In this document: positions 1-64,000 of the stretch, piece by piece
Layout of the letters: every line of letters begins with the position of its first letter
How positions within the stretch are numbered: position 1 is the first letter of the stretch
From: an uncultured Clostridia bacterium
Lineage (GTDB): Bacteria; Bacillota; Clostridia; Oscillospirales; Ruminococcaceae
NCBI GenBank assembly: GCA_947627205.1
Contig: CANQVE010000001.1
Coordinates: 124,001 to 188,000 of the forward strand
Length of the DNA stretch: 64,000 bases
Direction of reading: 5' to 3'
The notes under the pieces: generated by a model
Told to the model about the DNA's origin: nothing
What the model saw: only the letters and a program-made list of their open reading frames with translations
The model's database searches: none
Translations under genes and position numbers: made by a program

Positions 1-89
1 TTTCCCTTTGCTATAACGCTCTCGTTGTCCATATCGAGAAGCTGATATTTAAGCGAGGAGCTGCCGGCATTGATAACTAAGATCTTCAT
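1..89 (-). CDS. ackA: Acetate kinase, N-terminal fragment (truncated by window edge)
   Basis: Reverse strand from ATG at 89 translates [30 protein letters not shown], the acetate kinase N-terminus. Confidence 0.88.
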
Positions 90-248
90 TGTTTCAAATT
101 TCCTTTCATATAATAAAAATAGCCACATAGCCACTTTCATTTTAAAACATTTATTAAAAAAAATCAAGGGCTTTTGTAAAATTTTATTGATTTTATTTAA
201 GAAATGTTGTAAAATATACTAAGTAAATAATTTTAAAAGAGGACATCT

Positions 249-1418
249 ATGTATACGGCGGCAGTTATTGCGGAATTTAACCCGTTCCATAACGGGCATA
301 AACACCTTATTGAAACGGCGCGGAAAGCGGGAGCAACACACGTTTTATGCATTATGAGCGGAAATTTTGTCCAGCGCGGAGACGCGGCGATATTCGACAA
401 ATTTGCACGCGCAAGGGCTGCTCTCGAAAACGGCGCAGATCTTGTAATTGAACTTCCCGCAAGGTTTTCGCTTATGTCTGCGGAGGGATTTGCAAGGGGC
501 GCGGTCGGAATCTTATCCGAGCTTAATGTTACGGATATGCTTGCTTTCGGGAGCGAATGCGGAGATATTTCGGCTCTTGAAAAAGCGGCGGCGGCTGTGA
601 GACAATGCATACGCTCCGATAAATTCTGCGAGCAGATAAAGCTGGGGAAAAGCTATCCCGCGGCTTTACAGTTTGCCGTTAAGGAATACTGCGGCGAGGA
701 TATCGGCGAAATTTTAAAAAGCCCGAACAACACCCTCGGCATAGAATATCTAAATGCGCTTGAAAAGCTGAAAAACCGCATAAAGCCTTTTACGGTAAAG
801 CGTACCGTTCCTCACGGAGAACAGGGCTTTGAAAACGGGGAATTTGCGAGCGCGTCGCTTATACGGCAGATGATAATAAACGGCGAGGACTATTCCGCTT
901 TTGCGCCCGTTATAAACGAGCCGACGGCTGATATTTCACGGCTTGAGCGCGCGGTGCTTTCAAAACTAAGGTCGCTTTCCGAGGAAGAATTCCTCGGCGG
1001 GGCGGACTGTTCTAACGGTTTGGGAGAAAGGCTGTATAAAGCCGTAAAAAAAGCGGGGAGCCTAGATGAGCTGTACTTCCTCGCAAAAAACAAGAGCATA
1101 ACTTTAGCAAGGGTACGCCGAGCGGCGCTGTGTTTGTTTCTCGGCATAACGAAAGAATTTTCGCCGCCCGCTTATATACGCGTTCTGGGAATGAATGAGC
1201 GCGGAAAGGAAATTCTTTCGGCGGCGAAATGCAGACTGCCCGTGGACACTTCGCTGAAAGCGCTGTCATCGGCTTCTGCCTCGGCACACAGGCAGGCTTA
1301 TTCCGAAGCAAGGCTCGGAGATATTTACGCTCTTGCGTTTGAAACGCCCATTCCTTGCGGATATGATTTTACCGCAAAGCCCGTTATTATCCGAAACCAA
1401 AATAGAGGTACTGTATGA
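249..1418 (+). CDS. tmcAL: tRNA(Met) cytidine acetate ligase (YlbM/TmcAL family nucleotidyltransferase)
   Basis: N-terminal AVIAEFNPFHNGHKHLI...GNFVQRGDAAIFDKFARA motif. Confidence 0.88.
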   Translation: MYTAAVIAEFNPFHNGHKHLIETARKAGATHVLCIMSGNFVQRGDAAIFDKFARARAALENGADLVIELPARFSLMSAEGFARGAVGILSELNVTDMLAFGSECGDISALEKAAAAVRQCIRSDKFCEQIKLGKSYPAALQFAVKEYCGEDIGEILKSPNNTLGIEYLNALEKLKNRIKPFTVKRTVPHGEQGFENGEFASASLIRQMIINGEDYSAFAPVINEPTADISRLERAVLSKLRSLSEEEFLGGADCSNGLGERLYKAVKKAGSLDELYFLAKNKSITLARVRRAALCLFLGITKEFSPPAYIRVLGMNERGKEILSAAKCRLPVDTSLKALSSASASAHRQAYSEARLGDIYALAFETPIPCGYDFTAKPVIIRNQNRGTV

Positions 1419-2734
1419 GCAATTTTGATGAACTAAGAACTAAACATCCGCTGTTTATCTATCACAGCTATGAGCTTAGCGAAAACAGCCTTACTTTCCA
1501 CTTTCAGATGGACGAATATCATTTTTATCCGAAGTGGGAATTTGACAAAAACTATTTGCAAGGGAATTTTTCACGGCTTCAGCTCGAAGAAGCGGCGTTC
1601 TCGCTGGGAATGGCGGAGCTTGTTTCATACTGGAAGTGCAGTTGCTGTCCTACGGTTGAAATAAAATGCAAAGGGCTTTCCGAATGGCAGAAAGAATGGT
1701 GGAAAAAGCTCTATTTTAACGGCTTGGGAGAATTTTTTTACCGAAACGGCATTGAAGCAGAATTTGACAGCTTTATGACAATAATCGCGCCCGAAAGCGA
1801 ACCGCTTCCCGAAACGAACAGCGTTCTGAACGGCGCGCTTGTTCCCGTGGGCGGAGGAAAGGACAGCGCCCTTACTCTTGAAATTCTTAAACAGGCTAAA
1901 GAGGACATAACGCCATATATTATAAACTCGCGAAAAGCAACAGCAGGCTGTGTCGAAGCGGCGGGCATTTCTCCCGAAAAGACGGTTTGTCCCCACAGAA
2001 CAATAGACAAAACTCTGCTTGAACTAAATAAAAAAGGCTATCTTAACGGTCATACGCCGTTTTCGGCGGTAGTGGCTTTTTCGGCTCTGCTTTTCGGGAT
2101 AATGACAAATAAAAGATACATCGTACTTTCAAACGAAAGCAGTGCGAACGAAACTTATGTCGAGGGAAAAAACGTAAACCACCAATACAGCAAATCCACC
2201 GAGTTTGAAAGTGATTTTCGCGTATACTGCGCGAAAACTTTCGGGAACTGCCCCGAATATTTCAGCCTACTGCGCCCGCTTTCAGAATGGCAGATAGCGC
2301 GCGCATTCGTAAATTATCCGCAGTATTTCCCCGTTTTCCAAAGCTGTAACCTCGGAGGGAAAACGGATATATGGTGCTGTAACTGCGCCAAATGCCTTTA
2401 TGTATACATTCTGCTCGCAGCATTTCTTGATGATGATACGCTTATAAAAATTTTCGGCTGTAATATGCTCGAAAAAGAGGAGCTTTCGGATATGCTCGAC
2501 GGGCTTATGCTCGAAAAAGAAGACAAGCCGTTTGAGTGCGTCGGAACGAAAAACGAAGTTAGGCTTTCGCTCTCAATGGCTCTTGAAAAAAGAAAGGCAA
2601 ATGTTCCCGCGCTTTTAAAACGGTTCAGTGAAAAATTCCCCGATTACAAGCCCGCTAAACTTACAAAGTTTTTTGACAGGAACAATTTCGTTCCCGAAAA
2701 ATTTACAGGATATGTGGAGATGCTCGCAAGATGA
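1415..2734 (+). CDS. murL: MurL-like UDP-MurNAc-L-Ala-L-Glu epimerase family protein (PP-loop-like GGGKDS motif)
   Basis: VPVGGGKDSALTLEIL, C-terminal WCCNCAKCLYVY; overlaps and is co-transcribed with murD-like gene. Confidence 0.6.
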   Translation: MSNFDELRTKHPLFIYHSYELSENSLTFHFQMDEYHFYPKWEFDKNYLQGNFSRLQLEEAAFSLGMAELVSYWKCSCCPTVEIKCKGLSEWQKEWWKKLYFNGLGEFFYRNGIEAEFDSFMTIIAPESEPLPETNSVLNGALVPVGGGKDSALTLEILKQAKEDITPYIINSRKATAGCVEAAGISPEKTVCPHRTIDKTLLELNKKGYLNGHTPFSAVVAFSALLFGIMTNKRYIVLSNESSANETYVEGKNVNHQYSKSTEFESDFRVYCAKTFGNCPEYFSLLRPLSEWQIARAFVNYPQYFPVFQSCNLGGKTDIWCCNCAKCLYVYILLAAFLDDDTLIKIFGCNMLEKEELSDMLDGLMLEKEDKPFECVGTKNEVRLSLSMALEKRKANVPALLKRFSEKFPDYKPAKLTKFFDRNNFVPEKFTGYVEMLAR

Positions 2735-4029
2735 AATATGATGAACTAAAACCGATATTCAGCGGAAAAAGAGCCGTTATTCTCGGCTACGGTCGCGAGG
2801 GGAAAAGCTGGCTCGAAATATTAAAGGAACTGAATGTCTGCAAGGAAATAGCCGTTGCCGATATGAACGAGCTTTCTATTCCCGATATAACGACAATTTC
2901 GGGAGAAAACTATCTTGAAAAATGCGCGACATACGACCTTATTTTACAATCGCCCGGGGTTATCGTAAAAAACAGGCTCGATGAAAAGACGAAAGCGAAG
3001 ATACTGACGCAGACCGAGCTTCTTTTAATGCTTCACCCGTGCAAAATAATCGGCATAACGGGGACAAAGGGAAAGTCAACTACGTCTTCTCTTATTTATC
3101 ACTTTCTAAAGGCAAACGGCATAAACTCAATGCTTATAGGAAACATCGGCATTCCCCCGCTCCAAAGGCTCGAAGAGATGAACGAAGATACGACGGCGGT
3201 CTTGGAGATGAGCTGTCATCAGCTTGAATTTGTAAGGCATTCGCCCGATATTTCGGTTTTGCTGAATATCTTCCCCGAACACCTCGACCACTATGTTGAT
3301 TTTAACGCTTATGCAAACGCAAAGCGCAATATAGCGCGGTTTCAGGATAAAGACGGCGTTGCTGTAATAAACAAAGCTCTTCTGCCCGCCGAAACGAAAG
3401 CGAAAGTATTTACCGCTGCGCTCGACGAAAATGCGGACATTTGGACGGACGGCACGGACATTTTTATGTTCGGAGAAAAACTTGCAAACATAAAAACCTC
3501 TCTTTGCGGAAAGCATAATTTGTATAATATAGCCGTTGCGCTTGCGGCGGCGGTAAAAGCGGGAGCGGACAAGGACAAGTGCCTTTTGTCGCTGAATGAT
3601 TTCAATGCTCTCGAACACAGGCTCGAAAAAGTAACAGTAATAAACGGCGTTGAATATATAAACGACAGCATAAGCACCGTGCCCGAAGCGGCGATCGCGG
3701 CGGTAAAGGCTTTTGACGGCGTTGACTGTCTTATTCTCGGAGGAATGGACAGAGGGATATCTTATGATAAATTAGGAGATTTTTTAAACGGCGGAGAAGT
3801 CGCAAACGTCATTCTCCTGCCCGATACGGGAAAAAGGCTGGCGAAGCTCATAACGAACGAAAACGTAAACGTTGTGTTCGCACAGAATATGGAGCAGGCG
3901 GTCGAAACTTCCGCCAGGCTCGCGAAAAAGCGCGTTGTGCTCTCCCCCGCCGCAGCAAGCTACGGGTTTTATAAAAACTTTGAGGAAAGAGGGAGACACT
4001 TTAAAAGCCTTGTTATGGAACTGAAATAA
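2731..4029 (+). CDS. murD: Mur ligase, UDP-N-acetylmuramoyl-L-alanine--glutamate ligase (MurD/MurD2-like)
   Basis: GITGTKGKSTTSSLIYHFL, EMSCHQLEFVRHSPDISVLLNIFPEHLDHY, NDSISTVPEAAIAAVKAF. Confidence 0.85.
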   Translation: MKYDELKPIFSGKRAVILGYGREGKSWLEILKELNVCKEIAVADMNELSIPDITTISGENYLEKCATYDLILQSPGVIVKNRLDEKTKAKILTQTELLLMLHPCKIIGITGTKGKSTTSSLIYHFLKANGINSMLIGNIGIPPLQRLEEMNEDTTAVLEMSCHQLEFVRHSPDISVLLNIFPEHLDHYVDFNAYANAKRNIARFQDKDGVAVINKALLPAETKAKVFTAALDENADIWTDGTDIFMFGEKLANIKTSLCGKHNLYNIAVALAAAVKAGADKDKCLLSLNDFNALEHRLEKVTVINGVEYINDSISTVPEAAIAAVKAFDGVDCLILGGMDRGISYDKLGDFLNGGEVANVILLPDTGKRLAKLITNENVNVVFAQNMEQAVETSARLAKKRVVLSPAAASYGFYKNFEERGRHFKSLVMELK

Positions 4030-4074
4030 AATTTAGGGGAAAACCTTTTTCAAATGGTTCTCCCCTTAAATTTT
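4028..4074. terminator. Long stem-loop between convergent murD-like and dnaJ, probable bidirectional terminator
   Basis: AAATTTAGGGGAaaACC...GGTtcTCCCCTTAAATTT. Confidence 0.5.
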
Positions 4075-4096
4075 CTATAACTGTTTGATCCGAATT

Positions 4097-4124
4097 CTTA
4101 CCTCTTACCTCTAACCTCTTACCT
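4097..4124. repeat. Heptanucleotide tandem array (CTTACCT)n
   Basis: CTTACCT CTTACCT CTAACCT CTTACCT; abuts the dnaJ stop codon. Confidence 0.85.
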
Positions 4125-5288
4125 CTACTTGAACATATCTTTAAGTTTATCAAAAAAGCCTTTGCGCTTTTCGTAGTTTTTATCATCAAGCGTTTCGTCA
4201 AAAGCGATAAGCGCCTCTTTCTGCTTTTTGTTCAAGTTTTTCGGAACTTCAACTACCATTTTTACAAGCTGGTCGCCCCTGTCGCCGGGGTTTCTCTGCA
4301 GGCGCTGAACGCCCTTTCCGCGAAGCCTGAATACCTGACCGGGCTGTGTTCCCGCGGGGACTTTATAGCTTACCATTCCGTCAATTGTCGGAACGTCTAT
4401 CTCCGCACCGCAGACCGCCTGCATATATGTTATCGGGAAATCTATCAGGATATCGTCCTCGTCGCGCTTGAATACGGGATCGCTCTTTACGGAAATTCTT
4501 ACTTTCAAGTCACCGTGCTGACCGCCGTTTGTGCCTGCCGCACCTTTTCCGCGAACAGAGAGCGTAATTCCGTTATCAACGCCCGCAGGGACGTTTACAT
4601 TTACGGTCTTTGTCTGCATGGTTCTTCCCGAACCCGCGCACTTCGAGCAGGGCTTTTCGATTATCTTTCCCTTTCCTCCGCACTTTGTACAGGGCTTTTG
4701 CGTCTGCATCATTCCGAACATACTGCGCTGCTGTACGGTAACAACTCCCCTGCCGTTGCAATCGGGGCAGGTCTTTACAGTGCTTCCCGCAGCTGCGCCC
4801 GTGCCTTTACAGTCGGGACATTCTTCAAGACAGCTTACGTTTATGTTTTTGGAAACGCCCTTACATGCTTCCATAAAGCTGATATCAAGATTAACGGCAA
4901 TATCCGAGCCTCTCTTTGCGGCGCTTCCGTTCGCAGAACGGCTCGAAGAAAAACCTCCTCCGAAACCGCCGAAGCCTCCTCCGAAAATGTCCGCGAAGAT
5001 GTCGCCGAGGTCGACGCCGTCAAAACCGCCCGTGAAATTCGCCCCGCCGCCATAGCTCGGATCAATGCCCGCAAAGCCGAACTGGTCGTATTTTGCGCGC
5101 TTTTCGGGATCCGAAAGCACCTGATTTGCCTCGTTTATCTCCTTAAACTTTTCCTCCGCCTCGGGGTTGTCGGGGTTTAAGTCGGGGTGATACTGCTTTG
5201 CAAGTTTTCTGTACGCCTTTTTTATCTCGGCGTCAGTCGCTCCTTTTTGCAGTCCCAAAACCTCGTAATAATCTCTTTTGTCTGCCAT
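4125..5288 (-). CDS. dnaJ: Chaperone DnaJ
   Basis: J domain with HPD, G/F-rich linker, four CxxCxGxG-type zinc motifs. Confidence 0.97.
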
Positions 5289-5302
5289 AATTATTCCCTC
5301 TT

Positions 5303-6373
5303 TTACTCTGCACCTATTTCACTTTTGTCAAACAAGTCGGGATCAACAAGCGGAGTTACAAGCTCGCATATCTCTCCGCTTTTGTCATATCCCCAGAAGC
5401 ACTGATAATATCCGTCGCCGAAACCCGACGATATCATAACCATTTTTTCGTTTGTGTCGGGATTTGTCCACTCGGTAAAGTCGCCGCCCTCGCGCTGAAA
5501 TGCGGGGAGCTTTTTATAGCTTTCGGCGAGAATTGACGCGAAATAATCGTCATAGTGGTTTTTATCGGGATTTGCTTTGTGCCATTTATCTATCCACTCG
5601 CCCATTTTATCCGCGCCTTTTGCGTCAATAAAGCACGTCATGCCTGCGTCCACGGGATAACCCGTCCATATCGTGCCGTCCTTTGAAACGTTCGCCGCGG
5701 TTTCGGGAACGGGCTTTGCAAGCTCATAGCGAACGGCTTTCGTGTCCTTTATCTTAAGCCGCGCGGTGCAAATTCTTATTCCCGTGATACGGCTTCGGCA
5801 AATGCTCACCTCGGCGGGATATGTGCCGTTTGGAATTTCCTGCTCCAAAGTCGGCATAAACTTTCCCATTGCGATATAACAAAGCGGATCGGCGACAACA
5901 ACGTGATTTGACGTTATATCTACCTTTCCGACTTCGAGGAAATTCCGCGTCACGTTCTTTACAAACTGCCTGTCGGTCTTGTCAGCGTCAAGCGTCATGC
6001 TTTGGACATACGCCTGATTTTTCTTAAACAGCGTATTTATAGCCGCTTTCATTTGCTCGCGCGCATTAAAATCGCGGATAAATGCCGCCATTCTCTGCCC
6101 AAAATCCAGCGCGGTCTTTTCGTCGTACAGGTCCCTCATACCCGTGAAAACGTGCCCGCAGTTTTCAAGAGAATTGCCCTCATAACCTCCCGCAACGCCG
6201 ATAAACCACTTTCCGAGAGCGGTTTTTTTGTATCTTATGACGTAATACGTCAGACCGTCCATAACGAAGTCATGCGTTGCTTCGATTTTAGCGGGAGATT
6301 TGCCGAAATCTTTCGTCTTTTTGAGCCATTCGGACAAAGCCTTGCACGCGGCGTTAGCCTGTTCGTTGTTCAT
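5303..6373 (-). CDS. DUF4241 domain-containing protein
   Basis: C-terminal [10 protein letters not shown]...[12 protein letters not shown]...[14 protein letters not shown]...[13 protein letters not shown] pattern of DUF4241. Confidence 0.7.
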
Positions 6374-6461
6374 TCCGTCCTCCGTATACCGCAGTTATCA
6401 ATATACTGCAAATCGCCGAGCGGCGGAAAACCGCTCGGCGTTGTGCATAAACTAAACAATA

Positions 6462-8294
6462 TTACTTTTCGGTGTACTCAACGTCAACAGCGCCGTCGTC
6501 GTTATCTGAGCCGTTATTGCCGTTATTGCCTGCGCCCTGAGCACCCTGCGCGCCCTCGGGAGCGCTAGCCTGATATACCTTTTGAGCTACCCCGTAAAAC
6601 GCGTTCTGAAGCTCGTCTTTGGCTTTCTTTATTGCCTCGATATCAGTACCCTTGAGGGCTTCTTCGAGAGCGGTTATCTTCGGCTCTACCTTTGCCTTGT
6701 CGTCTGCGGAAACCTTGTCGCCGAACTCGCTCATTGACTTCTTTGCCTGATAGCACAAAGAGTCAGCTTCGTTTCTTGCGTCAACGTCCTCTTTGCGCTT
6801 CTTGTCCTCTGCGGCATACGCTTCAGCTTCTTTAACAGCCTTGTCTATATCTTCCTTGCTCATATTTGTAGAAGCGGTTATGGAGATGTGCTGTTCCTTG
6901 CCCGTGCCGAGGTCTTTTGCAGATACGTTTACAATGCCGTTTGCGTCAATGTCGAAAGTAACTTCTATCTGCGGGATACCGCGGGGAGCGGGAGCAATTC
7001 CGTCAAGACGGAAGTTTCCTATGGACTTGTTGTCCTTTGCAAACTCACGCTCGCCCTGCAAAACGTTTATATCGACAGAGGGCTGATTGTCCGCATAAGT
7101 CGTAAATACCTTGCTTTCCTTTGTAGGAATGGTGGTGTTTCTTGCGATCATTCTCGTGCATACGCCGCCCGCTGTTTCAATACCGAGCGAAAGCGGAGTA
7201 ACGTCGAGAAGAACGATACCTTGTACTTCCTTATTGAGAACACCGCCCTGAATTGAAGCTCCGATAGCTACGCACTCGTCGGGGTTAATTCCCTTGAACG
7301 GCTCTTTTCCGAGGAAGTTCTTTACCATGTCCTGAACTGCGGGAATTCTGGTCGAACCGCCGACAAGAAGTATCTTGTGTATCTCGCTCTTTTCAAGACC
7401 GCTGTCGGCAATAGCCTGCTTCAGCGGGCCCATTGTCATATCGACAAGGTCTGCGGTAAGCTCGTTGAACTTTGCTCTCGAAAGCGTAACGTTCAGGTGC
7501 TTAGGACCTGTTGCGTCGGCGGTTATATACGGAATGGAAATGTTTACGGAAGTGGAGTTTGAAAGCGCTATTTTTGCCTTTTCAGCCTCGTCTTTAAGTC
7601 TCTGCATTGCGAACTTGTCGTTTGAAAGGTCAATTCCGTCGGACTTCTTAAATTCGCTCTTGAGATAGTCCATTATCCTCTGGTCGAAATCGTCGCCGCC
7701 GAGGTGGTTGTTTCCTGCGGTAGCAAGAACTTCCTGAACGCCGTCGCCGATGTTTATGACAGATACGTCGAACGTACCGCCGCCGAGGTCGTAAACAACA
7801 ATGTTCTGGTCCTCTTCCTTATCTACGCCGTATGCGAGAGCCGCCGCCGTAGGCTCGTTTATGATACGCTGAACATTAAGTCCCGCAATTTGTCCTGCGT
7901 CCTTTGTAGCCTGGCGCTGGCTGTCTGTAAAGTATGCGGGAACGGTTATTACCGCGTCCGTGACTTTTTCGCCGAGATATGCTTCAGCGTCGTTTTTCAG
8001 CTTCTGAAGTATCATTGCCGAAATTTCCTGGGGAGTGTACTTTTTGCCGTCAATGTCAACTTTGTAGTCGCTTCCCATGTGACGCTTAATTGAAATAACG
8101 GTCTTTTCGGGATTCTGTACAGCCTGGTTCTTTGCAAGCTGACCTACAAGTCTTTCTCCGTCCTTTGTAAACGCAACAACGGAGGGGGTTGTTCTTGAAC
8201 CCTCGGAGTTTGTAATAACGACAGGCTCGCCGCCCTCTATTACGGATACGCAGCTGTTTGTCGTGCCTAAGTCAATACCTATTATCTTGCTCAT
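6462..8294 (-). CDS. dnaK: Molecular chaperone DnaK
   Basis: [27 protein letters not shown]..., full-length Hsp70. Confidence 0.98.
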
Positions 8295-8343
8295 AATTAT
8301 ATCTCCTTTTCAATAATAAAAGATTTTAAGTTTTTGCTCTTTG

Positions 8344-8934
8344 CTATTCGGCAACTGCCACTATTGCAAACCTTATGACCTTGTCGCCGATCTTATAACC
8401 CTTTGCAAAGGTCTGAACGATCTTGCCGCTTTCTCCTCCGGGAACTTTCTGGACCGCCTGATGATAATTCGGGGAGAACGTTTCGCCGTCGCTCTTTATC
8501 TCCTCAACGCCAAGACTTTTGAGCGTTTCACAGAAGCTGTCGAAGATCATCTTTACGCCGCTTTTGTAGTTCTCGTCGGAACATTCTGCCGCTAAAGCCC
8601 TTTCGAGATTGTCCATAACGGGCAGGAACTTTGATGTGACGTTCGTTATGATGTCCGCTCTCAATGCGTCCTTTTCGCGCTGCGAACGCTTTCGGAAGTT
8701 GTCATACTCCGCCATTGTCCTCAAAAGCTGATCCTTTACGGCTTTAAGCTCTTCGGCAATTTTGCTGTCCTCGTCTTTGATTTCCTCGGCAGTGTCCGCG
8801 CCGTCCTCGGCTTGCTTTTCGGGCTCGGTCGTCTCTTTTGCCTCGGTTGCCTCATTTGTCTCGGTTGCCTCATTTGTCTCGGTTGCCTCGTTCTCGTTCA
8901 CTTCGGACTTTTCTTCTTCATTCATCATCGTCAT
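8344..8934 (-). CDS. grpE: Nucleotide exchange factor GrpE with low-complexity TNEATE repeats
   Basis: AEYDNFRKRSQREKD, LPVMDNLERAL; N-terminal 18-nt repeat encodes TNEATE units. Confidence 0.94.
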   Translation of the reverse strand: MTMMNEEEKSEVNENEATETNEATETNEATEAKETTEPEKQAEDGADTAEEIKDEDSKIAEELKAVKDQLLRTMAEYDNFRKRSQREKDALRADIITNVTSKFLPVMDNLERALAAECSDENYKSGVKMIFDSFCETLKSLGVEEIKSDGETFSPNYHQAVQKVPGGESGKIVQTFAKGYKIGDKVIRFAIVAVAE

Positions 8935-9973
8935 CTCCCTTGTTTTCTATTTCAAGGCTCTCTTTTTCGGAGAGCATTGTCGATACCTTTTTGCTAAGAT
9001 ATTCCACATAGGGGATTATCTTTCTGTAGTCGAGCCTCATAGGACCTATTATGCCGAGCGTTCCCGCGGGCTTTCCGTCCTTATAATAGCTGGTGCTTAC
9101 CAGCGTTGAATTTGAAATGGCGAACGTTCCGCTTTCCTCGCCGAACTTTACGTTTATTCCCGAAAAAGCGTTGTCCAAAAACTCCGTAAGCTCTCCCTTT
9201 TTTTCGAGGAATTTCATAACGTCGTCCGCTTCAAATTCTCTGCAGGCAAGAAGATTTGCTTCTCCTCTCACGTCAACGCTGTCTTTCATCATCTCCTCGG
9301 AAAGCTCGTATACAGCGTTTATGAGGGGCGAGAGGGAAAGCATATAGCTTCCCATTGCCGCGACGACGCCGTTTACATATTCCTCGGACATATTTTCAAC
9401 GTTCATTCCGCACAGATGCTCGTTTAAAAAGCTCGTTATGCTCTGCATCTGCTCGTTCGTGAGGTCAAATTCCATGCGGCAGACCTTGTTTTTTATCGCG
9501 CCGTTCGACGTTATCATAAGCAGAACGTACATTCTTCTGCCCGTCGGAATGACTTCGACCTTTGAAATTACCGAAAACTTTGCCGCGTGATTTGTGGATA
9601 TCGCCGCGCATTTTGTAATTTCAGCGAGAGCCGTTCCCGCGTTTTCGACTATCGCCTCATCTGTCAATCCTCCGCTTTCGAGAAGCTCGTCTATCTGCGA
9701 GATTTTTTCAACGGAGAGCGGTTCGGGACACATAAGGTGGTCGATATAATACCTGAATCCCTTAAAGGTCGGAACTCTTCCCGCAGACGTGTGCGGGTGG
9801 TCGAGATAGCCCTCCTGTTCGAGTGCCGCCATTGTGTTGCGGATAGTGGCGGAGCTTACGCCGATATCGGACATTTCCGCAAGAGTTTTTGAGCCGACAG
9901 GCTCGCCCGTGCGGATATATTCGTCGATTATCGCGGTTAATATCTTCATTCCGCGCTGCTCCACGCAAACCAC
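8918..9973 (-). CDS. hrcA: Heat-inducible transcriptional repressor HrcA (GTG start as drawn)
   Basis: EPVGSKTLAE...VSSATIRNTMAALEQEGYLDHPHTSAGRVPT. Confidence 0.95.
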   Translation of the reverse strand: MVCVEQRGMKILTAIIDEYIRTGEPVGSKTLAEMSDIGVSSATIRNTMAALEQEGYLDHPHTSAGRVPTFKGFRYYIDHLMCPEPLSVEKISQIDELLESGGLTDEAIVENAGTALAEITKCAAISTNHAAKFSVISKVEVIPTGRRMYVLLMITSNGAIKNKVCRMEFDLTNEQMQSITSFLNEHLCGMNVENMSEEYVNGVVAAMGSYMLSLSPLINAVYELSEEMMKDSVDVRGEANLLACREFEADDVMKFLEKKGELTEFLDNAFSGINVKFGEESGTFAISNSTLVSTSYYKDGKPAGTLGIIGPMRLDYRKIIPYVEYLSKKVSTMLSEKESLEIENKGDDDDE

Positions 9974-9985
9974 TCCTTGCTTGTT

Positions 9986-10012
9986 TTAGCACTCTATCTC
10001 TTTGAGTGCTAA
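9986..10012. promoter_or_regulatory. CIRCE operator (HrcA binding site)
   Basis: TTAGCACTC-N9-GAGTGCTAA, perfect consensus. Confidence 0.97.
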
Positions 10013-10202
10013 ATATAATTTAACACAATTATAAACGTTTGTCAAGTGTTTTTGAAAAATAATTACACAAATAATTAAAATAATTTCACACAAATTTGTG
10101 GAATTTCACTATATGATTAAAAACAACTAATAAAACAACTAACCACCTTTTGGTTTTTGCGTCTATAAACCAAAAAACTTGATCCAAGAAAAAGAGCTTA
10201 GG

Positions 10203-10292
10203 TCGGCGCCGCGATTTTGCTGAGCGGAGCGAAGCAAAATCACGAACGACGCGCAGCGGAGTGAGCAAGCCGCGTCAGCGGCGCGGCGCCGA
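10203..10292. other. GC-rich cloverleaf-like inverted repeat in intergenic region
   Basis: Outer TCGGCGCCGCG/CGCGGCGCCGA; inner GATTTTGCT/AGCAAAATC and GACGCG/CGCGTC. Confidence 0.6.
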
Positions 10293-10608
10293 GCGGGCGG
10301 GAGCCTGCTGTTCGGCTAGAAGAGGGTTTGAGCGGACAAGTGCATTTTGACTTTGTGCGTTTAAATCAGATCCACGGAATAACAAACAAACTGCTTTTCT
10401 GTTCAAGCTATAGCCTCTTGCCTCTGAATTTCTAGAGTCTAATTGAAAATCTCATGAAATATATTAAAAGGTACTTGAAATGTTGAATATATTTTGTTAT
10501 AATAAACATGGCAGAATATATTTTCCATAAAAATTTTTACATAAGTTGACAGATTTTAGTATATTTGCACATTAAACATAAATTTAACAATTAAGAGGTG
10601 ACAGCATA

Positions 10609-13110
10609 ATGTCAAAATTGGAAAGAGCTTTGTCATACAGCGGAAATCTTGCTTTCTCTATGAAATACAAGCCCGGCTTTCCCATTGATTTTTTCGGGGA
10701 AAACAGGTCGGAAGTTTTAAACAACATTATTTATACGGACGATTATATGCCTTTCTGCGAGGCTGTGAACGACGTTGTAGACGGCAGGAGCAGGAGCCTT
10801 AAAATATATTCGAGATTAAAACTTAAAGACGCTTATAAATGGTATTATATCTCCGCGGCTCCCGAGCATACGGAGGAAAATTCTACGGAGTTTCTGGGAA
10901 CAATGCAGGAGGCTTCGGACGACTTTGAGGACGTTGTAAGCGACTTCAAGAAAAAGGTCGGAGCTTACTCGGAGATAGAGGACGAAATACCGTCGCTTCG
11001 CGAGATACTCGGAGAGAATTATCTTGAACTTATACAACAGCCTTTCGCTAATACAGAGGGGCTTTACTCGGCTATCGTTTCTCCGAGCGGAGGAATAATC
11101 GCCGTTGCCAGCGGTCAGCCGAAAAACAAAAACCTCAACAAAATGAGCTATCAGCGCAAAAAGAGCATACGAATAAAGCACAAGACTGCCGCAGAGTGGA
11201 TAATTGCGGGAGAAAATCTTGATATTATAAATGCAAATTCTCAGCTTCTTGACATTATGGTGCAGACGGTGAGCAATATCGCGAACTCTTATGTCGTTGT
11301 CGGAGAGGAAGTCGAAAACAGCCGAAAGGCAAACAAACTCCTCGGCGAAAATTTTGAGGATCAGATGCTGATAAATAACATCTACACAAATATCCTCAAA
11401 TGCAAGACGAGCGTTGATGCGTTCGGGAAAATTATTCCGCTCGTAAAGGATTATTTTGCGCTCGACAGGCTTATTTTCTGCATTGACAGAGAGGATCCGC
11501 CCAAAGTCTACCACTGGGACGAAAACGGCGCGATAAGCCCCGCTTCGAGCGACTTTATAACCAATGTTAAAATAAATGAAGAACTTGAATCCAACACTAT
11601 AGTTTATGTTGACGAGGACGAGATACGCGGGAAAAAGAGCGAGAAGAACAGAAGCTGCGCGCTTTCGAGAATTTATGACAACGGCACCGCAAAGGGCGTT
11701 TTTATGTTCATTTCCCATACTTCGGGGAGAGCTTGGACGAACCGCGACAGAAAAGTTTTAAGGAGCGTTACGCAGATACTTACGACACTTATTTACCGTT
11801 CTTTCACGGAAAACAGGCTCGCTCTCTCGCAGGAACATCTCCAGAGGCTCGCGTTCCGTGACGCGGCGACGGGTATCCCGAACAGAACGGCTTTTGAAAC
11901 GGATTTCGCGCAGACAGTACAAGACGGCAAGAGCGGCGCGGTCATTTCGTTTGAGATCGCGAACTACAAGGCTATGACGGCTTCTTACGGCTATCAGTAT
12001 GCTGACGGGATAGTCGGGAGCATAGCGGAATATATCGCGGCGATACCCTTGGGAAACAAAACGAGCGTTTATCTGTTTTCAAGCGACGTGCTTTTCGTCA
12101 TTATCGAGGACGCGAGCAAAGAAGCAACTCTCGGCTTTGCAAAGACTGTTTTAGGAAAATTCTCGCACAACTGGTATTATGACGACACCTATCATAATAT
12201 AGAAATGTACGCGAGAGTAAACTTCTTCCCCGATGATGTTTACACGGCGGAAGAATGTGAAAATGCGGCGTCGGAAACGCTGAAACTTTCAGAATGCGAA
12301 AATCAGCGCGGAGCGGTCAGCGTGTCGCCCGACCTTGAAAATAAACTTGACGAGAATATCCGCATAAGAAAGATGATAAGCGACGACGCGAAAAACGGCT
12401 TTGAGGGATTTTACTATCTGTATTCACCGATAAACGACGCGGCGACGGGAGAGCTTATTTGCTGTGAGAGCAGGCTTTTCTGGAAGAAAGAGGGCTTTAT
12501 TGCGCCGCGCGACAAGGTGCTTCCGATAGTTGAACGCGAGGGAAAACTTGAAGAGCTTTATGACTATGCGATAAACAAGCTGTGCTGGTTCTGCGCGGAA
12601 GTAAGAAAGCTGGGCTATCCCGATTTCAGGGTAGGCTTTGAATATCCGAGGTTCGCGCTGGACTCGGACTATTATATAGTAATGCTGAACAAAACGCTCG
12701 AAAAGTATTCTCTCCCCGCAAGCGCTATAAGCATATCGGTTTCTGACAATTCGGGAACGCTCGCGAAAAGCAGCGTTACTTTGCGGCGGTTTTCAAAGCT
12801 CGGTGTAAACATAATAAGCGAGGACAAGGGCAGAAGTTTTCTGACGGAAACGCTGTTCAAGATGCCTTATGTAAACATTGCGAAGATAAGCTCTAAAAGG
12901 CTTCACGGCGATGAAATTTCGTCGGGATATTTAAGGGCGCTCATTGAAAAGGCGCACCAGAGCGGAATGACGGTCTGCGTAAGCGGAGTAGACAACGAAA
13001 AGACGCTCGAACTCACGCGGTATTTCAACGTCGACCTGATACAAGGCGCGGTAAACGGACAGCCGCTGCACTCGGGGGATTTTATAGAAAGGATCAAAAA
13101 AAGCAAATAA
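10609..13110 (+). CDS. Degenerate GGDEF-EAL domain protein
   Basis: RDAATGIPNRTAFETDF then non-canonical GGDEF site, and C-terminal EAL-like domain lacking catalytic motifs. Confidence 0.75.
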   Translation: MSKLERALSYSGNLAFSMKYKPGFPIDFFGENRSEVLNNIIYTDDYMPFCEAVNDVVDGRSRSLKIYSRLKLKDAYKWYYISAAPEHTEENSTEFLGTMQEASDDFEDVVSDFKKKVGAYSEIEDEIPSLREILGENYLELIQQPFANTEGLYSAIVSPSGGIIAVASGQPKNKNLNKMSYQRKKSIRIKHKTAAEWIIAGENLDIINANSQLLDIMVQTVSNIANSYVVVGEEVENSRKANKLLGENFEDQMLINNIYTNILKCKTSVDAFGKIIPLVKDYFALDRLIFCIDREDPPKVYHWDENGAISPASSDFITNVKINEELESNTIVYVDEDEIRGKKSEKNRSCALSRIYDNGTAKGVFMFISHTSGRAWTNRDRKVLRSVTQILTTLIYRSFTENRLALSQEHLQRLAFRDAATGIPNRTAFETDFAQTVQDGKSGAVISFEIANYKAMTASYGYQYADGIVGSIAEYIAAIPLGNKTSVYLFSSDVLFVIIEDASKEATLGFAKTVLGKFSHNWYYDDTYHNIEMYARVNFFPDDVYTAEECENAASETLKLSECENQRGAVSVSPDLENKLDENIRIRKMISDDAKNGFEGFYYLYSPINDAATGELICCESRLFWKKEGFIAPRDKVLPIVEREGKLEELYDYAINKLCWFCAEVRKLGYPDFRVGFEYPRFALDSDYYIVMLNKTLEKYSLPASAISISVSDNSGTLAKSSVTLRRFSKLGVNIISEDKGRSFLTETLFKMPYVNIAKISSKRLHGDEISSGYLRALIEKAHQSGMTVCVSGVDNEKTLELTRYFNVDLIQGAVNGQPLHSGDFIERIKKSK

Positions 13111-13116
13111 TGCATT

Positions 13117-13143
13117 GAGGGAAGCAGGGCTTCCCTCTTTTTT
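13117..13143 (+). terminator. Rho-independent terminator
   Basis: GAGGGAAGC-AGG-GCTTCCCTC TTTTTT. Confidence 0.9.
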
Positions 13144-13224
13144 GTGCCGATTTTTCAACAAATACACAATATATCTTTAAACTGCAAAAAGTTTCCGAAA
13201 TGCAACTTTTTTTGACTCAAATTA

Positions 13225-13253
13225 TTGACAAGCATCTGCGTATATGATATAAT
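13225..13253 (+). promoter_or_regulatory. Sigma-A promoter for LRR lipoprotein leader
   Basis: TTGACA-17-TATAAT. Confidence 0.85.
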
Positions 13254-13261
13254 TAATTTAA

Positions 13262-13333
13262 GGTACAGTGTGATGTTGAGCCGCTCGGTTTGCAAGTCTA
13301 TATGGCGAGTGTCAGGCTCAAAATAATTGTACC
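13262..13333 (+). ncRNA. Candidate structured 5' leader RNA
   Basis: Nested complements GGTACA/TGTACC, TTGAGCC/GGCTCAA, CTCG/CGAG beginning right after the predicted TSS. Confidence 0.45.
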
Positions 13334-13386
13334 GTGTATAGCTTGCAATCTTAACTACATTTTATTATCAGTCCAAGGAGGTCAAA

Positions 13387-14172
13387 ATGAAAAAAGCAAA
13401 AATTTTATCAGTAGTTTTAATAACGGCGCTGATGCTTTCGGGGTGCAATAACAACTCCGAACTTAATGAGAGCAATTCTTCACAAACACAGAGCCATACG
13501 GAAAGCAGCTATTCAAGTACATCAAGCTCGTCAGTTTCTTCAAGCTCAACATTCAGCTCTTCCGAAAGCAGTTCAAGCAAACCCGCTTCAAGCTCAAAGG
13601 ATGAAATTCGCATATACGGCACTATGGGTTCAACGACAGTTAAAGGTCAGAAATATGATATAGCGACGACCGAAAACGTTGATTTAATGAATTCCGACGT
13701 TACAGACGAAAGCCTTAAAGGAATAGAAAAGCTGGTATATCTCAAAGATTTAATGCTTTATCAAAATAAAATCAGTGATTTAACTCCTCTTTCAGATCTT
13801 ACCGTGTTGGAGAGCTTAGACCTTGGTTATAATGAAGTAAGTGATCTTACTCCGCTAAAGGAGCTTACAAATCTGGACTATCTGGCTTTACATAACAATA
13901 AGATAAGCGACCTGACTCCTCTTTCAGGTCTAACAAATTTGGAAAGTTTGGATTTAGCGAGAAATCAATTAACCGATATAACGCCTATCGCAAATCTTAA
14001 AAATCTTAAAAGGTTAAGCATAGAATTTAATCAGATAAGCGACATAAAACCTCTGGCAAATCTTAAAAATTTACAAACCCTGACTTATGCAGGCAATAAT
14101 ATCAGCGAGGAAGACATTGCTTGGCTTAAACAGCAACTTCCGAATTGTGAAATAATAGATTATATCCACTAA
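13387..14172 (+). CDS. Leucine-rich repeat (internalin-type) lipoprotein
   Basis: Lipobox LMLSGC, Ser-rich linker, ~22-aa repeats such as LTPLSGLTNLESLDLARNQLTDITPI. Confidence 0.88.
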   Translation: MKKAKILSVVLITALMLSGCNNNSELNESNSSQTQSHTESSYSSTSSSSVSSSSTFSSSESSSSKPASSSKDEIRIYGTMGSTTVKGQKYDIATTENVDLMNSDVTDESLKGIEKLVYLKDLMLYQNKISDLTPLSDLTVLESLDLGYNEVSDLTPLKELTNLDYLALHNNKISDLTPLSGLTNLESLDLARNQLTDITPIANLKNLKRLSIEFNQISDIKPLANLKNLQTLTYAGNNISEEDIAWLKQQLPNCEIIDYIH

Positions 14173-14182
14173 AAACAACCGC

Positions 14183-14213
14183 GGGCAAGCATAATGTTTG
14201 CCCTCTTTTGTTT
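14183..14213 (+). terminator. Rho-independent terminator
   Basis: GGGCAAgcataatgTTTGCCC TCTTTTGTTTT. Confidence 0.7.
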
Positions 14214-14561
14214 TCCCGCAGACGGATTTTACCGTAAACGGCTTTCACCGTCAGCGGGTTTCCCGTCAACGGCATTCCCGTCAACGGATAAGCCCTCAAC
14301 GCATACATTATTATAATATAAAATACTAAACAATTAAATACTCATTCATCAATCACTCATTCTTCAGCGCTACGCGCGAAAAAAGAGGGATTGACGGAGG
14401 GACGGAAGATGATTTCTTGAAAAAATTTTTTTCTTGATGAGAAAGACTGTAATATCGGAAGCCGAAATGCTGTCGAAAATAAGCGCATTATCGGGGGAAC
14501 GGGTTTGTCGGCAGTCTGTAAATTTTTCAAAAATTATTCTGTGAGAATTTCCAAAATCTAC

Positions 14562-14590
14562 TTGAAAAATTCGCCGAAATATTGTACAAT
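14562..14590 (+). promoter_or_regulatory. Sigma-A-like promoter upstream of pgk
   Basis: TTGAAA-17-TACAAT. Confidence 0.65.
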
Positions 14591-14650
14591 ATATAGTGTA
14601 AATGACAGGACACTGTCAAATTCTAACGTAAAGAAAGGATATTTCACATC

Positions 14651-15871
14651 ATGGCGAAGCTGAACAAAAAAAATGTAGAGGATCTTAACGTAAAAGGCAA
14701 AAAAGTTCTGGTGCGCGTTGACTTTAACGTGCCTATGAAAGACGGCGTTATCACTAACGACAACCGTATAACCGCCGCTCTGCCGACTATCAACAAGCTC
14801 GTTGAAAACGGTGCGAAAGTCGTTTTATGCTCTCACCTCGGAAAACCCAAGAACGGTCCCGAGGCTAAATTCTCGCTCAAGCCTGCGGCTGACAGACTTG
14901 CAGAGCTTGTAAAGTGCAAGGTTACGTTCGCTCCCGATGATACGGTAGTAGGAGAAAACGCAAAGAAAGCTGTTGCTCAAATGAACGACGGAGAGATCGT
15001 TGTTCTTGAAAACACACGTTTCCGCGGAAGCGACGAGACAAAGAACGGCGAGAACCTCTCTAAGGAGCTTGCTGACCTCGTTGACAACGAAATTTTCGTT
15101 ATGGACGCGTTCGGTTCTTCTCACAGAGCACACGCTTCTACTGTCGGCGTTACAAAGTTTGTAAAGGAAACCGCTGTAGGCTATCTTATGAACAAGGAAA
15201 TTGAGTTCCTCGGAAACGCTGTTGAAAGCCCCGTTCGTCCGTTTGTTGCTATTCTCGGCGGAGCTAAGGTAGCGGATAAGCTCAATGTTATCTCTAACCT
15301 CCTCGAAAAGTGCGACACACTGATAATCGGCGGCGGTATGGCTTACACATTCCTCAAGGCGCAGGGCTATGAAGTTGGAACTTCACTTGTTGACAATGAA
15401 AAGATAAACTACTGCAAAGAGATGATAGAAAAGGCAAAGGCAAACGGAAAGAAACTGCTTCTGCCTGTTGACGCGACAATTGCAAAGGCATTCCCCGATC
15501 CCATTGACGCTGATATCGAAGTTCAGGTAGTTGACGCTGACAAGATACCCGCTGATATGATGGGACTTGACATCGGTCCTAAGACAATGGAGCTTTTTGC
15601 AACTGAAGCGAAGAACGCAAAGACGGTAGTTTGGAACGGTCCTATGGGCGTATTTGAAAATCCCACGCTCAAAAAAGGAACTATAGCTGTCTGCGAGGCT
15701 CTCGCACAGGCTGACGCTACGACAATTATCGGCGGCGGCGACTCTGCAACGGCGGCAATTAACCTCGGCTATGCCGACAAGATGAGCCACATCTCCACGG
15801 GCGGCGGCGCTTCTCTCGAATATCTTGAGGGCAAGGGACTGCCGGGAATAGACGCTATTCAGGACAAGTAA
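14651..15871 (+). CDS. pgk: Phosphoglycerate kinase
   Basis: [45 protein letters not shown]. Confidence 0.97.
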
Positions 15872-16004
15872 TTCAGACTGTATATAAAGCCCCATCTACT
15901 TCGTCAGCGTAACTGCGGCAGGCACAAAGCCTAGCCGCAGCCACGCTTCAGCGTTGCACGCGAAGCGTTCAATGCGGTATCTGGGACTTTCTCTACAGTC
16001 TGAA
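15872..16004. repeat. ~130-bp palindromic intergenic repeat element, copy 1
   Basis: CAGACTGTATATAAAGCCCCATCTAC...GTATCTGGGACTTTCTCTACAGTCTG; internal hairpin 15913-15940; homologous to 21776-21905. Confidence 0.9.
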
Positions 16005-16085
16005 ATTTGACTTTATATAGCTTCTTTTTATTATTTTTCCCCTGCTATGCGGGGGAAAACATATACTGTTTTAAAGGAGTTTTTT

Positions 16086-16859
16086 ATGAACAAAAACGTT
16101 AGAAAAGCTATAATCGCGGGCAATTGGAAAATGAACAAGACAAGACCTGAAGCAAAAACCCTGCTCGAAGAATTAAAGCCGCTCGTTGCTGATGTAAAGG
16201 GCGTTGAGATAGTGGCGTGCGTTCCGTTTACAAACCTTGAAACGGCGCTTGCGGTGACAGCGGGTACGAATATAAAGGTCGGCGCGGAAAACTGCCACTT
16301 TGAGAAAAGCGGAGCTTTTACGGGAGAAATTTCTGCGGATATGCTGGCTGAAATGGGCGTTGAGTATGTAGTTTTAGGTCACAGCGAGCGCAGACAGTAT
16401 TTCGGAGAAACCGACGAGACCGTAAACAAGCGCACAAAGGCGGCTCTTGCGGCGGGATTAAAGCCGATAGTTTGCGTTGGCGAGCTTCTCTGGGAGCGCG
16501 AGTGCGACATCACGGAAGAAGTTATCGCGCGCCAGATAAAGCTCGATCTGTTCGGTATCTCCGCAGAGGACGCCAAGAAATGCACGATAGCTTACGAGCC
16601 TGTCTGGGCGATAGGCACAGGAAAAACCGCTACCGCAGAGCAGGCAGAAGAAGTTTGCGCGTTTATCAGAGCACAGCTTGAAAAGAAATACGACAAGGCT
16701 ACTGCGGACAGCATGACAATTCAATACGGCGGTTCAATGAACGCAAAGAATGCAGAAGAACTTGTCAAGAAGCCGAATGTAGACGGCGGTCTTATCGGCG
16801 GCGCAAGCCTTAAGGCTCCCGATTTTACGGCAATAATCAAAGCCGCCGAAGCGAACTAA
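16086..16859 (+). CDS. tpiA: Triosephosphate isomerase
   Basis: AGNWKMNKT, VLGHSERRQYFGE, AYEPVWAIGTGKTA; ATG at 16086 preferred over the ORF-track start. Confidence 0.96.
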   Translation: MNKNVRKAIIAGNWKMNKTRPEAKTLLEELKPLVADVKGVEIVACVPFTNLETALAVTAGTNIKVGAENCHFEKSGAFTGEISADMLAEMGVEYVVLGHSERRQYFGETDETVNKRTKAALAAGLKPIVCVGELLWERECDITEEVIARQIKLDLFGISAEDAKKCTIAYEPVWAIGTGKTATAEQAEEVCAFIRAQLEKKYDKATADSMTIQYGGSMNAKNAEELVKKPNVDGGLIGGASLKAPDFTAIIKAAEAN

Positions 16860-16878
16860 AAAGAAAGGAAACTGATAT

Positions 16879-18450
16879 ATGGCTGTTAAACCTGTTTTAC
16901 TTGTAGTAATGGACGGCGTTGGCTTTTCAAAAACGGGACTTGGCGACGCTGTTACAGAGGCGAACACTCCTACTCTTGACTGGCTGCTGAAAAACTGCCC
17001 GAACACAAGACTTAAAGCGCACGGCTCGGCGGTAGGACTGCCGACTGACGACGATATGGGAAACTCGGAAGTAGGACATAACGCTCTTGGCTGCGGGCAA
17101 ATTTACTCGCAGGGCGCAAAGCTCGTGAACGAAAGCATTGAAAGCGGGAAGATGTACAATTCTTCCGCCTGGAAAGAGCTTGTAAATAACTGCGTTTCCA
17201 AAAACTCGACAATGCATTTTATAGGCTTGCTGTCTGACGGTAATGTTCACTCGAACATCTCCCACCTGTTCAGCATGCTGAAAAAAGCGAAAGCAGAGGG
17301 CGTAAAGAAAGCAAGAGTTCACTGCTTACTTGACGGACGCGATGTTCCCGCGACGTCTGCGCCTATCTATATTGAACAGCTTGAAAAGGCGCTTTCGGAG
17401 CTTAACGACGCGGATTTCGACGGAAAGATAGCGTCGGGCGGCGGCAGAATGAAGATAACAATGGACAGATACCAGGCAGACTGGGCTATGGTAGAGCGAG
17501 GCTGGAACACTCACGTTAAGGGCGAGGGACGGCAGTTTGCGAGCGCAGGAGAAGCGGTTGAAACCCTTAGAAACGAAACGGGCGCAATTGACCAGGATCT
17601 TCCGCCGTTTGTTATCGCAAAGGACGGCGAGCCTGTGGGAAAGATAGTTGACGGCGACAGCGTCATTCTCTACAACTTCCGCGGCGACAGAGCTATTGAG
17701 CTTTCAATGGCGTTCGATATGGACGATTTCACATACTTTGAGCGCGGAGGTAAGCCCGACGTATGCTATGCGGGAATGTTACAGTATGACGGGGACTTAA
17801 AGCTCCCTGCACGTTATCTTGTTAATCCTCCCGAAATTCACGACACCTTGTCCGAAGTCCTTGTAGAAGCTAAGCTCAATCAATACGCCGTTTCCGAAAC
17901 GCAGAAGTACGGTCATGTAACCTACTTCTGGAACGGCAACAGAAGCGGAAAATTCTCCGAGGATCTCGAAACGTTCAAGGAAATTCCCTCCGACAACGTT
18001 TCATTCGACCAGCGCCCGTGGATGAAATCGGCGGATATTGTTGACGATCTGATTGAAGCGATAAAGTCGAAGAAATACGACTTTTTGCGCTGCAACTTCC
18101 CGAACGGCGATATGGTAGGTCATACAGGTTCAATGCCTGCTACGATAATTGGCGTTGAAGCAGTGGATATCGGACTTGCAAGGCTGATGAAAGTCTGCGA
18201 CGAATACGGCGTGACTATGATAATTACCGCCGACCACGGAAACGCGGACGAAATGCTCGAAAAGAACAAGAAAGGCGAAATTCAGGTCCGCACCGCGCAT
18301 TCGCTCAATCCCGTGCCGTTTATAATTTACGACAAGGACGTTAAGTACACGATAAAGGACGGAAACTACGGTCTTTCAAATGTCGCGCCTACGGTCGTAA
18401 AGATGTTCGGGCTTAAAGCTCCCGACTGCTGGCAGGAGAGCATGATCTGA
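16879..18450 (+). CDS. gpmI: 2,3-bisphosphoglycerate-independent phosphoglycerate mutase
   Basis: MDGVGF, DDDMGNSEVGHNALG, GNADEMLEKNKKG. Confidence 0.96.
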   Translation: MAVKPVLLVVMDGVGFSKTGLGDAVTEANTPTLDWLLKNCPNTRLKAHGSAVGLPTDDDMGNSEVGHNALGCGQIYSQGAKLVNESIESGKMYNSSAWKELVNNCVSKNSTMHFIGLLSDGNVHSNISHLFSMLKKAKAEGVKKARVHCLLDGRDVPATSAPIYIEQLEKALSELNDADFDGKIASGGGRMKITMDRYQADWAMVERGWNTHVKGEGRQFASAGEAVETLRNETGAIDQDLPPFVIAKDGEPVGKIVDGDSVILYNFRGDRAIELSMAFDMDDFTYFERGGKPDVCYAGMLQYDGDLKLPARYLVNPPEIHDTLSEVLVEAKLNQYAVSETQKYGHVTYFWNGNRSGKFSEDLETFKEIPSDNVSFDQRPWMKSADIVDDLIEAIKSKKYDFLRCNFPNGDMVGHTGSMPATIIGVEAVDIGLARLMKVCDEYGVTMIITADHGNADEMLEKNKKGEIQVRTAHSLNPVPFIIYDKDVKYTIKDGNYGLSNVAPTVVKMFGLKAPDCWQESMI

Positions 18451-18461
18451 TTTAAAACAAC

Positions 18462-18497
18462 ACCGCCGTACTTTCGGGTACGGCGGTCTTTTTAATT
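18462..18497. terminator. Rho-independent terminator
   Basis: ACCGCCGTACtttcggGTACGGCGGTCTTTTT. Confidence 0.9.
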
Positions 18498-18512
18498 GTA
18501 TTTTACATACGG

Positions 18513-19466
18513 TTATTGCTGTTGAGTTGCTGTAATGCTTTCGTTTATAATAACTTCGGACTGAAGAACTTCTTTGTTTTCTTTTGTGTAATACTGCGCA
18601 GAATAAGTGTCCGTATCAACGACCATAACTCTATTTCCGTTTCCGCAGATAAGATACTTTATGCCGTCCGAGCTGAAACGCGCCGCGCTGTCGGGAAGCG
18701 TTTTCAGATAAAAGCTCTCGCCTGTTTTTATATAGCTGTCCTCTCCGAGCATGACGCGCGTTTCTTCAGCGTCATTTGTTACAAGCATTATGTCAATATT
18801 GCTGATGTCCTTTCCGTTTACATATACCGACATTTTTTCAAAAGCATACGCCCATGCAGAAGTATCCTCAACAAGATAAATAATATCTTCGTTTCCCTCC
18901 AATATAACATAATAGCTCTTTCCGTCGACCTGTATCACGCTGTCATATTTTTCGGAGATCTCATAAGCTCTGACCTTGTCCGTTCTGAAATATCGAGTGC
19001 CGTTTTGTACGACTTCGATCATATCGCCGTCATCTGAGCGTACTATTTCAAATTCCTCAGACTGCCACGAACTGCCCGAACTGTCCGATATGACATGAGA
19101 GCTGTTTTCCGGAGCTATATCCATTCCACCGTTAAGATTGTCCGAATTATTCGTTTCAATATGTTCGGGAGAGTTGCCCGCTCCGTTCATGTCGCCCATA
19201 TTGTTCATTTCGCCCGTATTGCTTAAAGGTAAACCGAAAAACTTAGGAATGAATATTATGCACAATGCGATACAGGCTGCCGCTCCCGCCAAAGGCGCTA
19301 TGATCTGCCAAAGCGGTCTTTTCTTCCTTTGCTCGGTCCTTATCTTCAAAGGCGCGTTTTCATAAAGCCGCTCATGCACCTCGGCAATTATCTTTTCCGT
19401 GTCGGGAGAAGCAGAGCGAAGCGCCGACTTATAATCGTTTTTAAAGCTCATACTTTTCCTCCTCAC
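18513..19466 (-). CDS. Single-TM anti-sigma-like protein
   Basis: Overlaps ECF sigma gene; N-terminal cytoplasmic segment, one TM (LWQIIAPLAGAAACIALCIIFIP), large extracellular part. Confidence 0.6.
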   Translation of the reverse strand: MRRKSMSFKNDYKSALRSASPDTEKIIAEVHERLYENAPLKIRTEQRKKRPLWQIIAPLAGAAACIALCIIFIPKFFGLPLSNTGEMNNMGDMNGAGNSPEHIETNNSDNLNGGMDIAPENSSHVISDSSGSSWQSEEFEIVRSDDGDMIEVVQNGTRYFRTDKVRAYEISEKYDSVIQVDGKSYYVILEGNEDIIYLVEDTSAWAYAFEKMSVYVNGKDISNIDIMLVTNDAEETRVMLGEDSYIKTGESFYLKTLPDSAARFSSDGIKYLICGNGNRVMVVDTDTYSAQYYTKENKEVLQSEVIINESITATQQQ

Positions 19467-19984
19467 TAAAATTCTTCATCTTTCAAAAGCCTTTTCAGTT
19501 TTTCTCTCGCTCTCGACAGGTGAGATTTTACGGTGTTTTCCTTTTCGCCCGTTATCTCGGCGATCTCGGCAATAGACAGATCTTCATAATAAAAAAGGTG
19601 GACGGCTGTTCGGTATTTTTCGGGAAGTTTCATAACAGCCTCTAAAACCGCGCGTTTCCTTTCATTTTCTTCTGCTGTTTCATCTGCGTTATCTCCCAAA
19701 AGCCCGATAATATCATCGGGATCGCATAACGACCTGTGTCTGTGCCAGGAGCTTTTGGCGAATGAATTTGAACAGTTTACGGCTACTCTTATCAGAAAAA
19801 ATCTTCTGTGTTCCTCGCTTTCAAAAGTCTTGTCGGCTTTATAATATCTTATGAAAACTTCCTGCGTCACATCTTCGGCGTCAGCCGCGTTTCCGAGCCT
19901 TTCGAGCACAATAGCATAAACCATGGGGATATACAGCCTCATGGCTTCATCAAAGCTCTCTGAAGTTTTTAGAGATAATTCCAT
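19466..19984 (-). CDS. RNA polymerase ECF-type sigma factor
   Basis: DAEDVTQEVFIRYYK (region 2), LSIAEIAEITGEKENTVKSHLSRAREKL (region 4). Confidence 0.93.
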   Translation of the reverse strand: MELSLKTSESFDEAMRLYIPMVYAIVLERLGNAADAEDVTQEVFIRYYKADKTFESEEHRRFFLIRVAVNCSNSFAKSSWHRHRSLCDPDDIIGLLGDNADETAEENERKRAVLEAVMKLPEKYRTAVHLFYYEDLSIAEIAEITGEKENTVKSHLSRAREKLKRLLKDEEF

Positions 19985-20064
19985 AAATTTTCTCCGAATT
20001 TTCTTCTGTCATAAACAATACTCGGCAAGAGCCGAAAAAGTTGCAGTTTGATAAAAAAAATCCT

Positions 20065-20110
20065 CCTAGAGGTTAAAGGTAAGAAATAAGAGGTAAGAAG
20101 CAAGAATTTG
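20065..20110. repeat. Partial heptad repeat array
   Basis: CTAGAGGTTAAAGGTAAGAAATAAGAGGTAAGAAGCAAGAA. Confidence 0.7.
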
Positions 20111-20403
20111 TTTTAAACCACATACAACTTTTCCTTTCAAACTCTAGCTCCTAACATCTTGTCTCTAAGACGCAATTTCCCTCAATAACGTTATCTCGCC
20201 CTATCCCCCTGCCCCCTTTCCCGGAGGGAAAGGGGGAGAATGCGGGGCGCTAGGCGCGCCCCGTGCCCCGCCTTGTGGCGAAGCCCCAAACCCCTTTACA
20301 ACATGTAAATTGAGCATGTGAGTTGGTCTGGAAACGAAGAGGGCAATTTCGTGTAATTGTCGTTCGGATATTACTGAATACTGTACACTGTCAACTGACT
20401 ACA

Positions 20404-20650
20404 GCCCACTGCCCTATTAGATGTTAGAGGTAAGAAATAAGAGGTAAGAATTTCGGGGAGCTTTCGGAAGATAAGGTATTTGTTTTTCAGAGAAAGAGGC
20501 TAGAGTTGAAGTCAAAACAAGTTTCCCTTTTCAAACCTTGCCTTAGTTAAAATTCTAGCCTCTAGCTTCTTTCTCTGAAAACCAAATAACTTTATCTCCA
20601 AAACAACTTTTTAATTCTTACCTCTTACTTCTTACCTCTTACCTCTAACC
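20404..20650. repeat. ~245-bp imperfect palindromic heptad-bounded repeat element
   Basis: Left arm TTAGAGGTAAGAAATAAGAGGTAAGAATTTCGGGGAGCTTTC...; right arm is its imperfect reverse complement; shares core with 60960-61190. Confidence 0.85.
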
Positions 20651-20657
20651 GGTTAAG

Positions 20658-20705
20658 CGTGTAGGGAGGTCACCGCCGCATTTTAGCGGTGACCTACCGT
20701 ACACG
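20658..20705. other. Strong stem-loop
   Basis: CGTGTA..AGGTCACCGC...GCGGTGACCT..TACACG. Confidence 0.7.
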
Positions 20706-20756
20706 CGTAACGGAGTGAAGTGAAACGAACTATATATAAGGGGTTGCAACAATTTG

Positions 20757-20913
20757 AAGCAACGTGTTTTCACGTCGTTTCAACTTTTTGAAACCACGTT
20801 AAATTAACGTCATTTCAAAACTTTGAAATTTTGAAAACGTGAAAATTTCACGTCGTTGCAAAACTTGGAATTTTGGAAAACGTGAAAAATAAACGTCGTT
20901 TCCAAACTTGAAA
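20757..20913. repeat. Four tandem imperfect palindromic units (ACGT-N-ACGT hairpin array)
   Basis: ACGTGTTTTCACGTCGTTTCAAC / ACGTTAAATTAACGTCATTTCAAAAC / ACGTGAAAATTTCACGTCGTTGCAAAAC / ACGTGAAAAATAAACGTCGTTTCCAAAC. Confidence 0.85.
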
Positions 20914-20920
20914 TGAGTCT

Positions 20921-21763
20921 TTATATACAGGCTTCGGCGTGCCTTGTGACATGACAGCCCATATTTACCGCGACGGGAAGTCCCGCAATATGCGTCGGAG
21001 CTTTTTCTATGTTTACATAAAGCGCGGTCATTCTGCCTCCAAAGCCCTGTGCGCCTATTCCGAGCTTGTTTATTTCTTCAAGCATTTTCTGTTCCATTTC
21101 TGCGTAAAGAGGTTCGGTGTTTCTCTGTGAAAGATCCCTGCAAAGCGCTTTTTTTGCAAGCAATGCACAGCCCTCAAAATCGCTCCCTATACCCACTCCC
21201 ACTACAACGGGCGGGCAGGGATTGCTCCCCGCAACGGAAACCGTTTCGACCACAAAGTTTATTATGTCCTCTTTTGAAGCGGACGGAGTGAACATTTTGA
21301 GCCTGCTCATATTCTCGCTTCCAAATCCCTTTGGAGCAACGGTCAGCTTTATCTTGTCGCCCTTTACTATCCTTGTATGTATGAGCGCGGGGGTGTTGTT
21401 GTTCGTGTTTTCTCTTATCAAGGGATCTTTTACTATGGAAAGCCTTAATTTTCCCTCGACATAGCCCTTTGCCACGCCCAAGTTTATTGCTTCTTCAAAA
21501 CCGCCGTTTATGATATGCACGTCCTGTCCGACTTCGGCGAAAACGACTGCCATTCCCGTGTCCTGGCATATAGGCACGGAAAGCTCTTTGGCGCAGTCTA
21601 TGTTGTCAACTATATCGCCGAGAACGCTTTTGCAAAGCTCGCTCTCCTCTTTTTCGGCGGCGCTTTCTATGCACTCGCGCATACCGCACGGAAGCTGTAG
21701 ATTTGCTTTTACGCAAAGCTCGGCAATTTTTTCTGTAATAAGTATAGCGTCAATTTCCCGCAT
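20921..21763 (-). CDS. Fumarate hydratase, alpha subunit (class I, TtdA/FumA N-terminal family)
   Basis: PICQDTGMAVVFAEVGQDVHI, NNTPALIHT, MTALYVNIEKAPTHIAGLPVAVNMGCH. Confidence 0.93.
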   Translation of the reverse strand: MREIDAILITEKIAELCVKANLQLPCGMRECIESAAEKEESELCKSVLGDIVDNIDCAKELSVPICQDTGMAVVFAEVGQDVHIINGGFEEAINLGVAKGYVEGKLRLSIVKDPLIRENTNNNTPALIHTRIVKGDKIKLTVAPKGFGSENMSRLKMFTPSASKEDIINFVVETVSVAGSNPCPPVVVGVGIGSDFEGCALLAKKALCRDLSQRNTEPLYAEMEQKMLEEINKLGIGAQGFGGRMTALYVNIEKAPTHIAGLPVAVNMGCHVTRHAEACI

Positions 21764-21775
21764 AATTTTCTCCTC

Positions 21776-21905
21776 CAGACTGTATATAAAGCCCCATCTA
21801 CGTCGTATGGTTATCCGCCAAAGGCGGATAACACGGTCACTGCAACAGCCACAAAGGCTAGTTGCAGTAACGCTTCCTAGTATCTGGGGCTTTCTCTACA
21901 GTCTG
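21776..21905. repeat. ~130-bp palindromic intergenic repeat element, copy 2
   Basis: CAGACTGTATATAAAGCCCCATCTAC...GTATCTGGGGCTTTCTCTACAGTCTG; hairpins TTATCCGCC-AAA-GGCGGATAA and 21840-21867. Confidence 0.9.
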
Positions 21906-21938
21906 AAGTTGGACTTATTATACAGTTTATATTATTTT

Positions 21939-23120
21939 TTACAGCTTATTCACTGCTGTCTTTCCGTTTACGCAAACAAAAACGGGCGTTTCGTAAATAT
22001 CGAGCGGCTCCCCTGAAAACAGCGAAAAGTCCGCGTCCTTTCCGACTTCTATAGAGCCTAGTCTGTCGTCAATTCCTAAAATTTTCGCCGCGTTTATTGT
22101 CACTGCTTTAAGCGCTGTCTTTCTGTCAAGCCCGCCTCTTACCGCAAGCGCCGCCGTAAGCGGAAGATACTGTATAGGCGTTTCGGGGTGGTCGGTGCAA
22201 ACGGCAAACTCTATCCCGAATTTATCCATTACGGCGGGGGTGGTTATGCTGTGATTTTTAAGCTCGGGCTTTCCCCTGTCGCCGAAAACAGGACCTAAGA
22301 CCACTTTCGGCATATCCTCCGCAAGCTCCTCGGCAATTATCCCGCCGTCCGTACAGTGTATAAGCACATAATCGAGCTTGAACTCTTTTGCTATCCTCAC
22401 AGCCGTGAAAATGTCGTCGGCTCTGTGACAATGAAAATGCGCCTGAAGCTGTTTTTCCTCATTAAACAGCGGAATAAGCGCCTCGCATTTTGCATCGAAA
22501 TCGGGCTTTGAAACTTCGTCATCCGTGCCCTTTGTGCGGCGGTATTCGTCGAGGTCTTCTTTATAGCGGAGCGCTTTTGAGAGCTGTTCGCGGATTATCG
22601 CGGCGGTCGCCATTCGGGTGACGGGCGTTTCGTCGCGGTCGTTATAAGTGTTCTTGGGATTTTCGCCTAGGGCGAATTTTATCGCCGCGGGGCTTTTTAC
22701 TATGAGCTTGTCCACGCGTTTAGAGCCGAAAGTTTTTATAACGGCAAGGCTTCCGCCTATGGGATTTGCGCTTCCTACTCCCGTACATACCGAAGTGACG
22801 CCCGCAGAAACGGCGTCCTCAAAGCACCTGTCCGCGGCGTTTATGCTGTCTATTGCGCGGAGGTGGGGCGTAGATGGATCGGTGTCCTCGTTTCCGTCGT
22901 CGCCCTCAAAGCACAGCGCGTCATCCCACATTCCGAGATGACAGTGCGCGTCGATAAATCCGGGGTAGAGAGTTTTCCCCGCGCCGTCAATTTCTTCTTC
23001 GGAGGAGCTTACATAGCTGTCCATACTGCCTATTTCGGTTATTGCCTCGTTATAGCGCACAAAGCCGTTTTCAATGTCACTGCCCGCCATTGTTATTATC
23101 TTTACGTTTTTAATTACCAT
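21939..23120 (-). CDS. Amidohydrolase (imidazolonepropionase-like)
   Basis: LYPGFIDAHCHLGMWDDA, HFHCHRADDIFTAVRI, VCTDHPETP. Confidence 0.88.
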   Translation of the reverse strand: MVIKNVKIITMAGSDIENGFVRYNEAITEIGSMDSYVSSSEEEIDGAGKTLYPGFIDAHCHLGMWDDALCFEGDDGNEDTDPSTPHLRAIDSINAADRCFEDAVSAGVTSVCTGVGSANPIGGSLAVIKTFGSKRVDKLIVKSPAAIKFALGENPKNTYNDRDETPVTRMATAAIIREQLSKALRYKEDLDEYRRTKGTDDEVSKPDFDAKCEALIPLFNEEKQLQAHFHCHRADDIFTAVRIAKEFKLDYVLIHCTDGGIIAEELAEDMPKVVLGPVFGDRGKPELKNHSITTPAVMDKFGIEFAVCTDHPETPIQYLPLTAALAVRGGLDRKTALKAVTINAAKILGIDDRLGSIEVGKDADFSLFSGEPLDIYETPVFVCVNGKTAVNKL

Positions 23121-23134
23121 TTCAAATCCTTAGT

Positions 23135-23644
23135 TCAAATGTTATTTTCGGATATCCGAGATAGTTTTTCTATTTCATCAACTATCGTTGTATCGCGGGT
23201 GTTTCCGTTTACCATATATGTACTGTTTCGGCGGTATATCGGAGCGCGCTTGTTATACAGCTCTTCAAGCTGTTCGGGAGTGTTTTTCACAACAAGCGGG
23301 CGGTTTTTGTCGCCCTTTATCCTCGCATAACACGTTTCAAACGAGGTGTTTATATAAACGGATATCCCGCTCTCCCTCGCAAAACGCGCCGTTTCGTCGT
23401 TTAAAAGCGCGCCGCCGCCTGTAGCTACGACATTTCCGCCCGAAAGCTCTTTTATATATTTTGCCTCAAGGCTTCTGAAATACGGCTCGCCGAACTTTTC
23501 AAATATTTCGGGAATGGACATTTTCTCCGCGTCCACTATATACTTGTCCAAATCTATCAGCTTCATTTTAAGCCTTGCGGACAGCATTCTCCCTATATGG
23601 CTCTTTCCGCAGCCCATAAACCCGCACAGATAAATACTTTTCAT
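23135..23644 (-). CDS. aroK: Shikimate kinase
   Basis: LCGFMGCGKSHIGRMLS, GEPYFRSLEAK, VVATGGGA. Confidence 0.92.
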   Translation of the reverse strand: MKSIYLCGFMGCGKSHIGRMLSARLKMKLIDLDKYIVDAEKMSIPEIFEKFGEPYFRSLEAKYIKELSGGNVVATGGGALLNDETARFARESGISVYINTSFETCYARIKGDKNRPLVVKNTPEQLEELYNKRAPIYRRNSTYMVNGNTRDTTIVDEIEKLSRISENNI

Positions 23645-24471
23645 ACTGCGTTCTCCATATCGGACACGAGCTTGTCTATATCGCTCTTTTCAAACTTCGC
23701 GCCGTACCATATTTCATGCGCGGCGACAGCCTGCAAAACGAGCATTGCCATTCCGCCCATTGCATTTATGCCATGCTCGCGGGCGGTTTTGAGGAGCTTT
23801 GTTTCCTTGGGATTGTAGATAACGTCAAAAACGTTCTTAAACTTCTTTACGACTTCTTCGGTACAAGGCATATTGTCAACTTTCGGGAACATTCCTGCGG
23901 GCGTTGCGTTGATCAGCAGATCGCCCCCGTCAGTATCTTCAAGCACAAACCCCGAAAACGTCCTGACATTAACCTTTGCCGTTATGCCCTGTTCTTCAAT
24001 TTCCTCAACAACCTTTTTCGCCAACGGCAGATCGCTTTCCAGCGCGCAGATAGTAAGTTCCGCACCGCAGTGCGCCGCTTCTATGCATATCATTCTCCCT
24101 ACGCCCCCGCACCCTATGACGGTGACTTTAGAGTTAAGACTTGCGCCCATGGCTTCAATTGACTTTGTAAAGCCTATGGCATCGGTGTTATAGCCAGACT
24201 TGTCGCTGTTTCTTATACAGTTTACCGAGCGGTAGCGCTGTGCGCCGTCGGAAAGCTCCTTGCAATAATCAATTATCGCAATTTTATGAGGAATGGTGAT
24301 ATTAAATCCCTCGTATTCTTCGAGAGTATTAAACTTCTCGGAAAGCTCCTCGGGGGCTATGTCGTTTAAAGTGTATTCGGCTTCAATTCCCGAAAGCTCA
24401 AACAGCCTTTTGTGTATCTGCGGAGAGAATGAATGCCCGAGAGGGTGACCTATTAAACAAAATTTTTTCAT
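23641..24471 (-). CDS. aroE: Shikimate dehydrogenase
   Basis: IGHPLGHSFSPQIHKRLF, GFNITIPHKIAI, NATPAGMFP. Confidence 0.94.
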   Translation of the reverse strand: MKKFCLIGHPLGHSFSPQIHKRLFELSGIEAEYTLNDIAPEELSEKFNTLEEYEGFNITIPHKIAIIDYCKELSDGAQRYRSVNCIRNSDKSGYNTDAIGFTKSIEAMGASLNSKVTVIGCGGVGRMICIEAAHCGAELTICALESDLPLAKKVVEEIEEQGITAKVNVRTFSGFVLEDTDGGDLLINATPAGMFPKVDNMPCTEEVVKKFKNVFDVIYNPKETKLLKTAREHGINAMGGMAMLVLQAVAAHEIWYGAKFEKSDIDKLVSDMENAV

Positions 24472-24477
24472 AATTCC

Positions 24478-25401
24478 TTATCCTTTCAAAACTGCGAGAG
24501 CCTTTTCCAATGTTTCATTGTTTTCAACATTCACGCTTATAACATCTTTAAGCGTTTTCTTTACAAGGCCTGTCAGAACCTTGTTCGGACCGAGTTCAAC
24601 AAACGCTTCAATCCCGTCAGCCTGCATGGCGTTGAGTTCATCTACAAACCTCACGGGAGAGCATATATGCTTTGCGAGATAACCGGGCATATCCGAAAAA
24701 TCGTCAAGTTTTTTGCCGTAAAGATTTGAATAGAATGCACAGCTAGGATCGCTGAATGTTGTACAGATTAGTTTCTCCCTGAACTCGTCAGCTGCAGGCT
24801 GCATAAGTTTTGTGTGGAATGCCGCGGAAACCGCAAGTTTTACGCAGCGTTTTTTCATCTCGCCGAATTTCGCGATAGCCTCGTCAATTGCCGCTGCTTC
24901 TCCCGCAATAACCGTCTGCACGGGGGAATTATAATTTGCGGGCGCTGCGAAACCGCTTACGCTTGACAAAACCTGCTCGATTTCTTCGTCAGACGCACCG
25001 ATGACCGCCGCCATTGCGCCCTTTGAATTTTCGGCGGCTTTCGCCATTGCCTCGCTTCTCCATTTTATCGCCATAAACGCATCTTCTAACGGAAGCACGC
25101 CCGCCGCGACCATTGCCGCGTATTCTCCCAGAGAATGACCGGCAACCGCATCGCAGGCGATCCCGTTTTCTCTCACAGCATGCAGTGCAAGAAGCGACAC
25201 GGTAAAAATAGCGGGCTGTGAAAGGCGCGTCTGAGCAAGCTCCTCGGCAGTAGACTCTTTGAGCTTTTTCATAAGGTTGAAGCCCATAATGTCCGAACCG
25301 CATTGCAATATCTGCGCCGAGCTCTGGTATTTCTGCGCGAGCTCTACGCCCATCTGAGGATACTGCGAACCTTGTCCCGAAAATAAAAATGCCGTTTTCA
25401 T
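24478..25401 (-). CDS. fabD: Malonyl CoA-ACP transacylase
   Basis: FLFSGQGSQYPQMG, AVAGHSLGEYAAMVAAG. Confidence 0.95.
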   Translation of the reverse strand: MKTAFLFSGQGSQYPQMGVELAQKYQSSAQILQCGSDIMGFNLMKKLKESTAEELAQTRLSQPAIFTVSLLALHAVRENGIACDAVAGHSLGEYAAMVAAGVLPLEDAFMAIKWRSEAMAKAAENSKGAMAAVIGASDEEIEQVLSSVSGFAAPANYNSPVQTVIAGEAAAIDEAIAKFGEMKKRCVKLAVSAAFHTKLMQPAADEFREKLICTTFSDPSCAFYSNLYGKKLDDFSDMPGYLAKHICSPVRFVDELNAMQADGIEAFVELGPNKVLTGLVKKTLKDVISVNVENNETLEKALAVLKG

Positions 25402-25547
25402 AGATAAACCTCCAAAGTTTTTTCCTGCCTGAATTCTGCTTCCGACAGTGTAATGATAATATTAAACATAAAAGGCGAAGAATGAGAAATATCATCTGCA
25501 AAAAGATGAAATTTCCTTTTCTAGCGTCTCTAATTTACAACATATAC

Positions 25548-25576
25548 TTGACAAATCTACCAAAATGAGTTATAAT
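25548..25576 (+). promoter_or_regulatory. Sigma-A promoter upstream of fabH
   Basis: TTGACA-17-TATAAT. Confidence 0.8.
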
Positions 25577-25677
25577 AAATTTATATTGAATTTTTTTGTG
25601 TAGGCTTTTTAAAACAACGCCATACAAACCATAATGATATTATACATTATTTTGCAAATAAAATCAAGGAGTTTTTT

Positions 25678-26676
25678 ATGAGCGGATTGCAGTTTTTGGG
25701 AACAGGCAGTTATGTCCCCGATTTTGTCGCTGATAACGACAGATTTTCTCAGATCCTCGATACCTCGGACGAATGGATATATCCCCGCACGGGAATAAAA
25801 AAGCGCCAGCTTGCGGTGGACAAGCCCAACTACTATATGGGTACGGAGGCGGCAAAGGACGCGCTGAAGTCTGCGGGAATAACGGCGGACAAAATTGACC
25901 TCATCATAGTTTCGACCTGTACTCCCGACTTCTTCTACCCCGCTATGTCCTGCCTTATACAAAAGCGCATAGGCGCGGTTAATGCCTCCTGCTTTGACGT
26001 GAACAGCGCCTGCACGGGCTTTATAACCGCAATGGACATTGCTCACAAATTTCTTGAAACGGACAAGTATAAAACAATACTTATCGTATCGAGCGAAAAG
26101 CTCTCCTCACAGCAGGACTACACCGACCGTGCAAACTGTATTCTTTTCGGCGACGCGGCGGGAGCGGTCGTTGTTGCGAAAAGCGACGGACAGTTCAGCT
26201 CTTTTCTCGGAGCGGAGGGCGACGAGTTTGACGCGCTCTACTGCAAGGTGAACTATCAGAGCAACTGCCCGTGGTTTAAGGACGAGGACGAGTTTTATGA
26301 AAACCGCTTCGATACCTTTGCAAAGAAGAATTACCTCTATCAGGACGGCAGAGCGGTATATAAATTTGCCGTAAACGCAATGGCTGACGCGGTAAATCAC
26401 GTTTCGGAGCAGATAGGTATAGCGCCCTCGGAGCTTGATCTTGTGATACCGCACCAGGCTAACCTGAGAATAATCGCAAAGGCTACGGAGCTTTTGGGTA
26501 TCCCCGAAGAAAAAGTATATACAAATATAGAATACATGGGAAATGTTTCGAGCGCGTGTATTCCCGTAGGAATAGACGAGCTTTATAAGAGCGGCAGGCT
26601 GAAACGCGGAATGAAGCTCTGTCTGGTCGGATTTGGAGCGGGGCTTACATACGGCTCGATAATCATGGAGACTTAA
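25678..26676 (+). CDS. fabH: 3-oxoacyl-ACP synthase III
   Basis: GTGSYVPDFVADND, NSACTGFITAM, GNVSSACIPV. Confidence 0.95.
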   Translation: MSGLQFLGTGSYVPDFVADNDRFSQILDTSDEWIYPRTGIKKRQLAVDKPNYYMGTEAAKDALKSAGITADKIDLIIVSTCTPDFFYPAMSCLIQKRIGAVNASCFDVNSACTGFITAMDIAHKFLETDKYKTILIVSSEKLSSQQDYTDRANCILFGDAAGAVVVAKSDGQFSSFLGAEGDEFDALYCKVNYQSNCPWFKDEDEFYENRFDTFAKKNYLYQDGRAVYKFAVNAMADAVNHVSEQIGIAPSELDLVIPHQANLRIIAKATELLGIPEEKVYTNIEYMGNVSSACIPVGIDELYKSGRLKRGMKLCLVGFGAGLTYGSIIMET

Positions 26677-26713
26677 TAGAAAACATAGACTTTAGTTGAC
26701 GAAAGGACATTAT

Positions 26714-27445
26714 ATGAGTAAAACAGCTATCATCACAGGTTCGGGAAGAGGTATCGGAGCAGCTATTGCAAAGCGCTTAGCAAAAGACGGATTTAATATC
26801 GTAATAAACGAGCTTTCCGAAGAAGCAGGACAGCAGACCGCAGAGGAATGCCGTGCGCTCGGAGTAAAGGCGGAAGTTTACGCGGCGGACGTTTCCGACT
26901 ATGCACAGTGTGAGGAAATGGTAAAGAAAGCAAAAGAGGAATTCGGAACGCTCGACGTTCTCGTAAACAATGCGGGAATTACCCGCGACGGGCTTCTTCT
27001 GAGAATGAGCGAGGAAAACTATGACGCGGTCATTCGCATAAATCAGAAATCCGTGTTCAATATGACAAAGCTCGTCGGAGCGATAATGCTTAGGCAAAAA
27101 AGCGGAAGTATCGTAAACCTGGCTTCCGTTGCGGGACTTTACGGAAACGCGGGACAGATGAACTATTCCGCTTCAAAAGGCGCAGTCATAGCGATGACAA
27201 AGACCGCGGCAAAGGAGCTTGGTTCCCGCGGGATACGCGTTAATGCGGTAGCGCCGGGATTTATCCAGACGCCCATGACAGACAAGCTCACGGACGAGCA
27301 GAAAAACGCCATTCTCGGACAGATCGCCATGAAACGCTATGGACAGCCCGAGGAAATAGCAAACGTTGTCGCGTTTTTGTGCGGAGAAGATTCTTCGTAT
27401 GTTACGGGGCAAATTATAGAAATCAGCGGCGGGTTAAGCATGTGA
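26714..27445 (+). CDS. fabG: 3-oxoacyl-ACP reductase
   Basis: SDR TGSGRGIGAAIA, NNAGITRD, YSASKGAV; ATG at 26714. Confidence 0.95.
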   Translation: MSKTAIITGSGRGIGAAIAKRLAKDGFNIVINELSEEAGQQTAEECRALGVKAEVYAADVSDYAQCEEMVKKAKEEFGTLDVLVNNAGITRDGLLLRMSEENYDAVIRINQKSVFNMTKLVGAIMLRQKSGSIVNLASVAGLYGNAGQMNYSASKGAVIAMTKTAAKELGSRGIRVNAVAPGFIQTPMTDKLTDEQKNAILGQIAMKRYGQPEEIANVVAFLCGEDSSYVTGQIIEISGGLSM

Positions 27446-27488
27446 TAGAAGTTTATTATCGTTTTATAGGAATGGTCACGGAGGTTTT

Positions 27489-28733
27489 ATGAGTAGTGAA
27501 AGAAGAGTAGTGATAACGGGACTTGGGTGTGTTACGCCCTGCGGAAATTCTCCGCAGGAGCTGTGGGACAGCCTGCTTATGGGAAAGCACGGATTTACAC
27601 TTGAGCCGTGGTTCCCCGAGGAAAACACCGAGGAAAAGAACGTTGTCGCAAGAGTAAAGAACTTTGATCCGTCCGCGGTTTTCGACAAGAAAGAGCTTCG
27701 CAGAAGCGACGTTATAACTCAATATGCCGTATACTGCGCGGAAATGGCGCTAAAAGACGCAAAAACAGATCTGAAAGACATAGATCCGTTTCGCGTCGGC
27801 TGTATAATAGGAAGCGGTATCGGCGGTATCTGCACGACAGAGGACGAAATGAACGCCTATCGCTCTAAAGGAAGCGGAAGAGTTTCGGTCTTTACAATTA
27901 CAAAGATGATAGGAAATATGGCGGCGGCGACAGTCGCGATAAGACACGGCTTTAAAGGATCGAATTTCTGCGTTACGACGGCGTGCGCTTCGGGTACGCA
28001 GTCGATAGGAGAAGCGTTCAGAGCGATAAAGCACGGCTATCTTGACGCGGCTATAACGGGCGGAACGGAACATTCGGACATAGGCTTCTGCTATGCGTCA
28101 TTCAACAATATGAAAGCTATCACCCGTTCAACTGACGTTGACAGAGCGTCGATACCCTTTGACGCGGAAAGAAGCGGATTTGTCCTCGGCGACGGCTGCG
28201 GGATACTTGTTCTTGAAGAATATGAACATGCAAAAGCAAGAGGCGCGGAAATATACGCGGAGATATGCGGATACGGCTCGACCTGCGACGCATATCATGA
28301 AACAAGCCCCGATCCCGACGGCTTGGGCGGAGCAAAGGCCATGGAGCTTGCGGTAGAAGAAGCAGGCATTCCGTTTGAGCAGGTGAATTATATAAACGCC
28401 CACGGCACTTCGACGCACATGAATGACCTTACGGAAACAAAGGCTATAAAGCTCGCTTTCGGAGAACACGCGGGAAATATCGCGGTAAATTCCACGAAAT
28501 CGATGACAGGTCATCTTCTCGGCGCGGCAGGCGGCGTTGAAGCGATAGTTACGGCGCTTTCCGTTAAATACGGGAAGATACACAGAACGCTGGGATATAA
28601 AGTTCCCGATCCCGAATGCGACCTTGACTATGTTACAGAGGGCGCGCGCGAACTGAAAATAACCGCGGCGCTCAGCAATTCTCTCGGTTTTGGCGGACAT
28701 AACGGCTGTATCTGCCTTGTTCCTGCCGAATAA
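27489..28733 (+). CDS. fabF: 3-oxoacyl-ACP synthase II
   Basis: VVITGLGCVTPCGN, CVTTACASGTQSIGEA, NAHGTSTHMND. Confidence 0.96.
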   Translation: MSSERRVVITGLGCVTPCGNSPQELWDSLLMGKHGFTLEPWFPEENTEEKNVVARVKNFDPSAVFDKKELRRSDVITQYAVYCAEMALKDAKTDLKDIDPFRVGCIIGSGIGGICTTEDEMNAYRSKGSGRVSVFTITKMIGNMAAATVAIRHGFKGSNFCVTTACASGTQSIGEAFRAIKHGYLDAAITGGTEHSDIGFCYASFNNMKAITRSTDVDRASIPFDAERSGFVLGDGCGILVLEEYEHAKARGAEIYAEICGYGSTCDAYHETSPDPDGLGGAKAMELAVEEAGIPFEQVNYINAHGTSTHMNDLTETKAIKLAFGEHAGNIAVNSTKSMTGHLLGAAGGVEAIVTALSVKYGKIHRTLGYKVPDPECDLDYVTEGARELKITAALSNSLGFGGHNGCICLVPAE

Positions 28734-28752
28734 ATTAAAAAGGAGAACGAAG

Positions 28753-29232
28753 ATGAATTTAAAAGACAAAGAAAAAGAGCCGACCGTAATAGAAGACACC
28801 GTAGAATGTATAGAGGCTCTCGCAAAGATAGTAAAGGAAAACGACCTTTCTAAGATCAAAATAAGCACGGAAGAATTGGATATAGTTATAGAGGGAAAGT
28901 CCCCGATAAAACCTCCGTTTCCCACTATGCCGATCATGGCACAGCCCTCACAGCCTGTTCAGAGTGCGCCTAAAGCCGAACCGCAGGAAACTGTTTCGGG
29001 TAAATTCATAAAGTCGAAGATAATCGGGACTTTCTATACCTCCCCCGCTCCCGAAAAACCGCCGTTTGTAAGAGTAGGCGACACGATAAAAGAGGGCGAC
29101 GTTGTGTGCATAATCGAGAGCATGAAGCTCATGAACGAAGTTCAGAGCGAATTTTCGGGAAGAGTTGCAGAGATATATGTAAACGACGGCGATACGGTTG
29201 AATTTGACCAGAAGATAATGAAGATAGAATAA
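28753..29232 (+). CDS. accB: Acetyl-CoA carboxylase biotin carboxyl carrier protein
   Basis: CIIESMKLMNEV biotinylation motif; ATG at 28753. Confidence 0.95.
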   Translation: MNLKDKEKEPTVIEDTVECIEALAKIVKENDLSKIKISTEELDIVIEGKSPIKPPFPTMPIMAQPSQPVQSAPKAEPQETVSGKFIKSKIIGTFYTSPAPEKPPFVRVGDTIKEGDVVCIIESMKLMNEVQSEFSGRVAEIYVNDGDTVEFDQKIMKIE

Positions 29233-29241
29233 GGTGAAAAT

Positions 29242-29682
29242 ATGACGCTTGATTTGGAACAAATAAAGGAAATAATCCCCCACCGCGATCCGTTTTTGCT
29301 CATTGACGAAGTAACGGAGCTTGAACCGGGCGCTAAGGTGACGGCAAAAAAATATCTGAAGCCCGACGAATATTGGTTTAAGGGGCATTTCCCCGGACAG
29401 CCCGTAACTCCCGGAGTGCTGATGATAGAAATGCTCGCCCAGGCGGGAGCAGTGTGCGCGCTGTCGCTCCCCGAAAACAAGGGGAAAATTGCGTTCTTTG
29501 CGGGGATAGACAAGGCGCGTTTTCGCGGACAGGTACTGCCCGGAGATACTCTTGAACTGTCTGTGGAAATGACCGAAAAGAAAGGTCCGATAGGCTTTGG
29601 AAAAGCCGTCGCAAAGGTAAACGGAAAAAAGGTGGTTACGGCGGAAATTTCCTTTGCCGTTTCAGATCCGAAAACCGAGTAA
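29242..29682 (+). CDS. fabZ: 3-hydroxyacyl-ACP dehydratase FabZ
   Basis: IIPHRDPFLLIDEV, WFKGHFPGQPVTPGVLMIE. Confidence 0.96.
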   Translation: MTLDLEQIKEIIPHRDPFLLIDEVTELEPGAKVTAKKYLKPDEYWFKGHFPGQPVTPGVLMIEMLAQAGAVCALSLPENKGKIAFFAGIDKARFRGQVLPGDTLELSVEMTEKKGPIGFGKAVAKVNGKKVVTAEISFAVSDPKTE

Positions 29683-29704
29683 ATACAATTGGAGCGAGAA
29701 GTAA

Positions 29705-31054
29705 ATGTTTAACAAGATACTTATTGCAAACCGCGGCGAGATCGCGATAAGAATAATGAGGGCCTGCCGCGAGCTTGGGATAAAAACCGTTGCGGTATAT
29801 TCTACTGCGGACAAATTCGCGCTCCATGCGCAGATAGCGGACGAGGCTGTCTGCATAGGTCCTGCGCCGTCTAAGGACAGCTATCTGAACACAAAATCTA
29901 TAATCGCCGCCTGTGAAGCGACGGGCGCAAATGCTATTCATCCGGGGTTCGGATTTTTGTCGGAAAACGCAGATTTTGCGCGGCTTTGCGAGAAATGCGG
30001 GATAACCTTTATAGGTCCTACTCCGCAGGTCATGGACGAAATGGGCGACAAGGCGAACGCGCGTAAAACCATGATAGAAGCGGGAGTTCCTGTTATTCCG
30101 GGTTCGGACGGTATTGTAAAAACTCTCGAAGAAGCATACGAGGTATGCGACAGGATAGGCTATCCCGTTATGGTAAAGGCAACTGCGGGCGGCGGCGGCA
30201 GAGGGATACGTCTTGTTGAAAACAAAAACGCTCTCGAAAGCAATTTCCTTTCCGCAAGCGCCGAAGCGGAAGCCTGCTTTGGAAACGGCGGGCTTTATAT
30301 CGAAAAATTTGTCGTAAACCCTAGGCATATTGAAGTTCAGCTTCTTTGCGACAACTACGGAAACGTCGTACATCTCGGAGAGCGCGACTGTTCTCTTCAA
30401 AGGAGAAATCAGAAAGTTCTCGAAGAAAGCCCCAGCCCCATTATGACGGACGACCTCCGCAGAAGAATGGGCGAAGCGGCGGTGAGCGCGGCAAAGGTCA
30501 GCGGCTATAGAAACGCGGGAACGATAGAGTTTCTTGTTGACAAGGACAAGAATTTCTACTTTATGGAAATGAACACGCGTATACAGGTAGAACACCCCGT
30601 GACAGAGTTTGTAACGGGCATTGACCTTGTAAAAGCGCAGATACGCATTGCCGCGGGCGAAAAGCTGTGGTTTACGCAGGACGACGTTAAACTCAGCGGT
30701 CACGCGATAGAGTGCCGCATAAACGCCGAAAACCCGAGAAGAAACTTCCAGCCCTGCCCAGGACTTGTAAAATCAATTCATGCTCCGGGCGGCTTTAATG
30801 TGAGAATAGACAGCGCCGTATATGCGGGATATGAGATACCGCCGTATTATGACAGCATGATAGCAAAGCTCATAGTAAAAGGCACGGACCGCGACGAGGC
30901 AATAATGAAAGCCCGCGTTGCGCTGGCGGAGTTTGTCATAGACGGCATTGAAACGAACATTGATTTCCAGCTTGCGCTTTTGAAGAATGAAAATTTCGTG
31001 CGCGGGGAATTCGACAACGGATTTCTGAACCGCGTTGATATTATGAGGGAGTGA
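29705..31054 (+). CDS. accC: Acetyl-CoA carboxylase biotin carboxylase subunit
   Basis: [46 protein letters not shown]. Confidence 0.97.
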
Positions 31055-31968
31055 GCATAATGGACATCGAAGAACTGTTCAAGGTCGTAAAGGCGCGTTT
31101 TACGGACGACAGCCACGGCACTGCGGACAAAAATGAAATTAGGGACGTTGAAATTCCGCAGGATCTGCTGTTCAAATGCCCGCGCTGTTCTAATGTTTTT
31201 TATAACGAGGAGTTTGTAAACAACAAAAAAGTCTGCCCCAAATGCAACTATCATGCTCGGCTTACATGGCAGGAGCGCCTTGAAATGACAGCGGACGAGG
31301 GGAGCTTTATCCCCTTTGACGAAAATCTTCATTCTCTCAATCCCATAGGATTTCCGAGATATGAGGAAAAAGTGCATAAATGCGCGGCGGATTGTAATAC
31401 AAACGAGGCTATCGTTACGGGAGAATGTACTATCCGCGGTTATCGCTGCGTTATAGGCATAATGGACAGCCATTTTATGATGGCGAGCATGGGGAGCGTT
31501 GTCGGAGAAAAAATAACGCGCGCTTTTGAATATGCGACGGAAAAGAAACTGCCCGTGATTATGTTTACCGCTTCGGGCGGAGCCAGAATGCAGGAGGGCA
31601 TAGTATCTCTCATGCAGATGGCAAAGACGAGCGGCGCGGTAAAGCTCCACAGCGACGCGGGAGGACTTTATATAGCGGTAATGACCGATCCGACGACGGG
31701 AGGAGTTACGGCGTCATTTGCGAGCCTCGGAGACATAACTATTGCAGAGCCGAAAGTTCTTATAGGCTTTGCGGGAAGAAGAGTTATTGAGGACACCATT
31801 CGCCAGCGCCTGCCCGACGATTTCCAGTCGGCAGAGTTTCAGCAGGACTGCGGGTTTGTGGATATGATAGTCGAGCGCGGAATGATGAGAAAAAGACTCT
31901 CAAACATATTAAAGCTCCATGGATTTCCCAAAGAGAGAGGGAGCAAGCCCGTAAAGAACGAAGAATAA
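31051..31968 (+). CDS. accD: Acetyl-CoA carboxylase carboxyltransferase subunit beta
   Basis: Zinc ribbon [27 protein letters not shown]. Confidence 0.96.
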
Positions 31969-31990
31969 ACGGCTTTTAAAGGAGAAAATT

Positions 31991-32794
31991 ATGAATAATT
32001 TATCTGCCTGGGAGCGAATGGAAATAGTTCACAATAAAAACCGCCCCACCGTAAACGACTATATCCCCGCGATATTCACGAGGTTTATGGAGTTTCACGG
32101 AGACAGGCTTTTCGGCGACGACGCGGCTATAATCGGCGGTATCGGGTTTTTAAGCGACGTGCCTGTTACGGTATTGGCGCAGGTCAAGGGCAAAACTCTC
32201 GACGAAAACCGCCGAACGAATTTTTCAATGCCCCACCCCGAGGGCTACAGAAAGGCATTGAGGCTGGCAAGGCAGGCGGAAAAATTCCGCCGTCCCGTTA
32301 TCTGTCTTGTGGATACGCCGGGAGCATACTGCGGGATAGAGGCTGAAAAACGCGGTCAGGGTGAAGCGATCGCGAAAAACCTTGCCGAATTTATGACGCT
32401 CAAAACGCCCGTTATCTCGGTAGTCTTAGGAGAGGGCGGAAGCGGCGGCGCTCTGGCGCTTGCGGTATGCGACGAGCTGGCTATGCTCTCAAATGCGACA
32501 TATTCGGTCATTTCCCCGCGTGGCGCGGCGTCTATACTGTGGAAAGACGGCTCTAAAGAAAAAGAAGCGTCCGAGCTTCTTAAAATAACAGCAGAGGATC
32601 TTTCGAGGTTTGGCGTGTGCGACAAGATAATACAAGAGCCCGACGGCGGCGCGCAGACTAATCCCGAACAGACCGCCGACAGCATTTACGAGTATCTGGT
32701 CGACGCTGTAGCAAGACTTAAAACCGTGCCGACAGACAAGCTCACGGAAAACCGTTACAAAAAATTTAGAAAAATTGGTATGTTTACCGAATAA
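31991..32794 (+). CDS. accA: Acetyl-CoA carboxylase carboxyltransferase subunit alpha
   Basis: MPHPEGYRKALRL, VDTPGAYCGIEAEKRGQGEAIA, GEGGSGGAL. Confidence 0.96.
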   Translation: MNNLSAWERMEIVHNKNRPTVNDYIPAIFTRFMEFHGDRLFGDDAAIIGGIGFLSDVPVTVLAQVKGKTLDENRRTNFSMPHPEGYRKALRLARQAEKFRRPVICLVDTPGAYCGIEAEKRGQGEAIAKNLAEFMTLKTPVISVVLGEGGSGGALALAVCDELAMLSNATYSVISPRGAASILWKDGSKEKEASELLKITAEDLSRFGVCDKIIQEPDGGAQTNPEQTADSIYEYLVDAVARLKTVPTDKLTENRYKKFRKIGMFTE

Positions 32795-32916
32795 TTTCAG
32801 TAATATTTACCAGCAATTTTTGTTAAATTGCTCTTGATTATTTTGTAAAGATGATTTATAATATAACTTGACAATGCCAAGAAGTTTTTGGTAAAAATAT
32901 TTTGGAGGATATAACA

Positions 32917-33150
32917 ATGGAAATTTTTGAGAAAATAAGAGACATTATTGCAGACCAGCTTGATGTTGCCGATAAGGACATCATTACAGAGGCTTCGGTC
33001 ATTACAGACGACCTCGGCGCTGATTCGCTCGACGTAGTTGACCTTGTAATGGCTATCGAGGACGAGTTCTCGGTAGAAATACCCGAGGACGAGGTCGAGA
33101 ATATCAAGACCGTCGGCGATATCGTAAAGTATGTTGAGGATAAGCAGTAA
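32917..33150 (+). CDS. acpP: Acyl carrier protein
   Basis: [21 protein letters not shown] phosphopantetheine site. Confidence 0.96.
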
Positions 33151-33176
33151 TAAGTTCTTGACAACAAAACAACTTG

Positions 33177-33206
33177 AGCGTCCTGTCCGTTTAGACGGGG
33201 CGCTTT
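33177..33206 (+). terminator. Rho-independent terminator after acpP
   Basis: AGCGTCCtGTCcgtttaGACgGGGCGCTTTT. Confidence 0.75.
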
Positions 33207-33221
33207 TGTGTGTATAGACAT

Positions 33222-33252
33222 TCTAGCCTCTAGCTTCTAGCCTCTAGTTTCT
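33222..33252. repeat. Heptad array (CTAGCCT)n
   Basis: TCTAGCCTCTAGCTTCTAGCCTCTAGTTTCTG. Confidence 0.8.
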
Positions 33253-33382
33253 GTTTTATACATTTAGCGTAAATTTAAGTGTAATTATGAGGAATTTTAT
33301 TTAATATTGCTATTGAAAATATAATTAAAAAAGTATATAATAAATAATGTGTAGGAATTTTTAGTTAGATTTTTGGAGCAAG

Positions 33383-34537
33383 ATGAAAACTGTTTTAAAT
33401 TATGTACGCGATTATCTTAAACACGTTGACAAAATTCTGCCTCTGATATGCCTCGCGCTCACGGCGTTTGACCTGTTTATCATGTATTCTATGACGCAGA
33501 CGGGATATGTGAGCAGAGGAGGCTTCGTAACGTTTATGGACGAGGGAACGTTCAGGACACAGGTTATAGCCTCCGTGCTCGGAATAATTGCAGGTATAAT
33601 AATAAGCGCCATTGACTACAGACTGTTGTCAAAAATGTGGTTTGTTATGGCGCCTGTTGCCATTATTTTACAATTATTGCTGTTCACACCTCTCGGCGTA
33701 AGCCGTGACGACGATATAGCGTGGCTGAATTTCGGATTTATAACGATACAGCCGTCAGAGATACTGAAGTTTGTTTTTATAATAACCCTTGCGACGCATA
33801 TCTCAAAGGTCGGAGAAAATATAAACTCGCCAAAACATCTTCTGCTTATTTGCATTCACGGATTAGCGCCCGTGGCGCTTATCATGCTACAAAAAGACGC
33901 AGGCTCGGCGCTGGTTTTTTTGTTCATTTTCATTTGCATGCTGTTTATGGCGGGCATTTCCTGGAAGTATCTTATCGCAGGAATAGCAAGCATACCGCTG
34001 GTCGGGATATTAGCGTGGAATTTCCTTATGGAAGACCACCACAAAACGCGTTTTCTTATCCTGTTCAACAAGGATATGCAGGAGGCCGAAAAACTCGACA
34101 AGTTTTATCAGCAATATAACGGCACCATAGTCTTAGGCTCGGGACAGCTTTCGGGACTTGGTTTTGAGCAGGAAAGCTATCACTATACCTCGGAGCTTTC
34201 AAACGATTTTATTTTCGCATATATCGGAATGACACTCGGATTTATCGGGTGTATGGCGCTTGTCATAATGCTTGCGCTCTTGTGTTTGAAACTTCTGTCA
34301 AACGCTTCGGGCGCGCAGACTAACCTCGGAAAGCTGATTTGTATAGGCGTTTTCGCAATGATATTCTTTCACTGCGTGATAAATATAGGAGTTGTGCTTT
34401 GCGTTGTGCCCGTAATAGGCATTCCCCTGCCGTTTATAAGCAGAGGCGGTACGGCCGTAATTATGGTAAATGTCTGTATAGGGCTTGTGCTCAGCGTTTC
34501 GGCTCACAGAGAAAAAGAAAAGCACATGTTTTACTGA
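33383..34537 (+). CDS. FtsW/RodA/SpoVE family SEDS protein
   Basis: QPSEILKFVFIITLA, QKDAGSALVFLFIF, GIPLPFISRGGTAVI. Confidence 0.92.
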   Translation: MKTVLNYVRDYLKHVDKILPLICLALTAFDLFIMYSMTQTGYVSRGGFVTFMDEGTFRTQVIASVLGIIAGIIISAIDYRLLSKMWFVMAPVAIILQLLLFTPLGVSRDDDIAWLNFGFITIQPSEILKFVFIITLATHISKVGENINSPKHLLLICIHGLAPVALIMLQKDAGSALVFLFIFICMLFMAGISWKYLIAGIASIPLVGILAWNFLMEDHHKTRFLILFNKDMQEAEKLDKFYQQYNGTIVLGSGQLSGLGFEQESYHYTSELSNDFIFAYIGMTLGFIGCMALVIMLALLCLKLLSNASGAQTNLGKLICIGVFAMIFFHCVINIGVVLCVVPVIGIPLPFISRGGTAVIMVNVCIGLVLSVSAHREKEKHMFY

Positions 34538-34613
34538 TAATGCACACCGACATTTAAAAGCGATAATTGCTGTAAAAAATAAAAACTGTAGACAAAAAGG
34601 AGACGTAACTGTT

Positions 34614-35861
34614 ATGCGCCCTATTGTAAAGAAGCCGGAAAATATCTATGAAAATCCCGAAAAGCAGATAAAGCGCTATGACGAGCTTAAAAAAGGATTT
34701 TCGGGATATTTCGGCGAACACGGTGAGCTAAGGTTTTTCTCTACTCCCGGAACTACCGAAATTTGCGGAAACCACACCGAGCAGAACGGAGGAAAGGTTT
34801 TTGCGGCGGGAGTTGACCTTGATATAATCGCTGCGGTAGAAACGACTGACGACGGCTTTGTAACGATAAAGTCCGAGGGACTGCCCGAGGATAAAATTGC
34901 TCTTGATGACCTTGAAGTTAAAGCGAGCGACAAAAACTGCTCGTCGGGACTTATACGCGGGGTTCTGAAATATTTCACCAAGAAAAGATACAATATCGGC
35001 GGATTTCGCGCTTATACGACCTCGACGCTCTTCAGGGGTTCGGGACTAGGAAGCGCGGCGGCGTTCGGAGTGCTGACGGGAATTATCCTCTCAAACCTGT
35101 TTAACGAGGGAGAGATAAGACCTGTGACGCTGGCGCTTGCGTCTAAGTTTGCAGAGGAAAACTATTTTCAAAGGCCCTGCGGGCTGACGAGGGCAGTCTC
35201 ATGCGCGTCGGGCGGTTTTACTTCAATTGATTTCAAGGACATTGACGCGCCCATTGTCGAAAACATTCCGTGTGATTTTTCGCAGTTTGAGCATTCGCTG
35301 TGCATTATTGAAATAAAGGAAGCTCCGAGGCTCGACCTCGCAAAATTGTACAAGCAGATAAGCGACGATATGCACGGGATAGCGGCTTATTTCGACTGCG
35401 AAAATCTGAGGGCGCTGTCGCTTAGCGACATAATGCTGAACATCACGGAGCTTCGCAGGCAGTTCGGCGACAGAGCGGTTTTAAGAGCGATACACTTTTT
35501 CCGCGAAAACGACAGAGTGGAGAAAGTCGCTCATGCGCTTATAAACAACAAGTTTGAGGACTTTTTGTCGTCCGTCCGCGAAAGCGGAGATTCGTCGTTT
35601 AAATATCTCCAGGACGTCTACTCCCCCGACGACATTTCACATCAGCCTCTTTCTATCGCATTGCAGGCGGCGGAGATAACGCTTCACAGACACGGAACAT
35701 GCAGAGTTCACGGCGGAGGATTTGAGGGTACGATACAGGCTATAGTGCCGTTTGATGATATAAAGCAGTTCAGAATGAACATCGACAGGATATTCGGCAA
35801 CGGAGCATGTCATTTTATGACAGTGCGCGGAATAGGAACGTGCGAGGTAGATTTAGGGTAA
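34614..35861 (+). CDS. Galactokinase-like GHMP kinase
   Basis: FSTPGTTEICGNHTEQNGGKVFAAGVD, GSGLGSAAAFG, RVHGGGFEGTIQAIV; ATG at 34614. Confidence 0.85.
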   Translation: MRPIVKKPENIYENPEKQIKRYDELKKGFSGYFGEHGELRFFSTPGTTEICGNHTEQNGGKVFAAGVDLDIIAAVETTDDGFVTIKSEGLPEDKIALDDLEVKASDKNCSSGLIRGVLKYFTKKRYNIGGFRAYTTSTLFRGSGLGSAAAFGVLTGIILSNLFNEGEIRPVTLALASKFAEENYFQRPCGLTRAVSCASGGFTSIDFKDIDAPIVENIPCDFSQFEHSLCIIEIKEAPRLDLAKLYKQISDDMHGIAAYFDCENLRALSLSDIMLNITELRRQFGDRAVLRAIHFFRENDRVEKVAHALINNKFEDFLSSVRESGDSSFKYLQDVYSPDDISHQPLSIALQAAEITLHRHGTCRVHGGGFEGTIQAIVPFDDIKQFRMNIDRIFGNGACHFMTVRGIGTCEVDLG

Positions 35862-35868
35862 AAATAAT

Positions 35869-35896
35869 TGTGCCAAGAGAAACTCTTGACACAAAA
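35869..35896. terminator. Convergent stem-loop terminator candidate
   Basis: TTGTGcCAAGAG-AAA-CTCTTGaCACAA. Confidence 0.5.
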
Positions 35897-35903
35897 CAGT
35901 ATA

Positions 35904-37124
35904 TCACTCGGCGATATATTCGCTCATCTGCTTTATCAGCGCGTTTTCTACAAGCGCGTCAATAAGCACGCCGTTTTCGGTATATTCTTCGGAAAAGACT
36001 TTTCCGTTCTGACGTATCTGCGCGGACAAGCCCGCCTTTTCATAAGGCAAAAGCAGTTTCATTCTGCGCGAGGTCTGAGGAAGATTTCTGGAAATAGCCA
36101 GCATAAGCTCGGGGATACCCTCGTTTTTCAGTGCGGATATTTTTACCGTTCTTTCATCTGTCGGAAGCTCCTCGCTTATTTTATCGCATTTGTTTAAGAC
36201 AGTCACGACGGGTATTTCCGCCGCTCCGAGCTCTGCAAGAGTTTTCAGAGTAACTTCGGCTTTTTCGGCGGATTCGGGATCGGACGCGTCACATACATGA
36301 ATGATGATATCTGCGCTCGCGGCTTCTTCGAGAGTGGATTTGAACGCTTCTACAAGGTTATGAGGCAGTCTGCGGATAAGCCCTACGGTATCTATAAGCA
36401 CAAGATTTCTTCCGTCGGGAAGTTCAACTGAACGTGCGGTAGGATCGAGCGTCGCAAAGAGCTTGTCTTCCGCAAGGACTCCCGCTCCCGTCAGGAGATT
36501 TAACAGCGTGGATTTTCCCGCGTTTGTATAACCGACGACGGCGCCTACTTGTACATTGTCTTTCTTCCTGCGTGAACGCATGAGACCGCGCCGCTTTTCA
36601 AGCTCGCGAAGTTCTTCCGACAGCTTGTCTATGCGCCTGCGGATATGACGGCGGTCGGTTTCGAGCTGAGTTTCTCCCGGACCGCGCGTGCCTATTCCTC
36701 CTCCAAGTCTGGAAAGGCTCGTGCCTATTCCCATAAGCCTCGGCAGGCGGTATTTGAGCTGGGCAAGCTCAACCTGGAGCTTTCCCTCTGCGGAAACCGC
36801 GCGTCCTGCGAAAATATCGAGGATAAGCATTGTGCGGTCGATAACTCGGACTTCCGCCGCGTCCTCTATGTTTCTTATCTGCGAAGCGGTAAGCTCGCAG
36901 TCGAATATAAGAAGTTCGGCGGAATACAGCCTGCAAAGCTCGGATATCTCACTAAGTTTTCCCTCTCCGACAACGGTTGCCGATTCGTATGCTTCGCGCT
37001 TTTGTATAACGCGCGCCGTTTCTTCCGCACCCGCTGTTTTAGCAAGTTCGGAAAGTTCGTCTAATGATATATCGCAGTCGTATTCACCCGTATCTACGGA
37101 AACCAGAATTGCTTTTTCGGGCAT
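35904..37124 (-). CDS. hflX: GTPase HflX
   Basis: GTRGPGETQLETDRRHIRRRI, GYTNAGKSTLLNLL, DTVGLIRRLPHNLVEAF. Confidence 0.96.
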   Translation of the reverse strand: MPEKAILVSVDTGEYDCDISLDELSELAKTAGAEETARVIQKREAYESATVVGEGKLSEISELCRLYSAELLIFDCELTASQIRNIEDAAEVRVIDRTMLILDIFAGRAVSAEGKLQVELAQLKYRLPRLMGIGTSLSRLGGGIGTRGPGETQLETDRRHIRRRIDKLSEELRELEKRRGLMRSRRKKDNVQVGAVVGYTNAGKSTLLNLLTGAGVLAEDKLFATLDPTARSVELPDGRNLVLIDTVGLIRRLPHNLVEAFKSTLEEAASADIIIHVCDASDPESAEKAEVTLKTLAELGAAEIPVVTVLNKCDKISEELPTDERTVKISALKNEGIPELMLAISRNLPQTSRRMKLLLPYEKAGLSAQIRQNGKVFSEEYTENGVLIDALVENALIKQMSEYIAE

Positions 37125-37261
37125 TTTATTCTCCTTTGGTTTTTATCATGCCTTAAAAAATAAGACCTTAAAAAAGATTATAGCATTTTTTATACGCCTT
37201 GTCAAGTTCTCGGTCTATAAAACCTTAAAGCTCAAAAGGCGGGCTTTAGAAAGGACAAACT

Positions 37262-38746
37262 ATGAAATTCAAGAGATTTGACGTGCTTATTGTCGGCACG
37301 GGAATTTCGGGCATTTATGCGGCGCTCAACCTTGATACCAAACTGAAAGTGCTTATGCTGTCGAAAAAGGAGCTTTCGCTTTGCAACTCTGCTCTTGCGC
37401 AGGGCGGCGTTGCGGCAGTTATGGACAGCAAGAATGATGATTTTGAGCTGCACATAAAGGACACGCTTATTGCGGGACAGTATAAAAACAACCTCGACAA
37501 TGTAAAGATACTTGTCGAGCAAGGTCCCCGCGATGTTGAAAGACTCGTGGAAAAATACGGAGTGGATTTCGACAGAAACGACGACGGCTCGCTTGCGCTG
37601 ACGCTTGAGGGCGGACATTCGCGCAGGAGAATTGCACATCACAAGGACACAACGGGAAAGGAAATTGAAACGTGTCTTATTGCGCAGGTTGAAAAGCTGA
37701 AGAATGTTACCGTTATAAATCACTCGGTGCTGTGCAGACTTGAAAAGGACAACGGGCTGTTCTTTGCGGACGTGTTTACCGAAAACGGCTCTCACGAATA
37801 TTACTGCGCGAATTTTGTAATTATGGCGACAGGCGGAATAGGCAGAGTGTATAAATATACGACAAACTCCGAAATTGCCACGGGCGACGGTATTGCTTTA
37901 GCTCACGACTTAGGCGCGGAGATAAAGAATTTAAGTTATGTTCAGTTTCACCCGACCGCTTTTGCCGACAAGAAAAACAACGAGTGCTTTCTCGTGTCGG
38001 AGGCAGTGCGCGGAGAGGGAGCGTATCTCTTAAACTGCAACAAAGAGCGCTTTATGCCCGCGTATGAACCCGAAAGAAAAGAGCTTGCGCCGAGAGACGT
38101 TGTTTCAAAATGCATTATGGAAGAACAGAAGAAAACAGGCTCCGACGAATTCTGGCTCGACATTTCATATAAGGACGCGGATTTCATCAAAAACCGATTC
38201 CCGATGATATATGAAAACGTGCTCGAAAAAGGCTATGACATGACAAAAGAGCCTATACCGATATATCCCTGCCAGCACTATCTTATGGGCGGGATAAATG
38301 TAGACGGAAAAGGCGCGACAAATGTTCAGGGGCTGTATTCCGCGGGAGAATGTTCGCATACGGGCGTTCACGGGAAAAACAGGCTTGCGTCGAACTCTCT
38401 GCTTGAAGCGCTTGTTTTTTCAAGGCTTATCGCCGAGGACATAAACTCAAAGGATATTTCACAAAAACAGCCCGAAGCAGAATATCCCATGAGCGAGCCT
38501 AAAGGAAAGCCTCTCGCAAACAAAGCCGAAATTCAGGACGAGATACGCTCTATTATGCAGAAAGCATATTTTGTCTACCCCGATTATGACGAGACCGAGA
38601 AAGGTCTTAAAAGGATAAAAGAGATAAAAGACGACCTCGAAAACGGCGGGTATGAGATAAATGCAGACCATACCGAAACAAGGTCTTTAGCTGTGGTTGC
38701 TTTTATAATCCTTAGTGAAATTTGGGAAAGGAGAAACGAAGAATGA
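37262..38746 (+). CDS. nadB: L-aspartate oxidase
   Basis: FAD motif VGTGISGIYAALN, ALAQGGVAAV, EGGHSRRRIAHHKD, GVHGKNRLASNSLLEALVF. Confidence 0.94.
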   Translation: MKFKRFDVLIVGTGISGIYAALNLDTKLKVLMLSKKELSLCNSALAQGGVAAVMDSKNDDFELHIKDTLIAGQYKNNLDNVKILVEQGPRDVERLVEKYGVDFDRNDDGSLALTLEGGHSRRRIAHHKDTTGKEIETCLIAQVEKLKNVTVINHSVLCRLEKDNGLFFADVFTENGSHEYYCANFVIMATGGIGRVYKYTTNSEIATGDGIALAHDLGAEIKNLSYVQFHPTAFADKKNNECFLVSEAVRGEGAYLLNCNKERFMPAYEPERKELAPRDVVSKCIMEEQKKTGSDEFWLDISYKDADFIKNRFPMIYENVLEKGYDMTKEPIPIYPCQHYLMGGINVDGKGATNVQGLYSAGECSHTGVHGKNRLASNSLLEALVFSRLIAEDINSKDISQKQPEAEYPMSEPKGKPLANKAEIQDEIRSIMQKAYFVYPDYDETEKGLKRIKEIKDDLENGGYEINADHTETRSLAVVAFIILSEIWERRNEE

Positions 38747-39582
38747 TACTCCTGCCGTTTTACGTTGACGACCTTATAAAAACAGCGCTCAATGAAGATA
38801 TAAACTACATCGACAGCACCGCAGATCTTCTTATTGACGAAAATTCAATTTCAAGCGCGTACTTTATGGCAAAGGCTGACGGAGTGCTTGCGGGAATTGA
38901 AATTGCGCTGAGAGTGTTTACAATTTTAGATCCCGATATGAAAATGACAGTGTACAAAAAAGACGGGGACAAGATAAAAAAAGGCGAGATTATCGCAGAT
39001 TTCTGCGGTCACACGCGCCTTATGCTCAAAGCCGAAAGAACTGCGCTCAATATTTTACAGCACATGAGCGGGATCGCGACCTATACGAACAAGTGCGTTG
39101 AGGCTGTAAAAGGCACAAAAGCGTCGATAACAGATACGCGAAAGACTCTTCCCGGGCTTCGCGCGCTTCAGAAATACTCGGTGACGGTTGGCGGCGGCAG
39201 AAATCACCGTTATAATCTGACGGACGCGGCAATGCTCAAGGACAATCACATTGACGCATACGGAGGCATTATTCCCGCGGTAGAAGCGCTCCGCAAAAAG
39301 GCGGGACACATGCTCCAGATAGAAGTTGAAACAAGGAATATTGAAGAAGTAAAAGAAGCGCTGGAGTGCAATGTAAATGTGATAATGCTCGACAATATGA
39401 GCACCGAGCAGATGAAAGAAGCTGTAGAGCTTATAAACGGGCGGGCTAAGACCGAGGCATCGGGAAACGTGACGCTAGAGAACATTCGCGAAGTTGCCGA
39501 GACGGGTGTCGATATAATCAGCCTTGGCGCGCTTACGCACAGTGTTTCGGCGTTTGATATTTCAATGAAATGGAAGAAATAA
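38743..39582 (+). CDS. nadC: Nicotinate-nucleotide pyrophosphorylase (carboxylating)
   Basis: SITDTRKTLPGLRALQKYSVTVGGGRNHRYNLTDAAMLKDNHI. Confidence 0.96.
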   Translation: MILLPFYVDDLIKTALNEDINYIDSTADLLIDENSISSAYFMAKADGVLAGIEIALRVFTILDPDMKMTVYKKDGDKIKKGEIIADFCGHTRLMLKAERTALNILQHMSGIATYTNKCVEAVKGTKASITDTRKTLPGLRALQKYSVTVGGGRNHRYNLTDAAMLKDNHIDAYGGIIPAVEALRKKAGHMLQIEVETRNIEEVKEALECNVNVIMLDNMSTEQMKEAVELINGRAKTEASGNVTLENIREVAETGVDIISLGALTHSVSAFDISMKWKK

Positions 39583-39593
39583 CGGAGGATAAT

Positions 39594-39854
39594 ATGGCGG
39601 ACGATATTTTATACAGGTATGACACACAGCTTTTGATAGACGGAGAGAACATCGACGAGGACGAGCTTGACAGCTATATCCGCGAGCATTTTGTCGGCGA
39701 CAGCCTGCTTGTTATAGCAGACGAGGATACGGCGAAAATCCATTTTCACACAAACGAGCCGTGGAAAATTCTCGAATATTGCAGAACGCTCGGCGAAATT
39801 TACGATATTGTCGTGGAAGATATGGTGAGACAGGCTAGAGGCGACAAAGGATAA
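39594..39854 (+). CDS. Stand-alone FakA/YloV-type (DAK1_2-like) domain protein
   Basis: IREHFVGDSLLVIADEDTAKIHFHTNEPWKILEYCRTLGEIYDIVVEDM resembles the FakA middle/C-terminal domain. Confidence 0.65.
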   Translation: MADDILYRYDTQLLIDGENIDEDELDSYIREHFVGDSLLVIADEDTAKIHFHTNEPWKILEYCRTLGEIYDIVVEDMVRQARGDKG

Positions 39855-39988
39855 GGAAAGGCACAAAGACGCGCAAGGGGGGGACCTTTTGGGTTCCCCT
39901 GCTATAATATAATTACAAACCTCAACCATTTTCTCTATGTCTATTGTCTAACATCTACACAATAAGATAAAAGAATCTTTAAAAAACA

Positions 39989-40017
39989 TTGCAAATTTAA
40001 AAGAATTATGGTATAAT
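39989..40017 (+). promoter_or_regulatory. Candidate promoter upstream of ATPase/TOPRIM operon
   Basis: TTGCAA-17-TATAAT with extended -10 TGGTATAAT. Confidence 0.6.
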
Positions 40018-40205
40018 AATCTCAGAATGGTTAATATACTTTATGTCAGCGCACATCTGCAAAATTTTCTACAAAAATTTTTTTCGTGCGATAAATGTAA
40101 TCGCAGAGTGCTTATTTCATAACACATATACTATAATAACATCGACATATTGTATTTTTAAGTAGATTCAGAAAATAAATTTCAGAGAGAGGAAGAATAT
40201 AATAT

Positions 40206-41261
40206 ATGATTACAGCTCTTGTTATAGAAAATTTTAAGGTTTTCAGGCATATAGAATTTAAAGATCTTAAACGAATGACTTTGATTTCGGGTAGAAACAA
40301 TATCGGTAAAAGTACCATACTTGAAGCTATGTTCTTATATATGGATCATTTATCCGTAGAATCATTCGGGAAATTGAATGGATTCCGAAGTACGGTTGGT
40401 ATGGGTGTTGAAGGTTTATGGGAACCTTTGTTTTATCAGATGGATACGAATAACCCTATTCATATCACCGTTACCGACAATGACAGGACAGGACATCTGC
40501 TTTACGAGCGCGACGATCAATATTTACCGTCCGGTATCAGTGGTTTATCAGAAGAGGTTCTTGCAAATTTCCGAGCGGATACAAGAAGTTCTTATTCATT
40601 AGCCTGCTCTTTTTCAGATAGCAATTATAAGGAACAAGGTCATTTCACATTGAATAAAAACTCAGTTCTTAGGGATTTCACTACTTCACTTGCCGGAAAT
40701 GAAAATCTACCAATGAAACCAACGAAGTTTATGAATAATCTTTTTTTCCGCAATAATAACATTATAAATGATATTGGAAGAGTAGAATTGTCCGGTGAAA
40801 AACAGGAACTTGTCAGAGCATTAAAGGAAATGGATCCTTCCATTGAAGATATTGTTACATTGGTAGTGCATGGCATAACACAGTTGTATATCAAAATTGC
40901 CGGAGAACTAAGACCTTTGCAATATGCCGGTGATGGAATTGCAAAACTTCTAAGCATCTGTTCATCAATAATGTGTCAGCAAAATGGTCTTGTTTTAATT
41001 GACGAAATAGAATCCGGCTTTCATTACTCTATGTATGGCAAACTATGGAATCTTATTGATCATATCAGTCAAAGAGCAAACTGTCAAGTCGTTGCGACAA
41101 CACACAGCTATGAATTGATTTCCGGAGTGATAGACAATATAGATAAATGTAATGATTTCTGCTATTATAGGATAGGTAAGAAAAAAGAAAATACCGTTGC
41201 CTGTCGTTTCGACTATACAATGCTTCAAGGGGCATTGACGTCCGAAATGGAGGTAAGGTAA
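40206..41261 (+). CDS. AAA/ABC-type ATPase (AAA_15/AAA_21-like), candidate defence ATPase
   Basis: Walker A SGRNNIGKST, Walker B GLVLIDEIESGFHYSM, H-loop QVVATTHSYELI. Confidence 0.85.
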   Translation: MITALVIENFKVFRHIEFKDLKRMTLISGRNNIGKSTILEAMFLYMDHLSVESFGKLNGFRSTVGMGVEGLWEPLFYQMDTNNPIHITVTDNDRTGHLLYERDDQYLPSGISGLSEEVLANFRADTRSSYSLACSFSDSNYKEQGHFTLNKNSVLRDFTTSLAGNENLPMKPTKFMNNLFFRNNNIINDIGRVELSGEKQELVRALKEMDPSIEDIVTLVVHGITQLYIKIAGELRPLQYAGDGIAKLLSICSSIMCQQNGLVLIDEIESGFHYSMYGKLWNLIDHISQRANCQVVATTHSYELISGVIDNIDKCNDFCYYRIGKKKENTVACRFDYTMLQGALTSEMEVR

Positions 41262-41929
41262 TGGCAATTGAAAATAAATGCATTATAAAACGATTTCTTA
41301 TTCTTTGCGAAGGTATTGATACACAGAATTTTTTGATAGAGTATCTGAACAGTGATGTACTGAAGAAATACGACTCAAGATTCAGTAATGATATACAAAT
41401 TCTTAATTTTGGTGGAATAAACGATTTAGATAATTTTATTCTAAATTTGAAAAACATAGAACATTTTGATGAAGTGAACAGATTGTTGATTGTCAGAGAC
41501 GCTGAAACGTATGTCCAAAAATCAATCAGTATGATACAAAAATCATTAGAAAAAGCTGAACTTCCTGTACCAAATGGCTGTCATCAATGGAGCGAAGAAA
41601 ACGAGGATATTAAAACAGCCTTTACATTGATGCCATCATGTAATGCTGAACCTGTTTCCGGTGCACTTGAAAATCTTTGCTGGAAAATCATTAAAAATGA
41701 TTTAAACGGTAAAATACGAAATGATGTGCAGAAATTTGTCGATTATATGGACAATACTTACAACAGCATAAAACCGCATGAACACAAGAGTAAACTTCAT
41801 ACCTATTTTTCTGTAAACTTACGATACATCTCTCATAAAATCGGCGAAGCAGCAAAAGCTGGAGCATTTGACTGGACTAGTCCAGAATTAAATGCTTTAA
41901 AGGAACTAATAGAGGATGGTTGGGTTTAA
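41261..41929 (+). CDS. TOPRIM-like (DUF3226/DUF4435-type) partner protein
   Basis: FLILCEGIDTQNFLIEYL and NRLLIVRDAETYV acidic motifs; overlaps upstream ATPase stop/start. Confidence 0.65.
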   Translation: MAIENKCIIKRFLILCEGIDTQNFLIEYLNSDVLKKYDSRFSNDIQILNFGGINDLDNFILNLKNIEHFDEVNRLLIVRDAETYVQKSISMIQKSLEKAELPVPNGCHQWSEENEDIKTAFTLMPSCNAEPVSGALENLCWKIIKNDLNGKIRNDVQKFVDYMDNTYNSIKPHEHKSKLHTYFSVNLRYISHKIGEAAKAGAFDWTSPELNALKELIEDGWV

Positions 41930-42036
41930 ATTTCTATGCCCTCAATAAGATAATGGGATATAGTTTATCTGATGTTTAAGTATTTAAGTAATAATAGACT
42001 TGTGAAAGATCACAACCTAATGCCTGTCTAAAAAAT

Positions 42037-42074
42037 TTAACGGTATCAGCGCAATTTTGCATTGATACCGTTAA
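42037..42074. terminator. Perfect 12-bp stem-loop downstream of the ATPase/TOPRIM pair
   Basis: TTAACGGTATCA...TGATACCGTTAA. Confidence 0.6.
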
Positions 42075-42183
42075 TTGTAAGCAGTAATGTACAACGGACC
42101 ATGAGTATTATCCAAAACATTTTAATACGAAAAGTCAAGACAAATTACTAAAGATTACAAAAAAGTGAAAGGCTTAAATGCAC

Positions 42184-42462
42184 TCACATTACCTCGTGCT
42201 TTACACGAGCCTTTTCCTCGGCGCGCTTCGCGTTGTTGAAACGGTCGAGAGTTCCTACGAGATAACCCGTTATCCTGCGGATACGCTGGAAAGGAACTTC
42301 CGCAAAGCTGTACTTTGCGTTTACATAACCGCCGTCAAGCTCAAGCTCGATAGCTCTGAGCGTTTTGTCGGGGTATTTTTCCCTCGCTTCGTTGATGTAA
42401 TACTGAACCTCAGCTTCTGAAAGGCTTCCGCCCATAACGTTAATATCAATCATTTTTATCAA
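42184..42462 (-). CDS. Small protein resembling anaerobic ribonucleotide reductase (NrdD) C-terminal segment
   Basis: RIRRITGYLVGTLDRFNNAKRAEEKARVKH; no Cys or glycyl-radical motif. Confidence 0.5.
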   Translation of the reverse strand: MIKMIDINVMGGSLSEAEVQYYINEAREKYPDKTLRAIELELDGGYVNAKYSFAEVPFQRIRRITGYLVGTLDRFNNAKRAEEKARVKHEVM

Positions 42463-42565
42463 TCTCCTATCAATATTTTTGGGGTGTGATTAGAGTATAA
42501 CACAATATCTTGTATATGTCAATTAGCAAATTACACAATTTTTTGATAATTTTTTTGTACATGCT

Positions 42566-43672
42566 TCAGACAACGACCTTGTTCTTTCCGCTGTTTTTCC
42601 CCTCGTAAAGCCGTTTATCCGCGGCCGAGATAAGCATATCCATATATGTAGAAGACTGAGCGCCCGAATTTATTTTAAGCTCTGTATAATTTGCAAGTCC
42701 GAATGTCATACTTACATTGATGTTCTCTTCATTATAAACCAGACCGAGCTTATTTATGTGCGATCTTATTTTTTCCGTGCGGGCGAGGCAGTCATTTCTT
42801 GTGCCTAAAAGTATCATCAAAATTTCCTCGCCGCCCCAGCGCACCGCTATATCTCCCTCTCTGACTTCATCAAGAAATACCTTTGCGACATTTTTCAGCA
42901 CTATATCCCCGCAGTCGTGACCGTAGGTGTCGTTTATCTTCTTGAAGTCGTCTATGTCGCCCATTATAACGCAGAAGCTCTCTTCTTTCTTCATGAGCTC
43001 GTCAAAATAACCCCACAAGGCATGGCGGTTATAAAGTCCCGTGAGCGCGTCATGTTCGGCTATGTATTCAAGCTCTTCGTTCTTTTTGCCAAGCTCTCTT
43101 ATCAGCCCTGATATCTCCGCGCAGAACATCAGCGTAAATGCACACAAGCAGACCATTGCGAAGAAAATATTGACGGTTTTCATTATGATCGTCCCCGTAG
43201 CATTCAGGGTATGAATATTCATCAGCTCATAGAACGGACCGAAAATATTGTCGAAAACAACACTTATTATCAGCAGAATGACCGACGCAGACGTAAACAG
43301 AACGATCTGCTTTCTGAATTTTTCCCTGCTCCCGTAAAAGAACAGGCAATATGCCGCGATGGGAATTGTCAGCAGATAGTAAACGTAAAATCCGACGTCT
43401 ACTCCCAGAAACAGCGTGCAGAGAAAAGCATGTACGACTATTTCGGAATAAATAGCGTTTATCCAATTGTCTGCGTGCTCGGATACTGTGCCTTTGTCGC
43501 AGGCCGCCGCGCAGCAAATGTAAAGGGTTACGCTCAGGACATTAAATCCTGCCAGCAAAAAATAACTAAGCGATGCAAATTCTATCAGAAAGGTCAGATG
43601 CGTCACGGCACAGCAAATACAGATGAGCCTGAATTTATTATCGACAGAAAATTTTGACGCATCAAATTTCAT
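42566..43672 (-). CDS. Membrane-bound GGDEF diguanylate cyclase
   Basis: N-terminal TM helices; DALTGLYNRHALWGYFDE, AVRWGGEEILMILL. Confidence 0.93.
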   Translation of the reverse strand: MKFDASKFSVDNKFRLICICCAVTHLTFLIEFASLSYFLLAGFNVLSVTLYICCAAACDKGTVSEHADNWINAIYSEIVVHAFLCTLFLGVDVGFYVYYLLTIPIAAYCLFFYGSREKFRKQIVLFTSASVILLIISVVFDNIFGPFYELMNIHTLNATGTIIMKTVNIFFAMVCLCAFTLMFCAEISGLIRELGKKNEELEYIAEHDALTGLYNRHALWGYFDELMKKEESFCVIMGDIDDFKKINDTYGHDCGDIVLKNVAKVFLDEVREGDIAVRWGGEEILMILLGTRNDCLARTEKIRSHINKLGLVYNEENINVSMTFGLANYTELKINSGAQSSTYMDMLISAADKRLYEGKNSGKNKVVV

Positions 43673-43838
43673 CTCTTTCGCTCCCTCTTTAAATAATTTG
43701 CAGATATTTACCGATAACTAACACATATCTGCCCAAAACATTATAATCCCTAATACTAAAAATGTGATCTATTTCTTTCTCACTATAGGAAGAATTTTAC
43801 AGATTCCTTGCAAAATAATTCAAGCGTGTACTTTTTAT

Positions 43839-43975
43839 AATTATACCATAAATTCGCAAGAATTTATGGTATAATTGTCCATTACCGCACGGAGCAAAAT
43901 TTTGTAAAAAATTTTGCGGATGTGCGTGGACATAAATGTATAATAATCGCCTTGCGATTATTATACCATAAACTG
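43839..43975. other. Three-hairpin structured intergenic element
   Basis: 17-bp perfect stem AATTATACCATAAATTC-GCAA-GAATTTATGGTATAATT; GCAAAATTTT-GTAA-AAAATTTTGC; TATAATAATCGC-CTT-GCGATTATTATA. Confidence 0.75.
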
Positions 43976-44069
43976 CGGAGAAAATCAACCGTTTTTTATA
44001 ACATCTACACAACTTATTGTAAAAAAAATTTTAATGACACAACATTGAGTAAATTTTGCGCTTTTGGTA

Positions 44070-44098
44070 TTGACAAATTATTTTTTTTATGGTAATAT
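44070..44098 (+). promoter_or_regulatory. Promoter of rubrerythrin gene
   Basis: TTGACA-17-TAATAT. Confidence 0.65.
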
Positions 44099-44138
44099 AA
44101 ATTTATCCAAAAATTTTATAAATCAGGAGGTTTTTATT

Positions 44139-44684
44139 ATGAAATATGTATGCCCTGTCTGCGGATACGTTTATATCGGCGAGTCCGCGCCCGAGAAATG
44201 CCCCCAGTGCGGCGTTCCCGGAAGCAAGTTTAAAGTTATGGAAGAGGACAACAAGCTCGTGTTTGCCTGCGAGCATGAAGTAGGTATCATCGAGGGCGTT
44301 CCCGAGGAGATAGTTGACGGTCTTCGCGCTAACTTCACGGGCGAATGCACCGAGGTAGGTATGTATCTCGCTATGGCTAGAGCCGCTTTCAGAGAGGGTT
44401 ATGCCGAGGTCGGAATGTACTACGAAAAGGCTGCTTATGAGGAGGCTGAACATGCGGCAAAGTTCGCGGAAATGCTCGGAGAGGTAGTTTCCGCTTCTAC
44501 AAAGGAAAACCTCACAAAGCGCGTTGCCGCTGAACACGGCGCTACAGAGGGAAAGCTCGACCTCGCGAAAAAGGCTAAGGCAGCTAACCTCGACGCTATC
44601 CACGACACTGTTCACGAAATGGCTAAGGACGAGGCTCGCCACGGAAAAGCATTTGAGGGACTGCTCAACCGCTATTTCAAGTAA
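44139..44684 (+). CDS. Rubrerythrin with N-terminal rubredoxin-like domain (reverse-type)
   Basis: [28 protein letters not shown] then ferritin-like [11 protein letters not shown] / [14 protein letters not shown] at 44139. Confidence 0.93.
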
Positions 44685-44704
44685 TTTTATCGGAGGAAAA
44701 TATT

Positions 44705-44860
44705 ATGGAAAAACACGTTTGCCCTTGCGGATATGTTTATGATCCCGCTGTAGGAGATCCCGACGGAGGAATTGCTCCCGGAACAAAGTGGGAGGATATT
44801 CCCGACGATTGGGTTTGCCCTGTTTGCGGACTTGGTAAGGACGCATTTGAAACCGAATAA
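44705..44860 (+). CDS. Rubredoxin (not in ORF track)
   Basis: [51 protein letters not shown]. Confidence 0.92.
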
Positions 44861-44880
44861 AACAACTTCGGGTTGCTAAA

Positions 44881-44912
44881 AAAACGGACTGCTTTTCGGC
44901 AGTCCGTTTTTC
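44881..44912. terminator. Rho-independent terminator
   Basis: AAAACGGACTGC-TTTTCG-GCAGTCCGTTTTTC. Confidence 0.9.
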
Positions 44913-44958
44913 AGTATACAGTATCGTTTCAGCTTTATGTATAAGCCAAACAGCTCTT

Positions 44959-45258
44959 TTAATTTTTACCAATTGAATTAAACAAAAACTCGCTGATACT
45001 GCTGCTTAAGCCCGGTACATACTGATAGAGAAGAATAAACACAAAAAACATCGCCGAGCAGACAAGGTATATTATCCCCTGAACTATCCTGCGGTTTGCG
45101 ATATTAAAGATACCGACCGTAAGACCGAAAAGCGGAATAAGTATCGACGCCAGACACAGCACGAGACTTACCCTTGAATACTCGCGCTTTTCCCTTTCCT
45201 GTTTGCAAGCCTTGCAAACTCCGTTTTCCATCAATTCTCCGCAATATCTGCAATACAT
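44959..45258 (-). CDS. Zinc-ribbon membrane protein
   Basis: MYCRYCGELMENGVCKAC plus two TM helices. Confidence 0.65.
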   Translation of the reverse strand: MYCRYCGELMENGVCKACKQEREKREYSRVSLVLCLASILIPLFGLTVGIFNIANRRIVQGIIYLVCSAMFFVFILLYQYVPGLSSSISEFLFNSIGKN

Positions 45259-45272
45259 TTTTCATTCCTCCG

Positions 45273-45671
45273 TTAACGAAATCTGCTGACATATTCCGCC
45301 CATTTGCCCAAAAGATTTATCATAGCTTTAAATAACTTTATAATAGTATCAAGAATGGAATCAACTAAAGGGCTGTCTTCATTTGTAATAGCGCTGAAAA
45401 CAAATTTCATCTCTAAAACTGCGAACACAATAACAGCCACGTTCATAACTATATAAGAAATGCTTGCCGCAAGAATAAAACGCTTATAGGGCTTTCCGTT
45501 GTTTGAAAGATAGTTTATAAGCCCGTATACAAAGCCGAATATAGGAAACAAAATGCTTAGGACCATAAACAAAACGTTGAGATTATCTTTAGACGACGGT
45601 ACAGGCACACCGCAATATGCGCAGAACAAAACGTTTTCCTCCAGCTCCTTGCCGCAATTTTCGCAATACAT
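45273..45671 (-). CDS. Zinc-ribbon membrane protein (likely paralogue of neighbour)
   Basis: MYCENCGKELEENVLFCAYCG plus TM helices. Confidence 0.65.
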   Translation of the reverse strand: MYCENCGKELEENVLFCAYCGVPVPSSKDNLNVLFMVLSILFPIFGFVYGLINYLSNNGKPYKRFILAASISYIVMNVAVIVFAVLEMKFVFSAITNEDSPLVDSILDTIIKLFKAMINLLGKWAEYVSRFR

Positions 45672-45722
45672 TGTTCTTCACCTCAATGTTATTGTATCAC
45701 AAAAAAACTCTCCTGTCAACAA

Positions 45723-45757
45723 AAAAAGACCGACGCCGTTAAGCATCGGTCTGTTTT
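45723..45757. terminator. Bidirectional terminator
   Basis: A-tract GACCGAcGC..GCaTCGGTC tgTTTTTT. Confidence 0.8.
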
Positions 45758-45775
45758 TTAACTTTTGGGGTTTGT

Positions 45776-46684
45776 TTATCCCTTTACTGCGCCGAGAGCT
45801 ACGCCCTTGATGATGAACTTTGAAAGTATGAGGTAGATAACTACAACGGGCAGGATAGAAAGTGTAACAACAAGATATCTTGCGCCGTAGTCGCTGAGCT
45901 TATCTGCCAGAAGTACCGTCTGTACCATCATAGGCATTGTCTTTAAGCTGGTGTCCGCTGTTCCGAGGAGCATGGAGGGCGTATAGAAGTTGTTCCAGCT
46001 TGTAACAAAAGCGAATATCGCCTGTACCGCAAAAGCGGGCTTAAAGATAGGAAGCGCTATCTGCATAAACGTTCTGAACTCTCCGCAGCCGTCTATTCTA
46101 GCCGCCTCGACTATTTCAAGCGGGAAAGACGAGCGCATGTACTGGAGCATATAGAATACTACAGCAGGAGCCGCTATTGACGGAAGAATAAGAGCTATAT
46201 AAGCCTGAGGTCCGCCATAGAGGTTTATCTGGATCATAAACTGCAGAAAACCTGTAGATACGACCTGCATAGGAACCATCATGACCGCAAGGATAAAATT
46301 CATAGCGAATTTCTTTCCTTTGAAATCATAAACTACAAGTCCGTATGCTGTCATTCCGGAGAAGAACACCGTAAGTATAGTTGAGCAACCCGCAATGATA
46401 AGGCTGTTTCTATAGCCGTCCCAAAGACGGAAACTGCTCGCGAAAAATCCGCCGTATACCTCGGGGTTTGTAATGGTATCCCAGTTCTTTCCGAGCGCAC
46501 CGCTGAAGAAACCGATACCGCTATCAATGATCTCGGAGTTGGTTCTTGTCGCGTTTGTAACGATAACATAGATCGGGAACAAGCAGATGATAGTAAGTAT
46601 AATGCAGACTATCAATCTGATTATAGAGTGAGTCATCAGACTCCTCCTATACGCCTTGTTGGACTGATTATAAGAATCTGCCAT
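45776..46684 (-). CDS. Carbohydrate ABC transporter permease (MalG/CUT1-type)
   Basis: EAARIDGCGEFRTFMQIALPIFKPA EAA motif, 6 TM. Confidence 0.93.
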   Translation of the reverse strand: MADSYNQSNKAYRRSLMTHSIIRLIVCIILTIICLFPIYVIVTNATRTNSEIIDSGIGFFSGALGKNWDTITNPEVYGGFFASSFRLWDGYRNSLIIAGCSTILTVFFSGMTAYGLVVYDFKGKKFAMNFILAVMMVPMQVVSTGFLQFMIQINLYGGPQAYIALILPSIAAPAVVFYMLQYMRSSFPLEIVEAARIDGCGEFRTFMQIALPIFKPAFAVQAIFAFVTSWNNFYTPSMLLGTADTSLKTMPMMVQTVLLADKLSDYGARYLVVTLSILPVVVIYLILSKFIIKGVALGAVKG

Positions 46685-46701
46685 AATAATTCACTCTCCT
46701 C

Positions 46702-47688
46702 TCAACCCTTTTTACGTTTCTTCTTCGGCGCGGTAGAATCGGTATTGAACTTGTTTATAACCATGCCGAGAATAAGCGTGATTATAAAGAGAATAACAGA
46801 TGCCGCCGCAGAAAGTCCGTAGTTTCTTACACCGCCCGTAGTAAATCTCTCGTATACATATACCGCAACAGTTCTCAATGCAGGATTGATGTTATTTGCA
46901 CGTCCTGTATGGAGCATATACGGGATATCGAACATCTGAAGTCCGCCGATAAGAGAAGTAATTACAACGTAAATGAAGATGGGCTTAAGAATAGGCATTG
47001 TAATTCTGAAGAATGTACTCGGTCCGCTCGAACCGTCTATAGCCGCCGCCTCATAAATGGACGGATCTATTCCGAAAATACCCGACATCAGCAATAGCAT
47101 GGTATTTCCGAACCACATCCACGTCTGGACCATCATAACAATTATTCGTGCTGACCACTCGTTACTTACAAACATGATAGGCTCATTTGTTATGCCTGCG
47201 CCTACCAGGAAAGAGTTCAACGCGCCGTAGCCGCTGTCGTTGAAGATCATCAAAAAGATAGCCGCAACAGAAGCCGCCGTGATGATGTTCGGCATATACA
47301 TAACTACCTTAAAGAAACCGTTTCCGGGAGTTTTAATTCTGACGTCGGAAAACCATACCGCAAGCAGGAGCGAAAGTACAAGCTGAACCACGAAGTTTCC
47401 TATCCAAAGGATAAACGTGTTTCCTATGGAAGAAATAAACAAATCATGGTTAGACTGTGCGAATGCACTATCCCCGCCGAAAAGCAGGTTGGCGTAGTTC
47501 TCCAGACCTACGAACTTATTAAGTCCCTTGGTAGAGAAGCCTTGGTTTCCGAAAAAGCTCAGTCTTATGGTGTTTATCAAAGGATAAAACATAAACAATG
47601 CGTAGATGATAAAAAACGGCGCAATGAACATATAGCCATATTTTGAATAGCTTACCATCTTGTGCTGTTTTGTCGTCGCATTTGCCAT
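46702..47688 (-). CDS. Sugar ABC transporter permease (MalF/CUT1-type)
   Basis: YEAAAIDGSSGPSTFFRITMPILKPI EAA motif. Confidence 0.93.
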   Translation of the reverse strand: MANATTKQHKMVSYSKYGYMFIAPFFIIYALFMFYPLINTIRLSFFGNQGFSTKGLNKFVGLENYANLLFGGDSAFAQSNHDLFISSIGNTFILWIGNFVVQLVLSLLLAVWFSDVRIKTPGNGFFKVVMYMPNIITAASVAAIFLMIFNDSGYGALNSFLVGAGITNEPIMFVSNEWSARIIVMMVQTWMWFGNTMLLLMSGIFGIDPSIYEAAAIDGSSGPSTFFRITMPILKPIFIYVVITSLIGGLQMFDIPYMLHTGRANNINPALRTVAVYVYERFTTGGVRNYGLSAAASVILFIITLILGMVINKFNTDSTAPKKKRKKG

Positions 47689-47743
47689 AAAAACACCCCT
47701 TTTGTTAAAAATTTTTTATATATAATTTTGCGCTAAAAAATCA

Positions 47744-47781
47744 ATATACGACTTGCGGGAATCGCTCCCGCAAGCGTATAT
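47744..47781. other. Stem-loop between solute-binding protein and permease genes
   Basis: ATATACGaCTTGCGGGA-atcgc-TCCCGCAAGcGTATAT, no U-tract. Confidence 0.75.
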
Positions 47782-47822
47782 TGCAAAAATCACTATTTTA
47801 CAGCGTAGCCGTTTAACTTAAA

Positions 47823-49163
47823 TTAAACGATTTCACCGTAGGTACCAGCAACCTCATCCTTAAAGCCTTTAACAGCATCGTCAACAGATGCGTATGTGCC
47901 CTTGATAGCGTAGCCCTGAACAGCGTTGTTGAATGCGCCCTTGATTACAGAGTCATACTTTGTAACAGAAAGGTTGATCTTGTCAGCACTCTTGTAGAGT
48001 ACGCCGAACTGGTGGATACCATCCTTGAAGAGGGAGTTTGTGAGAGAAGTATCCTTAGAAACTTCTTCCATAACTTTCTTGTTGTTCATAAGGTCGCCGC
48101 TCTTCTTCGAGTATTCAGCCATTGTTGTCTCGTTGATAGAGAATGTTTCGATCCACTTCTTAGCGAGGCTCTTGGAGTTGCACTTTGCGCAAACTTCCAT
48201 ATATGTGCCGCCCCAATACCAGCTTGCAGGACCTTCGCAAAGTCCGAGAACGCCCTTCTCGTCGCCTGCAAAGTTAGCAGCAATAGAAGTATCGTTGTCG
48301 AGAACGCCCCATGTAGGTGCGAAGTCGCCGAGAGCCTTACCTTCTCTAATTACGTTGTACCAAGGATCCTCCCACTGAGTTTCCTTTGTAACATAGCCCT
48401 TGTCAACATAGTCCTTAACTTTCTGGATAAAGTCTGTAGCGAAGCTGTCTACAACGAGCTTGCCGTCCTGAACCCACTGAGAAGTTCTCTGGCACTGCAT
48501 GATCTGCCAAAGACCGCCCTCAGAAGCAACGAGAGCAACGCCGTGATCCTTAGCGAGCTTATCAGCTGTCTGCTCGAAAGTATCCCAGTCTTTTACAAGA
48601 GCCTGCATCTCATCGGGAGTCTTAACTCCGAGATATTCTTCAGCATAGTCTGCTCTGTAAAGGAATCCGCCGGGAGTAGCCTGCCATGTAGCGCCGACAA
48701 ACTGACCTGCGTCGTTTGTGCCTACCTTAAGGGTATAAGCATAAGCGTTCGGGAAATCGCTCTCACTAAGTCCGAGAGATGAAAGCGGTGTTATAAAGTC
48801 GCGCTCGTCGTTGGGATAAAGTGCAGCCCAGTCAGCATCGCAGAAGATAAGGTCTGCGTCGCCGGAGCCCAGAAGATAATCATCATATCCGTCACGCGCG
48901 TCTTCGCCGCCTGCGCCTACTTTCTTCCAAACTACCTTGTCCTTGGGTGTTCCTGTAGCCTCGCAGAAGTAGTCTATAAGTCCCTGCATATCACTGTTTG
49001 ATTCCCAAGACAGAATGGTTAAGGTATCATCGTCATCTGTAAGTTCTGCTTCGGGAAGTTTGTGAGCGCCCTGCTCTTCTTCGGTGTTGTTACAGCCTGA
49101 GAAAGACACTGCCGCAAGAGCAGCTGCAGAAGCCAAAACTCCTGCCAATATTCTTTTCTTCAT
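47823..49163 (-). CDS. Sugar ABC transporter solute-binding lipoprotein
   Basis: Lipobox VSFSGC; CUT1 SBP composition; upstream of permeases. Confidence 0.9.
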   Translation of the reverse strand: MKKRILAGVLASAAALAAVSFSGCNNTEEEQGAHKLPEAELTDDDDTLTILSWESNSDMQGLIDYFCEATGTPKDKVVWKKVGAGGEDARDGYDDYLLGSGDADLIFCDADWAALYPNDERDFITPLSSLGLSESDFPNAYAYTLKVGTNDAGQFVGATWQATPGGFLYRADYAEEYLGVKTPDEMQALVKDWDTFEQTADKLAKDHGVALVASEGGLWQIMQCQRTSQWVQDGKLVVDSFATDFIQKVKDYVDKGYVTKETQWEDPWYNVIREGKALGDFAPTWGVLDNDTSIAANFAGDEKGVLGLCEGPASWYWGGTYMEVCAKCNSKSLAKKWIETFSINETTMAEYSKKSGDLMNNKKVMEEVSKDTSLTNSLFKDGIHQFGVLYKSADKINLSVTKYDSVIKGAFNNAVQGYAIKGTYASVDDAVKGFKDEVAGTYGEIV

Positions 49164-49330
49164 TGGTTTTTCCTCCTAAATGTTATGAGCCTTATCTTAT
49201 TCCTTATGAATATTCAAAGGCTTATTCGAGCCTAAAATGATATGGAAATCACTGCTCGTTTACACTGTTAGTTTAACACATTTTTTTCACTTTTGCAAGT
49301 GCTTTTTTTTAAATTTTTTCCAAGCGTTTT

Positions 49331-49346
49331 CGGAAAACGTTTTCAA
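49331..49346. promoter_or_regulatory. LacI/CcpA-like operator (cre-like)
   Basis: Palindrome GAAAACGTTTTC (minus-strand TGAAAACGTTTTCC) ~170 bp upstream of SBP gene. Confidence 0.45.
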
Positions 49347-49602
49347 TTTTTTCTTATTGTCTATTTTGCCGACTTTTTAACTTTATAACTTAAATTATGT
49401 TTTATTATAAAAAAGCCCGCAAGCCCTTTATTTAATCACGTTTTCACAAAGCTGTCACTTTTTACTTAACTAATTTTCACTTTAAAACGTCAAATGTAAC
49501 TGAATTGTAACTTTTATTTTGTGCATTCTGCCGATTTTTATTTTTGAGCAACAAAACCCGTATAATTTGAGTAAATTACTTAAATGTTTAGAAAGTGAAC
49601 AA

Positions 49603-49648
49603 GCAATAAAAACGCTCCGCGGCAAATATCTTTTTGCAAACGGAGCGC
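49603..49648 (-). terminator. Terminator of the oadA-like gene
   Basis: Minus strand: CGCTCCG...CGGAGCG TTTTTATT. Confidence 0.75.
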
Positions 49649-49656
49649 TTGTTTTA

Positions 49657-51060
49657 TTAGACAGGGTGAACTTTGTTCTGTTTATCCGCATGCTCTGCGT
49701 CAATTCCGAGCTGTTTGTCGCGGCGAGTCTCAAAGAACTTCGGAGCAACTTTCGGGAACATCGCGTAGGTGAGAATGTCCTCAACGGACGAGCCGTCGCA
49801 CCATTCCTTTGCTTCTTCTTTCATCTGCTCAAACTCGGGTTCGAGCAGGTCTGCGGGACGGCAGGTTATCGGCTCTTCTGAGCCGAGTATCTTCTTTCTG
49901 AATTCGGGATCAATTTCGACGGGCGTTCTTCCGTACTCGCCCTTTACCATGCCCTTGAATTCCTTTGTGACGGTCTTATAGCGCTCGCCCGTGATAACGT
50001 TGAACACAGCCTGTGTGCCGACTATCTGTGAAGTAGGCGTAACGAGCGGCGGGAAGCCCGAATCCTTGCGGACGCGGGGAACTTCTTTCAAGACTTCTTC
50101 GAGTTGGTCGGCTTTGCCTGCCTGCTTTAACTGTGAGAGCAGGTTTGAAAGCATTCCGCCGGGCACCTGATAAATAAGAGCCTTTGTGTTTGTAGCGAGC
50201 ATTGACGGATCGAGCAGACCGCTGTCAATGTACTTCTTGCGAAGTCCCATAAAGTACTCTCTTATTTCGCCGAGAGCGACAAGGTCAATTCCCGTGTCAT
50301 ATTCCGTTCCCATAAACGTAGCTACTATGGACTCTGTAGGAGCGTGAGATGTTCCGAGCGCAAGCGGCGACATAGCCGTATCGACCATATCTACGCCCGC
50401 CTCAACTGCCTTTAAAATGCACATAGAAGCAAGACCGGACGTGTAGTGGGTGTGGAGCTGGATCGGAATTTTGACCGCGCTCTTTAAGTCCTTTACGAGT
50501 GTTTCAGCCTCATAAGGCGTGAGCAGAGCAGCCATATCCTTTATGCAGATAGAATCCGCGCCAGCGTTTTCGACCTGCTTCGCATAATCCATATAGTATT
50601 CGTGAGTGAAAACCTCGCCTGTTGTATACGAAATAGCGACCTGCGCATGGCCGTTTTCCTTTTTTGCCGCTTTGATAGCGGTTTCAAGGTTTCTGATATC
50701 GTTTAATGCGTCGAAAATTCTGATAATGTCGATACCGTTTGCTATTGACTTCTGAACGAAATACTCAACAAGGTCGTCCGCATAGTGACGATAGCCGAGC
50801 ATATTCTGTCCTCTGAACAGCATCTGGAGCTTGGTGTTGGGCATTTCCTTGCGAATAATGCGGAGTCTTTCCCACGGATCCTCATTTAAAAAGCGTATGC
50901 ACGAGTCAAACGTTGCTCCGCCCCAGCACTCTGCCGAATAAAATCCGACCTTGTCGAGCGCGGGAAGAATGGGGCGCATATCGTCTATGGACATTCTCGT
51001 AGCAAGAAGACTCTGATGTGCGTCGCGGAGAACGGTTTCCGTTATTTTCAGTTTAGCCAT
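49657..51060 (-). CDS. Oxaloacetate decarboxylase alpha / transcarboxylase 5S-like subunit
   Basis: ETVLRDAHQSLLATRM, CWGGATFDSCIRFLNEDPWERLR, QLHTHYTSGLASM; no biotinyl domain at C-terminus. Confidence 0.92.
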   Translation of the reverse strand: MAKLKITETVLRDAHQSLLATRMSIDDMRPILPALDKVGFYSAECWGGATFDSCIRFLNEDPWERLRIIRKEMPNTKLQMLFRGQNMLGYRHYADDLVEYFVQKSIANGIDIIRIFDALNDIRNLETAIKAAKKENGHAQVAISYTTGEVFTHEYYMDYAKQVENAGADSICIKDMAALLTPYEAETLVKDLKSAVKIPIQLHTHYTSGLASMCILKAVEAGVDMVDTAMSPLALGTSHAPTESIVATFMGTEYDTGIDLVALGEIREYFMGLRKKYIDSGLLDPSMLATNTKALIYQVPGGMLSNLLSQLKQAGKADQLEEVLKEVPRVRKDSGFPPLVTPTSQIVGTQAVFNVITGERYKTVTKEFKGMVKGEYGRTPVEIDPEFRKKILGSEEPITCRPADLLEPEFEQMKEEAKEWCDGSSVEDILTYAMFPKVAPKFFETRRDKQLGIDAEHADKQNKVHPV

Positions 51061-51070
51061 AAATATCTCC

Positions 51071-51430
51071 TTAGTTAATAGTGATAACAGCCGCGCCTGT
51101 TTCGATAGCGTCGCCCTTGTTTACGAGAACAGCCGCAACCGTGCCGTCCTTGTCGCAGACGATATCGTTTTCCATTTTCATTGCTTCAAGTACAGCAACG
51201 ACAGTGCCGTTTGTTACCTTATCGCCGACCTTTACTTTGACCTCGACGATAGTTCCTCTCATGGGAGCGTTTATGGGAGTTCCGCCTGCCGCAGGAGCCG
51301 CAGCCTTTTTGGGAGCGGGAGCCGCCTTAGGGGCAGCCTTTGAAGCGGCAGCGGGAGCAGTGCTCTCTCCGCTTTCCTCAACGGTTACGTCATAAGCTGT
51401 GCCGTTTACTGTGATTACATAATTTTTCAT
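51071..51430 (-). CDS. Biotin carboxyl carrier (1.3S-like) subunit
   Basis: Ala/Pro-rich linker, VLEAMKMENDI biotinylation motif. Confidence 0.93.
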   Translation of the reverse strand: MKNYVITVNGTAYDVTVEESGESTAPAAASKAAPKAAPAPKKAAAPAAGGTPINAPMRGTIVEVKVKVGDKVTNGTVVAVLEAMKMENDIVCDKDGTVAAVLVNKGDAIETGAAVITIN

Positions 51431-51454
51431 TTTATATACCTCTCTGTATTTTTA

Positions 51455-52783
51455 TCAAAGCGACAAATTCGCGTGTTTTCTGTGCGGAGCATTCTCGCGT
51501 TTTCCCGAATACAAGTCTATTGCGCTGAATACTGCCTCATAAGAATCGGCGGGATCTATGACCGAGCCAACAAGCCCCGCTTCTGCCGCGGCAAATGCGG
51601 AGGTGTCCTGCTCCTCGCCCGCAAATACTTTCAGAGCCTCGGAGTTCATCGGAGCAATTTCCGCGCCGTCCCATGCTATGGTGACATCAGCGCTGTTGAG
51701 TGCGGCGAACGCTGCGCCGAAAGCCTTTCCCGTAACGAGGTTTATCTTTGCGGTAGTTGCGTTTGCATATACCTGTGCAAGGCGCGCGCAGTCGCGAATA
51801 CTTCCCGCAAGCTCTGCCGCGCTGCTTCCCTCAAAGCCCTCTGTATTAACAACAGTCACAACGGGAATAGAGAATGCGTCGGCAAATTCTACAAACCTTG
51901 CTATCTTCGCGCAGTCTGCGGCAGTGAGCTTTTCAGCTTTATCTGTAGTAACAAATGCGGTCGTATTTGAATTTATTGCGGCAAGAGCCGTAACTGCCGC
52001 TTTTCCGAACTTTTCGCCAAGTTCTATCTCAACGCCCTTGTCGGAGAAAGCCTTTACAAGCTCCATTCCCTTTGCCGAAGCAGAAATGCTTCCGTCGGAG
52101 GGTTCAGCCTCCAAATAGCAGAAAGGCACGTCGAGATTATTTGCGGGAAGCATTGCAAGAAGCGTCTGAGCTTTCTTTACCGCATCCGTTTCGTCCTTTG
52201 CAACTATCTGGCACACGCCCGCTTTTGCGGCGTTTTCGGCAGTTCCCGCGCCCGAAAGTTTTCCGTCCTCGTTATTGAACGGGGAAGTAAGGAATACCTC
52301 GCTCTTTTCGGTCGCTATAACGATGTCAGCCGTAGCCGCGAGCATTGCCGCGCAGCCTGCGCATACGCCCGTAATAACCGCTATCTGCGGAACAACTCCC
52401 GACAGCTTTGCAGAAGCGGAGAGTATCTCGGTATAATCCGCAAGAACGCTCATTCCCTCGCCTATATCGCCGCCCTTTGAATCATAAAAACCTACGACGG
52501 GGTTTCCCGCTTTTGCCGCGGACTCGTAAACGCGCTTTATCTTTTTTGACGCATACTTGTCCACAGCGCCGCTTTTTACGCTTACGTCCTGAGCAAACGC
52601 GAAAACGTTCGCTCCGTTGACATTTCCATATCCCGCGACAACAGAACTCGTTTCCTTGTCTGAAGCAAGGAACTTATCCGTTTCCGTAAATGTTCCCTCA
52701 TCGAAAAACTCAGCGAGCCTTTTTCTCGCGCCGCTGTCAGGAACGGTCTGTTCCATTTCAGCCAACGTTTTTTTTAATGCCAT
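51455..52783 (-). CDS. Divergent carboxyltransferase (12S/PccB-like) subunit
   Basis: RKRLAEFFDEGTFTETDKF, PVVGFYDSKGGDIGEG, VITGVCAGCAAMLAATADIVI. Confidence 0.82.
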   Translation of the reverse strand: MALKKTLAEMEQTVPDSGARKRLAEFFDEGTFTETDKFLASDKETSSVVAGYGNVNGANVFAFAQDVSVKSGAVDKYASKKIKRVYESAAKAGNPVVGFYDSKGGDIGEGMSVLADYTEILSASAKLSGVVPQIAVITGVCAGCAAMLAATADIVIATEKSEVFLTSPFNNEDGKLSGAGTAENAAKAGVCQIVAKDETDAVKKAQTLLAMLPANNLDVPFCYLEAEPSDGSISASAKGMELVKAFSDKGVEIELGEKFGKAAVTALAAINSNTTAFVTTDKAEKLTAADCAKIARFVEFADAFSIPVVTVVNTEGFEGSSAAELAGSIRDCARLAQVYANATTAKINLVTGKAFGAAFAALNSADVTIAWDGAEIAPMNSEALKVFAGEEQDTSAFAAAEAGLVGSVIDPADSYEAVFSAIDLYSGKRENAPHRKHANLSL

Positions 52784-52971
52784 AATCTTCCTCCTATTTA
52801 AAATATGAACCCTGTATAATTGTAATAAATTTCCATTGGCTCACAAAAATATCCACGTTAATTATACAACATCTTTCGCCAAATAACAAGGCATTTTTTT
52901 CATTAAACTGTTTTTTTACGTTTTGATAAAATTTATCTTTAATTTTTTGTGCATTACGCATAAAAGAAAAA

Positions 52972-53022
52972 AGAGGTTAGAATCTAAACTCTTACCTCTT
53001 GCTTCTTATCTCTTACTTCTGA
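52972..53022. repeat. Heptad array overlapping 3' end of the next ORF
   Basis: AGAGGTTAGAATCTAAACTCTTACCTCTTGCTTCTTATCTCTTACTTCT. Confidence 0.8.
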
Positions 53023-53330
53023 CAGGGCGCAGCAAAAAACGCTTCAATGCTCTCTATCTCGGGCTTATCGCCGATAAACCTTAAACGCTTTAAAAGTTCC
53101 GTATATTCGGGAAGCTCGAACCTTGCTCTGTCTATACCGTGCAGGTTCATCAAATTCAATATCGCGCGGATAAGTCCGTCCGCCATAAACTCTTCGCATG
53201 AAAGCTCGTCAATAACGAACGTATCTAGCCCGTCGAGCCTCCCTGCAATTCGTCCGAGTTCTTTCCCGTTCTCTCGGGCAACATACTCTATCTTGTCGAG
53301 ATTTTCCTTGTTCTGAATAATTTCTATCAT
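53013..53330 (-). CDS. Hypothetical protein
   Basis: Compact 105-aa ORF in conserved-looking operon position upstream of heptad array. Confidence 0.5.
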   Translation of the reverse strand: MIEIIQNKENLDKIEYVARENGKELGRIAGRLDGLDTFVIDELSCEEFMADGLIRAILNLMNLHGIDRARFELPEYTELLKRLRFIGDKPEIESIEAFFAAPCQK

Positions 53331-53339
53331 AAACTTTCG

Positions 53340-54077
53340 TTACCTTTTGCCTTTTCCTATCGAAGAACGCAAAATGCGCAGTTCTTCTTTTGTAAGGTCG
53401 CGCCATTCGCCGGGCTTTAACATTCCGAGCTTTACGCCGCCTATTGCAGTTCTGCGAAGTCTGCCGACTTTAAGTCCTACTGCTTCGCACATTCTGCGTA
53501 TCTGCCTGTTAAGTCCCTGTTTTATCACAAAGCGCAGGACCGTGCGCTCCGGCTCCTCTGTCAGCACCTCTACTTTGCAGGGGAAAGTCCTTTCCCCGCC
53601 GTCAAGCTCTACTCCTCCCGAAAGCCTTGAAAGCTGTTCGTCGGTGACATTTCCGTCAATTGTCACGCGGTAGACCTTGCTGACATGGTGAGAGGGGTGG
53701 GTTATTTCGTTGGCAAATTGCCCGTCGTTTGTAAACAGCAAAAGCCCCTCGGAATTTCTGTCAAGTCTCCCGACGGGGAAAACGCGCTCCTCTACGCCCG
53801 TGAGCAGTTCGGAGGCTATTTTTCTTCCCTGTTCGTCGCTCATTGTAACGACATAGCCGCGCGGCTTGTTGAGCATTATGTAACGCCGCTCGGGAAGAGC
53901 GGCGGAAAGTCTTTCTCCGCAGACCGCTATTATATCGTTCTGCGGATCTGCCTTATCGCCGAGCGAACATTTTCTGCCGTTTACGGTGACTTCTCCAGAA
54001 GAAATAAGCTCCTCCGCTTTTCTTCTGGAGCAATAGCCGCTGTCGGCGATTATTTTCTGTATTCTGATAGGTTCCAT
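53340..54077 (-). CDS. 23S rRNA pseudouridine synthase (RsuA/RluB family)
   Basis: S4 domain QKIIADSGYCSRRKAEELI, VGRLDRNSEGLLLFTNDG, KQGLNRQIRRMCEAVG. Confidence 0.94.
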   Translation of the reverse strand: MEPIRIQKIIADSGYCSRRKAEELISSGEVTVNGRKCSLGDKADPQNDIIAVCGERLSAALPERRYIMLNKPRGYVVTMSDEQGRKIASELLTGVEERVFPVGRLDRNSEGLLLFTNDGQFANEITHPSHHVSKVYRVTIDGNVTDEQLSRLSGGVELDGGERTFPCKVEVLTEEPERTVLRFVIKQGLNRQIRRMCEAVGLKVGRLRRTAIGGVKLGMLKPGEWRDLTKEELRILRSSIGKGKR

Positions 54078-54097
54078 AATTCACCTTAGTTATTCAT

Positions 54098-55246
54098 TTA
54101 AGCGTATATGCCGAAAAACGACAATATCTTCTGCCAAAGGCTAAGCTCGCTTTTTACTTCTACCGTCTCTCTTGCAAGAAGCGGAACGGTCTTTACAACT
54201 TTCCCGCCAAGCAAAAACTGAAGCTCGCCGAGCTTCTGACCTTGTTTAACACCTCCGTAGACCATTCTCGGAAGAACAACGCGCCGTTCGAGCTTCTGAC
54301 GGTTTTCGGGCGTCAGCGAAAGCTCCGAGCTTTCGGCGAATACTCCGACAGACTTTCCCGAGCCTGCTACAGCCGTCTTAGCCGTACAGCCCGTTTCGAG
54401 CGGATAATTCTTAACTACAGAAAAACCGTAGTCAAGCATTTTCGTATGGTCGTTCCAGTCGTCGGGGGCGTTCAGCGTTACGGCAATAAGCGTAACTCCG
54501 TTCCTCTCCGCAGCGGACACAAGACACCTGCGGGCGTTGTCTGTAAAGCCTGTTTTTATGCCTATTGCGCCCTCATAATTCGAGAGCATTTTATTTGAAT
54601 TGTACAACGTGCGCGGATAAGGCGGGTTTCCGAACTCCAGCTTTTTGGACTTTGAACTTACGATCTCTCTGAAAGTCTCGTTTTTCATTGCATAAGCCGC
54701 AAGCGCCGCAAGGTCTCTCGCAGTGGTATAGTGCCCGTCTGCGTCCAAACCCGAGGGCGTAACGAAATGCGTATTGCTAAGTCCGAGAGCTTGGGCTTTT
54801 TCGTTCATCATCTTTACAAAAGCGGGGATACTCCCTCCGACCGAAACAGCCGCGGCGTTTGCCGCGTCGTTTCCCGAGGGCAGCAATATCCCGTAAAGCA
54901 AGTCTCTTCGGGAAATGCGGTCGCCCTCCTGCAAGCCCATAGACGTACCCTCGACCATTATCGCATAGCTGTCAACGGTAAACTCTTTGTCTAAGTCTCC
55001 CGCCTCAATGGTCAGAATGGCAGTCATTATTTTAGTCGTAGACGCCATTGCACGCCGTTCGTCGGCGTTCTTTTCGCTTATTACCGCTCCCGTTTCGGCT
55101 TCTATAAGGATAGCGCTTTCGGCAGACGACGCACTCTCGGCGCTTGCTCCTATTCCCGAAAGTAAGCCGAAAAATATCGAATTTGCAAGTAACAGCGCAA
55201 CAATTTTTTTCATAACAAACACACTCCGCAAAAAATTTATTTTCAC
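54098..55246 (-). CDS. D-alanyl-D-alanine carboxypeptidase (DacF/PBP5-like)
   Basis: ASTTKIMTAIL (SxxK), PSGNDAANA (SxN), GIKTGFTDNA (KTG). Confidence 0.93.
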   Translation of the reverse strand: MKINFLRSVFVMKKIVALLLANSIFFGLLSGIGASAESASSAESAILIEAETGAVISEKNADERRAMASTTKIMTAILTIEAGDLDKEFTVDSYAIMVEGTSMGLQEGDRISRRDLLYGILLPSGNDAANAAAVSVGGSIPAFVKMMNEKAQALGLSNTHFVTPSGLDADGHYTTARDLAALAAYAMKNETFREIVSSKSKKLEFGNPPYPRTLYNSNKMLSNYEGAIGIKTGFTDNARRCLVSAAERNGVTLIAVTLNAPDDWNDHTKMLDYGFSVVKNYPLETGCTAKTAVAGSGKSVGVFAESSELSLTPENRQKLERRVVLPRMVYGGVKQGQKLGELQFLLGGKVVKTVPLLARETVEVKSELSLWQKILSFFGIYA

Positions 55247-55288
55247 GGATAGTGTGCGTTTATTTCGGGAAAATATTCCTTTTAAAAA

Positions 55289-55741
55289 TTATTCGGCAGG
55301 ATTTTCTGCGTTTTCGAGCTTTGCTTTTTCCTCTGCTGCCGCTTTCTTTTCAGCCTTTGCGGCTTTCTTATCAGCGAGGAATGACTTTATCTTTTCAACT
55401 ACTCCCGGCAAAGCGTCCATAACTCCGTCGAGCGGACTTCCCTTTGCGCCAAGCTCCATAAGCTGAACATCACCGTCAGCCTTTATGACGATAAACGCAA
55501 CGGGCTTTACCGTAACGCCTGCGCCCGAACCTCCCGCAAACTTTTCAGCCGCCTGTACGGGCAGATCGCTTCCGCCCGAAGCAAAGCCGAACGCTACCTT
55601 TGAAACGGGGATTATAGTAGCTCCGTCCGCCGTTATCGGTTCTCCGATAATGGTGTTTACGTCTACCATCTCGCGTATTTTCTGCATGGAAACGTCAAGT
55701 ATACCCTCAATAGGATTTGCCATAATAAAAACTCCTCTCAA
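55289..55741 (-). CDS. Sporulation protein GerW/YtfJ family
   Basis: VNTIIGEPITADGATIIPVSKVAFGFASGGSD. Confidence 0.92.
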   Translation of the reverse strand: MRGVFIMANPIEGILDVSMQKIREMVDVNTIIGEPITADGATIIPVSKVAFGFASGGSDLPVQAAEKFAGGSGAGVTVKPVAFIVIKADGDVQLMELGAKGSPLDGVMDALPGVVEKIKSFLADKKAAKAEKKAAAEEKAKLENAENPAE

Positions 55742-55773
55742 AATTTTTCATTGTATCAAAACGGGATATCCGT

Positions 55774-56412
55774 TCAGACCAGATTTTTTATTGCCGTGCG
55801 AACGTCCTTGCCGGTGATATAATTCTTTATTACCCTGCCGATAAGCGTAAACGCAAATGCAAACGCCGCCGCTACCGTGAGCTTTACTTCTACATAGGCG
55901 TCTGCCGTTGTTTCCTCGCTTTCAAAGTCCACGTTTACAGCGAGCTTGTCCACAGGCTTTAAAGTAAATATCGTATCGAACCAGCCGAGAAGATTTCCTA
56001 TCGCCATATTTACCGCTCCGAAAGTTATCGCGGCTTTTGCGGCGTCCTCTCCCCCGCACACTATATCCAGAGAAAGATGTGATATTTCAACGCGCTTTAA
56101 TATCTTTCTAAGCGGTTTTCCTATACTGTTCAGCGCCATTTTTGCAAGCGCTAAGATATCATCAAGAGTAAGAGATATTTTCTTCTTCGGTTTTTTCTCT
56201 TTCTCGTCCTCGGCTTTTTCTTCTTTCGGTTTTTTGGGCTTTTTCGGCTTTTTTTCTTTCTTCGGTTTTGCCGAGGGCAGCGTCAGGATCGGGAAAAACA
56301 TATACTTTATTTTCAGGATAAAGTTTTCGCTGTAGTCGGCAGTTATTTGTACCTTTCCGAGCAAAAGCACAAGAATGATAATAAATATTATGCCTGCAAT
56401 TATCCAACCCAA
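55774..56412 (-). CDS. DUF2953 domain-containing protein
   Basis: N-terminal TM, Lys-rich linker, position between gerW and scpB. Confidence 0.65.
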   Translation of the reverse strand: MGWIIAGIIFIIILVLLLGKVQITADYSENFILKIKYMFFPILTLPSAKPKKEKKPKKPKKPKEEKAEDEKEKKPKKKISLTLDDILALAKMALNSIGKPLRKILKRVEISHLSLDIVCGGEDAAKAAITFGAVNMAIGNLLGWFDTIFTLKPVDKLAVNVDFESEETTADAYVEVKLTVAAAFAFAFTLIGRVIKNYITGKDVRTAIKNLV

Positions 56413-56441
56413 AACGATCCCTCCTCTCCAAAAAACGCTCT

Positions 56442-56999
56442 TTAAAACTCGTCGTTTTCGTAATCGTCAAGACTAAGCTGGTCGGTGCTTCCCGGAATGG
56501 GAGGCAGTCCGTCCAGACCGTTTAAACCGAAACATCTAAGAAAGTTTTCCGTTGTCCTATAGGCAATAGGCTTTCCGGGTATGTCGTTCATTCTGCCGTG
56601 TTCTTCGAGCAAGTTGCGCTCCGTCAGGCTCTTTACAACTCCCGAACTATCTACCCCGCGTATCTGGTCTATAAATCCCCTTGTCACAGGCTGATTATAC
56701 GCGACTATCGCCAGCACTTCGAGCGCCGCCTGCGACAGCGGAGTCTGTCTGCGCGTTTCAACGGCGGACTTTATATAGCGCGAATATTCCGCTTTTGTCA
56801 TCATCTGATAACAGCTTTCGAGCTTTACTATCTCAAACGCGCTTTTTTGCTCGCGATAGCGGTCGTTTAACCGCTCGATAACGCGCACTGTCACTTCTTC
56901 TTCAAGCTCGCAAGCCTGCGCCAGCTTTTCAAGCTCTATCGGCTCTCCCACGGCAAACAAAACCGCCTCTACCGCCGACATTCCCTCCGAAAACTTCAT
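56442..56999 (-). CDS. scpB: Segregation and condensation protein B
   Basis: EAVLFAVGEPIELEKLAQ, ALEVLAIVAYNQPVTRGFIDQIRGVDS. Confidence 0.95.
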   Translation of the reverse strand: MKFSEGMSAVEAVLFAVGEPIELEKLAQACELEEEVTVRVIERLNDRYREQKSAFEIVKLESCYQMMTKAEYSRYIKSAVETRRQTPLSQAALEVLAIVAYNQPVTRGFIDQIRGVDSSGVVKSLTERNLLEEHGRMNDIPGKPIAYRTTENFLRCFGLNGLDGLPPIPGSTDQLSLDDYENDEF

Positions 57000-57697
57000 C
57001 TTTTCTCCTTTTCGGAAATAAGGCTCATGCTTTCGCCGTCGTCGGAAATATTAACCCTCCCCGACTTTGAAAGCTCCAATATCGCAAGAAACATCGACAC
57101 TCTCTGCGAGCGCGTATGCCCCTTATAAACGTCCTCTATCTTTACCGTTTTATTTTTCCTAAGCGCTTTTAACACTGTCATTATCCCCGTAAACACCGTT
57201 ACATACGGTTTTGCCACAACGGGCGTTACGGAGCGCGGAGCCTCTGTTCTTCTCCGTATGCGCTCGGATATTGCGCTGTATGCCGAGGTTATTTCCTCGG
57301 GCTGGTGAGTGCGGCGATAGGAGCTGTCGACTTCTATCTCGGTCTGCTTTCTGACGAAAACATCATCTCCGCGCCACCTTGTTTTCAGCTTCTCGGCCAT
57401 TGTCTTGCAGAGTGCGTATTCTATAAGCGCGCCCTGAAGCTCTTTTTTCATCTTTTCGGCTTCGTCTTTCGGAAGCAGTGCCGCCGATTTTATCAGGATA
57501 AGCCGTGCCGCCATTTCGAGAAAATCGGAAGTTACTTCCATATCCTCGTCTGTCATTCTTTCGAGATAGATGAGAAATTGCTCTAAAAGCACCGATATCT
57601 CTATGTCCTGTATATTCAGTTTGTGCTTTTGTATAAGCGACAACAGCACATCGAGCGGGCCCTCGAACTGCTCTAACTTAAAATTCAGCTCTACCAT
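56996..57697 (-). CDS. scpA: Segregation and condensation protein A
   Basis: FKLEQFEGPLDVLLSLIQKHKLNIQDI. Confidence 0.95.
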   Translation of the reverse strand: MVELNFKLEQFEGPLDVLLSLIQKHKLNIQDIEISVLLEQFLIYLERMTDEDMEVTSDFLEMAARLILIKSAALLPKDEAEKMKKELQGALIEYALCKTMAEKLKTRWRGDDVFVRKQTEIEVDSSYRRTHQPEEITSAYSAISERIRRRTEAPRSVTPVVAKPYVTVFTGIMTVLKALRKNKTVKIEDVYKGHTRSQRVSMFLAILELSKSGRVNISDDGESMSLISEKEKR

Positions 57698-57698
57698 G

Positions 57699-58418
57699 CT
57701 ATTTTATAATAAATGAAAGCGGAAGCTCAAGCACATACATCAGCCAGTTTGCCGCCAGGTTCAGAGGGATAGAAAGAAGTCCCGAGAATATAACTATAAG
57801 GACAATTATCTGTATAACTCTGCCGTTGCGCTCCATAAAATACAGAGCCTTTCCGGGCAGGAACGACGCAAGAACATGATATCCGTCAAAAGGAGGAATG
57901 GGTATAAGATTAAAAATAGCCAAACCAACATTTATCCGCGCGGCAAAATACAGCATATCCGAAATCAGGTACATCGTCTCCGACAGCTGATTTACCGCCT
58001 GAACAAGAAGTATTCTGCTCGGGATAAGCAGGATAAACGCCATAAGCAGGTTTGAAAGAGGACCTGCAATAGAAACAAGGACGTTTGCCGTTCTGACAGG
58101 CACTTTCCTGCACTTTGCGAGATTTACGGGAGTAGGCTTTGCATAGCCGATATTGCAGAGAAATATCATAAGCGCGCCTATCCAGTCGATATGTGCGAAA
58201 GGATTTAAAGTAACTCTTCCCTCTCTTTCCGCCGTATCATCTCCGCAGAGCTTTGCGACAAGCGCATGAGCGCACTCGTGAACGGGAAAGCAGACGAATA
58301 TAACAATTAAGTCGGCGAAAATCGAAATTATAAGCGTACCTACAGGTACCTGACCTGAAAGAAACCATATTAAATTTGTAGCAGAACTTTCCAAATCGTT
58401 CTCCTCCATAATACTCAT
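57699..58418 (-). CDS. Site-2 protease family (M50) metalloprotease
   Basis: FPVHECAHALVAKL (HExxH-like), NLIPIPPFDGYHVL. Confidence 0.9.
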   Translation of the reverse strand: MSIMEENDLESSATNLIWFLSGQVPVGTLIISIFADLIVIFVCFPVHECAHALVAKLCGDDTAEREGRVTLNPFAHIDWIGALMIFLCNIGYAKPTPVNLAKCRKVPVRTANVLVSIAGPLSNLLMAFILLIPSRILLVQAVNQLSETMYLISDMLYFAARINVGLAIFNLIPIPPFDGYHVLASFLPGKALYFMERNGRVIQIIVLIVIFSGLLSIPLNLAANWLMYVLELPLSFIIK

Positions 58419-58550
58419 TGATATACATTTTATATTATAACACGCTTTATTGATTTTTTCAAGTGCTTTTTCCTTGACAAAGGTGAAAATTTATGTTAAA
58501 ATAGGTAATGTGAATTTTATCGGTAATTGCAGGTGAATATATTGAGAATA

Positions 58551-58964
58551 ATGTCTGTGGACTATGGCGACAGCCGGACAGGTCTTGCGATAAGCGACAA
58601 AAGCGAAATTCTGGCTTCGCCGCTTGTGACGGTGTATGAAAAGGACTTTGACAGGTGTGTGGAAGCTGTCGCAGAAAACGCCGAAAAAAACGGCGCAGAG
58701 CTTATTGTCGTGGGCGATCCGATAAATATGAACGGCACAAGAGGTCCCCGCTCGGAAAAATGCAGGCTGTTTGCGGATAAATTGCGCGAGAAAACAGGTC
58801 TTGAAGTCGTTATGTGGGACGAGCGGTCTACGACCGTTTCGGCCATCTCGATAATGAACGAAAACAACAAGCGCGGCAAAAAGCGCAAGGACGCTTTAGA
58901 CCAAGCGGCGGCGGCAATTATTCTCGAAAGTTATCTTGCATACAGAAAAAATCAGGGTAAATAA
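58551..58964 (+). CDS. ruvX: Holliday junction resolvase RuvX/YqgF family
   Basis: MSVDYGDSRTGLAISD, WDERSTTVSA, DQAAAAIILESYL. Confidence 0.93.
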   Translation: MSVDYGDSRTGLAISDKSEILASPLVTVYEKDFDRCVEAVAENAEKNGAELIVVGDPINMNGTRGPRSEKCRLFADKLREKTGLEVVMWDERSTTVSAISIMNENNKRGKKRKDALDQAAAAIILESYLAYRKNQGK

Positions 58965-58973
58965 GTTTTGTTA

Positions 58974-59003
58974 TTGACAGTTATATGCGAGTCATGCTAT
59001 AAT
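58974..59003 (+). promoter_or_regulatory. Promoter of fabV
   Basis: TTGACA-18-TATAAT. Confidence 0.75.
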
Positions 59004-59036
59004 GTCATTGCAATAAAATGTTAAAGGAGCAGAAAA

Positions 59037-60185
59037 ATGGTAGTAGAACCAAAGGTCAGAGGATTTATCTGCACAACGGCTCACCCCGTCGGCTGTGAAA
59101 AAGCCGTAAAAGAGCAGATAGACTATGTAAAGTCAAAGGGAAAAATGAGTGGAGCTTGCGCCAAGAAAGTCCTTGTGTTGGGCTCGTCAATGGGATACGG
59201 GCTTGCTTCGAGAATATCTGCGGCGTTCGGAATGGGCGCGGCGACGCTCGGCGTTATGTTCGACAAGCCCGGCTCGGTAAACAAAACGGGTACGTCGGGC
59301 TGGTACAATACAAAGGCGTTTGAAAAATTCGCCGCAGAAGAAAATCTTTATGCAAAGACGATAAACGGCGACGCTTATTCGGAAGAATGCAAAAAAGAAG
59401 TAATTGACACGATAAAAGCCGATCTCGGAAAGGTGGATATGGTGGTTTATTCGCTCGCCGCTCCGAGAAGAACGGTAGGCGATGTTGTTTACAAAAGTGT
59501 TCTGAAAACAACGGGCGCGCCTTATACTAACAAGACTATTGACCTTAGAAACAACACCGTTTCCGAAATAACGATCGAACCCGCGAATGCCGAGGAAATC
59601 GAGGCTACCGTCAAAGTTATGGGCGGAGAGGACTGGGAGATGTGGATAGAGGCGCTGAAAGAAGCCGACGCAATTGAAAGTAACACCGTAACTATTGCTT
59701 ATTCCTATATCGGTCCCGAAATAACTCACCCGATGTATTATGAGGGAAGCATTGGCAGAGCGAAAGACGACCTGCTTGAAAGCTCTCGGAAAATAACAAA
59801 AAGCGGTATACGCGCGTATATTTCGGTAAACAAGGCTCTTGTTACGCAGTCGAGCGCGGCAATCCCGATAGTTCCGCTTTACATTTCAATTTTGTACAAG
59901 GTCATGAAAGAGCACGGAACGCACGAGGGCTGTATTGAACAGATGCAGAGGCTTTTCAAGAGGATATCCGAAAATGACCTGAACCTTGACGACGAGGGCA
60001 GGATAAGAATGGACGACCTCGAAATGAAGCCCGAAATTCAAGCCGAAGTAAGCGAAATATGGGAAAAACTTAACCAGGATAATTTCAAGGAATTTACCGA
60101 CATAGACGGCTATTGGAAAGATTTTTACGCGCTGTTCGGATTTGGAATTGACGGGGTGGATTATTCCGCTGATGTTGAAGTATAA
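59037..60185 (+). CDS. fabV: Trans-2-enoyl-ACP reductase FabV
   Basis: CTTAHPVGCEKAVKEQI, VLGSSMGYGLASRISAAF, YSYIGPEITHPMYYEGSIGRAK. Confidence 0.96.
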   Translation: MVVEPKVRGFICTTAHPVGCEKAVKEQIDYVKSKGKMSGACAKKVLVLGSSMGYGLASRISAAFGMGAATLGVMFDKPGSVNKTGTSGWYNTKAFEKFAAEENLYAKTINGDAYSEECKKEVIDTIKADLGKVDMVVYSLAAPRRTVGDVVYKSVLKTTGAPYTNKTIDLRNNTVSEITIEPANAEEIEATVKVMGGEDWEMWIEALKEADAIESNTVTIAYSYIGPEITHPMYYEGSIGRAKDDLLESSRKITKSGIRAYISVNKALVTQSSAAIPIVPLYISILYKVMKEHGTHEGCIEQMQRLFKRISENDLNLDDEGRIRMDDLEMKPEIQAEVSEIWEKLNQDNFKEFTDIDGYWKDFYALFGFGIDGVDYSADVEV

Positions 60186-60236
60186 TGCGTGTGTTTACGC
60201 ATATCAAAAATTAACAAAATAAAGGAGAGCATAAAA

Positions 60237-60842
60237 ATGTACGTTACTTGTCTTGACCTTGAGGGAGTTCTTGTACCCGAAATATGGATAGCGTTTTCGG
60301 AAGAATCGGGAATACCCGAGCTTCGCCGCACAACGCGCGATGAGCCCGACTATGACAAGCTCATGAAATTCCGCATAAACATACTTAAAGAACACGGTCT
60401 GGGACTTAAAGAAATTCAGCAGACCATCGAAAAGATAGAGCCTATGGAGGGCGCAAAAGCGTTTTTGGACGAACTTCGCGAGTTGTCGCAGGTAATTATT
60501 ATAAGCGACACGTTCACACAGTTTGCCGCGCCGCTTATGAAAAAGCTGGGGCTGCCGACTATTTTCTGCAACACGCTGGAAGTTGCGGAGAACGGCGAGA
60601 TAACGGGCTATAAAATGCGCGTTGAAAAGTCGAAGCTGACGACAGTAAAGGCGCTTCAGTCCATAGGATTTGAGACTATCGCGGGCGGTGACAGCTTTAA
60701 CGACCTCGGTATGATAAACGCTTCCAAGTTCGGATTTTTGTTCCGCTCTACGGAGCAGATAAAGAAAGACAATCCTAATCTTCCTGCATTTGAGGATTAC
60801 GGAGAATTGCTCGGGTATTTGAAAGAGTGTCTGGCGAAGTAG
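60237..60842 (+). CDS. thrH: ThrH-type bifunctional phosphoserine phosphatase/homoserine phosphotransferase
   Basis: CLDLEGVLVPEIWIAFSEESGIPELRRTTRDEPDYDKLM; ATG at 60237. Confidence 0.93.
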   Translation: MYVTCLDLEGVLVPEIWIAFSEESGIPELRRTTRDEPDYDKLMKFRINILKEHGLGLKEIQQTIEKIEPMEGAKAFLDELRELSQVIIISDTFTQFAAPLMKKLGLPTIFCNTLEVAENGEITGYKMRVEKSKLTTVKALQSIGFETIAGGDSFNDLGMINASKFGFLFRSTEQIKKDNPNLPAFEDYGELLGYLKECLAK

Positions 60843-61236
60843 AGGCTAGAAGCTAGAAGCAAGAGGCAAGAATAAGTTTTGAGCGGCGAACCACTTTTAT
60901 TCTTAAAACTACATAACGGGCGACGACACGAAAGTTTTTTGAAAAGGGAGTCCTTTTAGAGGTTAGAGGTTAGAGGTAAGAGGTAAGAATTTCGGGGAGC
61001 TTTTGAGATTAAAGTTATTTGATTATTAAAAAAAGAAGCAAGAGGCTAGAGTTTGGTTATAGAGGAAAGAAACTTCTCCTATTAAACTCTTGCCTCTTGC
61101 CTCTTTCTCCGAAATCCAAATAACTTTTCCTCTTTAAAGTTCCTAAAAATTCTTACCTCTTACCTCTTACATCTAACCTCTAGTAGGGGTTTTCCCCGCA
61201 TTGCCGTTTTAAAAACGGTGTTTTTAAAACGGCAAT
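60843..61236. repeat. Left inverted-repeat arm (heptad arrays + palindromic core + 17-bp hairpin)
   Basis: 60927-61236 is a near-perfect reverse complement of 62600-62909; outer part more diverged. Confidence 0.95.
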
Positions 61237-61424
61237 CTTACAAAGAGGTTTTGAACGGAAAAAAACTTAAAAATGCATTTACCTTAAAGCGTGAAATCAA
61301 ATGCTCTTATGATGAAAAGTTCCCATTGACCTCTTTCCAAAACCTTATGTCCCGCCTCTTGTGGGGCGGACGAACGTTGAGCAGTCAGCCCTAAAATTGT
61401 AACGAAATTGTAAGAAAAAAATTA

Positions 61425-61453
61425 TTGACATTTTATTTAAAACGTTCTATAAT
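61425..61453 (+). promoter_or_regulatory. Promoter of vanY-like gene
   Basis: TTGACA-17-TATAAT. Confidence 0.8.
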
Positions 61454-61514
61454 TATATTTGTGAACACAAAGTGTGCTCTAAGCGGGAAAATATACAACA
61501 GAAAAGGAGAAAAA

Positions 61515-62465
61515 ATGAAAAAAAGCATGGCATTGATATGCGCGGCTGTGATAACACTTGCGGGGTGCAGTGAAGCAGACGTCACCCCAAACAGTGAACA
61601 GTCGGGCAATGATTCTCAGTTTATAACCCCGACCGATCCGGGAGACAACACAGGCGATAAAAGCTCGGAACCGACTGACGAAAATATAACGGTATCAGCG
61701 GACGAGCCTCTTGTGATAAATGATGATATCACCTGCAAAGAGGGCAATGAGATAAGGATCGAAAAGGGCGGCACCCTGACGCTCGGCGGGGATCTTGACC
61801 TTTCGGGAGATCTTTATGTAGAGGGAAAGCTAATTATCGAAGAGGACGCGACAATAAGCGGTCCGGGAATTTTACATGTTGTAAATTCGTTTGACGACAT
61901 AGACTGCAAAGGCACCGTAACGGCTAAGATAGACGCGCCCGAGCCTGTAGAAGTAGACGGCGTTACTTATGTGGGAGGCGTACTTCTCGTCAACAAAGAA
62001 TACAGTCTCCCGCGCGAATTCGGAACGGATATCGGCGATATAAGGCCTGAACTCAAGCAAGCTATTGAACAGATGCGCGCGGACACGGGCTTCGGAATGA
62101 CGCTCAGAGCTTCTTCGGGTTACAGAAGCTACGCGACGCAGGAATGGTGGTTCAACTATTATTGCGAGACGGACGGTTATGAAAACGCTATTACTTATTC
62201 CGCGCTCCCCGGACACAGCGAACACCAATCTGGCTATGCGGCGGACATAACCAGAACAGAACTTGACTATGCCGACACCGAAGAGGGAAAATGGCTCGCG
62301 GCTAACTGCTATAAATACGGCTGTATCATACGCTATCCCGCCGATAAGGTAGACATAACGGGCTATATCTACGAGCCGTGGCATATCAGATACCTCGGCA
62401 AGAGCACTGCAAAACTTGTACACGACAGCGGACTTTGCCTTGAAGAGTTCCTTGAAGTTGACTAG
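61515..62465 (+). CDS. VanY-like D-alanyl-D-alanine carboxypeptidase (M15B) lipoprotein
   Basis: Lipobox ITLAGC; RASSGYRSYATQEWWFN, PGHSEHQSGYAADIT, EPWHIRYLG; ATG at 61515. Confidence 0.92.
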   Translation: MKKSMALICAAVITLAGCSEADVTPNSEQSGNDSQFITPTDPGDNTGDKSSEPTDENITVSADEPLVINDDITCKEGNEIRIEKGGTLTLGGDLDLSGDLYVEGKLIIEEDATISGPGILHVVNSFDDIDCKGTVTAKIDAPEPVEVDGVTYVGGVLLVNKEYSLPREFGTDIGDIRPELKQAIEQMRADTGFGMTLRASSGYRSYATQEWWFNYYCETDGYENAITYSALPGHSEHQSGYAADITRTELDYADTEEGKWLAANCYKYGCIIRYPADKVDITGYIYEPWHIRYLGKSTAKLVHDSGLCLEEFLEVD

Positions 62466-62496
62466 TGGCTGGCATTGATTTAATTTCTTAATAATT

Positions 62497-62530
62497 AAGA
62501 GGTAAGGATTTGAGTCCTTACCTCTTTTTT
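62497..62530 (+). terminator. Terminator built from a heptad-like unit
   Basis: AAGAGGTAAGGA-tttgag-TCCTTACCTCTTTTTT. Confidence 0.9.
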
Positions 62531-62599
62531 GTGGTTTAAATTCACGCTATATGATAAATGCATTTTAAAGGTTGTTCCCCGCTCTACACCTCTCTTAGG

Positions 62600-62997
62600 A
62601 TTGCCGTTTTAAAAACACGGTTTTTAAAACGGCAATGCGGGGAAAACCCCTACTAGAGGTTAGATGTAAGAGGTAAGAGGTAAGAATTTTTAGGAACTTT
62701 AAAGAGGAAAAGTTATTTGGATTTCGGAGAAAGAGGCAAGAGGCAAGAGTTTAATAGGAGAAGTTTCTTTCCTCTATAACCAAACTCTAGCCTCTTGCTT
62801 CTTTTTTTAATAATCAAATAACTTTAATCTCAAAAGCTCCCCGAAATTCTTACCTCTTACCTCTAACCTCTAACCTCTAAAAGGACTCCCTTTTCAAAAA
62901 ACTTTCGTGCGCCCGTTCGTTTTGTAGTTTGAAAATATAATGTTGTTTACCACTCAAAACTTATTCTTTCCTCTTGCTTCTAGCCTCTAGCTTCTAG
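62600..62997. repeat. Right inverted-repeat arm
   Basis: Reverse complement of 60843-61236. Confidence 0.95.
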
Positions 62998-63001
62998 ATG
63001 C

Positions 63002-64000
63002 TTATATTCCGCGACCGCCGCCCGGTCCTCCGGGATTTCCGCCGTGACCTCCGGGGTTACCGCCCATACCGCCGGGATTACCGCCCATTCCGCCGTTGCC
63101 CGTAACTCCGTTCTGCGCGGTAACTGTGGAAATTGACGTATCGTCAACATAAACGTTATATGTGCTTCCCTCTTTGAAATTAAAGCTCGAGAATATAAGC
63201 GACTGGCAGTTTTTGGGAGTAGTCGTGCTCATAACGACCGTTCCGTCCTCGCTCTTTACTTCTATCTTGCTTCCCGCAGAAACATTCGACGTAATCGAAA
63301 TGCAGGGCTGTGAAAGCGTGCTCGGAGCCTGCGCCATTCCCGAAGAACCGAGCGCGATAAGCTCTCCCCCACTCACTGCAAACGATTTACCGTAATCGAG
63401 CGCGCCGTTTCCGCTGTTCGTAGGTCCGTATACTGTGAGCTTTCCTCCGCTCATTGCCACAGAGCCGTTGCAGTCGATACCGTCGCCGTCTGCGTTTACG
63501 GTTATATCGCCGCCCGAAATTGAAATATAATACTCGTCCGAGTCACTTCCAAAGCCGAAATAGTCGCCGTTGTCGCCGCCTGCGGCATTCATTCCGTCGT
63601 CTGCGGCCAAAAGGTCTATAGTTCCTCCGTTTATGGAAATGCTCTTGCCCTCAAAGCCCTCATAGCTCTTTGTAATGTTTATCGTTCCGTTGTCTATTGT
63701 CAATATCTCGTCTGCATGAATTGCGTCGTCACAGCTCGAAAGAGTTATCTGCCCGCCTGAAATATTGACGTTTGCATTCGAATGAATAGCGTCGTCGGCA
63801 GACGTTATGTCAATGACAGTGTCCTTATTATAAATTCTTATATCACCGCCCGCTTTAAGACCTTTAAGGCTCTGGGAAATTTCGGTTGTCGTCGTGTCCT
63901 GGCTTGTGCCGCGTCCGCCCCAGTCGCCGCCGAACGGTCTGCCGCCCGGACCTTGACCGTTGTCGGGAGCAACTTCTTCATAAGCCGCGTCGCCGCCCGA
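63002..64000 (-). CDS. Carbohydrate-binding domain-containing (DUF4353-like) protein, truncated at window edge
   Basis: Open frame continues past 63703 to the window end (GGDIRIYNKDTVIDITSADDAIHSNANVNISGGQITLSSCDDAIHADE...); C-terminal GGNPGGMGGNPGG tail. Confidence 0.8.
   Translation of the reverse strand, partial: SGGDAAYEEVAPDNGQGPGGRPFGGDWGGRGTSQDTTTTEISQSLKGLKAGGDIRIYNKDTVIDITSADDAIHSNANVNISGGQITLSSCDDAIHADEILTIDNGTINITKSYEGFEGKSISINGGTIDLLAADDGMNAAGGDNGDYFGFGSDSDEYYISISGGDITVNADGDGIDCNGSVAMSGGKLTVYGPTNSGNGALDYGKSFAVSGGELIALGSSGMAQAPSTLSQPCISITSNVSAGSKIEVKSEDGTVVMSTTTPKNCQSLIFSSFNFKEGSTYNVYVDDTSISTVTAQNGVTGNGGMGGNPGGMGGNPGGHGGNPGGPGGGRGI

Follow-up and report, generated by a model that had tools for sequence, protein, structure and literature searches.

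The window, the 64,000-nucleotide stretch of Clostridia DNA analyzed here, contains two copies of an intergenic repeat, one between pgk and tpiA and the other between the gene for fumarase alpha and an amidohydrolase gene (Table 1). A scan of the window detected only these two, at exactly the coordinates proposed in the initial annotation. The extent given there holds for both copies except on the right, where the repeat continues for 24 bp with a third terminal unit that is intact as AAGCAGGACTTTTTATACAGTCTG in other copies. The CTCCTC of the fumarase alpha gene, a Shine-Dalgarno complement, stands directly beside the start of copy 2 (21764–21775), and the element may therefore have displaced the upstream region of that gene.

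Table 1. Parts of the two repeat copies in the window. For the cores, the strand is the folded one.
Feature	Position	Strand	Sequence	Remarks
Copy 1, element core, 129 bp	15874..16002	-		Model R1, 70.8 bits
Copy 1, apical hairpin	15913..15940	-	CTGCGGCAGGCACAAAGCCTAGCCGCAG	Conserved pentaloop and bulged base
Copy 1, 27-nt hairpin module	15950..15976	+	AGCGTTGCACGCGAAGCGTTCAATGCG	Replaces CTA of the 105-bp core
Copy 1, third terminal unit	16003..16026	+	AAATTTGACTTTATATAGCTTCTT	Degenerate; presumed true right end
Copy 2, element core, 130 bp	21776..21905	-		Model R1, 60.7 bits; adjoins the fumarase Shine-Dalgarno region
Copy 2, hairpin module, ~30 nt	21807..21836	+	ATGGTTATCCGCCAAAGGCGGATAACACGG	Inserted in the 5′ arm
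Copy 2, apical hairpin	21840..21867	-	CTGCAACAGCCACAAAGGCTAGTTGCAG	Compensatory variant of copy 1
Copy 2, third terminal unit	21906..21929	+	AAGTTGGACTTATTATACAGTTTA	Right end

The apical hairpins of the two copies differ by the compensatory changes originally described, with GG/CC becoming AA/TT (two pairs) and G/C becoming C/G (one pair) around an unchanged pentaloop that reads ACAAA as written and UUUGU on the minus strand. Compared with dinucleotide shuffles, the strand as written folds with z scores of −7.2 (copy 1) and −9.2 (copy 2), and the opposite strand with z scores of −9.1 and −11.1. The remark that the repeat is not recognizable as a named family agrees with the Rfam scans: the window gave no match for the element at the gathering score, and ten loci scanned at E up to 5 gave nothing for it, only a neighboring tRNA passing the gathering score. 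No description of these elements was found in the literature searched; as this comprised open-access papers only, their absence from it is weak evidence that they are new. A list of 250 palindromic candidate RNAs from human microbiomes has been given by Fremin and Bhatt (PMC8040213).

Copies, modules and target sites

Further copies, on which the initial annotation had made its reading depend, run to dozens per genome both in the window genome (approximately 35–45) and in its congeners, of which 41 of 43 carry the repeat. Named relatives of the window genome are MAGs from rabbit and deer gut. Copy number is patchy, from 0 to 70 per congener, and the core is absent from two near-complete congeners (G036 and G042), which shows it to be dispensable for the host. 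The element is 129–180 bp long, is bounded by terminal inverted repeats (TIRs; ends CAGNCTGT / CAGCTTGT) and has no transposase gene inside. Its commonest form is a 105-bp core followed by the 24-bp, TIR-like third unit, which in most copies forms the actual right end. Longer forms, both window copies included, carry hairpin modules of 24–30 nt at one to three positions, and copies differ in length by such modules (24–30 bp) at differing places; one orthologous site is found with and without a module (L197 and L198).

The modules also lead a separate existence. One of them, AGCGTT..GAA..AATGCG, the module by which L197 and L198 differ, occurs alone elsewhere in the window genome. The 27-nt module of copy 1 stands alone in a further repeat, ACTGTACACAGCG...ATGCGTACACTGTCAAC (L229–L234; G000 contigs C47, C40, C8, C5, and C13), and contains GCGAAGC, an unusually stable DNA mini-hairpin. 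At three pairs of orthologous insertions (L197/L198, L195/L117, and L119/L113), whole modules and the 24-bp right unit differ together with neighboring bases, which looks like recombination between copies. A second MITE family of 231–238 bp (G000 contig C22, L090:1046–1283 and 9841–10071) shares its left end, CAGNCTGTATATAAAGCC, with the main family and has TATACAAGCTG as right end; its two copies are inverted, approximately 9 kb apart, with right ends that abut terminator hairpins, and enclose several ORFs that by eye are HipA-like, zeta-like, and nucleotidyltransferase-like. Solitary short palindromes such as CAGGCTGTTGAGAAAGCCTG (G000: L093, L096, L097) resemble a single end folded on itself.

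In the search for target-site duplications (TSDs), an element was considered to end behind its third unit if it had one, and the control paired the left flank of one copy with the right flank of another. TSDs of at least 5 bp flank 36 of 144 copies, compared with 0.6% of mismatched flanks, and their lengths are bimodal (4–10 bp and 20–34 bp). The ten long TSDs are hairpins, nearly all terminator-like and complete on each side (e.g., L086, ACCTGAGAAGCATAATGCCTCTCAGGT; L141, AGCCGCTCCGTTAGGGGCGGCT), and whole hairpins occupy both flanks of L086, L107, L111, L134, L141, and L203. A hairpin ends 0–1 bp before the left boundary in 26 copies, and 12 copies have one starting 0–1 bp past the right boundary, over a background of 0–3 copies at nearly any other distance. 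By the criterion used, 104 of the 144 copies have no TSD, through either decay or another mode of insertion. An empty site (L014) corresponds to the insertion in L117/L195, with AAAG as TSD. At pgk/tpiA of a sister species, the terminator has an inversely oriented copy (L113) on its other flank, which is thus an independent insertion. Orientation relative to the neighboring genes has no clear bias (++ 52, −− 37, +− 28, −+ 23), which argues against an element of mRNA. Short, without a transposase gene, and with TIRs, TSDs, and empty sites, the repeat is a MITE, a non-autonomous DNA transposon.

A probable driver is found in the genus of the window genome. The protein of an autonomous 1,551-bp element (L181:5573–7123, the same locus as L207) carries the Pfam domains DUF772 and DDE_Tnp_1_6 and is a transposase of the IS1182 family (NF033551, E 3.5e-113). 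The left end and the right unit of the MITE correspond to the ends of this element, CAGTCTGTATATAAACCCC and CAGCTTGTCCAAAAACCCC, and a 34-bp terminator hairpin is duplicated, with one copy on each side of the element. A second element (L208), whose gene has two stops, lies between two copies of a 21-bp hairpin, and the ends of further elements, mostly degenerate, also abut hairpins. In L209 (G027 contig C443) the terminator hairpins against which the two ends of an IS1182-family element lie differ from each other, perhaps as a result of recombination between copies. No DUF772 or IS1182 transposase gene was found in the window genome, and mobilization has therefore to be deduced from its relatives. 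From the ends and the preference for duplicated hairpin targets, which are common to the MITE and the IS1182-family elements, we infer that the MITE is moved by a DDE transposase of this family supplied in trans.

Folding and the selected strand

Pairing within the repeat is conserved well beyond the two window copies. RNAalifold applied to 57 non-redundant copies yields 39 pairs, 30 of which have changed on both sides, and 93% of the pairing cells are paired. Cells with two-sided changes number 313, compared with 77 in shuffled alignments (0/500), although the copies are related by descent and these cells do not count independent events. The covariation score is 0.39, compared with 0.12 for shuffled and at most 0.094 for slid alignments. 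Many unpaired positions, in GTCA, ACAAA, and TTCCT, are invariant or nearly so.

The strand on which selection acts is the complement of that assumed in the initial annotation. Mismatches in the helices, as written, are A·C in 100 cells compared with G·T in 35, and T·C in 25 compared with G·A in 3; A·C and T·C become G·T and G·A on the complement. The minus strand also folds better in 56 of the 57 copies with RNA parameters, and in all 57 with DNA parameters. Together, the biased mismatches and the stabler complement indicate that the functional strand in the window copies is the minus one (the CAAGGNAA...UUNACG strand), whose internal loops have conserved G·A mismatches. The suggestion that base pairing is under selection has fared well: selection for pairing is strongly supported by covariation in the alignments of the genus and, as described below, of 11 genera.

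The core in other Clostridia

Model R1 matched 13 genomes of other genera in the same family, and model R2, built from 34 copies in 11 genera, gave matches to the core in 25 genera, in 36 of the 392 Clostridia genomes scanned (MAG data, E-values per genome). Across the 11 genera the covariation score is 0.63, compared with 0.16 when shuffled, and 15 of 17 core pairs show two-sided changes in alignment A4, which was made, as was A5, by covariance models. Matches of the model to the wrong strand score up to 61 bits and any long hairpin gains score from its structure, so three further signs are relied on for the class-level core. First, CGTYA and KCCTNG are found again as unpaired motifs. Second, two columns that are unpaired in the models covary in approximately 111 of 116 copies, GTC being accompanied by TCC and GTT by GCC (several of the exceptions are text-matching errors), a non-Watson-Crick relation. 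Third, multi-copy families within single genomes have sharp ends. The strand bias is likewise repeated, the minus strand being the stabler in 34 of 35 cases.

In these genomes the core sits centrally in elements of 160–170 bp with unrelated ends. The families have ends GTAAACACTGATTAAAT (170 bp, with 4-bp TSDs, e.g., TTGA/TTGA), AGGGGCTATCTGAAAAG (163 bp, mostly TA-flanked), GGGTGTATCCGA (162 bp), AGAACCTGTATTCAATA (162–166 bp), and TTATACTAATC (165–168 bp). In the first two, designated b and c, the 66-nt core is 76% identical (50/66; alignment score 38, shuffled maximum 13.5), whereas the arms have no detectable similarity (score 5.5, shuffled mean 5.4). Because some of the TA-flanked families may have diverged from a single lineage, the safe count of independent end types is three. 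In family f55 (L294:282–500 and L306:1388–1605), cores form head-to-head pairs with a 13-bp spacing, a BIME-like arrangement present several times per genome.

The cultured Anaerotruncus colihominis VE303-02 has a related core-bearing element on a plasmid (NZ_CP094683.1:25376–25543, L342), where it lies between genes for a LacI-type regulator and a sugar kinase. BLAST searches of plasmids and phages with family b gave one A. colihominis plasmid and two fecal phage scaffolds, and those with the window element or the f55 families gave no match; the exact core pattern was not found in IMG/VR. We read the core as portable, carried by several kinds of MITE across Clostridia.

Interpretation and comparison with known systems

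The initial annotation offered a structured RNA or a hairpin-transposed repeat, and was nearly right on both counts, as the repeat combines a DDE-type MITE with a conserved folded core. Taken together, a MITE moved by an IS1182-family transposase and a folded core likely to act as a candidate RNA form the best explanation, to which we assign a probability of roughly 0.6. The MITE would move as DNA, with the transposase acting in trans. Judging from the anatomy of the insertions, the transposase would attack each strand at the 5′ foot of a terminator hairpin extruded as a cruciform, and repair would then copy the hairpin to both sides of the insertion. The core, less certainly, would be a transcribed RNA with the sequence of the minus strand in the window copies; as a cargo it would allow an insertion to be tolerated or to spread, and several types of transposon may have taken it up, much as IStrons have group I introns. 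RNA is favored since elements with different ends share the core, which makes it unlikely to be the binding site of one transposase. Since the core is dispensable to the host and its orientation has no clear bias, any benefit is more likely to fall to the element. We propose tentatively, stopping just short of calling it probable, that these cores constitute an undescribed portable class, a candidate RNA that serves the transposon rather than the host in an IStron-like symbiosis without the intron.

The second possibility, ranked after RNA, is a role of the core in transposition as single-stranded DNA, in which the folded minus strand would be a hairpin recognized by the transposition or replication machinery, by attC-like logic with a DDE enzyme. 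G·T and G·A mismatches are tolerated in DNA as in RNA, and those retained on the minus strand are mostly of these kinds; this strand is stabler with DNA parameters too (57/57 and 34/35), and both the head-to-head cores of f55 and an orientation to genes that shows no clear bias would suit such a role. However, at least three end/TSD types carry the core, which makes recognition by a single enzyme unlikely, and most high-copy genomes have no Y1 transposase, leaving this explanation rather unlikely.

We consider it improbable that the repeat is an ordinary MITE, with covariation produced by matched TIRs and by template-switch correction of quasi-palindromes and no selection on a folded strand. 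TIRs must fit the transposase, which couples the two arms, recombination between copies is seen (L197 and L198), and stable hairpins are general in MITEs (PMC10969869). Yet the central core covaries outside the TIRs (15 of 17 pairs in A4), its unpaired motifs are nearly invariant, and cores are alike where arms differ; mismatches are retained with a strand bias, whereas template switching removes mismatches. That a transposon-derived MITE might account for the structure, the alternative allowed for in the initial annotation, is thus borne out for the MITE and fails for the accounting, because covariation of the core, fixed unpaired bases, strand bias, and unrelated ends are left unexplained. 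Least probable by some way is a cis-regulatory or terminator RNA fixed next to genes, which the position at gene ends beside terminators would fit but which, as the main explanation, is refuted by TSDs, empty sites, patchy copy number, and copies in both orientations and every gene arrangement without clear bias.

Several known identities were considered and rejected. An integron attC site does not fit, as by inspection of alignments A1, A4, and A5 the RYYYAAC partner box of the R/L boxes (RYYYAAC...GTTRRRY) is absent. A hammerhead-like reading of the minus strand (CUGACGA ... GGAA) fails, as motifs arranged in this order about one hairpin do not make a three-way junction. REP/REPIN sequences with RAYT are likewise intergenic palindromes that also form inverted pairs, but the elements described here have DDE-type TIRs and TSDs, and a Y1/RAYT driver is rejected, with Y1 genes in only 9 of 43 genomes and none in G000, G029, G031, G034, or G040.

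To our knowledge, BOX, RUP, SPRITE, and ERIC are each confined to few genera and to one set of ends; here, in contrast, one core with strand-specific covariation is found class-wide with unrelated ends. They resemble the present repeat in their stable RNA structure and, in some cases, modularity, and as intergenic, MITE-like repeats of approximately 100–200 bp in many copies (PMC3049150 for the pneumococcal BOX, RUP, and SPRITE). The core may account for many intergenic palindromes of gut Clostridia, which the covariance model could be used to annotate, and the A. colihominis strain offers a cultured carrier of a related core, on its plasmid, for testing.

The IS1272/IS1182 family (PMC5678879) is comparable in its transposase, its hairpin or palindrome targets, and its variable terminal copies; the 25-bp tandem duplication at the left end of IS1272L (PMC5678879) resembles the 24-bp third unit of the MITE. 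IS1272 replaces its target stem-loop and leaves no TSD (PMC5678879). Such replacement is rejected here, as whole hairpins remain at both flanks, and the present element differs further in being non-autonomous and in carrying a folded core. Duplication of a whole stem-loop corresponds to the theoretical pathway b of Wan et al. (PMC5678879), and the insertions would, if correctly interpreted, be natural evidence for this so far theoretical IS1182-family route.

IStrons themselves are rejected as an identity, since no intron family appeared in the Rfam scans and the element is approximately 100 nt. Unlike them, it has no intron, known catalytic core, or internal transposase. IStrons are nevertheless the nearest precedent, as one RNA structural class joined to different IS families in Firmicutes, and have been interpreted as a repeated symbiosis of RNA and transposon (PMC4227781). 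If our reading is true, the core joins the few examples of a repeated alliance between DNA transposons and a structured nucleic acid.
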